64,000 bases of DNA. It comes from Liolophura sinensis. Taxonomy: Eukaryota; Mollusca; Polyplacophora; Chitonida; Chitonidae. The notes under the pieces are model-generated. The model made no database searches. It was not told the origin of the DNA and worked only from the letters and a program-made list of their open reading frames with translations. This document shows positions 1 to 64,000 of this stretch, in pieces (within the stretch, counting starts at the first letter, position 1; every line of letters starts with the position of its first letter). Position numbers and translations under genes: made by a program. The stretch spans positions 53,288,046 to 53,352,045 of the forward strand of contig NC_088302.1 in the NCBI RefSeq assembly GCF_032854445.1, read 5' to 3'.

Positions 1-919
1 GCAATAAAGTTAGACCAAAAACAACGAATCAAGTGCTACATATAACTAATGAACTTCACGTCCATACAGGTTTGTACAGGCCCAAGGGGATTAAGTTTTC
101 TTAAATAGGGCCTATAAATTGTCCCCGTAAGTGTTCCGTTATACTATTTGTACAATGTTTAAATGCTTCCTTACCATATTTCGAATTTCACATTTCACCT
201 CAAGGACTATGTTATAGGCAATAGCAGATATTTGTATTTTTTAAGGGCGTTGTTTGTCTTGCATTGTGTGGAGATACTGGTTTGAAAGATAGAACAAACT
301 GTCTGAAATACGTTATAGGTCAGCCGGCATGTTCACCCCGGCAGCTTTTATTCCAGCGAAACCCTTCTGCATTCAGTTTATCTTGGCTCTCTCCGAGCGA
401 TTTCTTGATATATAATGTATTAAAGCGTTACACTAACCCCTTCAATATGTCAGTGTGATACAAAAATACCCAGTCTTCCATTCACGTACGAAACACATAA
501 TACTGAATAAATTTTTCACTTCAGTATAAGAACCTCGTGTGCATGCATCTCCGATACGTTTGGAACCCTCGAAAACGCACAATTTGCAGTTATCAAATAA
601 ATTCCATTTTCAGTCTCCGTATATGGAATGGTTATTTTAAGACCTTTGGCCACTGATATAACCCTCGTCAAATTTCTAAAAGACAGAATTGCGGGTCAGT
701 AGTTCTACAACTGCATCCAACTTGGGCAGCAAAAGATGGCTCATGGTGACTCATTTCTTCAAATTTACACCACTTCCAAATTCCATCCGGCCTTTTCGTG
801 TCGACATTTTACGAAATTTTGTATGTACCGGCAAATGAAAAACCGTACATGTACGCCCATATACTATCTAGACTATGTAGGCCTACACAACGAATAGGCC
901 TATTTTAATGCATTAGGCC

Positions 920-955
<36 letters not shown>

Positions 956-2770
956 TGTTTATATAACACTCATATGTGTTGATGCAATTAAAGGTCATTT
1001 GAGAAAACATCATTTAGCAAAGATGCTTAATCTTACCTTCTTTGCTTTCCAAGAAATTGACTGGACTTGAGATTTGATGCGCCGTTGTCCTTTGGCCTTT
1101 GAGATTTGTTTCTTGAACACAGCTCCCCGGCTTTTCTGTCCTTAAAGCTATTCTTTTCTTTAACCTTTCAGGTATTGTTATTATTTTTTTCTTTGGCTTT
1201 GCAGATATTTTTAAAAAGAGCATACATACACCCAAGATGTTTGGTGGTAAACACAGTAGCCTACATAGATGTATATGGTACTCGAGTGAACGGAGCGTTA
1301 TAAATGAATCGGTACGTCACTTTTCACCTTTGACCGCAGTACTAGCTTATTTTTCATTGGCTAGTGGAAATGGATGAATGGTTGTTGAGCACCGGGTTGC
1401 AAAATACTGGATGACCAGCGTTGGCCTCCAGTGACTGCCAGTAGTTTTCCGCTGCGATGTGTAATGAGGCTCTAGAAGGGACCATATATCGGGATGGGCT
1501 TGCCATGCAACACGGGAAATATTATATGTATTTCACAAAACGAATCAAGTGCTTGTAAATAATTCCGTTTTGAGTCCTGTGAAAGTGCCTATTCACTTTG
1601 GGAGACACCAAAGCTGGATGAATGGATAACTCCACGACTGAACGCGTTGTGCGGGAAACGGGAGGGGGGCATTATATGTAGGTCAAACTATTCAATACAC
1701 GCCGTCAGCCCGACCATGTTTCATGCACGTGACAATCCTTTCCGTGATCTCATACATTGTTTAACTCTCCACATTTTACCACATTTCAATATGTAAGTAT
1801 TATTATGAAATCTATTTTTCAAAAAATGTGAACAAGAAAACATAGACCAACACAAGTATATATTTTTTTTTTATATGCATGCAGTATAATACAAAAATCC
1901 AGTCTTTTTAATTAATATTCCATATCAATAGTTAAGATTTTGCATGAGCTGTTCGTGATTTTTTTAATGCTTGAATGTACTGGAAATGCTTTTTTCACAG
2001 TTCGTTTTTATCATGTATATTTTAAGACCTGCCGTGCGACACCCCAAAAAACATTTTGGCCTACCCGTATATATTTGATATAAAGAAAATCATTTTCAGT
2101 TAACACATCCAGGTAACGTAAAGGTGTGTGGTATGGCGTGGGCGGGGTAGTTCTGAGGGAAGAGAATTGAAGGGTCAGCGCACGAGGGTATTTAGTACGT
2201 GTATCAGCTTAATTATTGTATATGTAAAATTTACATGACCTGTCTAATTTCTATAGAATTTCTTTTTTATTCCGACCTGAATAGTGGTGTATTATTTTGT
2301 ATATTTTGTGAACGATTTTATGACGATGACCCTCTTCAAGAACCCCAAACATATTGATTTCACCCAGCATGGCTGCATACGGTACGATCTGCGATGACGT
2401 ATGTAAGACAAATTTAAACATCGACGTAAACATACTCATATGGTTAACATAATGCCACAAAAGAAAGACGTTATCACGTACATATAGGCCATCGTATAAC
2501 GTCACAGTTAACGGTCTCAGCTCTCGGCATTTTGATAAGATTTATTTTCACGCGACATTTTATTCCGTCAGTTTGGAGTTTACTTTAATAGGATCAGTAT
2601 GCTTTCCTGAAGTCTGGGATATTTTGTCAGTTTTGCTATAATACATATATTATTACTACTCACAAATATTGATCAAAGTAACGGTATACCTTTTCACACA
2701 CAGATGCACCATAATTAGTCTATGTCACATAACCTGTCACATATATCATACATATATCCTGTAATGTATA
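1..2770. other. Non-coding sequence without a recognised gene
   Basis: I see no conserved coding exon on either strand. The only clear structure is a short TA dinucleotide run at about 925-950. The sequence is AT-rich, and the short open frames here (under 90 codons) have no recognisable domain. Confidence 0.6.
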
Positions 2771-2859
2771 TTTATTTATTTATTTGATTGGGGTTTTACG
2801 CCATACTCAAGAATGTTTCACTTAAACGACGGCGACCAGCAGTATGGTGGGAAGCCTAC
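2771..2859 (-). mobile_element. 5'-truncated SINE (family A), tail half only
   Basis: The segment matches the 3' part of the fuller SINE copies at 9908-10151, 54771-55016 and 61018-61291: a TTTA-repeat tail, 'ttttacgccatactcaagaa', then a GGCGACCAGCAGTATGG-like stretch. It is inserted in reverse orientation. An 8-bp direct repeat, AATGTATA, flanks it at 2763-2770 and 2860-2867, as expected of a target-site duplication. The tRNA-like head is missing, so this is a truncated retroposition product. Confidence 0.7.
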
Positions 2860-2884
2860 AATGTATAGGGCTACAAAGTTCATA

Positions 2885-4090
2885 TCATACAGATCGCCTT
2901 AGGTGTCGACAAACAGGAAGAAAACAGCGATTTTCATTGAGAATGTGTTGTCTGTATTCGGTTAGCAGCGATCTTAAATCTGTTGTCTGACCAGTGTATT
3001 GTTTGCCACACCAGTGGCATATAAGTGCGTATAGGGGGCCTACAACGTATTTAGGATCACAGGACATGTTCATTTTAACAGTGTATAAGGAGTCAGTTGT
3101 GGTAAATTTAACACTCGGACCTTCCAGTATGTGGATGCACGTCTCACACCTGGGTTTGTTCCATATAGTTACGTGTGCATTACATTGGTTTTCTGAAAAA
3201 TGGACCCTCGTTAACATTTTCATCAGGTTTGGGCTCTGTCGTTTACTGTTAATAATTGTAGATTTGGAAATGATATCTTTCATTTTAGCACTATCGGTCA
3301 GCATAGGTAACGTATTCAGTATTAGGGGGAATACATCATTATTGTTGGGATTGTAAGTAGATATAAAGGGGATAATATTTTGATTGGCAGTTTTTGGTGA
3401 GATTTGTCTTAACACGATTATAGGGTGAGAAAATGCTTTTCTTATTCCAACCTCTGCGAGTCTCATTAGATATCCCCTACAGAGCAAGACAGACTTTAAT
3501 TCAATAAGTCGCTCATTCCGAATGGTTTTGTTGATGATAATAGTACACACACGTCTAGCAAGTGAATAAGGGATATTTTCCTGTGTGTGGAGCTATAATG
3601 TGGAGTGATTGGGGCTAAAATGAATACAGAGCTGGGTATTGGGTTGTTTCCGAAGTGTAATTATCTTTAGTTCAAACGCGTCCAGATTTAACAAGCATAT
3701 AATATAAGCCAAGAATGGAATACTGATATCATTTGCATCAACTGTATAAGAAATTTGAGGATGCAGTGCATTAAGGATATCAAATTGTGATTTGATTGTA
3801 CCATTTTTTGATGGCCAAAATACAAAACAGTCATCTAAAATTCGCTGCCGCTGTTTTTTAAAGATTTACCAAACTCAGTTTCGTATTTGGAAGAAATAGT
3901 TGCATACAATTTAATTTCAAGGAACAACATCACCAATGTTGGGTATGCCGCATGGGGCTATTTGGGTTCCGTTGACAGTACCTAAAATTTGCATGTATAG
4001 TATTCATCACTAAAGCAAAATGAATTATTGTTAGAAATAAATTTAACACAATCCATGATGACCAAACTTTGTTAGATGTTAAAGAATCTT
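2885..4090 (-). pseudogene. Degraded Penelope-like retroelement (RT plus GIY-YIG endonuclease)
   Basis: Read on the minus strand, about 4070-3700 gives a broken reverse transcriptase palm: a GT..GTQIAP-like block (about 3980-3940), then LDDCFVFW (about 3840-3800) carrying the DD catalytic pair, then LNALHP..SYTVD..IPFLAY. A 221-codon open stretch (3550-2885) continues with KSVLLCRGY, FISTYNPNNNDVFP, SKRQSPNLMKMLTR and a C-terminal GIY-YIG-like module with CHWCGKQYTGQT. This order, RT followed by a C-terminal GIY-YIG, is the signature of Penelope-like elements. Several stops and frameshifts interrupt the RT part. In the endonuclease the helix after YTGQT reads LRSLLTEYRQHI, so the usual Arg and His positions look substituted. 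It is almost certainly inactive. The 5' end of the element is not visible. Confidence 0.75.
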
Positions 4091-4434
4091 TTTTTATTAA
4101 TAAGTGTCAACCCAGTCTGAATGGAAGCCATCGGCCATTCGACCATTTGACCATACATGTGTATTAGTTAACCATGACTTGTTATACATTAATTACGAAT
4201 GCTATGTTTAATGTACATAAGGAACTGTATTATATTGTTTGATTTTACACCAAATTTTAAAGATTAGTAGTATTATCCTTTTGATCTCTGTCTGTGTACA
4301 GCGGTTTACATTGCTTTGGCATGTCCTTACTTGATTCCCTGGAAACATGCCGGTATATAAGGCCTGTCGAACTGATATACCACATCCCTTGATAGAAAAT
4401 GTAGTCGGAATACAAAGATGCAGAAAGGTGAGAA

Positions 4435-4436
<2 letters not shown>

Positions 4437-4518
<82 letters not shown>
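4437..4518. repeat. Long (AT)n microsatellite, tract 1
   Basis: About 41 uninterrupted AT dinucleotides. It creates spurious IYIYIY open frames on both strands. It is self-complementary and can extrude a cruciform. Confidence 0.97.
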
Positions 4519-4521
<3 letters not shown>

Positions 4522-4561
4522 TTTTATTCATTTGCCAAAGCAAAGCCAAAGCAATGAACCA

Positions 4562-4563
<2 letters not shown>

Positions 4564-4647
<84 letters not shown>
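4564..4647. repeat. Long (AT)n microsatellite, tract 2
   Basis: About 42 uninterrupted AT dinucleotides, separated from tract 1 by only 45 bp of ordinary sequence. Both tracts begin after AGG. No coding content. Confidence 0.97.
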
Positions 4648-4649
<2 letters not shown>

Positions 4650-4659
4650 TTTTCCTGTC

Positions 4660-5760
4660 ATATCATAACTATTTTCAAAGACAGGCCCCAGTGTAGTATG
4701 AAGCTGTCAGTAAGCAGTAACATAAACAACCCGCATACATACTTGCACCCTATACATACACCTGTTTATTACAAACAAAATGCTTAAAATCATAATAGTG
4801 ACATCCCATACAATTGTGTTAGTTTTGCTGAACACGTGTTTGTTGAGTTTAATACGATCAGCATACATCATCCCATTAAAGGGAACGGTATATTTGAATA
4901 ACATGTATATAGCTATTAACGACGTGCCATGATCGCCCAAACACACCCATGCATGCATATAGCGTTCAGTGCATGCAGCCGTTTTGTGTGACATGCGCGT
5001 GACTGTTTGCACCAGGTTCATTCCCTTGAGCGGATGATCTAGTTCTCGCTGCTCCGACTGCGACTTTAAGTCAGGAAATATAACAGGTGTACTTGAGGAA
5101 GGGCGGAGGTTTCCTTCATCCATAGCTCGCGACGTTATATAAAACTCGGCCCGGTTTTGCAAAACTGTTTAAAGACTTAAATATTTAAGTATAAAATATT
5201 ACTTAATACTAGTATAAGCTAATACATTTTCGAACAACTGGGCCCTAGGGTATATTTACATATATGACGCGCTAATCAATAATTATCCTATTAAATGATT
5301 TTACCAGACAGATTACACATGTTTAAGTACCTATCGACATGTTGTATTTTCACGTTGTGCTATAAAAATTTGCCTTATTTTGAATCATCGCGCTCTGAAA
5401 CTTCATACATGCATGGATATGCATTCACCCGAAATGTGCGCCGAAACAATTGCGGTTATGTTATATGTTATATACCACATTATAAAGGCAGAAGGGTATC
5501 AAGAGACATCAACCTGCTGCTGTGCCTGCATATACAGTGCTTTTTACCTCAAAGAGCTCTGACTATATATACAAAAATTTGGGGAGGCTCTATGAAGTTT
5601 GACTTACCGGTGTTCGGAGTCGTCGGAGGAACATGAAAAAATGATTCTTTCTTTTAACACATTGGCTAAAAAAAAAAGAGATAATTCAAAACAAAATTGT
5701 TACAAGTACGGAAAAAAGAAAATTCTCTTTTGAATGAAAAGAGACAATATTTACTCGTAT
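4660..5760. other. Non-coding sequence without a recognised gene
   Basis: No conserved exon recognised. Open frames up to 151 codons (minus strand, 5162-4707) have no recognisable domain, no repeat pattern and no homologue I know. Confidence 0.5.
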
Positions 5761-5779
5761 ATAACTGTATCAAAAGTTG

Positions 5780-5905
5780 ATGCACAATTCTATGATACAC
5801 AAGAAAATGCAAAATACGTGTATATTGCAGTAAGGTGCACTGTACATGAATCACAATAAGGTGCACAGTGCTTTGGTAACAAAAAAGTGCACAATACATG
5901 TATTG
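5780..5905. repeat. Diverged copies of the 26-bp minisatellite
   Basis: About four degenerate units can be laid against the array at 6716-7862: 'cacaagaaaatgcaaaata', 'gcagtaaggtgcactgta', 'cacaataaggtgcacagt' and 'aacaaaaaagtgcacaata', each followed by a tgtat- or tgaat-like end. They lie about 0.8 kb from the main array and look older. Confidence 0.65.
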
Positions 5906-6715
5906 TCCATGGCAACAAAGCCCTCTTCCATTAAACTATACACGGGTTGCCATCCATGGAATGGCTTGCTATTCACTGAGTTCCTTGGATTTTTTTATGA
6001 GTACGATCTATACGAAACGGGGGTAAACCATTTATCAACATGAAGTGTAAATATAGGTATTCTCAAGGGTACAAACTGTTTCCGCAGACTTTACCTGTGT
6101 GAATCTGGACTTGCACTTGTATGAAGACCACAACAGATACGCCAACTCTGCGACAAAAGGAATATATTAAATCAACCTTGCTTGGACCGTAATATGTCAA
6201 ACGGCCTGTGCATATCTCGTCTTGTAGCCTTTGTTAGATGCTGTGTGCTGTGTGACGATTTCAATGAACGTCACAAGTTGTTACTGCAAAACAAGTGTGT
6301 CAACTACATTCCATCAAACATTAAATTTTACATTAATTTCGGCACATTTCTCTTGTATCGGTACACATCATTCTGCTACATGGTTTTGTCTAATTCCGCG
6401 TATCCCGGGGCAATTGGCAACGTGTTGAATTAGAACACCACCTTGGATACATGAACAGTTGCAGTCAACTGTGATACATATTTCGATCATCGAAAACCTA
6501 TATACTAGTGTGATTCGTCTTTCCATCGCCATTGAAAACTGTTGACTGATTCTCTTTGCATAAATCCGCCGTAATTTCGTAATTTGTATATTTTCCAAGT
6601 TCTTTATGTTGAAGGGTTTTTTATTAGTTCGCTTTGCAAATATTTACTCGGAACGTCCATTTTGATTGACAGATGCATACGAATGGCTCTTTGACGCCTT
6701 GATTTACAAGAATCT

Positions 6716-7862
6716 GCACAGTGCATGTATCACAAGAAGGCACACAATATGTGTACCACAAGAATCTGCACAGTGCATGTATCACAAGAAGGCACACAAT
6801 ACGTGTACCACAAGAAGGCACACAATACGTGTACCACAAGAATCTGCACAGTGCATGTATCACAAGAAGGCACACAATACGTGTACCACAAGAAGGCACA
6901 CAATACGTGTACCACAAGAAGGCACACAATACGTGTACCACAAGAAGGCACACAATACGTGTATCACAAGAAGGCGCACAATACGTGTATCACAAGAAGG
7001 CGCACAATACGTGTACCACAAGAAGGCGCACAATACGTGTACCACAAGAAGGCGCACAATACGTGTACCACAAGAAGGCACACAATACGTGTACCACAAG
7101 AAGGCACACAATACGTGTACCACAAGAAGATGCACAACACGAGTATTACAAGAAGGTCAATACGTTATTACAAGGTACAAATATGTGCATCCCATGCACG
7201 GAGGTCACAATACGTGTATCAGAAGAAGGCGCACAATGTGTCTTTTGCAAGAAGGTCCTCAACACATGTATCACAAGAAGGTCACAATACTTGTATCACA
7301 AGAAAACGCACAATAAGTGTGTCACAAGAAGGTGTACAACACATGTATCACAAGACGGTCACAATACTTGTATCACAAGAAGGCACACAATACGTGTACC
7401 ACAAGAAGGTCCTCAACACATGTATCACAAGACGGTCACAATACTTGTATCACAAGAAAACGCACAATAAGTGTGTCACAAGAAGGTGTACAACACACGT
7501 ATCACAAGACGGTCACAATACTTGTATCACAAGAAAACGCACAATAAGTGTGTCACAAGAAGGTGTACAACACATGTATCACAAGACGGTCACAACACAT
7601 GTATCACAAGACGGTCACAATACTTGTATCACAAGAAAACGCACAATAAGTGTGTCACAAGAAGGTGTACAACACATGTATCACAAGACGGTCACAATAT
7701 TTGTATCACAAGAAAACGCACATTAAGTGTGTCACAAGAAGGTGTACAACACATGTATTACAAGAAGGTCACAATACTTGTATCACAAGAAAGCGCACAA
7801 TAAGTCTATCACAAGAAGGTCAAGATAGGTATCACAAGAAAGACACGATATCAGAAGGTATC
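6716..7862. repeat. 26-bp minisatellite with a trimeric higher-order block
   Basis: Unit core 'cacaagaaggcacacaat' followed by acgtgtac, about 44 copies. The first half is homogeneous at 26 bp. From about 7200 onward 25- and 26-bp variants ('aaggtcacaatacttgtat', 'aaaacgcacaataagtgt', 'aaggtgtacaacacatgt') alternate as a unit of about 77 bp. Overlapping open frames of up to 333 codons on + and matching frames on - result from the repeat lacking stops in several frames, not from coding selection. No gene neighbours it. Confidence 0.95.
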
Positions 7863-7962
7863 AGAAGGAGGTGCATACAAATTAAGTTTATCATGCACGA
7901 ATGTGTATGTGTATGCGGCTTAAAACGCACAACATTCGGTGTACTCAAATATTTATGACAAG

Positions 7963-9780
7963 TGTAAACAAAAACAATTTTGACAAGTACACACAAATAT
8001 GTTTGGCATTTATACATGCAAGCAATAGTCTTGAGCTCTCTTGGCCCGCCCATTATTTTTCTAGCTTGATCCTGTTTTGCATGACTTAGTGTTAATTGGC
8101 AAGCACCGTGTACGCTTAACCCATGCATACAGAAATATACGACTGTTTTCATGGGTATATGTGTAACCAGCTATACATGTATGTACCATAAACTTTATCA
8201 CGACACTCGTGTCACCAACTGTTTTTTTTTTAAATCCACATTGCTATACATGTATGTTTACCGGTATGTATGGTATATATGTATAGAAATTAAACGGAAT
8301 TATAAGGACTCGACTGTTACTACAAGGTTGCTGCACCTCCACTTGGAAAACAAGCGAGTTGTTTACATCAGTGCGAGTGGCTAAACCACGCTTACGTCAT
8401 AAATGTGCAAACAATCTGTACCCGTTTACTATCTCAATGTAGGGCACCTATATAGTTTAGAATACGAGAGAGTGTTTATAGTTGACTTACATATGATTAC
8501 TTATATCATGTTCGTTGCATAAGGTGTGAACCTGTGTCCTAAAACATGCGTTAACGGTACATGAGGCCTTAACCCATGTGAATGCAAGTTATCTCGGACT
8601 GTCTCCAGTTTTAATTGCCTTTAAAAACAAACCAAACAAACAACCACACGAAATGTTGGTATACGTGAGAATTCAGTACATGACATTTCGGCATAAGCTA
8701 CTACTGCAAACGCCAGACTTCAGCCTAGGACAGTTTCCCAAATGCTGATTGGGGACAGAACCTTGTACTATATAGATATCTCACCATTCTAGGTATAATC
8801 CATTTGTGGAAAGTTACCACATCACTCAACATATGTATGTATATGGACATTCATTTGGTTGGGACACTTCAACTCCACATCATATATACTTAGACAAATC
8901 CCGGATTTATATGTCGACCTGCATATAGCAGCTGATTTCTAAGCCTAGATGTTTCTTCTTGTTTTTGTACTTCACATCATATGCAATAGGTTTATTTTAC
9001 ATCACAGGACCGATAACGCATTAATACGTACTTAACTTATAAAATAAATATAAAAGGCTTCGCTTAACGTGTGTTTTGAATACCAAACATATAAAAATTT
9101 CATTTTCAAAATGTGATCAAAATACGTCATGTGCCGAAATGTCGTGTTTCCAGTTTGTACCGAAATGTCGCATGGCGAAATGTCGTGTTTCCAGCTTGTG
9201 CTGATATACCGCGTGCCACAATGTCAACCGAAATGCCGTGGATATTGACATGCTATATGTACTTTATATGGGGGAGTTGGACGACATGCACTGCTGGCTT
9301 CAAAATAAGAGTTATATATAACATATAGTACACTAGCTTTATCTCAGCATTACTTTAGCTTTGCTATCAACACTGTTTCAGTCACATACCATATGTCCTT
9401 GTGTTATGAATAAGGCTTACCGATGACGGCATGTTTACGCCGCAAGGAACGACAAGACACGAGACATGACGCCTCCCGCCCACAATATTTACTGTCACCC
9501 GGTCAACCACAGAACTTGGTCGTCCATGGGCTATGCAGAAGATATAATAATAAAAGGATCGCCAGCTATAAATAAATTAAGCCTAAAATCAGGACCGAAC
9601 CCCGGGATATGAGTTAATCTATTGTATGTGGTGTTTTATCTTGAGCCATGAAAATCACTTGTATCAACCCCAAAACTCCACAGACTCAAAGTAAAGGCCA
9701 CGTTTTTGAAACACGTCGACTTTTGTACTTTGCATAGTTGCTTTACGTCCATGCGCCTTGTATACATCAAAAAACACACC
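7963..9780. other. Non-coding sequence without a recognised gene
   Basis: Nothing coding recognised. At 9125-9235 a small degenerate duplication recurs around 'aaatgtcgtgtttccag' (three or four partial copies). Confidence 0.5.
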
Positions 9781-9784
9781 AAAA

Positions 9785-10290
9785 AAATTCATGTCGATTT
9801 TAACAGAAAGTCTGTTGTCTGAGTGATGCTAGAATGCATTGTGTTATTATAACATAATACCGTCATATATTCAACATAATATCCTGTTAGTTTAATAAAA
9901 TCTTTATTTACTTATTTGATTGGTGTATTACGCCGTATTCAAGAATATTTCACTTATTTGACAGCGGCCAGCATTATGGAGGGAGGAAACCGGGCTCTGG
10001 GAAACCCACGGCCATCCGCAGGTTGCTGGAAGACCTTCCCACCTACAGCCGGAGAGGAAGTCAGCATGAGCTGGACTTGAACTCACAGTGACCGCATTGG
10101 TGAGAGGCTTCTGGGCCCCTGCGCGCTAACCAACTGAACCACGAAGGCCCAAATAGAATCTTTATGTTGAATTAATAGAATATACATTTTATATTTAACA
10201 GAACAATCAGTTACAATGACAGAATACATTCTAGTATCACCAAAACAACAGACTTTCTGTTAATACGACAAATTAATTTTTTGAGAACTA
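9785..10290. mobile_element. Foldback/MITE-like element with an internal SINE
   Basis: 9791-9850 contains 'aacagaaagtctgttgt' followed by gatgctagaatgcatt. The reverse complement of 10217-10285 reads 'aacagaaagtctgttgt' followed by gatactagaatgtatt. The arms stay similar outward (acc/ctc followed by aaaaaatt and tgtcg) and less clearly inward. The two arms are separated mainly by the SINE at 9908-10151 and its target-site duplication. Without the SINE the element would be an almost continuous inverted repeat of roughly 250 bp. No transposase is present, so it would be non-autonomous. Confidence 0.6.
9908..10151 (-). mobile_element. tRNA-derived SINE (family A), near full length
   Basis: On the minus strand it runs from a tRNA-like head (ggccttcgtggttcag, then ttagcgcgc) through a B-box-like 'gagttcaagtccagctcat', a central region and the tail 'acggcgtaatacaccaatc' plus a TAAA-rich end. 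It is flanked by 14-bp direct repeats with one mismatch (9894-9907 and 10152-10165), the target-site duplication. It lies inside a foldback element. Confidence 0.85.
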
Positions 10291-10299
10291 GTCACGGAA

Positions 10300-11020
10300 T
10301 TATGGCATGACGTCGAGTTTCAAAAGTACCCGTGGTGTTTTCGCATCATTCGCATGTTTAAGGCCCATTTAAACCTCGATGCTGAGTTGCATGGAAAAGG
10401 CGTGTCGCTCACTTTTAAATGGGCGAAATTCTATGTCGAGTTTTATATACTGAAGCGGACTACACATTACACAGGAAATAGCGAAACACCAAAATTTCGG
10501 TATTAATAATCAGTCACAATATATATGCACAACAATCGTACAATCCAATTAACTGCAGGTATATAGTAGTTTTGGGCAGCGTGTGATTCAGACGGGTTGG
10601 TCGTTTTGTCTTGATGTAAATACAAAAATTGTATCAATCTCCTCGCATGGTAGATTTTAATTCTTCAACAGGGAAATCATGATTGATCGCCATCCATTAT
10701 GACTGTATTTCTAATCTTGGTGTACATTTTAATCTTATGTGCATATAGCTTACCAAATAAAAATGAATAAATAAATAAACATGTATCTATATGTATTTTT
10801 AGAACAGCGGATTATTATTGCCACTCCAAACATAATGCCCGTCGGTGGGAACTACAATATCCATGAATACATGCAGGATAGATTGGTATAATATGGCCAT
10901 ATGTGGCACTTTGAATTCAACTTCTTTTTGTACAACACAGCCATTTAATGATATATATGCCTTGGAAACTTGACTTGCACGTCCTAAGTACAGCAGGCAT
11001 GACGTCCCACCCAGTGTAGT
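10300..11020. other. Non-coding sequence without a recognised gene
   Basis: No conserved exon recognised. The outer part of the foldback arm may extend to about 10345. Confidence 0.5.
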
Positions 11021-11265
11021 CATATTTTGCCGAGGGTCAGGCCAGGGGAGAGCAGTAGACCTGCAAAGATTGGTATGAACCAGAAGGCGCCTGTAAGGCT
11101 ATCTCCCTTCCCAGACCTTGCATACAGTATCACTCAAGTAATTGGTGCAGGTTTAAATTCATTTACAACTGTTTGTATCTCACTTAGCATGATCACCACT
11201 AGACAGAAAGTACTAAAGCTGACTATAACTCAGGCCACTGTTAATACTGTCTTACAATGAAATCA
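11021..11265 (-). pseudogene. Possible decayed membrane-protein exon
   Basis: One minus-strand frame reads through about 80 codons with only two internal TGA stops. It contains two hydrophobic segments that look like membrane helices: VIVSFSTFCLVVIML (about 11230-11190) and LTGAFWFIPIFAGLLLSPG (about 11090-11035), with ILYARSGKGD between. I do not recognise the family. It may be a relic of a multi-pass membrane protein, or chance. Confidence 0.25.
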
Positions 11266-11621
11266 GACTTCACTTCAAAACAGTTTACTGCTCTAAACTT
11301 GTCATTTATGGTAGGAATTTTTATTGTAGTGTATAGAGTTGTCCTAGACTTGTATAATAAATTTGAAAATGAAGTCTGGCTTAAATCTAAGAATCCTCAT
11401 CACTCTGGTGGCATGTGAAATGCCTACTTTAATACATTGGCACATGTGAGCCAACTCAAGAATTCTTCTAACACTCACTCTGCCCATGTGTCTTCCAAAG
11501 AGCATCCATTGAGCTATCTATTCATTTGACTTACACGCCTCCCTCTTCACCACACTATTTAGTAATCATTTCAGCAAATGCGTTGAGGCAAGTATCTTAT
11601 TATAAACTGGTTTTCTGGTCA

Positions 11622-12163
11622 AGGCGGCTGGCAAATGAAGTCAGGGTTTCGAACCCAGCTCTGGTTGGTTCGGTTGTCACAGTCAGTCTGGGCCGCTGGC
11701 AAATGAAGTCAGGGTTTCAAACCCAGCTCTGGTTGGTTCGGTTGTCACAGTCAGTCTGGGCCGCTGGCAAATGAAGTCAGGGTTTCGAGCCCAGCTCTGG
11801 TTGGTTCGGTTGTCACAGTCAGTCTGAGCCGCTGGCAAATGAAGTCAGGGTTTCGAGCCCAGCTCTGGTTGGTTCGGTTGTCACAGTCAGTCTGAGCCGC
11901 TGGCAAATGAAGTCAGGGTTTCGAACCCAGCTCTGGTTGGTTCGGTTGTCACAGTCAGTCTGAGCCGCTGGCAAATGAAGTCAGGGTTTCGAGCCCAGCT
12001 CTGGTTGGTTCGGTTGTCACAGTCAGTCTGAGCCGCTGGCAAATGAAGTCAGGGTTTCGAGCCCAGCTCTGGTTGGTTCGGTTGTCACAGTCAGTCTGAG
12101 CCGCTGGCAAATGAAGTCAGGGTTTCAAACCAAGCTCTGGTTGGTTCCGTTGTCGCAGTCAGT
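11622..12163. repeat. 68-bp tandem repeat, 8 copies
   Basis: Unit begins 'ccgctggcaaatgaagtc' and contains 'agggtttcgaacccagctc', 'tggttggttcggttgtcac' and agtcagtctg. Copies are nearly identical; the first and last are the most diverged. The GGTTTCGAACCC core resembles the B box of tRNA-derived SINEs, so the unit may be a SINE fragment amplified in tandem. It lies about 0.5 kb upstream of the presumed ZCCHC9 promoter. Confidence 0.95.
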
Positions 12164-12639
12164 CTGACACCGGAATCACGGGCCTATATTCATCTGAGCA
12201 TGAACTTAGTCTATAACTTAATTGCGGCCATATTCCTGATTTATGTTTTACCTGAAGCTAGTGCTATTTTATATATTTGCCATATCAGTCGATGTTTGAG
12301 TTCAGATTTAAGTTGCTGACAGTTCTGAGATTTATTTATTAATTTATTTATTTTAACGAGATTCAAGTAATTCAACCCTTATGATTTGGGGCAGTTTTAA
12401 TGATTGTTGAAAGAACTTGCACTGAATATTAGCAATATAACCAAATGATCTTAAATGAATGCCTGTCTCTCTGAGTGATAGATTACCTTCTTTGTACTGT
12501 GTTAGGACTTTTTCAGGTAGCTGAGGGGATTAACTTTTAATGAAAGTTAAATTTTCCCATTTAATTTAGTATTAAGCAAAACAACAAGCAGCTGGAAACG
12601 AAAATGAGAGATTGTCGCACTCTCTGCAGGGGGAATCCC

Positions 12640-12790
12640 TTCGGCCTCGTTTTCATCTAGGCCTGACGTCCTTGCGAAGGGTGATCCCCAGTACAAAATG
12701 GCGATTTCCGTAAACACGTGAAACGTTGTGCGATGTGTTTTTAAGCGTGGACTTGTAATCTTGTGTTTATAGAGCGTAAAAACAAGGTAT
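12640..12790 (+). promoter_or_regulatory. ZCCHC9: Probable ZCCHC9 promoter and first, non-coding exon
   Basis: A CRE-like TGACGTC (12664-12670) and a YY1-like AAAATGGCG (12695-12703) sit in a locally GC-richer stretch about 0.9 kb before the ZCCHC9 start codon. The coding exon has a 3' splice site ahead of its ATG (TGTTACAG at 13545-13552), so an upstream non-coding exon is required. 'aacaag|gtatat' near 12786 is a possible donor. Placement is inference; no TSS evidence. Confidence 0.35.
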
Positions 12791-12799
12791 ATTGTTAAT

Positions 12800-13552
12800 C
12801 AGAAATTTAGCTACCTCGAGGCTATTGTTTATGCTCTTTTAAATCACCAGCCACAGGCGTTAGTACTTGGTTAGGTAAGAACATGTCGGCCTGCCTGCAT
12901 AACCAAGTGCTGTAATGGCGCATGTAGGCCCTACGTTTGAAAATAATCTGTCTATGTTAATCACAAATGTAATGACATATGATCACGTATGACGTCATGC
13001 ATCTACCTGTGTTGACGGCTGTAGTCTAAGTTGAGAAAAGAACACCATAAACATTGTCAGTCACCGTGGCGACGGAAGATACAGAGCTGTATATTGTCTG
13101 CTATTTCATATGCTAATGGACGGTGAGCTGCGGAGAGTACAAAATTCGGCGGGTAATTTACCTGTTTACACGTGGATCCTAGGCTTAATATTGCAGAAAG
13201 TAAGCTACCCGTCAATGAAAAGGTTTGACATAAAGTTATGTTGCGTGCAGCCTTTCAAGTTATTCACCACTGCTTCAGTACACTGCTAATAAATCGGGTC
13301 CACACGAGATACCCACTTCTCCAATTAAAGTGTGCCAGGTTTTCTTTTAGCCTCGTTTCGGCGTGGACTGGTTCCATTCAATTTTGCTTTGTAGGCCTCC
13401 ATCCATCGGCATTTAAAAAAGTAGAGCTTTCTGCTACAGTTCTTTATCTACCAGCTCGCAAGTTTATTACCAATCCTGGCAGAGGTGGCCATTTGAAGAT
13501 AAATAAATATTTATGTCATATATGATAATCTTATAATATGTTTGTGTTACAG
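12800..13552 (+). other. Presumed 5' UTR intron of ZCCHC9
   Basis: No conserved coding sequence recognised. A 95-codon open frame (13238-13525) has no recognisable domain. Confidence 0.4.
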
Positions 13553-13607
13553 GTGTACCCAGGCCTTGCCGCACTTTGCACAGAGGACTGACTGATTTTA
13601 AGTCAAA

Positions 13608-16600
13608 ATGACTCGTTTTGCTCGAGGTGGTTCAGCCAATAAGAAAAAACCTTATGAAGGTAGCACATGGGAAGATTTGAGCATCAAGAAAAAATTTGGG
13701 CAATCGCATGGTGTGTATGAAACTGAAGAAACAAAAGAAGTGAAGAAATCTAAGAAAGACAATGTTACTGAACCATCACAAAAGGCCACATCTGATGCAC
13801 ATAAGACAAGAACACAGGTTGACAAAGTGCCTAAAGAACTGAAGCACATCTCTAAGGTCAAGAAGAGAGATAAACAACGTTTGAAAGACCGTCAGAGAGA
13901 AAGGCGAAGACAGAGAAGGAAGCAGGAAAGGGATATGGCTAAGGTTTGTAGAGATCATGATTCTAAATGTTTGTTTGTTAGCAGTGTGAGTACTTGGGGT
14001 TAACGTGATGCTTAAAGTGCATTTTCAGTCCTAAGAGAAGCTAGGTGGAAATATTAAAACAATATGAAGTATACCCTAGGGAACAGAGCTGACACCACAA
14101 TTCAGAAAGATTCATGACAAATAACACTTTCACCTGTGTAAGTGAAAAGTCCTCAAAAATAATTTTAGTGCTCAAGTGTGACAGAAGAGGAGTGCTCAGG
14201 TGGGACCAAGGTGGAGTGCTCCAGTGTGGATGAGGTGGAGTGCTCAGGTATGACTGAAGTGGAGTGCTCAGGTATGACTGAAGTGGAGTGCTCAGGTTTG
14301 ACTGAAGAGGAGTGCTCAGATGTGACTGATGTGGTGTGCTTAGGTGTGACTGATGTGGAGTGCTCAGGTTTGACTGAAGTGGAGTGCTCAGGTTTGACTG
14401 AAGTGGAGTGCTCAGATGTGACTGATTTGGAGTGCTTAGGTGTGACCGATGTGGAGTGCTTAGGTGTGACTGATGTGGAGTGCTCAGGGGTGACTGAAGT
14501 GGAGTGCTCAGATGTGACTGATGTGGAGTGCTTAGGTGTGACTGATGTGGAGTGCTCAGCTGTGACTGAAGTGGAGGGCTCGTCAGTGCTCAAGTGTGAC
14601 AAGTGGGGTGCTCAAGTATGACTGAAGTGGAGTGCTCAGGGGTGACTGGAGGGCTCTGGTGTGAAGGACTAGGGGTTGTAGATTGTTAGTGTTTAAATAA
14701 AACAGTTTCTCTCGAACAGCCACAAAAAAGTACTTCAAGTACATTTCTAATGTAAGGTGGCTGTGAAGCTGCATTTTACAAAGTTGGTCAATCTTGTCAT
14801 AAAACTTCATTATTACCTATGGGATGGGTGTCTGTGGCAAAAAGCATTCCATGATCTGTAATTTACTTTGCTCTGTTTGAAGGTGTGTTATAACTGCCGT
14901 GAAGCTGGTCACCACCTGGCAGACTGTCCTCAAATCATGAAGGATCAAGAACAAGGCACTGGTATCTGCTTCAAGTGTGGTTCTACAGAGCATAGCTCAG
15001 GAAAATGCCATGTAAAAGTTGCCCTAGGTACATGATCTAAAATTTGTAAATGATACAGAAAGCTCCACAACATATGTGAAGCATGCATGGAAAAAAAATA
15101 AAAACAAATCACTTGAAAATTATCAATGGATTTTTGATACTCCAGAGATTTAAGTGAGTTATGATGTTGTTTTTGAGGTGAAATAAGTACATGTTTATAT
15201 GTCAACTAATTGTACTGTCATATCACATGCTGTCTGTGAAAAAAGCTCTCATCGTTGCTATAGAAACATTCGTATTATGTGTTAAAATGCAGTAGCATTA
15301 TGATATACATTGGTGACCTGAGAGGATACAAATCATTTGAATATTTTAATTGGTTGTTGTTTTACACCATACCATTTGGCTTGAGACATTTGTCAGTGTA
15401 ATAAAATGCTATATTGATGCATACTGTGCTGATTATTTTAACAGGTGTTTACCCATTTGCCAAGTGTTTTATTTGTGGTGAAAAGGGCCACATCTCAAAG
15501 AAGTGCCCTGATAACCCCAGAGGGTTGTATCCTAAAGGTAGGTCGCAAAGGTTGTCACTGATAATGGGAATGCGTCCATAATATTGCCGTTACAGACGTA
15601 CATGTAATTGCATGTATACAGGGAAGGAAAACATCACAGGAAAAGTTTGACCTCAAGCATGCATTCTCTAAAGGACATATACACCTTAACCTGATACTTC
15701 ACATTTTCTTCAGTTTTTCCCATAATACATTAATCAAAATAAAAAGTTGCCCTGATATGTCGATGAATCATTCAGAATGACTTGAACATGTCACTTGAAA
15801 AAGACTAAACTTTTTTCGATAAATAGGGAGGACATTTGTGGAAATAAAGACATCGCTTACAATTGAACTGAAATGTCAGAAGTGACATTAGGGTAATCAG
15901 TCTTCAGATGATGAACACAAAGATCACCAGTGGAAAAAGAGGTGAAATAATTACATGTGGATTTTCAAACTAGTTTTTAGGACATACAGTAATTCTAATT
16001 TTAGGACTTATCAAACTTTGGGGCTGTACTACCCCCATCCCATATGACTCACGGTGTGTCTGAAAGGCTGCTTATTTTCACACCTAAGAGTTTCTCTCAC
16101 AAGACAGTTTTATAGGTTATTGGATTGTATGTCCTGGGCGCCCACTTAGGTGTATAATAATGATGGTTATATTTGACATTTTACAGTTACTGCTAACATC
16201 CACATATATTGTATGATGTTGAAAGCCTATTGGTTGATATTCACACGAACATTGATAATGCTGTATTATGTCATCTAACTCTGTGAATACTGGTCATATT
16301 GAACTAATGGCTCAAGTGAAGGCTGTGACATCAGTGTGTGTTTTCTCATGATCAGGTGGATGCTGTAAACAGTGTGGATCGGTTGAGCATTTCAGGAGAG
16401 ACTGTCCAGAACTGCAGAAACAGCAAGGTATTACCTTCAAACATCCGATTTCATCTATTATTTCATCGCCACGATATGGCTGAAATATTGCCAATGTGCC
16501 ATAATCATTCATTCATTCTATTATTTCATGTAAATATCATGTTTGTGATGATTTTACTTTGTAATAACAATCAGTACCATGAAAATCCAAAAGAAAAAAA

Positions 16601-18107
16601 AATTAAGAAATAGTCATTCCAAAAACTTTTGATGAAGTCTGTGATTCAGCTGCAGACCATGAACGTTTGTGTGATTCAGCTGCAGACCATGAACGTTTGT
16701 GTGATTCAGCTGCACACCATGAACATTTGTGTGATTCAGCTGCACACCATGAACGTTTGTGTGATTCCGCTGTAGACCATGAACGTTTGTGTGATTCATC
16801 TGCAGAAAATGAACGTTTGTGTGATTCAACTGCAGACTATGAATGTTTGTGTGAGTCAGCTGCCGTCCATGTACATTTGTGTGATTCAGCTGCAGTCCAT
16901 GTCCATTTGTGTGATTCAGCTGCAGTCCATGTACATTTGTGTGATTCAGCTGCAGTTCATGTACATTTGTGTGATTCAACTGCAGACTATGAATGTTTGT
17001 GTGAGTCAGCTGCAGACCATGAACGTTTGTGTGATTCAGCTGCTGTCCATGTACATTTGTGTGCTTCAGCGGCAGTCCATGTACATTTGTGTGCTTCAGC
17101 TGCAGACATGTACATTTGTGTGATTCAGCTGCAGTTCATGTACATTTGTGTGATTCAGGGGCAGTCCATGTACATTTGTGTGATTCAGCTGCAGACCATG
17201 TACATTTGTGTGATTCAGGTGCAGTCCATGTACATTTGTGTGATTCAGCTTCAGTTCATGTCCATTTGTGTGATTCAGCTGCAGACCATGTACATTTGTG
17301 TGATTCAGGTGCAGTTCATGTACATTTGTGTGATTCAGCTACAGTTCATGAATAGTTTTTCGATTCAGCAGCAGTTACTGTACATTTGTGTGGTTCAGCT
17401 GCAATTCATGAATATTTGTGTGATTCAGCTGCAGTCCATGTACAGTTGTGTGATTCAGCTGCCGTCCATGTACATTTGTGTGATTCAGCTGCAGTTCCTG
17501 TACAGTTGTGTGATTCAGCTGCCGTCCATGTGCATTTGTGTGATTCAGCTGCAGTCCATGTGCATTTGTGTGATTCAGCTGCAGACCGTGTACATTTGTG
17601 TGATTCAGGTGCAGTTCATGTACATTTGTGTGATTCAGCTACAGTTCATGAACATTTGTGTGATTCAGCTTCAGTTCATGTACATTTGTGTGATTCAGTT
17701 GCAGTTCATGTACATTGGGTGATTCAACTGCAGACTATGAATGTTTGTGTGAGTCAGCTGCCGTCCATGTACATTTGTGTGATTCAGGTGCAGTCCATGA
17801 AAATTTGTGTCATTCAGCTGCAGTTCATGTACATTTGTGTGATTCAGTTGCCGTCCATGTACATTTGTGTCATTCAGCTGCCATCCACATAAAATTGTGT
17901 GATTCAGCTGCAGTTCATGTGCATTTGTGTGATTCAGCTGCAGTCCATGTACATTTGTGTGATTCAGCTGTGGTTGTTGTTGTTGCAGGTATTCAAGACG
18001 TTACCCTGGAGACGATCAGCAGCTGTCAGAGCGCTGACTCACACGCTGAACCAACACAGGAATATTTACCCGTCAGCAAGAAAAAGAAAAAAGTGGTCAA
18101 TTTCTGA
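13608..18107 (+). CDS. ZCCHC9: Zinc finger CCHC domain-containing protein 9
   Basis: Five coding exons join in frame: 13608-13943, 14883-15027, 15445-15537, 16356-16427, 17989-18107; 254 aa against about 270 in vertebrates. All introns are GT-AG. Residues 1-112 are a basic, lysine/arginine-rich region starting MTRFARGGSANKKKPYEGS, as in the family. Four CX2CX4HX4C zinc knuckles follow: CYNCREAGHHLADC and CFKCGSTEHSSGKC (exon 2), CFICGEKGHISKKC (exon 3), CKQCGSVEHFRRDC (exon 4). The C-terminus is a lysine-rich tail, KKKKKVVNF. The family is nucleolar, binds RNA and is reported to affect MAPK-dependent transcription; that role is from family knowledge. The ATG is the first in the exon and matches the family N-terminus. 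All zinc ligands are present. Introns 1 and 4 carry minisatellites of 24 and 30 bp. Confidence 0.94.
14167..14664. repeat. 24-bp minisatellite in ZCCHC9 intron 1
   Basis: Unit 'gactgaagtggagtgctc' plus aggtgt, about 20 copies. The 24-bp length keeps it open in one frame on each strand (VTEVECSG-like on +, TSVTPEHS-like on -), giving spurious 145-147 codon frames. It lies between coding exons 1 and 2 and is removed by splicing. Confidence 0.95.
16467..16517 (+). mobile_element. Very short SINE tail insertion (family C) in ZCCHC9 intron 4
   Basis: A 51-bp fragment, 'gatatggctgaaatattgcc' followed by aatgtgccataat and a CATT-repeat tail, is flanked by identical 12-bp direct repeats CTATTATTTCAT (16455-16466 and 16518-16529). 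This is a retroposition event truncated to the element's last 50 bases. A reverse-oriented relative lies at about 22686-22735. Confidence 0.75.
16637..17970. repeat. 30-bp minisatellite in ZCCHC9 intron 4
   Basis: Unit 'tgtgtgattcagctgcag' followed by tccatgtacatt, about 44 copies at a nearly constant 30-bp period (one 29-bp unit near 17101-17129 shifts the phase). Because the unit length is a multiple of three and lacks stops in two frames, open frames of up to 351 codons appear; they are repeat artefacts inside an intron. The array ends in a partial unit (gattcagctg) only 18 nt before exon 5. Confidence 0.96.
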
Positions 18108-18157
18108 ATTTTTCCTGCACTTATGAATTTAAATTTATCAGATGTAAGAAAGTATCA

Positions 18158-18163
18158 AATAAA
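18158..18163 (+). terminator. ZCCHC9: ZCCHC9 polyadenylation signal
   Basis: A canonical AATAAA lies 51 nt after the ZCCHC9 stop codon and is followed by a T-rich stretch (18180-18195). It would give a short 3' UTR of about 75 nt. Confidence 0.7.
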
Positions 18164-18519
18164 TTTTGAAATGTATCTTGATTTTTGTCTTCTGTTGCTT
18201 TGGAGTTAAAGGTGAATTGCAGTTGTTTCAAATTTGTCCACACTGAAGAAAACAAGCTGTATATAGCATTTTGAGCAATTCATACTTTCAAGATTTGTGC
18301 AGTTTTTTTCAGGCCAAACACAATCCATGAATTGTATGCACATCTACAAAAGAACAGAAAAATTTAAGAGAATCATCACCTTGTTTTCGCTCTGCTAACT
18401 TTCAGTTTCAGACCCAAAACCATTGCTGTTCACTGTTAGAATCTTTTTCGACAAGCTAGGGTCAGCTAAAATCTGGTGGCGTGCTGTCTCGTTTCAGTCT
18501 CCATTCATCAGGGTAGCCT

Positions 18520-19415
18520 CGTGCTGTCAGCTGGGTGGGTTCGTTTTGTCACTGGTGTGAGCTAGGTGGGATCATGTTGTCACAGGTGTTATTAGCAGTG
18601 TCAGCATGTTGGGGTGGTGATGTTACAGATGTCAGCAAGGTGGGACTGTGATGTTACAGATGTCAGCAAGGTGGGACTGTGATGTTACAGATGTCAGCAA
18701 GGCAGGACTGTGATGTTACAGATGTCAGCAAGGTGGGACTGTGATGTTACAGATGTCAGCAAGGTGGGACTGTGATGTTACATATGTCAGCAAGGCGGGA
18801 CTGTGATGTTACAGATGTCAGCTACGCAGAACTGTTATGATACAAGTGTCTGCAGTGGAACTACGATGTTACAGGTCTAGCTTGGGTAAGATGGGTCCGT
18901 GATGTTACAGGTATCGGCAATGCGGAACAGCGATGTTACAGCTCTTAGCTGGGTGGGACTGCAGTGTTACAGGTGTCAGGAAGGTGGGACTGTGATGTTA
19001 CAGATGTCAGCAAGGCGGGACTGTGATGTTACAGATGTCAGCTACGCAGAACTGTTATGATACAAGTGTCTGCAGTGGAACTACGATGTTACAGGTCTAG
19101 CTTGGGTAAGATGGGTCCGTGATGTTACAGGTATCAGCAATGCGGAACAGCGATGTTACAGCTCTTAGCTGGGTGGGACTGCAGTGTTACAGGTGTCAGG
19201 AAGGTGGGACTGATGTTACAGGTGTCAGGTGTGACTGCAGTGTTACAGGTGTCAGAAAAGTGTGACTGCAGTATTACAGGTGTCGGCAATGTGGGATTGT
19301 GACGATACAGGTGTCAGCTAAGTGTAGGTGTGACTGTAGTGTTATACAGTTGCCAGCAAGGTGTGACTGCAGTGTTACAAGTGTGAGCAATGTGGGACTT
19401 CGGTGTTATAGACGT
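18520..19415. repeat. 31-bp minisatellite with a 220-bp higher-order duplication
   Basis: Unit 'tgtgatgttacagatgtcag' followed by caaggtgggac. 18600-18800 is regular. A block with diverged units (starting near 'gctacgcagaactgttatg') at 18821 recurs almost unchanged at 19041, offset 220 bp. Edges are degenerate. It lies just beyond the ZCCHC9 3' end. Confidence 0.9.
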
Positions 19416-19449
19416 GAAGGAGGTAAGACTGGTGTGGAACATTGTGTTA

Positions 19450-21396
19450 CATATTTGTCGGTGAGGTGTGATGGTTTTTTCCACCCCTGGTTTTCTCCAA
19501 ACAAAAACTGGACTCGGTGGCAAGAAAGATAAATATTCTCAATAATACATAGTAATACACCAATTAAACAAGTAAGACCAAATAGAGACAAGGAACATGT
19601 GACATTAAATAACCAGAAGGTAGGATTCCCTATTTTCTCCGGTTAGTGAACTAGTGGAAATTTACTATAGCAGCGAGATTTGACGAGCCATCAGAAGACA
19701 GCTAATTTCCCCTGGGCTAAGCTCAACAGATGTCATCTGCGGCACACACAGGAGTAAGGCGTGGTACAATACTGTGTACCAACCCAGCAAAAATTGCTAT
19801 GTATGAAAGCATGATGAGGCATGTTAACAAATCTAAGCTAGATCAGCACAGATGGTTTACAGGTATAAACCCAGGCAGCACTGCTCAAAAAGTGTAAACC
19901 TGGGACAGTAGCCTGCATGGTACATGTATGTCAGCTTTCGGAGATCAGCATATACAACAACCATTCAACTAGCTGCAACTTTAATGAGTCTCCATTCTAT
20001 GTTTACAAGGCAATATCACAGTTGATCTGATGCAACATTAGCCTATTATTATAGCCATCCACGCACGGATTCGATCATGCCCACAAAATTTCATGAAAAT
20101 CCATTCATAACTGTAGGCCGAGAGTCGCCATCTACGTCCCCATTCTATGTTTAAAAAGCAATTACCCTGCAAATAACTAATACGACACAACCCAAATTGC
20201 AAACACCTAACTTCACACGGCCTCTGTCATGCCTTCATTTTACGAAAATCAAATCCAAACTGTAGGAGATGTGTTGACAAGGAAATTAGTAGTGACAAGT
20301 GAAGAAGTAGTCAATCTCACCTTGAACTTGATTAACTCATTAAGCGAATGGCTCAAGCGAAAGGGCATCGAAAGTCTGAGAGGTCAACCAGCGTTCAGAG
20401 CTCTTATTGTAGCTACAACACACCTGATTGGTAGATACAACAGCTTCCATTTTGCAAAACTGGCTATCGTATATCATCTCTTACATTGTATAACAGCACA
20501 ATTCCAATTAATTGCATCATTTTTTTATTGGGATACATTTATCATTCCATTTGGGATTCAAGTTAACATGGTATAGACGTATGAAAACATTCGTATGCTA
20601 AAAATATGGACATTTATAAACAAATTAAAGCAATTTAATATGGTTAATGTAGATATCATGCTAAATAAAGTTAATACTTGATGGTTGTGAATGGGGTTTG
20701 ACAATGAAATGGAAAGGTGGTATCTGCAGGTCAGAGACCAGTCTCTCTTATGCATTAATCAGTATGATACCTTATTCAGGATTCACATATTAGAAAGCTA
20801 AAGTTTAATCTTTCCTTATTACACATATACCGACACTGTATTGGTAATGGTAGGCTTACCCTTATTCACCAAATATACATGTACAAGCATATGTTCCCAG
20901 GGCTAACTTTAAAATGGCAAAATAAAGACACCAACTCATCAGACAATAAATCCAGGTATGATGATCATCAAAGTGGGTTAGGTGCATTCCACCTCGTCAA
21001 GTACAGTACTAAAATCCTCATTTAGGTCATGAACTTTTAGTCATTACGCAGCTGGTAAAACAATTTGCAGACTTGAAGCACATGGATGTTTTATTGGAGT
21101 TCATGTTCCCCTTCTTGTCTATGTACTCTTTGTAACAAGATAGGGGCTTTGAATTATAGTGGTATGTGACAAAATGAATACATGTACAGGTATAAACTAA
21201 GTGAAGACAAAGTGAAAACAAACAAATGACCCAACATGCATGAAAGACTTGTAGTGTTACTTTAATCTAAAAATTGAGTATATTCCTTTCAAGAAAATTA
21301 AGCAAAAAACAGGTGGTTCAAAGTTGTTGCTTTTTGAGACAGTATTTTCCAGTCTTTTCTATAGTGGTCCACTTTGATAACGAATTACTAATTAAT

Positions 21397-21448
<52 letters not shown>

Positions 21449-22680
21449 GTGTAGGTCTACATTATATTTTCTAACAAATAACTCTAAAACTAAGTAACAA
21501 GAACGCCGGTCAACAGCTTAGTGCAGCCTTTCAAAAGACATCCCTTGATTAGTTTGTGTTAAATTATACATTCAATGGTCAGAGAAATAAGGTTGTTAAT
21601 ATCTAAAAAATACACTCTGGACTGAACTACTGTCATAAATTAACCCATAATGGAATGTGATGAAACCCAGTCTTACAGATGACCATAATTTTTGCTTTAT
21701 ATTACTTTTCTCCATCTTTTCCAAATAAAAGTACAGTTTTAAGCCTTACTGAGAAGACTGATAATCATTAATATCTTGACATCAGTTTAACTTTTTGGTC
21801 TCTTTTGTAGCTTTCTCTTCCTATGACTTACATGTACAAAATATCAAAATATTTTACACAAGTGAAAACTTCAATTCAGTTAAACAAAGCACCAAATTTA
21901 ATTTCCTTTTACATTGTGATTATTATTTAAGAAAGACTACAATAACCCCAACGTGTATTCTAAATTTTCAATGTATCATTTGGCAGTATCATTTAGAATT
22001 AAAAGCCAGGTTAAGAAATAAACCTAAAATTCACAACTGGGCTAAAAAAAAACACATCGTCAACATTTTTGTTTTAATATCCAATCAACATTTTGCCTTT
22101 TAAATGAAATAAAAACAGAGGCCTATAAACCAAACCAACAGAGAGATCCTGTTCTGCACACATTTATGCTTATCACATGTACCAGTACTCTATAAACAAG
22201 GGGAAATTACCTTGGGGAGACACCAATGTAACACAGAATTTAGCAAAAGCAAAATGACAACATAACATAGTGTTGCAAAATATATAATGCAATATTTACA
22301 TACAAATTCTATACAGGAGAACAAAAATGGTTATCCTACAAGCACATTGTACATGCAATTATACATGCAGCACTTTCTCTGCTTTCTAGAATAAGAGTTC
22401 AACTCTAAAATGTTTACGATTGTGAAGAACACTTTCTCTTGCCGCCTCTCATGATTCTAATCCAGGCCACGATTTGTTAACATGGGTACTGTGCAGCAGT
22501 ATTTAGTATCAGTGGAGAATAATATATGCAGAGCAGACCACAGTGTCTCCAGCCAATCAGATGTACATTACAACTTCATTAAGTTAGCAGGCGTCTGATA
22601 ATGATGTATAAATACATACCTATATATATATATATATATATATACATATAGAAATATGTCCATTAGTTGGGTTCCAGAAT
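19450..22680. other. Intergenic sequence between ZCCHC9 and SHC
   Basis: No conserved exon recognised. It contains a diverged duplication of about 148 bp (19993-20285, sharing 'cattctatgttta' and 'ttcatgaaaatc'-like phrases), a (TG)n tract at 21400-21445 and a (TA)n run at 22620-22644. A 115-codon frame at 20229-20576 overlaps the duplication and is not supported as a gene. Confidence 0.5.
21400..21445. repeat. (TG)n microsatellite
   Basis: About 23 TG dinucleotides without interruption; no coding context. Confidence 0.95.
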
Positions 22681-22685
22681 TTAAA

Positions 22686-22740
22686 TGAATGATTATGGCT
22701 TAACGCCACATCTGCAATTTTTCATCCATATCATGGACAG
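22686..22740 (-). mobile_element. SINE tail fragment (family C)
   Basis: 'gattatggcttaacgccac' and 'caatttttcatccatatcat' are the reverse-oriented counterpart of the fragment at 16467-16517. No clear target-site duplication was found. Confidence 0.5.
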
Positions 22741-23340
22741 TCCAGGGTTCTAATCCAGGCTCCTGACATCTGCCACATATGTATTAGATTGGTTATGCCT
22801 TAGACCGAAAAAGTACAATATTGTATAAATGCCTTCTAGATTTTGCTTTGTCTTGGTAGAAAGTGATAGAATTTCTGCAGGATAAAACTCATGTGCATGT
22901 ATTCATTGCAAAGCCCTGAACATAAATTTTGTACAAAATTACATGACTGACAACTGAGTCCATTTTAATAACATGCAAGTGCGACTTTGTCTTCCATGAA
23001 TTTCATGCCACAGCTGCACATTACTAAACAAAACCGTTGGATGTACATCTTGTGTAAAGAAGTTCACTTTGAGAGAAACAACGAACACATGTACATTCAC
23101 AGCAGGTCCTTGTTTTGGCAAGAAAAATATCATGAGGCAAGAATTTATGTTAAGTAGCCTTCAGATCCGCACAATTGACACCAGACTAATTAAACAATTA
23201 ACAAATTACATAGCAAAGACAAGAGTAAGTTTCAGAGGAGCTCAGGCCTATGCAAAACAAATCCTACATAAATACATGCAACCAGAACATCATGGCACAT
23301 TTTGTCTACTCTGAAGTGAGTGTGTGAATATTGCAGAAAG

Positions 23341-23524
23341 TGTTAAGGTGTTCATTTGGGTTATCGCACACAGCAATTATAAGGTGTTCACTTGGGTTAT
23401 CGCACACAGTAATTATAAGGTGTTCATTTGGGTTAGCGCACACAGTAATTATAAGGTGTTCATTTGGGTTATCGCACACAGTAATTATAAGGTGTTCATT
23501 TGGGTTATCTCACACAGTAATTGC
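23341..23524. repeat. 36-bp tandem repeat, 5 copies
   Basis: Unit 'aaggtgttcatttgggttat' followed by cgcacacagtaattat. Copies differ at only a few positions. It is open on + as a 12-residue repeat purely because 36 is a multiple of three. Confidence 0.92.
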
Positions 23525-23529
23525 ACCCA

Positions 23530-25025
23530 AATGTGATGGGAACCAAGTTAAGACAAGACATGGCTGGGAGCTAGTCTACACATATCACTGCTCGTTTCTT
23601 ATTTTTTTTTATATGCAATTTGCATAGTGTGTGATGATTTTAGCTCAGATTGCCGTATAAGTTGAGTGATTATACATGTACATGAAGAATGCCGCTATTT
23701 CAAAATATTAAACCTTCCTTTTACCTCGTGGATCTCAAAGATAACAACTGTTTGTGTCAACAGAAACTTGAATTGTTGGTTTCCACTAAATCTTAATTTT
23801 ATTTGTCATCTTCAGGATACGTGCACACATCGGATCCTAATTCTCAAAATGTGCCAAACTTTTCAACCATGGCTTAACATTTCCTCATAAACAAAACCTT
23901 GTATTAAAATCTGACGTTTGACCAACGAAGATGTAATAGATGTAATAATGTGTGCTATACTATTTAGTATAACTGATTGCAGATGTATAATAAAAAAAAG
24001 CAGTTTTTTACAATTAGTGAAAATAAATATAATAGTCAGAAGTATGGACCTTGAGAATTTGGAGCTATGGTGAGAAAATAGGAACAACTGGAAGCTGCAT
24101 TTTACATATTCCAGTATTACTTTTGTATCTACAAAATTATCTAAATCTTTCATACTTAGTAGATATTAAAGCCTCACAACGGAGCTTTCTCCCTCAATGA
24201 TGAGGAGCTGCAGCGGACTCAAACTATAATGTCTAAAATCTTTCCAGTCCACCAGCTGGCCAAGTCTAACTGGACTCCACCCAAGTTTCACGATAACCAG
24301 ACTTTGATAGTCATTACCTGCTTAAACAAACAAAACGAAAAAAGCAGTGGCAAATGAGATATGCCTACCGTGACATACATGTAGGCCTATAGGATTGGAT
24401 TTGACTAGATATTCACAGCAAATAATGTCATTTCTCTTGCCCACACTGACATTGGTCAACAACATCATGCCTATGCACAATAACAAGATAAACTACTGGT
24501 CAGTGTACAAGCACTTACTGGACTGTGTGACCTCTGATCCAACAGAACTGACCAGCAGATCTTGCCACATGGTCTCTTGTCCAGTTCATGTGACTTCTGC
24601 TCAGGTAGGACTGACCAACAGAATTGTTCACATGACCTTTGACCAGGAAGAAGACACCACCATATTTGGCTTATTTCCAGAACATTTTAACCCTTTTCCT
24701 CTTCATGAAATGTAAAGCACAAACTACATGACATGATGTAACATGAGTGATATACATGAATTTGATGCACACAATTCCCATGGTATTAAACAATATTTAG
24801 AGATTCTATTGGTGCTGTAAAACAGCCGCCTTACACCACATTTATGAGTATAAAATATTGGTATTTGCGTAAAAATAAGTATGTATGAAGATGAAAATGG
24901 CATCCCACCCACAGAAAGCATCCTGCCATGCCGGGCAACAGCCTTCTGCAAGAAGAAATTGTAAGATGTTGGGTTGAGCCACTCAATGTAAAACGGAAAC
25001 TCATTGGTCATTAGTGCCAAATTCA
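23530..25025 (-). other. Sequence downstream of the SHC stop codon, including its 3' UTR
   Basis: The SHC terminal exon must extend below 25026 as 3' UTR, but I cannot place its end: no AATAAA stands out (several TTTATT on + are candidates). A 106-codon frame at 24395-24715 has no recognisable domain. Confidence 0.4.
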
Positions 25026-28000
25026 TCATGTCTTGGCAGTTTTGATTGGCTGGAGTAAGTAGAGTTCATTATCATGGGACACTATTGGCAAGCTGTTGCT
25101 CCGATGATAGTCAATAAGATGACTGACGCTTTCAAACACTCGGTCTTTAGTTCGTACCTGCAAAAGACAATGCAATGTCTATCAAAGAATGATTATTACA
25201 TTTCCACTATTTGAAATATTTCAATAACATCTTGTCAATGCAACACAGCAGGTTGGGAAAGATCCACCAAATAAGTAGATTACACTATACACCACTTGGA
25301 TGGGTATCTAAGCTCTACTGAAAGCCTCATGTATGCAGTACTGCTATCATGGCACATTGTGTTGGATGTACCTGAAAGATGATAAATTATATAACAATTA
25401 TTAACACGGTGATTGCAGTCAATGGCTCAGTAACTGAAGTGTTCCAGCTGTTACTCCTGGAGGTTTGTCAGCTCCTCACACACCCCACAAAGTTTGTACA
25501 TGTACTGTTTGGTATGTAAAATTATACTTCAGAAGCACAAAAATGCCTTAAAAGGATACTTTTCTATAATGACACTTAAGTTCTTCTAATAAGAAATACA
25601 TCAAATTTAACAAAAAAAAGCTCTTAAGTGGCCCTGTCAGATTGATGATTTGATCAGAATCATGCAAAATGTGTCTCTATGCTGAACTTTAGGTGACATA
25701 CAGTATTTAAAACTAAATTTTTACTTCAAAAAACATGGCTTATCTTCAACATCTTTCTATCTTCTTGCAGTTTACCAGATTTAGTATTTTACAGATTTGT
25801 AGGACTTTACAGAAATGCCTTTATTTCTGTATGTGGAAAGACAGAGCCTGGCAACGTAGAGAACTTCACCTAATAGCAGTGTGCAAACAAGGGGGGATAA
25901 CTCACCACCCCCTCTGGGTCCACGAGAAGCAGATGTCTGGCTGAACCATTCTGACGTCCACTCAGAACAAATTGACCACGACTGTTCGTGCTCTCTCTGA
26001 CCAGAAAGTCCCCATCTTTCTTCAGCAGGTCTTCTGCCTGAAACAGAGAAAAATACAAAAAGCTGATTAAAACTGAATAGTAGACATCAGTACAGGTTGT
26101 TCATTTTATACCCCAAAGAATATTTGGGGCATAAAAAATTAAATGAATCTTCGATGAATGTTTCATGAACTGTTTTATTTTACTGTGACAATTATGCCAT
26201 CCTTGAGTCCACTCTATCCACTGTATTGCTACGTTCTATCTGTGGTTCTGCTACACTCATCTGAACATGAGTCTAGTTTTAATCATAGCATGTTTGATTA
26301 AATGATCTCAATGTAGTATTATCATTTCTAGTAAGGTGGTTGTCTGCCCTTGGTATACTGTCCAAAGAACCTTTTCTGGATGAGACCATTACATCCTACA
26401 TGACACCAGTGTGTGTGCTCTGCTGACATGTCACTGCACTTTGTACAAACTTTTGCTGTCTTCATATTTTTTTCTTCTTGTAACCCAAGATTCAATAACT
26501 TCAATTTTCTCCATACAATCCTGAATCACTAGATATTGATACCTGTATCAGACTGTTAATTCCAAATGTGCCATGCATACGTTTGGGCCTCTATAACATG
26601 GATTCACCTCATTGCTGCTGACAAATGTCAATGATACGAAAATGTGATAAACTCACCATTTTCCTCGCTATAGCACCGTGGAACCATTCCTCATCGGATA
26701 AGCTGGGTACAGCACTTTTCTTGCCTATGTCTATTCTCAGTTTTTTCTCTGGCACCCTTTCTGGGAGTTCTTTAGGACTTCTCTCACTACTACTTGAGGA
26801 AGATTCACCGTCTGCAGGTAAACTAGCTGTGAATGGTTCTGGACCAACACAAAAGAACAATCATGATGGGGACAGTTGGTGATGAATTTGTTATGGAAAA
26901 AAAAGAGGCTTCAGTGGCTAGTGGGATCTAGCACATCAATTAGAGAAGTATTAGGAATCTGCTTCATCCCAAATTAGTCGGCATTAGAAAGCATTAGCTT
27001 AAAGTTCAGGGGCTTTTGTAGCGATCTCAATTTGAACAAAGATAGGTATTCAGAATCTACTCAGCCCAATAGCAGAAAGCCGTGTAAAATGTGCTACACC
27101 CCAAATTAGAGTGAGTGAGTGAGTGAGTGCTTGGGGTTTAACGTCATACTTAACACCCAAATTAGAGATATATTGACAATAACATCAACACACGAAGCTG
27201 TGAGCGATAATGACCAGTTATCCACATTAAACTCCTAAGTTTGCTAACACGCATCAACATACAGACACTAAACACCTAAGTTTGTAAACGTGCAACACTA
27301 TATGGACACTAAACACCTAAATTTGCAAACATGCCATACTCTGCAGGCATTAAACACCTAAGGCTGCAAACACGCTTCACTATAAAGACACTAAACACAT
27401 AAGTTTGCAAACACATAGCACTATACAGACCCTAAACACCTAAATTTTCAATCACATAACTCACCCATATCAAATGCATCCAGCTGTGGATGAGAACTGA
27501 GTTTGCTGTCAAACAACAGACTTGAGTTCCCATTAAAAAGGAGAGGATTTGTTATTGGTGCAGCTGCTGCTCCAGCTGTAAGCAAAGCACAAACACCGGT
27601 CACTTCTACCTAAAAGTGTTTCTCTTTTCCTGAATGTACCGTCAAAGTTAGTCATTCTACATCAACTGATTGCTGAGTTACCAAAATAATACAAAAAAAA
27701 GATTAAAAGTGTTAAGTGTCTTAAGTTGATCACAATGATCTTGGTCAATGAGCAAAGCTGAGTTGTAATTCTTTTCATGCCAATATAGAAACCATATCTG
27801 AATTTTTAAAGGTTGACCTACATACACCTTAGAGGAGCAAACACATCATTTATTTAATTTATTTATACTAAATTGTTTAACAGACGTCTGACAAAGATTT
27901 AATCAGTAAATGTGAACAGATTTCTTGAGTACAGTATTACACTTTCCTAACAAGGCACAACAGATTTATCTCTGCTCATCAAAAATCATGCAGTGGTGAA

Positions 28001-31000
28001 ATTGTTGCGCTTAATATAGTTATCTCCCCTTCTGACACTGGATGATAGTCTTGGCCTATCTGACTCACCCTCAGGGTTATCATAGGCTGTTGTCCCTTCT
28101 GCTGGATCGGACAGGTCTATTAAGGGAGCCACTGTGTCTCTCTCGTGCATAAAGATTCCAGGCGCCTCCTTGTCAGATGCATAGTTCCCATCTCGGACCT
28201 ATAATTGTAATAAACAAAATGTATTAATACCTTGGTTTTAGTTTTTATTCTGTCTGAAAGCCTTTTTTTGTTTCTCTAAATTGGAAACATGCATCCATTA
28301 TACTTTCCAAGGGAACTCATGACTTTTAATATTGCCTACTCATGAGCAACTGTAAATTGGCATGTGCTGAACAAACTTCCCAACAAAGTCACAATCAAAG
28401 GAAAAGACAACTCTTGAAAACAAAAATAAATAAAAAACATGAAAGTATTCATAAACATAGTTTGTCTGTCTGATGCATCTTGCATCATTTTTTAACTTTC
28501 TTTTATTTTAAGATATGTAAGCTTTTTATTGCACTGCTGACATAGATTGTTCTCCAGGCAGATTTGATTACAGGACATTATTAATGAGTGGGCAGGATGA
28601 AAGGTTAAAGACTCACAGGTAAGTTGGACTTGGGAGCAGAGTACTGTGGGAGGGGTGGGACAGGTGGGGGCTGTGACCGCGGGGACGGGGGCCTGGCCCC
28701 CGGTCGATCATTATAATACTCTGGTTCATCCCCCCAGGCCGACGTCTCGTTGTCAAATAACGGGTTTTCTATTCTGAAATGAGAACAGGTGATGCCTTAC
28801 AAGCTGATTCTGCAGAATCAAGAACTCTGATTTGACAACAGTTGTACATACACAGTGTACAAAAGTAATGACCTAAAACATCTAGTATGCATAGATTTTT
28901 CTCTCACTAATTTCGGAGTAGGCACATTCTAAATGCCCATAAAATTTTATAATTTTAGATATTTAGAGTTTGCACAAGTTCTTAATAGTTCACCTGTACT
29001 TGAGGCACAACCCTGTCAGAAATTTTCTAACTCTGGAATCCGTAGGTCACAGGCTCATATCCTTGTGATGTTCTTGCTGGTTCCGCCATAGTTTGAAGTA
29101 AGATAAGATTGTCAGACATCTGTCGAAGAGAGGTAGTTACACCTCCTCCCCACCCCTACCCCCTCCCGACACTGTCCAGTTTCCTCTATGTTTACACAAA
29201 TGCAATCAGTATGTGCCATTCAGCATACACACTCACCTATCTGGTACTGTTAATGCCCTCGGCTGTTGCTTTAAAAACTCCTTAAACCTTAGCTCAAAGG
29301 CCTGTCCTATAGTGGTAATGACATCCTCTGCCAGCCCTCCCCCACACTCAAACACGTGGCATGCCCGGTGGTTGATCGGGTCTTTAGCTACATAGGAGAC
29401 AAAATCTAATGTTTCCTGATGGAGAAAAACAAAGTCTTCTGTAATTCCTCAAAATTATCAGCAATCATTTCAAACCTTTTTGACTTTGCATAAACAACTG
29501 AAGATAATTACAAACATTCTTCTTCATTTAAGGTGAGTACACATATAAATAATCCGCAAGAAGAGACATCAGAGATGTAATTATGTACATTTTTACATAT
29601 TACTGAATTTCAAGGTGACACAATCCGCTTGATTTTGAATGATTATCATCTCATACGGCCACTTTGAAGTATTTTTGTGAAATCTGATCAATTTTTATCA
29701 GAAAAACTTAAATGTCAGCATCAAAAAAATCATTTTAAATCACTTGTGCAGTTCTGAAAGTTCACATTTATGGGTCAAACTTCAGGTGAAATACAAATTT
29801 CAGGTTTTCCATGACTGTCATGTATGTAAAGTGCACATTTATGGATCAAACTTCAGGTGAAATACAAATTTCAGGTTTTCCATGACTGTCATGTATGTGA
29901 AGTGCACATTTATGGATCAAACTTCAGGTGAAATACAAATTTCAGGTTTTCCATGACTGTCATGTATGTAAAGTGCACATTTATGGATCAAACTTCAGGT
30001 GAAATACAAATTTCAGGTTTTCCATGACTGTCATGTATGTAAAGTGCACATTTATGGATCAAACTTCAGGTGAAATACAAATTTCAGGTTTTCCATGACT
30101 GTCATGTATGTAAAGTGCACATTTATGGATCAAACTTCAGGTGAAATACAAATTTCAGGTTTTCCATGACTGTCATATATACAAAGTGCTCGTTTACAGA
30201 TCAAACTTCAGGTTAAATACAGTTTTTCAGGTTTTCCATGACTGTCATGTATACAAAATAAAGGTCAAAAATAATTACAACAGAAACAAGGAACTAAATG
30301 CCTTACCGCATCTCCTCCTGATGCGAAGGATATTCCTGGCATCTCGTGGTTTGCAATTATCTACAACACATGAAGATCAGAATCACGGATCCTTCTTGGA
30401 TGTATAATAAAACTTATTTTCTGTACCAATTTTACACATTAGTGATCTTAAATGTCACAAAATGCAAAATAAAGGAATCCTTACACTAACTTTCACTGTA
30501 CTAGATACATGCCATTCTGATTTTTTTGAAGCATTCTTTACATAAAGAATTGGAACAAGACCTTGAAAGGACTTTGCGTCTTTAACCATACATGTGCATG
30601 TAATTTAGACTTCACTTATGGCAGAAAAATAAAACTATGAAATCACATCCACACCTACAAAGTACATCTCAAAATTCAATAGTGCAGTTTGACTCTTATG
30701 GAAACCTCATGATGAGGAAGCCAGTACACATGTGCCCATGAAGTTAAGACCTACTGACAAGACTTACCTCCCCTGATTCCATTACCATCAAACTGAGGCT
30801 ATCTGTTGTGATGGTCAGGTTAACATTAGATCCAGCATGTTGCATTTTGGGTAAGTCCCCTAACATTTTGCTGATCTTCTTTTCAATCTGGATAAAAGAA
30901 ACCACAGATATTTATTATTTACTAATGTCACAAATATTTCCACATAGGAAAGAAGAAACAGGCAGCGAAAAAATTATGTATAACATGCCTTTTGTTTTGT

Positions 31001-34000
31001 ACTAAGCTCTCACACAAAACATACATTTCCAAGAAAAAAAGTCAAACCTTTCTCTTTCTATTAGTTGTCTTCAGCCCAGCTGCCTCAGTCACTTTGTTTA
31101 TGGCCTCTCTGTAATCAGAAATTGTAGGTGACAATACAATGCTGGTAAAACTGGTGTGACTGCTTCCATTGCAGTCACTGACAGCTCTGAAGCCCAGCAA
31201 CACAGCCTACAATCACATACATGTACTGTACATTCTGCTTAGAATCATATCCCCCACCTGTGGTAATGTACTGCAGCATGACCCGTGTCAATGTACTGCA
31301 GCATGACCCGTGTCAATGTACTGCAGCATGACCCGTGTCAATGCACTGTAGCATGACCCGTGTCAATGTACTGCAGCATGACCCATGGTAATGTACTGCA
31401 GCATGACCCATGTCAATGTACTGCAGCATGACCCATGGTAATGTACTGCAGCATGACCCGTGTCAATGTATTGCAGCATGACCAGTGTTAATGTATTGCA
31501 GCATGACCCGTGTCAATGCACTGTAGCATGACCCGTGTCAATGTACTGCAGCATGACCCGTGTCAATGTATTGCTGCATAACCCATGTCAATGTACTGCA
31601 GCATAACCCGTGTCAATGTACTGCAGCATAACCCGTGTCAATGTACTGCAGCATGACCCATGGTAATGTACTGTAGCATGACCCGTGTCAATATACTGCA
31701 GCATAACCCATGTCATTGTACTGCAGCATAACCCGTGTCAATACACTGCAGCATAACCCATGTCAATGTATTGTAGCATGACCCGTGTCAATGTACTGCT
31801 GCATAACCCGTGTCAATGTACTGCAGCATAACCCGTGTCAATGTACTGCAGCATGACCCGTGTCAATGTACTGCAGCATAACCCGTGTCAATGTACTGCA
31901 GCATGACCCGTGGTAATGTATTGCAGCATGACCCGTGTCAATGTATTGCAGCATGACCCGTGTTAATGTATTGCAGCATGACCCGTGTCAATGCACTGTA
32001 GCATGACCCGTGTCAATGTACTGCAGCATGACCCGGGTCAATGTACTGCTGCATAACCCATGTCAATGTACTGCAGCATAACCCGTGTCAATGTACTGCA
32101 GCATAACCCGTGTCAATGTACTGCAGCATGACCCATGGTAATGTACTGTAGCATGACCCATGGTAATGTACTGCAGCATAACCCATGTCAATATACTGCA
32201 GCATAACCCATGTCAATTTACTGCAACATAACCCGTGTCAATGTACTGCAGCATAACCCATGTGAATGTACTGCAGCATTACCCATGTCAATGTACTACA
32301 GCATAACCCGTGTCAATGTACTGCAGCATAACCCGTGTCAATGTACTGCAGCATAACCCGTGTCAATGTACTGCAGCATGACCCATGGTAATGTACTGCA
32401 GCATAACCCGTGTCAATATACTGCAGCATAACCCGTGTCAATGTACTGCAGCATAACCTGTGTCAATATACTGCAACATAACCCATGTCAATGTATTGCA
32501 GCATGATCCATGGTAATATACTGCAGCTTGACCCGTGTCAATGTACTGCAGCATGACACGTTTCAAAGTACTGCAGCATAACCCGTGGGGTAATGTATTG
32601 CAGCATGACCCGTGTCAATGTACTGCAGCATGACTCATGGTAATGTACTGCAGCATAACCCGTGTCAATGTACTGCAGCATGACCCATGGTAATGTACTG
32701 TAGCATGACCCATGTCAATGTACTGCAACATGACCCATGTGAATGTACTGCAGCATTACCCATGTCAATGTACTACAGCATAACCCATGTCAATATACTG
32801 CAGCATAATCCATGTCAATATACTGCAGCATAACCCATGTCAATATACTGCAGCATAACCCATGTCAATTTACTGTAGCATAACCCATGTCAATGTCCTG
32901 TAGCATAACCCGTGTCAATATACCGCAGCATAACCTGTGTCAATATACTGCAGCATAACCTGTGTCAATGTATTGTAGCATGACCCGTGTCAATGTACTG
33001 CAGCATAATCCATGTCAATATACTGCAGCATAACCCGTGTCAATATACTGCAACATAACCCGTGTCAATGTACTGTAGCATGACCCGTGTCAATGTACTG
33101 CAGCATGACTCATGGTAATGTACTGCAGCATAACTCGTGTCAATGTACTGCAGCATGACCCATGGTAATGTACTGTAGCATAACTCGTGTCAATGTACTG
33201 CAGCATAACCCATGTCAATGTACTGCAGCATGACCCATGGTAATGTACTGTAGCATAACCCGTGTCAATGTACTGCAGCATGACTCATGGTAATGTACTG
33301 CAGCATAACCCGTGTCAATGTACTGCAGCATGACCCATGGTAATGTACTGCAGCATAACCCATGTCAATATACTGCAGCATAACCCATGTCAATTTACTG
33401 TAGCATAACCCATGTCAATATACTAGAGCATAACCCGTGTCAATATACTGCAGCATAACCTGTGTCAATATACTAGAGCATAACCTGTGTCAATATACTG
33501 CAGCATAACCTATGTCAATGTATTGTAGCATGACCCGTGTCAATGTACTGCAGCATAATCCATGTCAATATACTGCAGCATAACCCGTGTCAATATACTG
33601 CAACATAACCCGTGTCAATGTACTGTAGCATGACCCATGTCAATGTACTGCAGCATGACCCATGGTAATGTACTGCAGCATAACCCGTGTCAATGTACTG
33701 CAGCATGACCCATGGTAATGTACTATAGCATAACCTGTGTCAATGTACTGCAGCATGACCCATGGTAATGTACTGCAGCATAACCCGTGTCAGTGTACTG
33801 CAGCATGACCCATGGTGATGTACTGTAGCATGACCCGTGTCAATGTCCTGCAGCATAATCCATGTCAATATACTGCAGCATGACCCATGTCAATATACTG
33901 CAACATAACCCGTGTCAATGTACTGCAGCATGACCCATGTGAATGTACTGCAGCATTACCCATGTCAATGTACTACAGCATAACCCGTGTCAATATACTG

Positions 34001-36423
34001 CAGCATAACCTGTGTCAATATACTGCAACATAACCCGTGTCAATATACTGCAACATAACCCGTGTCAATGTATTGCAGATGCACATACAGGTATGATGTA
34101 CATGTATGGGTGACATTTTTCAATATGAATTTTACACCACAGTTATAGTTAAAATTTAATTCAATCTGTACATATGACCAGAAATTTAATTCACTGGTAA
34201 ACAAATGCTAGTGGAGGTTAACAGGACTCAGAAACTGACTGATGTCTATTTAAGTTTCAATATTGTGCACTTCACATCATCTCATAAAGTGAAAGCTTAA
34301 ACTTTGTAAACTTCTTCCAAAAGTGCACAAGATACTTTTGAAACATAAATGCTGACAACTACATAAGTAAAGAATTAATACTAGATGGTTAACCTTGAGC
34401 AGTGTGTTCTATCTTGGGATTAGCCATTTTTCTCTGATACAAACAGTGAAAGCATGTTAAGACTATTCTCAATGGGCTTCTAAAAAAATCAGCGTAGTCC
34501 TTGGTATACCTGGCCAGAGCCGTCCTGGTTTCAAAATCAAGGTTCCTCATGGACTCCTTCACCTCCAGACAACCAATGTACTGAGCAAGGAAAATCAGTG
34601 AACATGGTCATACATGATAAAGAACAGCTACATAAATTAACAGTTCATCCATTCGGATAAACTTAAAATTCTATTCTATCACCTGAAACTGACAAAAAAC
34701 TTGTTCACTTGTAGAACACCTCTTCTCTTTCAATAATTTAATCTCTTTTAAAGTTTATTTATTTATTATTTATTATTATTTACTTCATTCAATTTAAAAC
34801 CAAACCAAACTTTAATTTCTCTCTTACATACCAGCACTCAGTTTTATGGGTGGAGGAAATTGGGAGTGCTGGGAGTGAAATTAGGACTGGCAAGTAACTG
34901 ATCAACTTTCTCACCTGTGATATACATTCCCCTGTCCATAGCTAGATCCAAGTGTATGCCTGCAGGTAAAGTAAGTGTATGCCTGCAGAGAAAGTAAGTG
35001 TATGCCTGCAGGTAAAGTAAGTGTATGCCTGCAGAGAAAGTAAGTGTATGCCTGCAGGTAAAGTAAGTGTATGCCTGCAGAGAAAGTAAGTGTATGCCTG
35101 CAGAGAAAGTAAGTGTACGCCTGCAGGTAAAGTCAATGTGTGCCTGCAGGTAAAGTAAGTGTACGCCTGCAGGTAAAGTAAGTGTATGCCTGCAGGTGAA
35201 GTAAGTGTACACCTGCAGGTAAAGTAAGTGTACGCCTGCAGGTAAAGTAAGTGTATGCCTGCAGGTGAAGTAAGTGTACGCCTGCAGGTAAAGTAAGTGT
35301 ATGCCTGCAGGTGAAGTAAGTGTACGCCTGCAGGTAAAGTCAATGTGTGCCTGCAGGTAAAGTAAGTGTATGCCTACAGGTAAAGTAAGTGTATACCTGC
35401 AGGTAAAGTAAGTGTATGCCTGCTGGTAAAATAAGTGTATACCTGCAGGTGATGTAAGTGTACGCCTGCAGGTAAAGTAAGTGTATGACTGCAGCTAATG
35501 TAAGTGTATGCCTGCAAGTTTATGCCTGCAGGTAAAGTAAGTGTATGCCTGCAGGTAAAGCAAATATATGACTGCAGGTGAAGTAAGCGTATGCCTGCAG
35601 GTAAAGTAAGTGTACGCCTGCAGGTAAAGCAAATATATGACTGCAGGTGATGTAAGTGTACGCCTGCTGGTAAAGTAAGTGTACGCCTGCAGGTAAAGTA
35701 AGTGTATGCCTGCAGCTAAAGTAACTGTACGAAAAGTAAGTGTACGCCTGCTGGTAAAGTAAGTGTACGTCTGCAGGTAAGGTAAGTGTATGCCTGCAGG
35801 TAAAGTAAGTATACACCTGCAGGTGAAGTAAGGGTACGCCTACAGGTAAAGTAAGTGTATGCCTGCAGGTAAAGTAAGTGTATGCTTGCTGATAAAGTAA
35901 GTGTACGCCGGCAGGTAAAGTAAGTGTATGACTGCAGCTAAAGTAAGTGTATGCCTGCAAGTGTATGCCTGCAGGTAAAGTAAGTGTATGCCTGCAGGTA
36001 AAACAAATATATGACTGCAGGTGAAGTAAGTGTATGCCTGCAGGTAAAGTAAGTGTACGCCTGCAGGTAAAGTAAGTGTGTGCCTGCAGGTAAAGTAAGT
36101 GTACGCCTGCAGGTAAAGTAAGTGTGTGCCTGCAGGTAAAGTAAGTGTAAGCCTGCAGGTAAAGCAAATGTATGACTGCAGGTAAAGTAAGTGTATGCCT
36201 GCAGGTAAAGCTGTCAGACTACCTGAGGTGGACCCACTACTATCAGGTGTGTGAGACTTACCCGTACTCCATAGCAAACGCCCGCATCTGGGAGAAGCTG
36301 TTCATCTGGGTGAATCCACCCCCGATCAGGTTTATGAATAAAGCTGCCCGTTTTTGTCCAATCAGGGCCTGCCCCTGCTCCCTTTGTCTTGTGCTTTTTG
36401 TACTTCTCCTTCACCGCTGCCAT
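25026..36423 (-). CDS. SHC1: SHC-transforming protein (PTB-CH1-SH2 adaptor)
   Basis: Twelve exons on the minus strand join in frame to 496 aa: 36423-36262, 34580-34510, 31108-31048, 30887-30768, 30360-30307, 29415-29237, 28773-28617, 28198-28069, 27575-27465, 26838-26657, 26037-25906, 25157-25026. The length fits p52 SHC (about 474). Residues about 25-205 form the PTB domain ([65 protein letters not shown]). The CH1 linker carries EYYNDRPG (Tyr235/236), the pair that recruits GRB2, a second YxN at TAYDNPE (Tyr307) and AFDMEPF (about 345-351), matching the adaptin-binding DMKPF. SH2 spans about 400-490: WFHGAI, FLVRES with Arg423 for phosphotyrosine, [24 protein letters not shown] links phosphorylated receptors to GRB2-SOS-Ras at the membrane. 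The ATG lies 1 nt after a 3' splice site, so an upstream non-coding exon exists. The symbol marks family; orthology to SHC1 versus other SHCs is not resolvable outside vertebrates. Confidence 0.94.
27112..27153 (-). mobile_element. Minimal SINE tail insertion (family B) in an SHC intron
   Basis: A 42-bp piece, a TGAG repeat plus 'gcttggggtttaacgtcata' and cttaa, equals the reversed 3' tail of the SINEs at 60077-60351 and 60532-60894. Flanks are near-identical direct repeats, CACCCCAAATTAGAG (27097-27111) and CACCCAAATTAGAG (27154-27167). Confidence 0.75.
29757..30262. repeat. 71-bp tandem repeat in SHC intron 5, 7 copies
   Basis: Unit includes 'gtgcacatttatggatcaaa', 'cttcaggtgaaatacaaat' and 'ttccatgactgtcatgtat'. 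Five central copies are nearly identical; the copy nearest the exon at 30307-30360 is the most diverged. It ends about 45 nt from that exon's donor. Confidence 0.95.
31256..34079. repeat. 25-bp minisatellite in SHC intron 2
   Basis: Unit 'aatgtactgcagcatgac' followed by ccgtgtc, about 113 copies over 2.8 kb, the largest array in the window. Variants (taaccc for tgaccc, atgg for gtgtc, tattg for tactg) are scattered and partly organised in blocks. Each unit has a PstI-type CTGCAG. On the transcribed (minus) strand each unit reads like a weak 3' splice site, gctgcag|tacattg. Confidence 0.96.
34951..36210. repeat. 23-bp minisatellite in SHC intron 1
   Basis: Unit 'gtgtatgcctgcaggtaaa' followed by gtaa, about 54 copies. 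Minus-strand frames stay open for up to 215 codons through the repeat and are artefacts. On the transcribed strand each unit reads cttactttacctgcag|g, a good match to a 3' splice site. The array begins about 51 nt after the donor of SHC coding exon 1. Confidence 0.96.
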
Positions 36424-36578
36424 TCTGAAAGCACAGAGTATCATAACATTAAAAATGCATCATAAATTAATATATCACACAAACACAGGATTGTAGTTAT
36501 AACACTATGTCGGTTTATAAGCATATAGTTGGCTGAAAACTTTTACCAAAGGAACCAACCCAATCTACTGAATCCTGC

Positions 36579-36786
36579 ATTGACAGTTGGGGTCCCATCT
36601 TACGAGCTGTCACTACACTACATCAAGCGCACTGACAGTCGGGGTCCCATCTTACCAGCTGTCACTACACTACATCAAGCGCACTGACAGTCGGGGTCCC
36701 ATCTTACGAGCTGTCACTACACCACATCAAGTGCACTGACAGTCGTGGTCCCATCTTACGAGTTGTTACAACACTACTCCAAGCCT
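36579..36786. repeat. 52-bp tandem repeat, about 4 copies
   Basis: Unit contains 'tgacagtcggggtcccatct' and 'gagctgtcactacactacat'. It lies about 150 nt upstream of SHC coding exon 1, inside the presumed 5' UTR intron. Confidence 0.9.
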
Positions 36787-36958
36787 ATATCTCAAAATTT
36801 GTAGTGATACATGTACTTGGATTCCATCACAGCCTCTGAAAGAGCTGTTTTGACTGTTGCTGCTTGGATGGTTAAAATTTGACATAATGGAACATCCCCA
36901 TCTGAAATGCTATTACCTGTTTAATCAAGCTGGGGTCAATTTTAGCTGTCAGATACTG

Positions 36959-36959
<1 letters not shown>

Positions 36960-36992
<33 letters not shown>
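36960..36992. repeat. (TA)n microsatellite
   Basis: About 16 TA dinucleotides without interruption. Confidence 0.9.
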
Positions 36993-36994
<2 letters not shown>

Positions 36995-36999
36995 ATAAG

Positions 37000-38100
37000 A
37001 ATACACCTCAACATGTGAGTGTGTGTTGTACATTGCAGACACAGCCTTACTGGATACAAGCATTACAGGTAACCTGCTACTTTACACCTGGCTGAACAAA
37101 ATGTCGTAACTCAGCCCTGATATTATATCGCCTTAAACGCAATGTGAATTACAATGTACACTGTACAATAATGTGAAAGCATACACCTCAACATATACAT
37201 GAATGTACAGGTACACACTTGAACAAGGTTTAGCAAAAACAGTTCACCAGCCAGGAAGCAAACAACGACACTGCCACATTCCAACACCCTCACAATGAAG
37301 CTGTGGCTTGGGAGGTTTACCAAGTAAAGCCAAAAATGTCACTCTGACAAGATACAGCAACCTGCAATAATATTAAAACACAAAAATATGTCAGTCTACA
37401 AGCTTTCAACAGCAATAACTACAAAAGAAGAATTCGCTGGATCTCCATGTCTTCCTGAGTCTCTCCAAAAAACTGACCCACATGTCTTACACTGTTCAAT
37501 GAGTATCTGAATGGAATCAGCAGCCCCATTGCACTGAGCATGTGCAAGCATCAGTTCCTGATTGGCTTAAGTTCATTTAGCCTCAGGTGATTCAGACAAG
37601 GAAGTAGACATCTTTATACCTGTCCCAGAGGTAGAGAGCTTGTCAACATGAGCAGGTCACCCAATGATTTACATTTTCAATTTATTAATACCTGTTACCA
37701 GTAAATAATCATTACAAATTCTTAGTTCTTCAGTTTTTTGCTGATATGCTCCAACAATCCATGGTAAAGACATAAACAAGTCATACATTGCAACAATTAA
37801 TTTAAACATGCACTGTAGGGTTTTTTTGATAACAATATTCTGTGCTGTAAATTTGTCCACCATTAAACTTCTTCATCCACCAATATCTGAATGTATCAAC
37901 CCCAAAAATGGATCAATGGTTAACTAAATAAGCAGTCCATGTCCACTTTATATCACCATACCTTGCTACACTACAGTAACAATCCAATGTTTCAAAGAAA
38001 ATCATTTGGCAAATACCTGTATCCTGCACAGTGACATGAGTTGGGTTGTGTGTATGACAAAAAAATATAAAACCCCCTTGAATGTTCTCACCTGATGTAC
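37000..38100. other. Upstream of the SHC start codon; no gene seen
   Basis: No conserved coding exon on either strand. It is either a 5' UTR intron of SHC or its upstream flank. Confidence 0.5.
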
Positions 38101-38107
38101 ATGTATT

Positions 38108-39962
38108 CACTATACATAGGGACCACTGGCCACATGGAACACCCTATACCTAGGGTGGTGTGATATAGCGTTACTCTAACAGGGGCCACTGCTCACATGG
38201 AACAACCTACCCCCAAGGTTGTGTGACATGGGGTTACTCTAATAGGGACCACTGGCCACATGGAACACCCTATACCTAGGGTGGTGTGACATAGCGTTAC
38301 TCTAACAGGGGCCACTGCTCACATGGAACAACCTACCCCCAAGGTTGTGTGACATGGGGTTACTCTAATAGGGGCCACTGCCCACATGGATCACCCTACA
38401 CCCACGGTAGTGTGACATGGAGTTACTCTAATAGAGACCACTGGCCACATGGAAGACCTTACACCAATGGTGGTGTGACATGGAGTTACTCTAATAGAGA
38501 CCAATGTCCTCATGAAACACCCAACATCTAAGGTGGTGTGACATGGGGCTACTCTAATTGAGACCACTGGCCAAATAGAAGACCTTACACACAAGGTGGT
38601 GTGACATTACTCTAATAGGAACCAATGTCCTCATGAAACACCCGATATCTAAGGTGGTGTGACATGGGGTTACTCTAATAGGGACCAATGTCCACATGGA
38701 ACATCTTACACCAAAGGTGGTGTGACATGGGGTTACTCTAATAGGATCACTGGCCACATGGAACACCTGACACCCAAGGTGGTGTGACATGGGGTTACTC
38801 TAATAGGGACCATTGGCTATATGGAACACCTGACACCCAAGGTGGTGTGACATGGGGTTACTCTAATAGGGATCACTGGCCACATGGAACACCTGACACC
38901 CAAGGTGGTGTGACATGGGGTTACTCTAATAGGGACCATTGGCTATATGGAACACCTGACACTCAAGGTGGTGTGACATGGGGTTACTCTAATAGGGATC
39001 ACTGGCCACATGGAACACCGACACCCAAGGTGCTGTGACATGGGGTTACTCTAACAGGGATCATTGGCCACATGGAACACCCGACACCCAAGGTGCTGTG
39101 ACATGGGGTTACTCTAATTGGGACCATTGGCCACATGGAACACCATACACCCAAAGTGGTGTGACATGGGGTTACTCTAATAGGGACTACTGGCCACATG
39201 GAACACCTACACCCAAGGTGGCGTGGCATGGGGTTACTCTAATAGGGACCACTGGCCACATGGAACACCCTACACACAACATGGTATGACATGGGGTTAC
39301 TCTAATAGGGACCACTGGCCACATGGAACACCCTACACACAACATGGTATGACATGGGGTTACTCTAATAGGGATCACTGGCCACATGGAACACCGACAC
39401 CCAAGGTGGTGTGACATGGGGTTACTCTAACAGGGATCATTGGCCACATGGAACACCCGACACCCAAGGTGCTGTGACATGGGGTTACTCTAATTGGGAC
39501 CATTGGCCACATGGAACACCATACACCCAAAGTGGTGTGACATGGGGTTACTCTAATAGGGACTACTGGCCACATGGAACACCTACACCCAAGGTGGCGT
39601 GGCATGGGGTTACTCTAATAGGGACGATTGGCTATATGGAACACCTGACACCCAAGGTGGTGTGACATGGGGTTACTCTAATAGGGACCACTGGCCACAT
39701 GGAACACCCTACACACAACATGGTATGACATGGGGTTACTCTAATAGGGACCACTGGCCACATGGAACACCCTACACACAACATGGTATGACATGGGGTT
39801 ACTCTAATAGGGACCACTGGCCACATGGAACACCCTACACACAACATGGTATGACATGGGGTTACTCTAATAGGGACCACTGGCCACATGGAACACCCTA
39901 CACACAAGGTGGTATCACATGTACTTACTCTAAAAGGAACCACTGCCAACGTGGGACAGCCT
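38108..39962. repeat. 63-bp tandem repeat with a 376-bp higher-order duplication
   Basis: Unit contains 'gtgacatggggttactctaa', 'gaccactggccacatggaac' and acccaaggtg, about 29 copies. The period is 63 bp with occasional 62-bp units. A six-unit block starting near 39035 recurs at 39411 (offset 376 bp) with the same private variants. The 63-bp period keeps frames open on both strands (21-residue repeats); I read these as non-coding. Confidence 0.95.
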
Positions 39963-39966
39963 AGCT

Positions 39967-40158
39967 GCCCAGTGACCAAAAAGCCTCTCACCAAAGCTGT
40001 GAGTTCAACTCCAGCTATTGCTGGCGCCCTCTCTGGTCGCATGTGGTAAGGTCTGCCAGAAATGGTTGTGGGTTTCTCCAAGGCTCTGCCCGGTCTCCTT
40101 CCTCTATAATGCTGGCTGTGAAATATTCTTGAGTATGGTGTAAAACTCAAAGAAATAA
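39967..40158 (+). mobile_element. 5'-truncated SINE (family A) at the edge of the 63-bp array
   Basis: Aligns by eye to 61068-61262: B-box-like 'tgtgagttcaactccagct', ctctggtcgcatgtgg, 'ggtctgccagaaatggttgt' and the tail 'atattcttgagtatggtgta'. The tRNA A-box half is missing. It starts within a few bases of the last tandem unit. Confidence 0.75.
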
Positions 40159-40169
40159 CTGAACTGCAT

Positions 40170-43100
40170 CATGTCACATTTAGCACTTCCCAGCCTCAGC
40201 TGCAAACAGTACCTCCGTATTCTACTTATCTTGGCAAAAATACAGCAATATTACATGTGAATACTTGTTCTAAAATTGTGGTGCATATGTACCAAGCAAT
40301 ACTGATATAATGTACATACGCTGACATCGGCATATAATCGTCAACATTTATAATCACTTACTACACCCGTTAATTCCTTAAATGCATACTTACTACCAAG
40401 CTTACAGCGTACATGTATGTAAATGTACAGAGCTCAGCAGTGATTTGGACAAACAAGAGAGTTTAGCTGAGCTGCCTGACTGGCAATGCCCCGAGAATCA
40501 TCATGTAGCACTGTAATAATCACACAGAGAAATTAGCAGAAGGGTTGCGCCTAGGAAAAGGCCAGGCACAAATAATTATACATGTACAATCAAAGCTGCA
40601 CAAATTCCTACAGCCTATACAGATCTATACAAAGGAGTCACAAGTAAATTTCTTCTATATGTAATCGCATTCATCATCGATGGTTCTTTTAGACATATTA
40701 CATACAGAAAAGGTACATGTTGGTACATAAAGGTATCAGGAATGTACACTACACCATTTTCAATTAAACTCTATCCCAATTAAAGCTATAAGTACACTAT
40801 CTGACCATAGGAAAGCATAGGAAAGCTTTAATAAGAAGAGATATGTGCATTAGTAACTTCAACTTGTTCTAAATGCTGCTGACAGTGAAGTATATACATG
40901 TAGGATACCAAAATCTAATCTACAGAAATCTGTCTAAATGAGATTGAGGTCACAATAAAACATCATAACATATACACCCCAAACACACTGCCCTGTCAAC
41001 TTAGGCGATGAAGAGGTATACCCACCAAGGCTAGCATGTTACAGAAGACTCCAACACACAGGGTACATGTACTTGTATTCCACACCAATGTATTACATAC
41101 AAATATATGTTAACATATGCATTTGGTACAAACTTCATACCCAAAGTCTATGTCAGTGGTTCCTAAAGTTTGACCCCTGGGCCTGGGCCGGCAGCCACAT
41201 CCACAGAGCATAGTGCCAGAAAATACCGCTAGGCTCCTGTATCCTAGGACTAATAATGATGTGGGCTCCCTAATCTGTGTATAACCTAACCGTTAACTGT
41301 ACATCACTAAGCATGAGGGCAGATCAGCCTGGGACGAGGCTTGCTGCTTATACTGGATACTTAATGGCGCCGAGTTAAGACGAGTTTCTGTATCAGATAG
41401 AGCTCTCAGTATGGGTGTCCCAAATCAGCGTTTCTCTGCTAGACTGATGCACACTCTATAGAGTACTTCAAAGTAGCCGCATCAGCTTTACTGAGTGTGG
41501 GATTGGAATATCGTATGTGTTAGGAAATGAGTGGCTCAGTAGAAACATAACTCCTTCACACAGATGGAACTCTCAAGGGTTTCACTACTAACATGAAACT
41601 CCATCATCAATCTCAGCAGACTAGCTTTTTACTACAGACAAGGATAACTTACACAGGACTATTTTTGACTTGAACCAGACATTGGTGGGTCTATAGCCAT
41701 GCAAAGTAAATACATAATATATAACAGGCAAATATAACTGGAACTTTTCCAGGTAGATAACAACTTACAAATAAACTTATCAGTATTTTCATGATAAAAC
41801 ACCCTGTTTCTGGCAAACATTTACCAGCATTCCAAGTGCAGAGACAAACAACCTCAAACACGATCATCAGTTTAAGAAAAACGTTTTCTGTTCACCTGAG
41901 TTGTATTCCACCTGTTGTTATGTTTGTACACATATAGTTTGCACATAGCTAAAGTGCTGTACAGTCAACAATTTAAATGCCAAAACATCTACCTGTGACA
42001 AGTGAACATATATAGACATGTTGTCATTCAAGCAGAAATATACATGTTCTTTATGCAGTGACAAAATTGTCTTCAAACAAATAACATTACATACAGTACT
42101 GTCCAGGCTATCCCATTCTCCACCAGTCAATAAATTGCACTAAAAAGAGTTCAAGTGTGTAACAATTCGAGTTTGTATAAGTGCAAGTACATGTATATAT
42201 GCGGATAAAGACTCATACAGTGTATACACAAAGGGATTTAAAAATACAGTAGCCCAATAACTTGTGAACGCATGCTGCAGTACAGGGGAAAATAGAAGTC
42301 AAGCTTTCATTCAATGCATGTATTCAACTCTCCTTATAACTTATCTCACTTCTATTCAACTGGGCTTATTTCACTGAGGCAGCAAGTTCAGAAGAATTCT
42401 ACAGACTTCCTACTTCTCAATGCCACTGAGTTAACACGAAGACAATATAATTAGCAAGTGATTTTCCTTGGAGAAAATATCATCTTGCCCTATATTAATG
42501 TACAAGCCTTATTTCATCCCATACACTGGAAAGCATTCAAATTCGAGCTACAGAAAACACCTAAAATAATGCTACAAAAAAACTTATAATACTGTACCAA
42601 AGCAGGAAATGTTCTCAGTCTGGAGTAACTACAACTCATGCTTGCCAGCAGCGCATCATGCAAACCTCTGATTGTCTACAGGCAGCGTCCCTTTACATGC
42701 AAAGAGAGGTGAATCTGAATAGGTAGCCTATTAAATATCAATGACAAAAAACCCACAAGATAAAATGTCATCTACACCAGTAATATAGTTACATGTATAT
42801 CCCAGTTAAGACCAGGAGCCTTCTTCCTGAAACGTACACAGTGTTAAGTAGCCCTTAGCCAAGTGCACTTCATATCTCTATAACATATGTGGTCATGGTA
42901 GTTAAGGGCTTACTTCATAATCAAAGTGCCAGTCCCTGTTTCCACCACAAAATCAATCAAACAATAGAATTTTATGCTATAAAGATATATAATCTCGATC
43001 TAATTTAGATAGGAAATTAACTTGCAAAAGAACTCACAAATCAGGGGATCTTCCCTCACTGAACAAGTTTCAGCTGTAGAACATCAGTCTTTTTCCTGCT

Positions 43101-46100
43101 GACCTTGTTTACCAAATGACCAATGTTTTACAACAAGAGGTTCAGACTGCTAGGTTTCTGATTGCCCTCAGCACTCAATACATGTATGTACCTGTCATGG
43201 TCCCACAAGACTCACTGACAAAACTAGTCCTGATTTATCAGAGTGCATTGAACATAAGCCATATTGCAAGTCTATCCAATATCACAGTGGTTGGAAGAGA
43301 TGTCCATAGACTGGATGGAGACAAGACAAATCCAACTCAGTGCACGTCTAACACATATCTCACATATCACCACGAAGTCTGCCAGGCAGCTAGACAGTTT
43401 TGATCAGTAAATTACATGAACATCTACTACGACCTTGTCAGGGAGTCAATAGGCCAGACTAACAGCATATATACACGAAGCCAAACTTAGTTTTAATGCA
43501 TCTCTGCAGCCATATTAGTCCTGTAACATTTCATAAAGTAGCCTGATAGAACATCCAGAACATGTTTTGATGAATTCGTTAAGCATTTTGGCCTGAACAC
43601 TGCTGTTTGATTGAACCAGACAGAATGGCTAAACTGCTGTCCCGAAGGAAGTAAGAAGCCCAAGTTCTACCTCACAGAATTCTTCTCCATCAGACACAGG
43701 TCTAAAGGACAAACCTACCTCACTAGCTCAGAACTGGCCAAGAAGACCCTCCAAAGTCTCCTTTCTCTAAACTGCTGAGTTCACACCAGACATTGTGCTC
43801 CTCTAAGACATGTTTTGCCTACTGCTTTCGAAACGAAGCAGACAGTGCATGTATATCCAACATGCTTTTTGCCCAATGCTCTGCGCTGTAGATGGCCCAG
43901 ACAGTATCCAACACGCTTTCATTGTTATTATTGATTTTCTGGGTATTTTTAGAGGGACTTGAGTCAGATACTATTCTCAGAATATATTGTGCTTATCCAA
44001 TAATGAATCAGCCGGTATTGGATCAACAGACATGATTTAGATACTGGCTACTGGCTGGAAGCTGGCTGTGTCCTCAGTTCTAGCTCCATCTGACCATGTG
44101 GAGGTGTACATCACTGCACCGTCCAGTCAAGTGACCGCCTACTGACCGTTAACCCAGGGACGTCATCAGACATTCCAACGCCATACACAGCTAGGAGTCG
44201 GGATCCTATATTATACGACATCGCCACGCAAGCACGGACACCTCGACACTAACCATATATTGCACAATCCCATGCAACATGTGACTCACAGAAAGGTTCA
44301 TCTGTTCATCTGATAAAGAATCCAAATGTGGAAATTCCTTGCCAACAGTATTTACACAACACATGATCCTTCTTACCCAATCAATCGTGAATTTCCACAG
44401 ATTTCATCATCTCTGAATACAGCCAGATCCTCTCACTACGACTATTTTGTACCATTCTTAGTTCTTTAAAAAAATTATACATCATTTTTCTTTGTTCAAT
44501 TACAAAAAACAACACACAACCATCTTAGGATCTTTCAAACACAAGAAATTCCTGCTTAATGAAAGTTCATCAAATGGTAAGCAAAAAATATACTGCTTAA
44601 AATTCAATTCTTTCGGTTCAAATCATTTGACAGGAATTTGGTTTGTTAGAGATCACAATGAACAGTTTGTTGTAATTCAGTTCTTCTATTTGATACACAA
44701 CTGCTTGGCATGTTATTCTCAATACACTTTCCTTAATTCTGGCTAGTAATGCACCATTGTAACAAGTCAGCTCCTCTTCATCTATTGTCTACTCTTCAGT
44801 GAGAGTAATTCTCAGTCTCTTTCACAGTTCACTAGTTTGAATGAAGTACTTACTGTACTTCTGTCATACACGTTCATATAAATTACCTCATAGGGTCTTA
44901 CACCGTTTCATAGTTGTATATGTTCATAGAGTCCTTGATTTCCACTTGTCTCATAAACTGTAACTGAACTGCTCCCATGTTCTAATCTCTATAGCTGTTA
45001 CATGCATACATTACATTATCATTTTATCATAATACACATGTAATCTGATTGTTTATTTGTATATATACATCTAACTGATCAATCTGACTCATTTAATAAT
45101 CTAGGCATCCAGTTTCAGAACTACTACAATTTTCTGTAAGAATTTTTTAATTAGCTCCATAGAAATTAATTTGTTTTTATACAATGTAGTTACTGACATG
45201 ACAACATAAACACAGTGTTGACAAAACATCTGACCACAACACCAAACAATGCACCAGAACTTATTTACTCCTGATTTTGGCAAATGTCTGACAATTAAAT
45301 ACAATTAAGCAGGGTGACAGCTAGCCAACGGTTTCTTTCATACTTTTGCCTTTCATTTGTGAGGATGTGAAAATCTACGTCCATGTACAAGTAAGACGCA
45401 CCAAGCATGGTCACCTAGCATGTTATAAAATGGGGACTGGCTGTCATGAAGAGCACAAGCACAGAAGTAATAAATCCATTTCAAATTTTCCCTTTTCAAT
45501 ATTTCAGTTTTGAAATGGATAAAATTTTTTATTTATTTTCTGTTTGAGAAACACAAGAAGACAGGTGGAAAAAATTAAGTGTCACAAATCTGAAAAAGCT
45601 AAATGCAAAATCATTATACTTCAAACTTACACAATTGAATTTTTTCATCATCTAGACGTCATTGAGTTACACAAAATCAGCACTGCTTTCCTAGGTGCTG
45701 ACATTCCAATGGAGTAGTCAGTGAATACGCTCTAAATCTTGAACCTAAAATTCGACCTTTCCTATATTATATGCTAATGGACGCAGTATATACAGTAAGT
45801 GCATTAAAGGGTCTAATCATTACATAACTTTAAAATAAATAACACGACATCATCTTGGTTCATTTGGCTTCATATAGATTGTTTCATGGGCCACTCATGG
45901 GGTGCATTGATTGCAATAATGTACATACAGTTTGAATGGAGAAAAAACCTGAAAACACATGACTGCACTAAGTACCTGAACAGGAGTAATTATGAAAATA
46001 ATTAACCGATTAAAACTACACTTCATGAAGCACAAGTTTAGAGGACAGGCAAGATGTATGGTGAGTTTCATTGCAATTGGCACAGTAAATTGGGCAGAGA

Positions 46101-48400
46101 TACATGTACAAAATTGTGTCTACAGATAGACATACAGACACGGTGATATCAGTGTACCCTCCCCCCCCCCCCCCACTCCACCACCACCAACTTTGTTAAA
46201 GGAGGTATAAAAACACCTGTTTTCAATAAAGCTTTGTCTTCCAGCACCTTTCAAGGTACAGTTATTTACAACTGCTGACATGTACGGCTAACACTTGTAC
46301 ATGCCCTGGGTGCGAGTTTCCCCCTACAGTCCCCAAAAAAGTTTTTCCCATAGTAATTCAGTCAAAACTATAGAATTTCCTCCATTATCATTACATGTCT
46401 ATGTTTATGTACGCAGAACTTCATTAAGGATTCTAATCTGAGTTTAGGTCCTACCTGAGTCTTATTCCCGCCTTGTCTCTTCCCATTTTGTCACTCCAGT
46501 TGTGTATACACGCAGAACATTCAACTAAAACTGTCTTCAATAACTCAATACCCTAACACCATGAACACTGAGAAAATTCAGATTAATACGTTGTTCACAG
46601 ATTAGCACATAAACAACCACGCTCTAATCTGAAAGAGTTACGTAGCTTATGGTTAAGAAGTCAGCTGCAAATTCCAAAGTGAGTAAGTACAGTAGACTGA
46701 AATACACAGAGGCTCAAAGTGTATACATACATTAATAGCTGACAATTTATGCCAGTAAACTAGTGCAGGTAGTAGATCAGTCAGCAGTTTAGCAAACAAT
46801 GACTCAAGCCACGCCAGTGACTTTGACCTCAAAAACACAACCTGACGCTAGAAGACATTGCATGGTATCCTTGCTAGCTGACCTCTTCGTGACTTGAGCT
46901 ATTATCTCAAATAGTACTGAATATATTACGTTTCTGAGGACATATTCTGAAAGCCTGGGTAGGATTTCCAGACATCTTCTTCCTTTGAATAGGAAATTAC
47001 AGTCAACTAAAAATGCTTCCAGAACAAATAACTGTCGAAAATGAAAATGAATGTTTCCAAAGGGCAATGTATCAACAACCACTAAAGATTTGAAGCTGTA
47101 ACTTGGCGAACCTTCCTCATATACGCTAAGGTATGCCTAAGAATTGTTTCAAAATATTCCAAGGGGGGTCACTACACCAGACGGCTGAAATGACATGGCA
47201 TGACCCCGCACTGAATGGGCAAGTTGTGCCTCTTTCTATTCTAACTCCATGTCTTCAGTTTCATTGACACTTTAGACAAATGAGCCAGTGAAGGACCCAG
47301 AATGTTACAAAATACCACACAACTAGAGCCCTAAGAAAGAGAAAGGACCACAGATTCAGGGTTTTACTTTTAAAGCCATTGACAATTACTTCTCTAAATT
47401 TACCGTCAAAGGAGAGACAACACTAGACCAAAGGTATATACAGCTGTATGCATCAATAATGTATCCCACAACAATTTTTAACAGCATACCTTTCCATTTT
47501 TGTGTGCATAACTGAGATATCAGAAGTTAAAAACAAGCAAAAAATTGAAAACTATGATGTCTCAAAATTAGCTAATGAGATGCCAGTTATCTCTATAAGC
47601 CAAGAGTGTAACTATGGATGTCAGACGAACACTGTTTTTGCCTTTTAGCCATAGAAGTAAAGGGTACCAGTGATGTGACATTGTGTTTCCTGTTTCTCTG
47701 ACCTAGCCAGATTAACGGTTCATAAGGTTACAAAGCACGTCAAAACAAGATGAGTGTAGATGTTTAGGGCTATTTCTACCTCTCTTCCATAATAATTAAG
47801 GATACATTCATATTTGTTGTCTTTTCTTTTAAACCAAATACAGATGATGGATCTAGTTGCAAATGACTGACGACATTCAATGCAGCATCACATTCCAGCG
47901 CTTTGAATCCTGGTGTTCTCTGTGTGCCTACCGTTGCCTGTGTAAAGTACAGGTGTAGCTTATGAAAGAGATGTTAAACAAAAATGTTGGGGGTGGGATA
48001 TTCCATCACTGACTAGAATCAATGTTAAACAACACTGTTAAGGGTGCTTTCTTAAAAGGCACTGCATGTATTGAGCTCAGGATTTGCACATGTGTAGAGC
48101 AGAATAGCATGAGAGAGATATTCCATCATTTATTCAGTGTGTTCATAATAAGAACCATAAATTACTGATTTCCTGACTTATTGTATTATGTATTAAAATC
48201 AATGTTCAACAAAATGTTAGGGGTGATGTCTCAAAAGTATTGTATGTATTGGCCTGAACTTTTACATGCAAATAAAGCAGTGACATAAGGGACTAAACAA
48301 GCCTGTGTGCATCGCAGGGGGTCAAAAGGTCAGACATCTAGAGATGGCAGTGAACGCATTCAAGCATGGTGGCTGGTGATGGAATTTGTCCGAACTTTTT
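40170..48400. other. Long non-coding stretch upstream of SHC
   Basis: About 8 kb without a recognisable exon on either strand. A poly-C run lies at about 46158-46174. The region may be a first intron of SHC, since that gene needs a non-coding exon upstream; I cannot place that exon. Open frames here (up to 95 codons) show no domain. Confidence 0.5.
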
Positions 48401-48404
48401 AGGC

Positions 48405-49628
48405 TCACATCAATGATCAGACATGGGACACAAAAATGGAATGGACAGCGAAGATGTCTGATGGACACTTTTTAACATCATGAGGCATGGGACACAAAAA
48501 TGGAATGGACAGCTGAGATGTCTGATGGACATTTTTTAACATCATGAGGCATGGGATACAAAAATGGAATGGACAGCTGAGATGTCTGATGGACACTTTT
48601 TAACATCATGAGGCATGGGATACAAAAATGGAATGGACAGCTGAGATGTCTGATGAACAATTTTTAACATCATGAGGCATGGGATAAAAAATGGAATGGA
48701 CAGCGAAGATGTCTGATGGACAATTTTTAACATGATGAGGCATGGGACACAAAAACAGAATGGACGGCTGAGATGTCTGATGGACACTTTTTAACATGAT
48801 CAGACATGGGACACAAAAACGGAATGGACGACTGAGATGTCTTATGGACACTTTTTAACATGATCAGACATGGGACACAAAAATGGAATGTACAGCTGAG
48901 ATGTCTGATGGACACTTTTTAACATGATGAGACATGGGACACAAAAATGGAATGGACAGCAAAGATGTCTGATGGACACTTTTTAACATGATCAGACATG
49001 GGACATAAAAACGGAATGGACGACTGAGATGTCTGATGGACACTTTTTAACACGATGAGACATGGGACACAAAACCTGAATGGACGACAGAGATGTCTGA
49101 TGGACACTTTTTAACATGATGAGACATGGGGCACAAAAACGGAAAGGACAACAGAGATGTCTGATGGACAATTTTTAACACCATGAGGCATGGGACACAA
49201 AAACGGAATAGATGGCTGAGATGTCTGATGGACACTTTTTAACACGATGAGACATGGGACACAAAAACGGAATGGACGGCTGAGATGTCTGATGGACACT
49301 TTTTAACATGATCAGACATGGGACACAAAAATGGAATGGACGACAGAGATGTCTGATGGACACTTTTTAACATCATGAGGCATGGGACACAAAAACGGAA
49401 TGGATGGCTGAGATGTCTGATGGACACTTTTTAACATGATGAGACATGGGACACAAAAACGGAATGGACGACAGAGATGTCTGATGGACACTTTTTAACA
49501 TGATGAGACATGGGACACAAAACCTGAATGGATGGCTGAGATGTCTGATGGACACTTTTTAACACGATGAGACATGGGACACAAAAACGGAATGGACGGC
49601 TGAGATGTCTGATGGACACTTTTTAACA
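48405..49628. repeat. 64-bp tandem repeat, about 19 copies
   Basis: Unit contains 'gatgtctgatggacactttt', 'catgatgagacatgggacac' and 'aaaaacggaatggacggctg'. The period is 64 bp with a few 62-63 bp units. The proximal five copies share variants (catgaggcatggga) that separate them from the rest. Confidence 0.95.
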
Positions 49629-49932
49629 GCCCCAGCCATCCATTGGAGACACAAAACAGACATGTTTACTAACATGGCAGGTGAATGAAATGATCCTAGG
49701 GATCTACCAGTTTACTATGTCAGAACAACCAGCCAGAGCTAGACTGGGAGGTGACTCACTGAGACACCATACATTGATGGAAATAAGATGGGAGCGACAG
49801 GCAAAATAGTAGAAAAATTGTGAAAGAGACATCATGATTTCTAAATCACTCTATGGCTATCTCAATCAGCTATAAGCTGTTTTGGCTCTCAATGATTTCC
49901 TGGAGTAGATGGCTATGCTGTTAATGACAGCC

Positions 49933-50296
49933 AGCAGTTGACATCAGCAGGATGCAGCGTGAGGCTGTCCATATTTGTCTGGACGGCCTGGACATCGGCA
50001 GGATGGAGCGCGAGGCTGTCCATATTTGTCTGGACGACCTTGACATCAAAAGTATGTAGCGTGAGGCTGTCCATATTTGTCTGGAAGGCCTTGACATCAG
50101 CAGGATGTAGCGTGAGGCTGTCCATATTAGTCTGGACGGCCTTGACATCAGCAGGATGCAGCGTGAGGCTGTCCATATTTGTCTGGACGACCTTGACGTC
50201 AGCAGGATGCAGCGTGAGGCTGTCCATATTTGTCTGGACGGCGTTGACATCAGAAGGATGCAGCGTGAGGCTGTCCAAATTTGTCCTGACGGCCAC
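49933..50296. repeat. 51-bp tandem repeat, 7 copies
   Basis: Unit contains 'gcagcgtgaggctgtccata', tttgtctggacggc and cttgacatcagcaggat. The 17-codon period is open on both strands; on minus it reads MDSLTLHPADVKAVQTN-like. It begins about 300 bp after the 64-bp array. No start context or splice sites mark it as coding. Confidence 0.93.
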
Positions 50297-50299
50297 AAT

Positions 50300-52850
50300 A
50301 TTTGCCTCACTGGATAAGCCTCACAAAACAATGTGTCAGACATAATTTTTATGTTTAGTTTTCTCTTTGCAGAAATAGAACACTATAAAAACAGTTACAT
50401 AATTCAGCTGATAATTGAACTGTGGATATACTTAGTGCGACCACATACATCTGCCTGGCCACAAAGCAGGGGCTACTGTGGGAATTTAACTGTGAGAAGT
50501 CCATTATTTCTTCTTTTTTTCCATTGTCTTCAGACTCTTTCAACAATTTATATGCACATCAATTCATTTAAGTAGACATGAAAAAGCAGTTATGTGCCTA
50601 TGCATGGATTTAAAAACATTATACCTTCACATTTTTCAACTGATAAATAAATAAATATTTGCCATGGTGTCTTCTGCTTTGGATTTGTAATATGCTAGTA
50701 AACAGCTGGTTGGTATATGTGTCAAGCATGACGCGCATGCACGCCAGTTCATGAATCTTTGTGAGCTCCCAAAGGCTAGCCCAAGAGGCTATAAATGGTG
50801 GAATGCCAGGGTAAACGATGGAGTTAATACATTTTGGACATTTCCTTCAAAGGTGGTATTAATACAGAATTTGAGCTGTTTAATGCACCAAGATTAGGAA
50901 AGATATGTGTCTAGTGCCAGCAGCTGTAATAACAACGAGAAACAAAGTTTTTTTTATTTTATTGCCTTTTCGTGATTTCTTGCCAACATTGTTTCGCGCC
51001 TGTCCTTATAAGCAGTGTAAGCCGTACTTGTGCAATCAATGGCAGATACAAGTGAACGGAGAAGAGGTATTCACTGTTGAAGAATTTGTTCATTAAAAAA
51101 AATATTGTTCAAAATAAACTTTCCAGGCAAAAATCTCCTTGTGTACAAGAAGAGAATGACTGTAAGTACTTGGACAAAGGTGAAACAAGAAGATAAAGTG
51201 GGTAAATTAGCATTAGCGAAATTTTTTTTTTTGCCCTTTTAAATAGAGCAACATTCTGACTAGAACTGCAGCATGCTGTGAGGTTGATCACAATATCCGC
51301 TACATGTTCTGACTACGTAGAATTCTGCTAACTATGAGCAGATCAACAACAATTTAACAACGTACTAACATACTGAGCTGCTAGGTCAGCTTCACGCACT
51401 CCTACATGAGCTCACTGTTCTACCTTAGCTGCAGCCTTAAATCTTAAATATTAAACCCTGACCTCGTAGATTTATGCATTAATGAACAGATAAATCATGT
51501 CTGCATACAAATGTAGCTTCAGTTTTATGTTTGTGATCAACGGGAAGAGTAAATCCTTGGTGTTTTGACGAAACATCTTCACTTCTGTACGTACTTCGGC
51601 CCTGTTTGGACCCTAAATTTCACGCAATAATCAATTTCATGTCAAATGACATTGTGAAACCCCATGGTTTTATAGCTTGACAGATTATGACGTTTTTCCA
51701 CCCAGAATCCTGGGTCACATGATGGCTAGTAGTGCAGCGAAAAATGACAACCAACCCACTGGAGTGGAGGCAACTTGTGCGCTGAAATCATCTGATTTTG
51801 TCATACATGTTGGAGTAAGGACTGTGCTTGTTTGTTTTGAAGTATCCCTTTACGTGTTTGTCTTCACAGATATCTGTTAGATATGCTGAGTGATACCAGA
51901 AGTCAGTGTGGCTCTGTCTGCCCGGCTCTGTCTGCCCGGCACATGAGTGCATCACTAGATCAGCTGAGCCACATTCATGCCGCTTCGAGTGGATAAGAAC
52001 TCCTGTGAGGCAATCCAGGGATCTACACCACTCATCAGATGACAGTCAAGGAAAAGGCTCTCCGTGTTTTCATTTATTTAAATCCAACCTTCTTTCGTCC
52101 CGACTACAATGGACTTGCAATCGGACCACTTCACTTTACTATACCCGTCATAATCGTATAACATTCACGAGGCGCTGAACTGGGAATTGAACCTTATCTT
52201 CATTTTCAAACTCAACTTTCAAATTTCACTGTACATGTAAACATTGTTTCTTGCTTTCTGACAGTTACAAGTCAGTTAAAGAAAACGAACCCATAATAAA
52301 GAGTATATGGTGTTAATCTCAACGTTTTCTTACCTAAAAACGTCCCCGATTTGTTATTGCATAGCGCTATCCTTGGACGGTGGGGCTGTACCTTTAAAAT
52401 TCGTGATAACGTTTGACAAGTTCCCGGAAGTGATTCATCCATTCGTGTCTGTTACGGTACGCATGCTCTGACATTGCTATCATTGATGACACAAAATAAG
52501 GGACTTAAAATACAAAGGTACAGCAAACTTAGTCATATTTTTCAGAATGTTCCTTTTAGATACTTATGATGATAAGAACCTTGCAAATATTATATTTCCA
52601 TAATTAACTATTATTCTACCATCAAGAGAGGAATACATCTTTATTTCTTACACAATGTCTTTCTTTAGTTTGTTTAGTGCTATATTTAAGTATGCTTACT
52701 TTCTCAACATTTCGGGACTGTTGCCTGACAGTGCTTCAATTTCAATGTCGTTTAGTAAATACCCGAATATGGGAGATGTAAAGTTCTGACTGGTACCTTT
52801 TCTGGCAAATTCGAATGTACGAGTGACAAAAGACGATAAACACAATTTTC
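50300..52850. other. Region between the repeats and the CKS1 promoter; no gene seen
   Basis: No conserved exon recognised. As SHC (minus) and CKS1 (plus) diverge, the SHC promoter and first non-coding exon could lie here, but nothing in the sequence fixes them. Confidence 0.4.
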
Positions 52851-52856
52851 TTCAAG

Positions 52857-52965
52857 CCAATCAATGTACGCTATAAATACCACGTGACTGATCTTGCCCA
52901 ATGCACAAATTGCTGGCTGTTTTCAAATCGCACTTCATTCAAAGCCCTCGAACAGGCAAGGCGGT
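52857..52965 (+). promoter_or_regulatory. CKS1B: Core promoter of CKS1
   Basis: A CCAAT box (CCAATCA, 52857-52863), a TATA box (TATAAATA, 52872-52879) and an E-box (CACGTG, 52881-52886) lie 120-145 bp before the CKS1 ATG. Two TTCAAA sequences (TTTGAA on minus) downstream, near 52922 and 52938, resemble the CHR element of cell-cycle promoters. A TSS near 52900-52910 would fit. The role of the E-box and CHR here is inference. Confidence 0.6.
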
Positions 52966-52999
52966 GTTGCAGACTTTGAGTTCACGCTCTGCTTCAACT

Positions 53000-55900
53000 A
53001 TGGCCCATAACAAAATTTATTACTCAGACAAATATTGTGATGATTACTATGAATATAGGTGAGTATGACATATCATCTAATATTAGCTGTTAAAAAGTTA
53101 TCTTCAGTCTAACCACGTAATGTTCTATCTTGTGGTTTGATCCCGCGCGATAGCAAGCAAGTTTTGACTTGTCTACCACTTTATTGATGTCTAGCTATAA
53201 AGTGCCTATATTGTTTTTAATTTTAGCTGACAATTAGGACTTGTAATTAAGGAAAGTTTATTTGATTGTATCGATTTCTGGCAAAGGTTTAAACAAAATA
53301 GACAAAATTTGATCATGCTATCTGAGCTGTTGACGTTCTCACCCATTAAGATTTGACCATACAGTGGTTTTTAATTCTACTCTGCTGTTAGTTTCGGGCC
53401 CGTGTTCAAATGTGCATATTAAATGGAGATGAACCTTCAAACAACATCAAGTGTCTCATGCAAAATACCAGCTGATACGTTTACCTCCCCGAGCAATATG
53501 ATTTCATTTTGTTTTTGCCTACAAATAGGGCCTATGAGAGATACACGAATAGCCCTGGAGGACAAGCTCTAGGGCCTCGCGTAGTAGCTGGGTCCCGTTT
53601 AGCCTGTAAGGCTGAATAATAAGATTTTGGAAAACAATCAGTTACCAATGTACCTCACCCATCCTGCAGCTCCTTTATAATGGTTAGGGTCCCAGGGCAC
53701 CAGACTTAAAATCCATAGATGTTGATCATCCTAAAAGTAAATATCCATCCATAAATAACCATCTTCTACACGGCGCGCATGTGCGGCCAGGCAGCTGGAT
53801 AGGACTAGTTTGCAAGAATTGATTCACGGTGTGCTAAATTTTGCTACAGCTTCGTATACAGAGAACCCTGCAGTTTAAAAATGGATATTTGATACGACAC
53901 TCCCCATGTGTAAAGTGCGCTAATCTCCACAGTTTTCTCCCAAATTCACACTTATCACATAATTACAAATTTACCATAATAAAACAATCAATCTGTTGCG
54001 AAGTGCATGTACTAAAATCATTATGATTAAAACTGAGGAAATCACAGACTGTTGGTGGTAGGAACATAGACTAACTGCTCAGTGAAGGGTGAGCTTGTTT
54101 ATTACATTGAACTGTCGGTATAATCCCAGGGGTTAATAGAAGTCGTCTGGAAGTCTCGATTGAATAAAAATAACTGGATATTTATTCAGTTTGAGGTTTT
54201 TTGAAGAAATATTCAAAATTTTACTCAGCATGAACATATCCAAAGTTCTGAGGAAATCTTCATGACACTCTGTATTGATTAGATTTTTGGAAGGGGAAGG
54301 GCGTATGAAATCAAACATGACACATACTAAGCTTCTTCGGTCTCTACCAAATCTGTCTTCACAAATAATTTGACCTACTTCGGCTTCAGATGGTTCTGTT
54401 TTTGACAATAGCATAGGTCAAGTGACTGCATGTGAGCGCACACCTTTCGACTGGTTTCCTCCCCCTGGTGTCAGATGGTGCCAATATTTTCAGCTCCTTT
54501 GAAGGCAAGCAGGCAGTTTGCCTCCAGGTTTTGTTTTCTGGAGTCTAAAGTTTGATAAAAAGCTTATAGCAGCAAAATTAAAACTTTTTTTGCTATGGAC
54601 ATTTACCAACAACATCGGATCGCTAGACTGAACATGGAGAAATGTGCCACACAGGACTTCTGCCAATCAGAATGTTAAGATCCAGCATTATTCGTCGTGG
54701 AAAAAGTGACAATTCATTGATGCATAAACTAGCAGTGTAGTTTATCTCCCTTAACATGTAGCCTCGTTATTTGATTAGTGTTTTATGCCATACTCAAGAA
54801 TATTTCACTTATATGACAACGGCCAGCATTATGGTGAGAGGAAACCAGGCAGAGCCCAGGAGGAAGCCCACAACCATCTGCAGGTTGCTGACAGACCTTC
54901 CCTCGTAAGTCTTGAGAGGAAGCCAGCATGAGCTGGACTTGCACTCACAGCGACCGCATTGGTGAGAGGCTTCTGGGTCATTACGCTGCGCTAACCGACT
55001 GAGCCACGGAGGTCCCCCTCGTTACTTAAAGATCATTATTGTTAATACTCCATGTTGTAAATCACTGTGTGGGTCTCCTAATTTTCTCATTACTGGTAGC
55101 TGATTATTGCGGTCAATTTCATGTGATCAGTACCCTGTCAAATCAGACTTCGCTTTGAACTGCTTTTGTTGATTGAAATCTTCATTTGTTTTGACAGGTA
55201 AGTATAATGCCTCAAGAGATTTTAGATAATGCGCAGAACATTCGTCTGGATACAGTATTCAGATTTGTTTCTTGTATATATGTTGCATAATTTTTGATTT
55301 TCTCAAAAGTTTTTTTGTTAAGTGTGCCGATTATCAGTTTACAGCATCAACAAGGAGGCCAGCTTGAGTCCATATGTAGGCAGTGATAATTATAGCAATC
55401 TGTGAAGTATTCGTACAAAAATATTCAATTTTTGTCTCTCAAATGGACAGTCAAAACTCAAAAAAAAAAAAAAAAAATTATTTGTAAGAAGAAAAGTGCC
55501 CAAAAAGTGGCAGTGGGTATGTGGAAAAATGACTTCTATGAACCCCTGAATTCAAGACCACCCCTGATGCTATCCCGCAGCGCCCACTCAGTAACAACCA
55601 CGATCAACACAGTGAATCCTGGGATACACTAGTCCAAGGTCATTTACTGTAGGGTCTATTTTTATAGTTGATGAGCAATATGGAAGTGGATAAAATACAA
55701 CAAGCAATCATTTGTGTGACAAATTATGCATCTTTGTGAAGACCTAGGCTCAGTTTGAGGTCATTTTTATTTTGAGCTCTTGAAGTGAGGTGAATGTATG
55801 AACATTTTGACCTAATGCGTATGTGGCTGTTTGATCAGCTATGGCAAACATTTCTTGAATTCATACGGCTTGCCATTTACCTCTGGCACCCGCACTGACA

Positions 55901-58900
55901 GCCATCACACAATTCTTGAGTATGGCACTAGTTAGAAAAAACAAGCAAATAATATTTGTTGGAATTACCGGTACACATAAAAAAATACTTGCTCTTTTGC
56001 TTGCAGACACGTTATGCTACCAAAGGAAATAGCCAAATTGGTTCCAAAAAAGACATTAATGTCAGAGGCCGAATGGCGGAGGATAGGAGTACAACAGAGT
56101 CAGGGCTGGGTGCATTATATGATACATGAACCAGGTACGTTGTAGAGAAGGGTGCCTGGTTTATAAGGCTGGGTGCATTATATGATACATGAACCAGGTA
56201 CGTTGTAGAGAAGGGCGCCTGGTCTGTAAGGCTGGGTGCATTATATGATATATGAACCAGGTACGTTGTAGAGAAGGGTGCCAGGTCTATATGGCTGGGT
56301 GCATTATATGATACATGAACCAGGTACGTTGTAGAGAAGGGTGCATGGTCTGTAAGGATTGGTGTATTATATGATACATGAACCAGGTACGTTGTAGAGA
56401 AGGGTGTCTGGTCTATAAGGCTGGGTGCATTATATGGTACATGAACCAGGTACGTTGTAGAGAAGGGTGCCTGGTCTATAAGGCTGGGTGTATTATATGA
56501 TACATGAACCAGGAACGTTGTAGAGAAGGGTGCCTGGTCTATAAGGCTGGGTGCATTATATGGTACATGAACCAGGTACATTGTAGAGAAGGATGCCTGG
56601 TCTATATGGCTGGGTGCATTATATGATACATGAACCAGGTACGTTGTAGAGAAGGGTGCATGGTCTGTAAGGATTGGTGTATTATATGATACATGAACCA
56701 GGTACGTTGTAGAGAAGGGTGCCTGGTCTATAAGGCTGGGTGCATTATATGATACATGAACCAGGTACGTTGTAGAGAAGGGTGCCTGGTCTATAAGGCT
56801 GGGTGTATTATATGATACATGAACCAGGAACGTTGTAGAGAAGGATGCCTGGTCTATAAGGCTGGGTGCATTATATGGTACATGAACCAGGTACATTGTA
56901 GAGAAGGATGCCTGGTCTATAAGGCTGGGTGCATTATATGATACATGAACCAGGTACCTTGTAGAGAAGGGCGCCTGGTCTGTAAGGCTGGGTGCATTAT
57001 ATGATACATGAACCAGGTACGTTGTAGAGAAGGGTGCCAGGTCTATATGGCTGGGTGCATTATATGATACATGAACCAGGTACGTTGTAGAGAAGGGTGC
57101 CTGGTCTATAAGGCTGGGTGTATTATATGATACATGGGCCAGGTACGTTGTAGAGAAGGGTGCCTGGTCTATAAGGCTGGGTGCATTATATGATACATGG
57201 GCCAGGTAAGTTGTAGAGAAGAGTGCATGGTCTGTAAGGCTGGGTGCATTATATGATACATGGGCCAGGTACGTTGTAGAGAAGAGTGCATGGTCTGTAA
57301 GGCTGGGTGCATTATATGATACATGGGCCAGGTAAGTTGTAGAGAAGAGTGCATGGTCTGTAAGGCTGGGTGCATTATATGATACATGGGCCAGGTAAGT
57401 TGTAGAGAAGGGTGCCTGGTCTGTAAGGCTGGGTGTATTATATGATACATGAACCAGGTACGTTGTAGAGAAGGGTGCCAGGTCTATATGGCTGGGTGCA
57501 TTATATGATACATGAACCAGGTACGTTGTAGAGAAGGGTGCCTGGTCTGTAAGGATTGGTGTATTATATGATACATGAACCAGGTACGTTGTAGAGAAGG
57601 GTGCATGGTCTGTAAGGATTGGTGTATTATATGATACATGAACCAGGAACGTTGTAGAGAAGGGTGCCTGGTCTATAAGGCTGGGTGCATTATATGATAC
57701 ATGGGCCAGGTAAGTTGTAGAGAAGAGTGCATGGTCTATAAGGCTGGGTGTATTATATGATACATGAACCAGGTACGTTGTAGAGAAGGGTGCCAGGTCT
57801 ATATGGCTGGGTGCATTATATGATACATGAACCAGGTACGTTGTAGAGAAGGGTGCCTGGTCTATAAGGCTGGGTGTATTATATGATACATGGGCCAGGT
57901 ACGTTGTAGAGAAGGGTGCCTGGTCTATAAGGCTGGGTGCATTATATGATACATGGGCCAGGTAAGTTGTAGAGAAGAGTGCATGGTCTGTAAGGCTGGG
58001 TGCATTATATGATACATGGGCCAGGTAAGTTGTAGAGAAGGGTGCCTGGTCTATAAGGCTGGGTGTATTATATGATACATGGGCCAGGTACGTTGTAGAG
58101 AAGAGTGCATGGTCTGTAAGGCTGGGTGTATTATATGATACATGGGCCAGGTAAGTTGTAGAGAAGAGTGCCTGGTCTGTAAGGCTGGGTGCATTATATG
58201 ATACATGAACCAGGTACGTTGTAGAGAAGGGTGCCAGGTCTATAAGGCTGGGTGTATTATATGATACATGGGCCAGGTAAGTTGTAGAGAAGGGTGCCTG
58301 GTCTATAAGGCTGGGTGTATTATATGATACATGAACCAGGTAAGTTGTAGAGAAGAGTGCATGGTCTGTAAGGATTGGTGTATTATATGATACATGAACC
58401 AGGAACGTTGTAGAGAAGGGTGCCTGATCTATAAGGCTGGGTGCATTATATGGTACATGAACCAGGTAAGTTGTAGAGAAGAGTGCATGGTCTGTAAGGA
58501 TTGGTGTATTATATGGTACATGGGCCAGGTAAGTTGTAGAGAAAGGGACATGGTCTATAAGGCTGGGTGCATTATATGATACATGGGCCAGGTAAGTTGT
58601 AGAGAAGGGTGCCTGGTCTATAAGGCTGGGTGCATTATATGATACATGGGCCAGGTACGTTGTAGAGAAGGGTGTCTGGTCTATAAGGCTGGGTGCATTA
58701 TATGATACATGAACCAGGTAAGTTGTAGAGAAGAGTGCATGGTCTGTAAGGATTGGTGTATTACTATAAAGTACTTATTATTCGCTGGAATTTATTTTCG
58801 CAGATTTTCTCCAAAAATATGTTTGCAGGATTTACTTTTCGCATGTTTAAGAGAATATTGAAAAAAATCTTCAAATTGTCAAAGATATAATATTGCCGAA

Positions 58901-61900
58901 ATTATTCAAGCACGTCAGACAGGTATCATCTTGGGTAGCTTTAATCCTCCTTTATTTTCTGTGGTGGCACTAATCCTCGTGGTCTGGATCAGAGAGTGAG
59001 ACAATGGGGGATGGATAATCAGTACGTAACAAGATTACTTTCGCAACTACTGTGAGCAGTACTCAGACAGGTGTCACTCCTTTTTGAACCATTCATGAGT
59101 ACTTTTAAACACCTGGCAAAGTGACCTGTCACCTTTGAGCAGTTCAACGGAAAACATGAATTCACCATTATCGGCTCCAGTCACTCACTATTTATCAAGC
59201 AACATGGTAAGTTTTGCATTGTTTTCAGTTTTAATCGTCCTCTGTGGCAGGTCAGAAACCGCAAACATTGCTGTAGCACTCAAATGGCCATTGTGTTGTT
59301 GCACACACTTACACTTACCAGTTGGTTAGAAGCTCATTCTGTAGGGCTGGGTGTATTATACAGGGTTTGCACCGATCAGGGAAAATCTGGAATATCAGGA
59401 AGAACAGAATTGCCTGTTCCAGACACAGGAATGTCAGGGAATTTGAAATTTTAATGGTTTTGTCCTCGAATATCAGGGAAAATTGATGTTGGGTCTGCTG
59501 TAGCAAGTTTCATATGTTAGACGGCTCTAAATTCCTTGGTGTTGGCTGTTATAAAATATCAAATTCAAACATACTGGTACTCAAAATTTTACTGGTACTC
59601 AAAAGTTGTTTCAGAATGCCAATGTACAACACTTGCAGGTAACAGTATAGATTTGAATAGGGTTTCCCAAGGTTACCTAAGGGGGATAACTCCTCACTAT
59701 ACTTGCATGCCATCATTGCCATGTGTTTATATCCGTCAGTTGATCAGCATCAAACCGCGAAGTCATTCCAACTCGCAAAAGCTAGGGACATTGACTCAGT
59801 GTTTCAGAAATGATAGGAAGGAAAACTAAGCCTTTACCTAACAAACTGTAACTGTGAATATTGAAGGTTGACCTTGTTCTGTCGTAGACAGCAGTGACCA
59901 CAACAACATTAGAGGTGGAGATTTGGTGGTGTCTGAAATCAATCCAGTCCCACTGGCCCTACAACTCTTTGGCTGATACAGGTACATACTTGTGGCCAGT
60001 TGTTTCTGTTAGTCACTTTTGTTATCATTGTTAATCTCTCATTTGGGCCAACACGATCATAACACTCGTAAAAGGTCTGGCTCGAGTCTCACCTAAGACT
60101 TTAAAAGAGGAAGTTGTGGCTTCCTCGCTTGGCGTTCAGCATAGAGGGGATAGTGCAACGACTGGTTGACCCGTATCATCAAAAATGCTCGGGTGGGACC
60201 TTCGGTAAGTCATCTCAGTGAAGCAGCACTAGATAAAAGAGCAGCGGAAATCCGTCCTGCAACAAGGCGGTACATTACATACACCCTAAGGATTCCTTCA
60301 TCATCATATGACTGAAAAATTGTTGAGCACGACATTAAACCGCAATCACTCACTCGTAAAAGGTTTACTGTTTTTTTTTTTTTGCTTTTTAACTATGGAG
60401 ATTTGTCTTACCTTTAAAGTTAATATGATAAAAAATAAACTAGTCAGTATTTTCCAGCTATAAAGTGTGCTTTATAGGCCTATGTGTATTACCATATATT
60501 TTTGATATTTAATAGTAAATTATCGATTCAAGGACCAGCCCGGATAGCACAGTTGGTAGAGCGTCCGCTTCGGGACCGGTAGATCCAGGATCAATCCTTG
60601 ATCGAGTCACACCTAAGACTTTAAAAGAGGAAGTTGTAACTTCCTCGCTTGGCGTTCAGCAGGAAGGGGATAGTGCAACGACTGGTTGACCCGTATCAGT
60701 ATAATGGCTCGGGCGGGGCTGCTTACTTGCCTTCGGTAAGTCGTCTCAGTGAAGCAGCACTAAATAAAAGAGCGGTGGAAATCCGTCCTGCAACAAAGAG
60801 GCACATTGCACGTACATGCACCCTAATGATTCCTTCGTCGTCATATGACTGGAAAATTGTTGAGTACAACGTTAAACCCCAAGCACTCACTCACTCGATT
60901 CAATTTTTTGGTTTTTACATTAGTTTTATGTTCCCATATGGTTTCATTGCCTTGTAATTCCAGTGTAGGGAGGGAAACTGTGCATACATCACTACATTTG
61001 GTGACATGCAGCGTTTCGGGGGCCTCAGTGGCTCAGTCGGTTAGCGCGCTAGCGTTGCGTAATGACCCAGGAGCCTCCCACCAATGCAGTCCCTGTGAGT
61101 TCAAGTCCAGCTCATGCTGGCTTCCTCTCCGGTCGTAAGTGGGAAGGTCTGCCAACAACCTGTGGATGGTCGTGGTTTTCCCCCGGCCTGTGCCCGGTTT
61201 CCTCCCACCATAATGCTGGCCGCCGTCGTATAAGTGAAATATTCTTGAGTACGGCATAAAACACCAATCAAATAAATAAATAAATAAATGCCATACAGCA
61301 TTTCAAGAAACATATCACACCACATAATAAGATCATGAAAGTAGTTTTGTTTGATGAAAGCAAAACTATGAAGGCACAAAACAAATAGATGGATGTTCAT
61401 ATTCGTTTTTGGAAAGGCGACATTGTCACCGCTAGATACTTTCTGCATTCTCTGAATTCATGGGATGTGCTACAGCAGAAGAGACCTACATGCATAAGTG
61501 CATGTAACTTATTTTTCCTCTTGTTTGTAGCTGGGATGGATTACTGTGGATTCCCTCCTGTTCGTCTTCAGTGATGAGAATATTAAACAAGTGTTCATGA
61601 ATCCTAGTATATTGTTAGTATTAGTACCACCATGGGGTCTTAGTGACGGTAAGGCTCAGCAGTTTATGATGTTTGTGTGGCCACTTGTCCAGTATAGTGT
61701 TCATTTAAGTGGACTTAAAGTCTGCCACTATATATATTTAGAAAAAATGATATAGGACAGTTATAACAGAAAAATATGTAAAAAAAATTCTGTAAAGTTT
61801 TTAAAGTTGAGAAGATGAAGTTCAGCATGGGGATATGGCACTGACGGACAATTCACTCCAAGCAGCCAAGTTGTAGAAGCCTTTATGAACTTGGCCAGTC

Positions 61901-63860
61901 ACTAGAGCTGAATATGTCATGTGATAATTGGCTGTCACGTCAAAATGTGGTTTCTTACAGTGGATAGACAGATATCAATGCAATAAATTGGATTTTGCGG
62001 TTAGTTTAAGTGTTAAACTTATGCATTTAGGAGCATGGAACTGAGAACGGCTGTGTATACATTAGGCATGATACTGCAGTAACTTGCAGTAAGCTAGCAA
62101 GAAAACCACCTGGGGAGAGTCATTGCTTGAAGACAAATATTTGACTTTGCTTTATTTTTCTTTAGCAAAGTTAGATTTATTACCAGAATATATTTTCCCA
62201 AAATCTGAATGAAAGAGTTTGTTATCAGTGAGAAGGCCCTGCTATGTGGGGTAAAGTCCATGAAGTCCAGCTGGGGGAAATGCTTACACCCATGCAGAAC
62301 GAGGACGAACGGGACCCCTGAAACATTACGCTTGTGTACACCAATAAGCATGTTTAGCATGGCTATTTAAATATAGCAGCTTTGGTAGAACAGACAGGAG
62401 CCATGGGCATATAATTTGTTGAGTATAACATTTAACACTAATCAGTGATACGACTGAAATAATGCTGAAAGCATGGAGAAGCAGTACACAACAATCCAAA
62501 CTTGCTTGTACTTGCACAAACATTCCCACCAAATACCTATTTGAAAGTTTGAATTTAGCCGTTGAGCATCTTCGAATTTTAAAATCTCATTTCTGTGTGA
62601 ACCCTGATTATATGATACATGAGCCAGGTAAGTTGTGGAGATGGGTACATTGTATATAGAGCTGAACCAGGTAAGCTGTAGAGACGGCTACATTGTGTAT
62701 AGAGCTGAACCAGGTAAGCTGTAGAGAAGGGTACAAGATCGGGCTTGGTGTATTATGCAGCGAGAGCTTTCCAGAGAAAAGAACTTTCAAACAAGTATAT
62801 TCGCATTCTGCTGGGCTTGAATTTGGAAAGTGCAAAACAGGCCCATGTCAGTACTGTAATGAGACTGGAATAAGAGGTCATGCAGGATTTCTTCAGTTTT
62901 GTGTCTGGAAGACAGACCCATTCCCTCGGAATAGCTACTTTAAATTCTCCCTCAGGCACACAAAACCCTGGAATAAAGAAAAGTCTTTTCAGTGACCAGT
63001 GGAATATTTGAATCCTTTCACACATTAGTTAAAGCACAAATTAATCTGCACCCTCGTCAAACACTTACTATATCTCCTACATCACCGACAAATTGCGTTT
63101 CGGCATCGTCAAATTTTCTGTTTTAGCATCTATCTGTCAGAGACCGATGACCTAATTGTACGCGGTGATATTCGCATGGAGCACTAATTGCGAAAGCGCT
63201 CCAGCGTAATAGCTAGAATGCATAGGCTTATAGTAGCACGAAAATCTGGTCTACTCGACTACTCTCCGTACGTCAGTAGTTTTGGGTAAGTGCTTTCTAA
63301 AAGTGACGAGAAATCAGCGTTTGATGCGCCCTGGCAGGTCGGATCACGGGTGAGAATGCGTATCGCGCGAAAACAGTCTCTACAAAATGTCATGTATGCG
63401 CCGTGAAGTAAGATGAAAATGTAATCCACGCGACTTTGGCCCACCACACGTAAGTTTTGGCGCATATTTTTGTTCTGCCGACTTGTCCGTCGTAAGGCTC
63501 TGATACAACACAGGAATTTTACTATATACATTGTGAATTACACCTTATCCAAAGACTCTCTCACTCTTCCGACCCCTACCACTGACCCTCAGCCTCAAAC
63601 GGACTCAAAATTTATTTTCTGGCAGAAACCCTGTCATGTCTAGTTGTCAAGTATTCTTGCCAAAACATGTAGCTATGTATTTAGCTATTTTTTAAAACTT
63701 TTTAAGGTTTTCCTGTACATGTGTTAACTTAAAATTCATTTAATGTGCTCAAGCAGTGAACCTAGTAAATGGTAAATTTTACTCTTTTTTTTTTTTTTTT
63801 TCAGAACAACACATCCTGCTATTTAGGCGACCAGTCACAACTCCCCCACCGGAATATTAG
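53000..63860 (+). CDS. CKS1B: Cyclin-dependent kinases regulatory subunit (CKS1)
   Basis: Three exons, 53000-53058, 56007-56134 and 63805-63860, join in frame to 80 aa, the family length. It begins [12 protein letters not shown] and continues [37 protein letters not shown] and ILLFRRP. The anion-binding pocket is intact: Lys11, Arg20, Ser51, Trp54 and Arg71. The protein binds CDKs, docks phosphorylated substrates and, in animals, assists SCF-SKP2. The hinge reads HEPEQH (60-65) where the family has HxPEPH, so the second hinge proline is Gln. The C-terminus is TTPPPEY rather than lysine-rich. The exon 2-3 junction splits the Glu63 codon in the hinge. Intron 2 is 7.67 kb and starts inside a tandem array that duplicates the end of exon 2. 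Reading through the authentic donor would add GTL and stop. The symbol denotes the CKS1/CKS2 family; paralogue assignment is not possible from this alone. Confidence 0.96.
53059..54760 (+). other. CKS1 intron 1, first part
   Basis: No other exon or element recognised. A minus-strand frame of 93 codons (54414-54133) has no recognisable domain. Confidence 0.5.
54771..55016 (-). mobile_element. tRNA-derived SINE (family A) in CKS1 intron 1
   Basis: Near full length on the minus strand: a head with 'cctccgtggctcagtcggtt', a B-box-like 'gagtgcaagtccagctcat', a central part and the tail 'gagtatggcataaaacacta'. Flanking CCTCGTTAT (54762-54770) and CCTCGTTAC (55017-55025) form the target-site duplication. 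Confidence 0.85.
55026..56006 (+). other. CKS1 intron 1, last part
   Basis: No exon recognised. A poly-A run lies near 55459-55476. The exon 2 acceptor is ctcttttgcttgcag ending at 56006. Confidence 0.5.
56104..58765 (+). repeat. 63-bp array made from the CKS1 exon 2 / intron 2 junction, 42 copies
   Basis: The unit is the last 31 nt of CKS1 exon 2 (encoding [10 protein letters not shown]), its 5' splice site and the next 26 intron bases (ttgtagagaagggtgcctgg with short flanks). Starts at 56104, 56167 and 56230 and the last partial start at 58750 give exactly 42 periods of 63 bp with no net indel. The first copy is the real exon end. The donor hexamer varies: GTACGT in most proximal copies, GTAAGT after CAG in about thirteen distal copies, GAACGT (donor lost) in about four. 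Spurious antisense frames run up to 294 codons. Confidence 0.97.
58770..60060 (+). other. CKS1 intron 2, middle part
   Basis: No exon recognised. 59336-59358 (gggctgggtgtattatacag) is an isolated partial copy of the 63-bp unit. 59349-59480 has the style of a dispersed repeat (two occurrences of atcagggaaaa) but was not identified. Confidence 0.5.
60077..60351 (+). mobile_element. 5'-truncated SINE (family B)
   Basis: Matches 60594-60894: 'cacctaagactttaaaagag', 'ttggcgttcagcatagaggg', 'cgactggttgacccgtatca', 'tctcagtgaagcagcacta' and the tail 'acattaaaccgcaatcactc'. A perfect 13-bp direct repeat, ACTCGTAAAAGGT, flanks it (60064-60076 and 60352-60364). The tRNA head is missing. Confidence 0.85.
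60532..60894 (+). mobile_element. Full-length tRNA-derived SINE (family B)
   Basis: The head 'agcccggatagcacagttgg' followed by tagagcgtccgcttcgg is tRNA-like (A box); a B-box-like segment 'gatccaggatcaatccttga' follows; then a conserved body and the tail 'acgttaaaccccaagcactc' plus ACTC repeats. Flanking TCGATTCAA (60523-60531 and 60895-60903) is the target-site duplication. Confidence 0.88.
61018..61291 (+). mobile_element. Full-length tRNA-derived SINE (family A)
   Basis: Best copy of this family in the window. Head 'cctcagtggctcagtcggtt' (A box), B-box-like 'gagttcaagtccagctcat', a body with 'aaggtctgccaacaacctgt' and the tail 'ttgagtacggcataaaacac' followed by TAAA repeats. Flanking CATGCAGCGTTTC (61005-61017) and CATACAGCATTTC (61292-61304) fit an aged target-site duplication with two mismatches. 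Confidence 0.9.
61305..62600 (+). other. CKS1 intron 2, distal part
   Basis: No exon or further element recognised on either strand. Confidence 0.5.
62608..62760 (+). repeat. Detached, shortened copies of the CKS1 junction repeat
   Basis: 'ttatatgatacatgagccag|gtaagttg' is followed by two 43-bp units 'gctgaaccag|gtaagctg', with CAG|GTAAG junctions after 62627, 62670 and 62713, and by a trailing 'cttggtgtattatgcag'. These are diverged relatives of the 63-bp unit, about 3.8 kb from the main array and 1.1 kb before exon 3. Confidence 0.85.
62770..63804 (+). other. CKS1 intron 2, terminal part
   Basis: No other exon recognised. It ends in a strong polypyrimidine tract (T run 63784-63801) and the CAG acceptor before exon 3. 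Confidence 0.6.
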
Positions 63861-64000
63861 GCGAAGAAGCAGTGAGTGGGCAGTTAGTGCTTATACCCAG
63901 TTTACCATCAGCCTTTGTGGGAGGTTACCGTGATGGTGTTCTTGGGGGCGTTACTTTTACTGCTGTTGCGCCGCACATTTACACTACTCTGGGTGGAGCC
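63861..64000 (+). other. CKS1 3' UTR, incomplete
   Basis: Sequence after the CKS1 stop codon; no polyadenylation signal before the window ends. Confidence 0.7.

Follow-up and report, generated by a model that had tools for sequence, protein, structure and literature searches.

The window analyzed here, a stretch of 64,000 nucleotides (64 kb) from the mollusc Liolophura sinensis, contains a complete CKS1-type gene on the plus strand, the three exons of which join into an 80-residue frame with a stop. The peptide encoded by exons 2 and 3 matches the CKS family in Pfam (E = 2.1e-27) and human CKS1 (E = 5.9e-28). In coordinates of the window, the parts of the gene are as follows.

53000..53058, plus strand: coding part of CKS1 exon 1, 19 residues and two bases of the codon for R, with the donor AG/GTGAGT
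56007..56134, plus strand: CKS1 exon 2, 128 bases, the last 31 of which are the exon part of repeat copy 1
56135..56140, plus strand: authentic donor CCAG/GTACGT (copy 1), presumed to be the one used
63805..63860, plus strand: CKS1 exon 3, which ends the frame with a stop

Intron 2 measures 7670 bases, and the frame read past donor 1 gives G-T-L-stop. A preliminary description of this DNA had already named CKS1, had recognized the end of exon 2 with its donor CCAG/GTACGT as a repeated junction, had placed exon 3 at 63805 behind an intron of about 7.7 kb and had read the same early stop, and in all of this it was right. A second CKS gene lies on another contig (C1:91875816-91875959; L009 1501-1644, L011) and has its intron at the same position as CKS1, but none of the arrays within 10 kb around it touches the corresponding exon-intron junction. 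Its apparent exon 1 lies just 5' of a 276-bp two-copy repeat.

The repeat in CKS1 is an array of the junction itself. Tandem Repeats Finder reports it at 56104-58763 with a period of 63, 42.2 copies, 92% matches, 0% indels, and a score of 4284, so that the previously described 42 copies of a 63-bp unit without net indel are reproduced. The unit consists of the last 31 bases of exon 2 (GGCTGGGTGCATTATATGATACATGAACCAG) and the first 32 bases of intron 2. Copy 1 is the real exon 2/intron 2 junction and encodes conserved CKS residues, while copies 2 to 42 all lie 3' of donor 1, on the intron side, and leave the coding exon intact. The array and the sequences that interrupt and follow it are listed below.

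56104..58763, plus strand: junction array which, read in register, has 42 complete 63-bp copies followed by 14 bases of a further one
57175..58749, plus strand: array copies 18-42, which contain all 13 GTAAGT donors
58762..59339, plus strand: truncated element A, whose family is dispersed; it interrupts the array in copy 43
59344..59360, plus strand: surviving start of a unit (positions 1-16), which together with the sequence from 62607 onward is one unit split by element B
59361..62606, plus strand: element B, which interrupts a unit copy, has the ends CAGGGTT...AACCCTG, and is apparently flanked by a target duplication, ATTATA
62607..62757, plus strand: what is left of the distal array, namely three diverged units containing CAGGTAAGT, CAGGTAAGC, and CAGGTAAGC, and a last partial unit

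Donor hexamers across the 42 copies are GTACGT in 22 (including copy 1), GTAAGT in 13, GTACAT in 2, GTACCT in 1, and GAACGT in 4, and GT is therefore kept in 38 of the 42; the earlier counts of "about thirteen" GTAAGT copies and "about four" without GT prove exact. The first GTAAGT stands 1071 bases past donor 1, with none in the first 17 copies. U1 pairing, a check proposed in the preliminary description, was calculated with a U1 end sequence and favors the 13 GTAAGT copies over copy 1 (duplex energies of -12.1 versus -7.9 kcal/mol). When the whole genome was searched with the junction unit, all 43 scored matches, which are the best candidates of that search, fell at the CKS1 locus, including the remnant from 62607. 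A coding role for the array itself was considered in view of a 920-amino-acid open frame on the minus strand that spans it entirely (56015-58774), and was rejected because a 63-bp unit tends to give open frames: 91.5% of shuffled 63-bp units (n = 2000) have at least one open frame of six.

Several observations point to repeated turnover within the array. There are 34 distinct copies among the 42, with a mean pairwise difference of 8.3%, and blocks have been duplicated at two different lags, copies 4-8 recurring as 9-13 and copies 15-18 as 27-30. Variation affects 22 of the 63 columns of the unit and shows no special conservation of the donor, the nonamer of which varies in 3 of 9 columns compared with 19 of the 54 others (Fisher p = 1.0); likewise, 4 of 24 variants are located in the donor, which is about its share. 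With the donor columns as variable as the others, the GTAAGT copies seem to stem from a single variant spread through array turnover rather than from repeated selection for strong donors. Selection against strong decoys close to the exon could alternatively explain why GTAAGT is confined to copies beyond the 17th. Variable columns are less frequent in the exon-derived part (7 of 31) than in the intron-derived part (15 of 32; p = 0.064), which leaves room for weak constraint and is counted against a reading without function.

The array was once longer than it is now. It formerly extended to the present position 62757, and it predates elements A and B, both of which are younger insertions, because unit sequence resumes beyond each of them. 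Of the span 56104..58765 given in the preliminary description, the start stands and the end does not, as element A cuts the array and the unit resumes at 59344-59360 and again at 62607-62757. Element A belongs to a family with 548 first-look candidates, 40 of which were scored, and the copy in the array is considered truncated because several relatives extend further; this copy has a terminal branch of 0.098 substitutions per site and differs from nine relatives by a mean K2P distance of 0.149. Three relatives of element B match up to 62606-62608. ATTATA occurs on both sides of the element, and once the two flanks are put together they restore an uninterrupted unit, which aligns with a score of 119, whereas 300 shuffles reached no more than 26. 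The remnant beyond the insertions is diverged and has a 43-bp spacing. Element B also carries nested repeats at 60082-60355 and 60602-60892 that are 84% alike.

The window is rich in minisatellites in general, which make up 24.6% of it in 17 merged arrays (positions 1-64000; period of at least 10, score of at least 100), compared with 17.8% of the 10 kb to its right, 14.5% of 61 kb around element copies, 15.1% of the 10 kb around the second CKS gene, and 1.4% of 110 kb around 30 kinase matches. Arrays of more than 40 copies also lie at 16640-17970, 31265-34078, and 34950-36210, and the last of these has a 23-bp unit with CTGCAGGTAAAGT, close to a donor, with no coding exon recognized at its edges. 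Other contents of the window are sparse: four of five long open reading frames compared with Pfam have no match and the fifth has three weak ones below the cut-off, and ARAGORN found no tRNA. A 235-amino-acid open frame on the minus strand (2888-3592) resembles OSTMP1 weakly in Pfam (E = 0.0027, below the cut-off). Elsewhere on the contig of the CKS1 gene (C8:37880506-37891931), eight hemocyanin domains follow one another, one of which matches entries that include KLH1; KLH1 is a limpet hemocyanin, and eight-domain hemocyanin marks molluscs, so that this row of domains identifies the host as one.

Junction arrays recur in this genome. Three exact occurrences of CAGGTAAGT at gaps of 45 to 75 bases gave 437 genome matches versus 106 for the reversed motif. 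In the first 100 matches in map order, which cover all of contig C1 and C2 to 22.3 Mb and were grouped by eye, there are 16 strong-donor arrays, whereas the reversed motif has 6 over this stretch (binomial p = 0.052), or 7 if two adjacent places on C1 are counted apart, so that an enrichment of donors within arrays is suggestive only. For the acceptor pattern in arrays the counts were 29 versus 2.

Reading the edges of all 16 donor arrays, we found that eight start at or in the end of an apparently coding exon (L066, L069, L071, L073, L074, L075, L080, and L082) and that the other eight show no coding exon at the 5' edge. Four of the eight exon-end arrays have database support, with matches to DNA-PKcs (5.7e-16), GH31 (2.9e-13), SMAD MH2 (3.6e-11), and fumarylacetoacetase (1.9e-9 in PDB; 0.011 in Pfam, below the cut-off). 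The exons at L065, L066, L069, L074, and L075 have no match in Pfam or PDB; each is called from a reading frame that stays open from an acceptor to a donor, which at L069 would be GC. Pfam likewise gives nothing for a frame at L068 that was regarded as a probable negative. Outside this series, an anillin exon end and its donor are repeated about six times at L034 (Pfam E = 0.0026, below the cut-off; PDB E = 0.0061), with the next anillin exon at C9:24274195, and at L020, completed by L065, there is an open exon whose end repeats with GTGAGT. Acceptors are affected as well: in arrays at L021 (402-725) and L022 (1-789), read by eye, the last copy is the real junction. The exon at L021 is one that we take to be MST-kinase-like, and an alpha-mannosidase match fits L022 by reading. 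Two further places resemble these, namely an array at C1:4957909-4958323 that has TTTTGCAGG acceptors and, after them, sequence that may be coding, and a coding-like exon (KMAEMAEVINARENKLVQLSKENNDLLEANSILR) at L017 2774-2890, whose GTAAGT donor lies within a few bases of an array with a 50-bp unit.

When the eight exon-end arrays are taken together with CKS1, anillin, and L065, a stop falls within 21 codons of donor 1 in 9 of the 11 donor junctions, and donor 1 is therefore needed there for the known protein. The GH31 and fumarylacetoacetase frames stay open longer, so that in these 2 of 11 no early stop forbids later donors. In 18 loci chosen for elements A or B, 4 of 19 merged arrays are junction arrays (interval 6-46%), which may be an undercount, as the scan beyond those four was limited to edges with long open frames (148 such frames in 47 arrays). 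The scanned frames also include two further weak Pfam matches, to NifU and KH_DEAH11. Around 30 kinase loci, a set biased to long open frames, there are 5 arrays, none of which lies over the kinase match. Assuming typical numbers, some 400,000 junctions in 609 Mb and unit lengths near 60 bases, chance alone would place a junction within a few per cent of arrays, which is a rough estimate rather than a test. By this estimate the share seen is about at chance or above it, and blind seeding with little counter-selection would suffice to produce it.

Together, these observations make it very likely, in our judgment, that the CKS1 array is a mirage-type minisatellite without selected function that is spliced out with the intron through use of donor 1. 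A short segment over the exon 2/intron 2 junction would have been tandemly duplicated, and the array would then have grown and become homogenized in the manner of minisatellites, through unequal exchange and block duplication. Splicing would proceed from donor 1, beside the 128-base exon, to exon 3, and the other 41 copies would be removed together with the insertions in the 7.67-kb intron. If a later donor were used, or the array retained, the reading frame would meet a stop three codons past donor 1, and because of this stop the CKS1 protein should depend on choice of the first donor, probably through exon definition, while faulty transcripts could become targets of nonsense-mediated decay. 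The turnover of the array, the ages of the insertions, the absence of donor conservation, and the recurrence at other junctions all support the mirage-type reading. The undisturbed splicing suggested for amphioxus mirages may also count in its favor (PMC3087553, PMC3902484), whereas human boundary minisatellites that alter splicing would caution against assuming that such repeats are always silent (PMC2812944). Among the options raised in the preliminary description, tolerance of the array because the first copy is used is the one favored here, with use of donor 1 itself still presumptive.

Some of our observations are counted against this reading. U1 pairing is more stable for thirteen copies than for copy 1, half of the 16 donor arrays show no coding exon at the 5' edge, and half of the eight exon-end arrays lack a database match. 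To these are added the GC donor at L069 and the 2 of 11 junctions without an early stop.

The alternative that fares best, although we regard it as improbable, is that the array controls the dose of CKS1, in that transcripts using later donors or retaining the array would run into the stop and be degraded, possibly to an extent that depends on array length. The G-T-L-stop past donor 1, a unit of exactly 21 codons, the stronger donors downstream, and the altered splicing reported for human boundary minisatellites (PMC2812944) are all compatible with such control, although its support comes by analogy. The distance of 1071 bases to the first GTAAGT argues against it, as an exon of about 1.2 kb would have to be made, and so do the recurrence of the architecture in unrelated genes and the amphioxus cases, which are reported as normally spliced in the text available to us (PMC3087553, PMC3902484).

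We give a lower probability still, and a small one, to a selected U1-binding platform that shields the long intron from premature cleavage and polyadenylation (telescripting). The preliminary description had offered such a platform as one option for what it saw as a field of competing donors, and some features favor it: GT is kept in 38 of 42 copies, 13 of them have the full consensus, and the intron is long at 7670 bases. The proposal of selection is not supported by the variation within the unit, as the donor columns are no more constant than the remainder (3/9 versus 19/54), and it is further weakened by the loss of GT in four copies and by arrays of the same type at unrelated junctions.

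An artefact of assembly or a mis-assembled repeat is highly unlikely. One amphioxus case was aberrantly assembled in the genome draft according to its authors (PMC3087553), but in CKS1 34 of the 42 copies are distinct, blocks have been duplicated at two lags, two elements sit inside the array with remnants beyond them, and the gene lies on a 58-Mb contig, all of which speaks against this. The idea that the array stems from a mobile or introner-like dispersed unit, with the junction carried along by chance, can practically be dismissed: introner units can carry splice sites, but all 43 scored matches lie at one locus, which refutes the idea unless copies escaped the search, and copy 1 encodes conserved CKS residues.

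The CKS1 array, read as a mirage-type minisatellite, is thus probably tolerated as a by-product, and it provides a natural setting in which to test splice-site choice. The choice between competing donors is usually studied with few engineered copies, and this genome offers a natural series of near-identical donors in conserved genes, with up to 42 in a row in CKS1, where 37 other GT donors would be decoys and 13 of them are stronger than the real one. In most of the genes with such arrays only the first donor gives the known protein, so that position, exon definition, and U1 strength could be told apart as determinants of the choice. We tentatively speculate, as a possibility on the less likely side, that minisatellites are seeded at junctions about as freely as in other DNA, that many genes consequently carry decoy arrays of donors or acceptors, and that an outermost-site rule (first donor, last acceptor) overrides both the number of decoys and their complementarity to U1. 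If this were true, new introns and alternative exons could readily arise from such arrays.

The preliminary description knew of no described case of an exon-intron junction expanded in this way, a claim that does not hold: arrays of this kind are already described from amphioxus (PMC3087553, PMC3902484) and from human genes (PMC2812944), and the CKS1 array is not unique in its own genome either. The amphioxus mirages are minisatellite-like tandem duplications of exon-intron boundaries, affecting donors as well as acceptors, with units of 10 to 160 bp (PMC3087553), and in the available text they are named from Adh3 and the globins BflGb6 and BflGb9 (PMC3087553) and from troponin C, with similar splice-site repeats in PGBD5 (PMC3902484). 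Their copies undergo concerted evolution, with somatic instability at Adh3, and RT-PCR suggests that regular splicing is not disturbed by them (PMC3087553). The CKS1 array resembles them in that its unit includes the authentic exon end and splice site, in that the additional copies are on the intron side and spare the coding exon, in that its 63-bp unit falls within the reported range (PMC3087553), and in that many but not all copies keep the splice-site dinucleotide (AG or GT in amphioxus, GT in 38 of 42 here). It likewise shows concerted evolution that leaves out the edge, seen as internal block duplications next to a diverged distal remnant. Unlike the amphioxus cases, it resides in a mollusc and has 42 copies with two insertions inside the array, compared with 6 and 3 units in the two reported haplotypes of BflGb6 (PMC3087553), and whereas splicing in amphioxus was examined on RNA, the CKS1 array is read here from genomic DNA.

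In human genes of segmental duplications, minisatellites at exon-intron boundaries have an average unit of 30 bp and 4 repeats, and the accessible part of the report describes 27 intron modifications, most with an alternative transcript, and the formation of novel introns (PMC2812944). The CKS1 array shares their placement at the boundary, but whereas they modify gene structure, the coding exons of CKS1 are intact and no new intron is proposed. Among molluscs, an ordinary intronic minisatellite to compare is a 27-bp array in intron 3 of an abalone TSSK1-like gene, the length of which differs between individuals (PMC6905558); it is likewise a tandem array in a mollusc intron and, unlike the CKS1 array, is not said in the available text to include an exon end or splice site (PMC6905558). 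Earthworm metallothionein has intronic minisatellites, with no junction array named in the part of the source at hand, and no junction array in a mollusc was found among the literature matches listed, which did not cover subscription papers. Our findings extend to a mollusc a phenomenon known from amphioxus and human genes, and they suggest that junction arrays follow from minisatellite-rich DNA in general. Finally, the CKS1 array is akin to intron gain by tandem genomic duplication, in which the copied segment also holds splice-site sequence (PMC3087553); while that process creates a new intron, in CKS1 an existing intron absorbs the copies.
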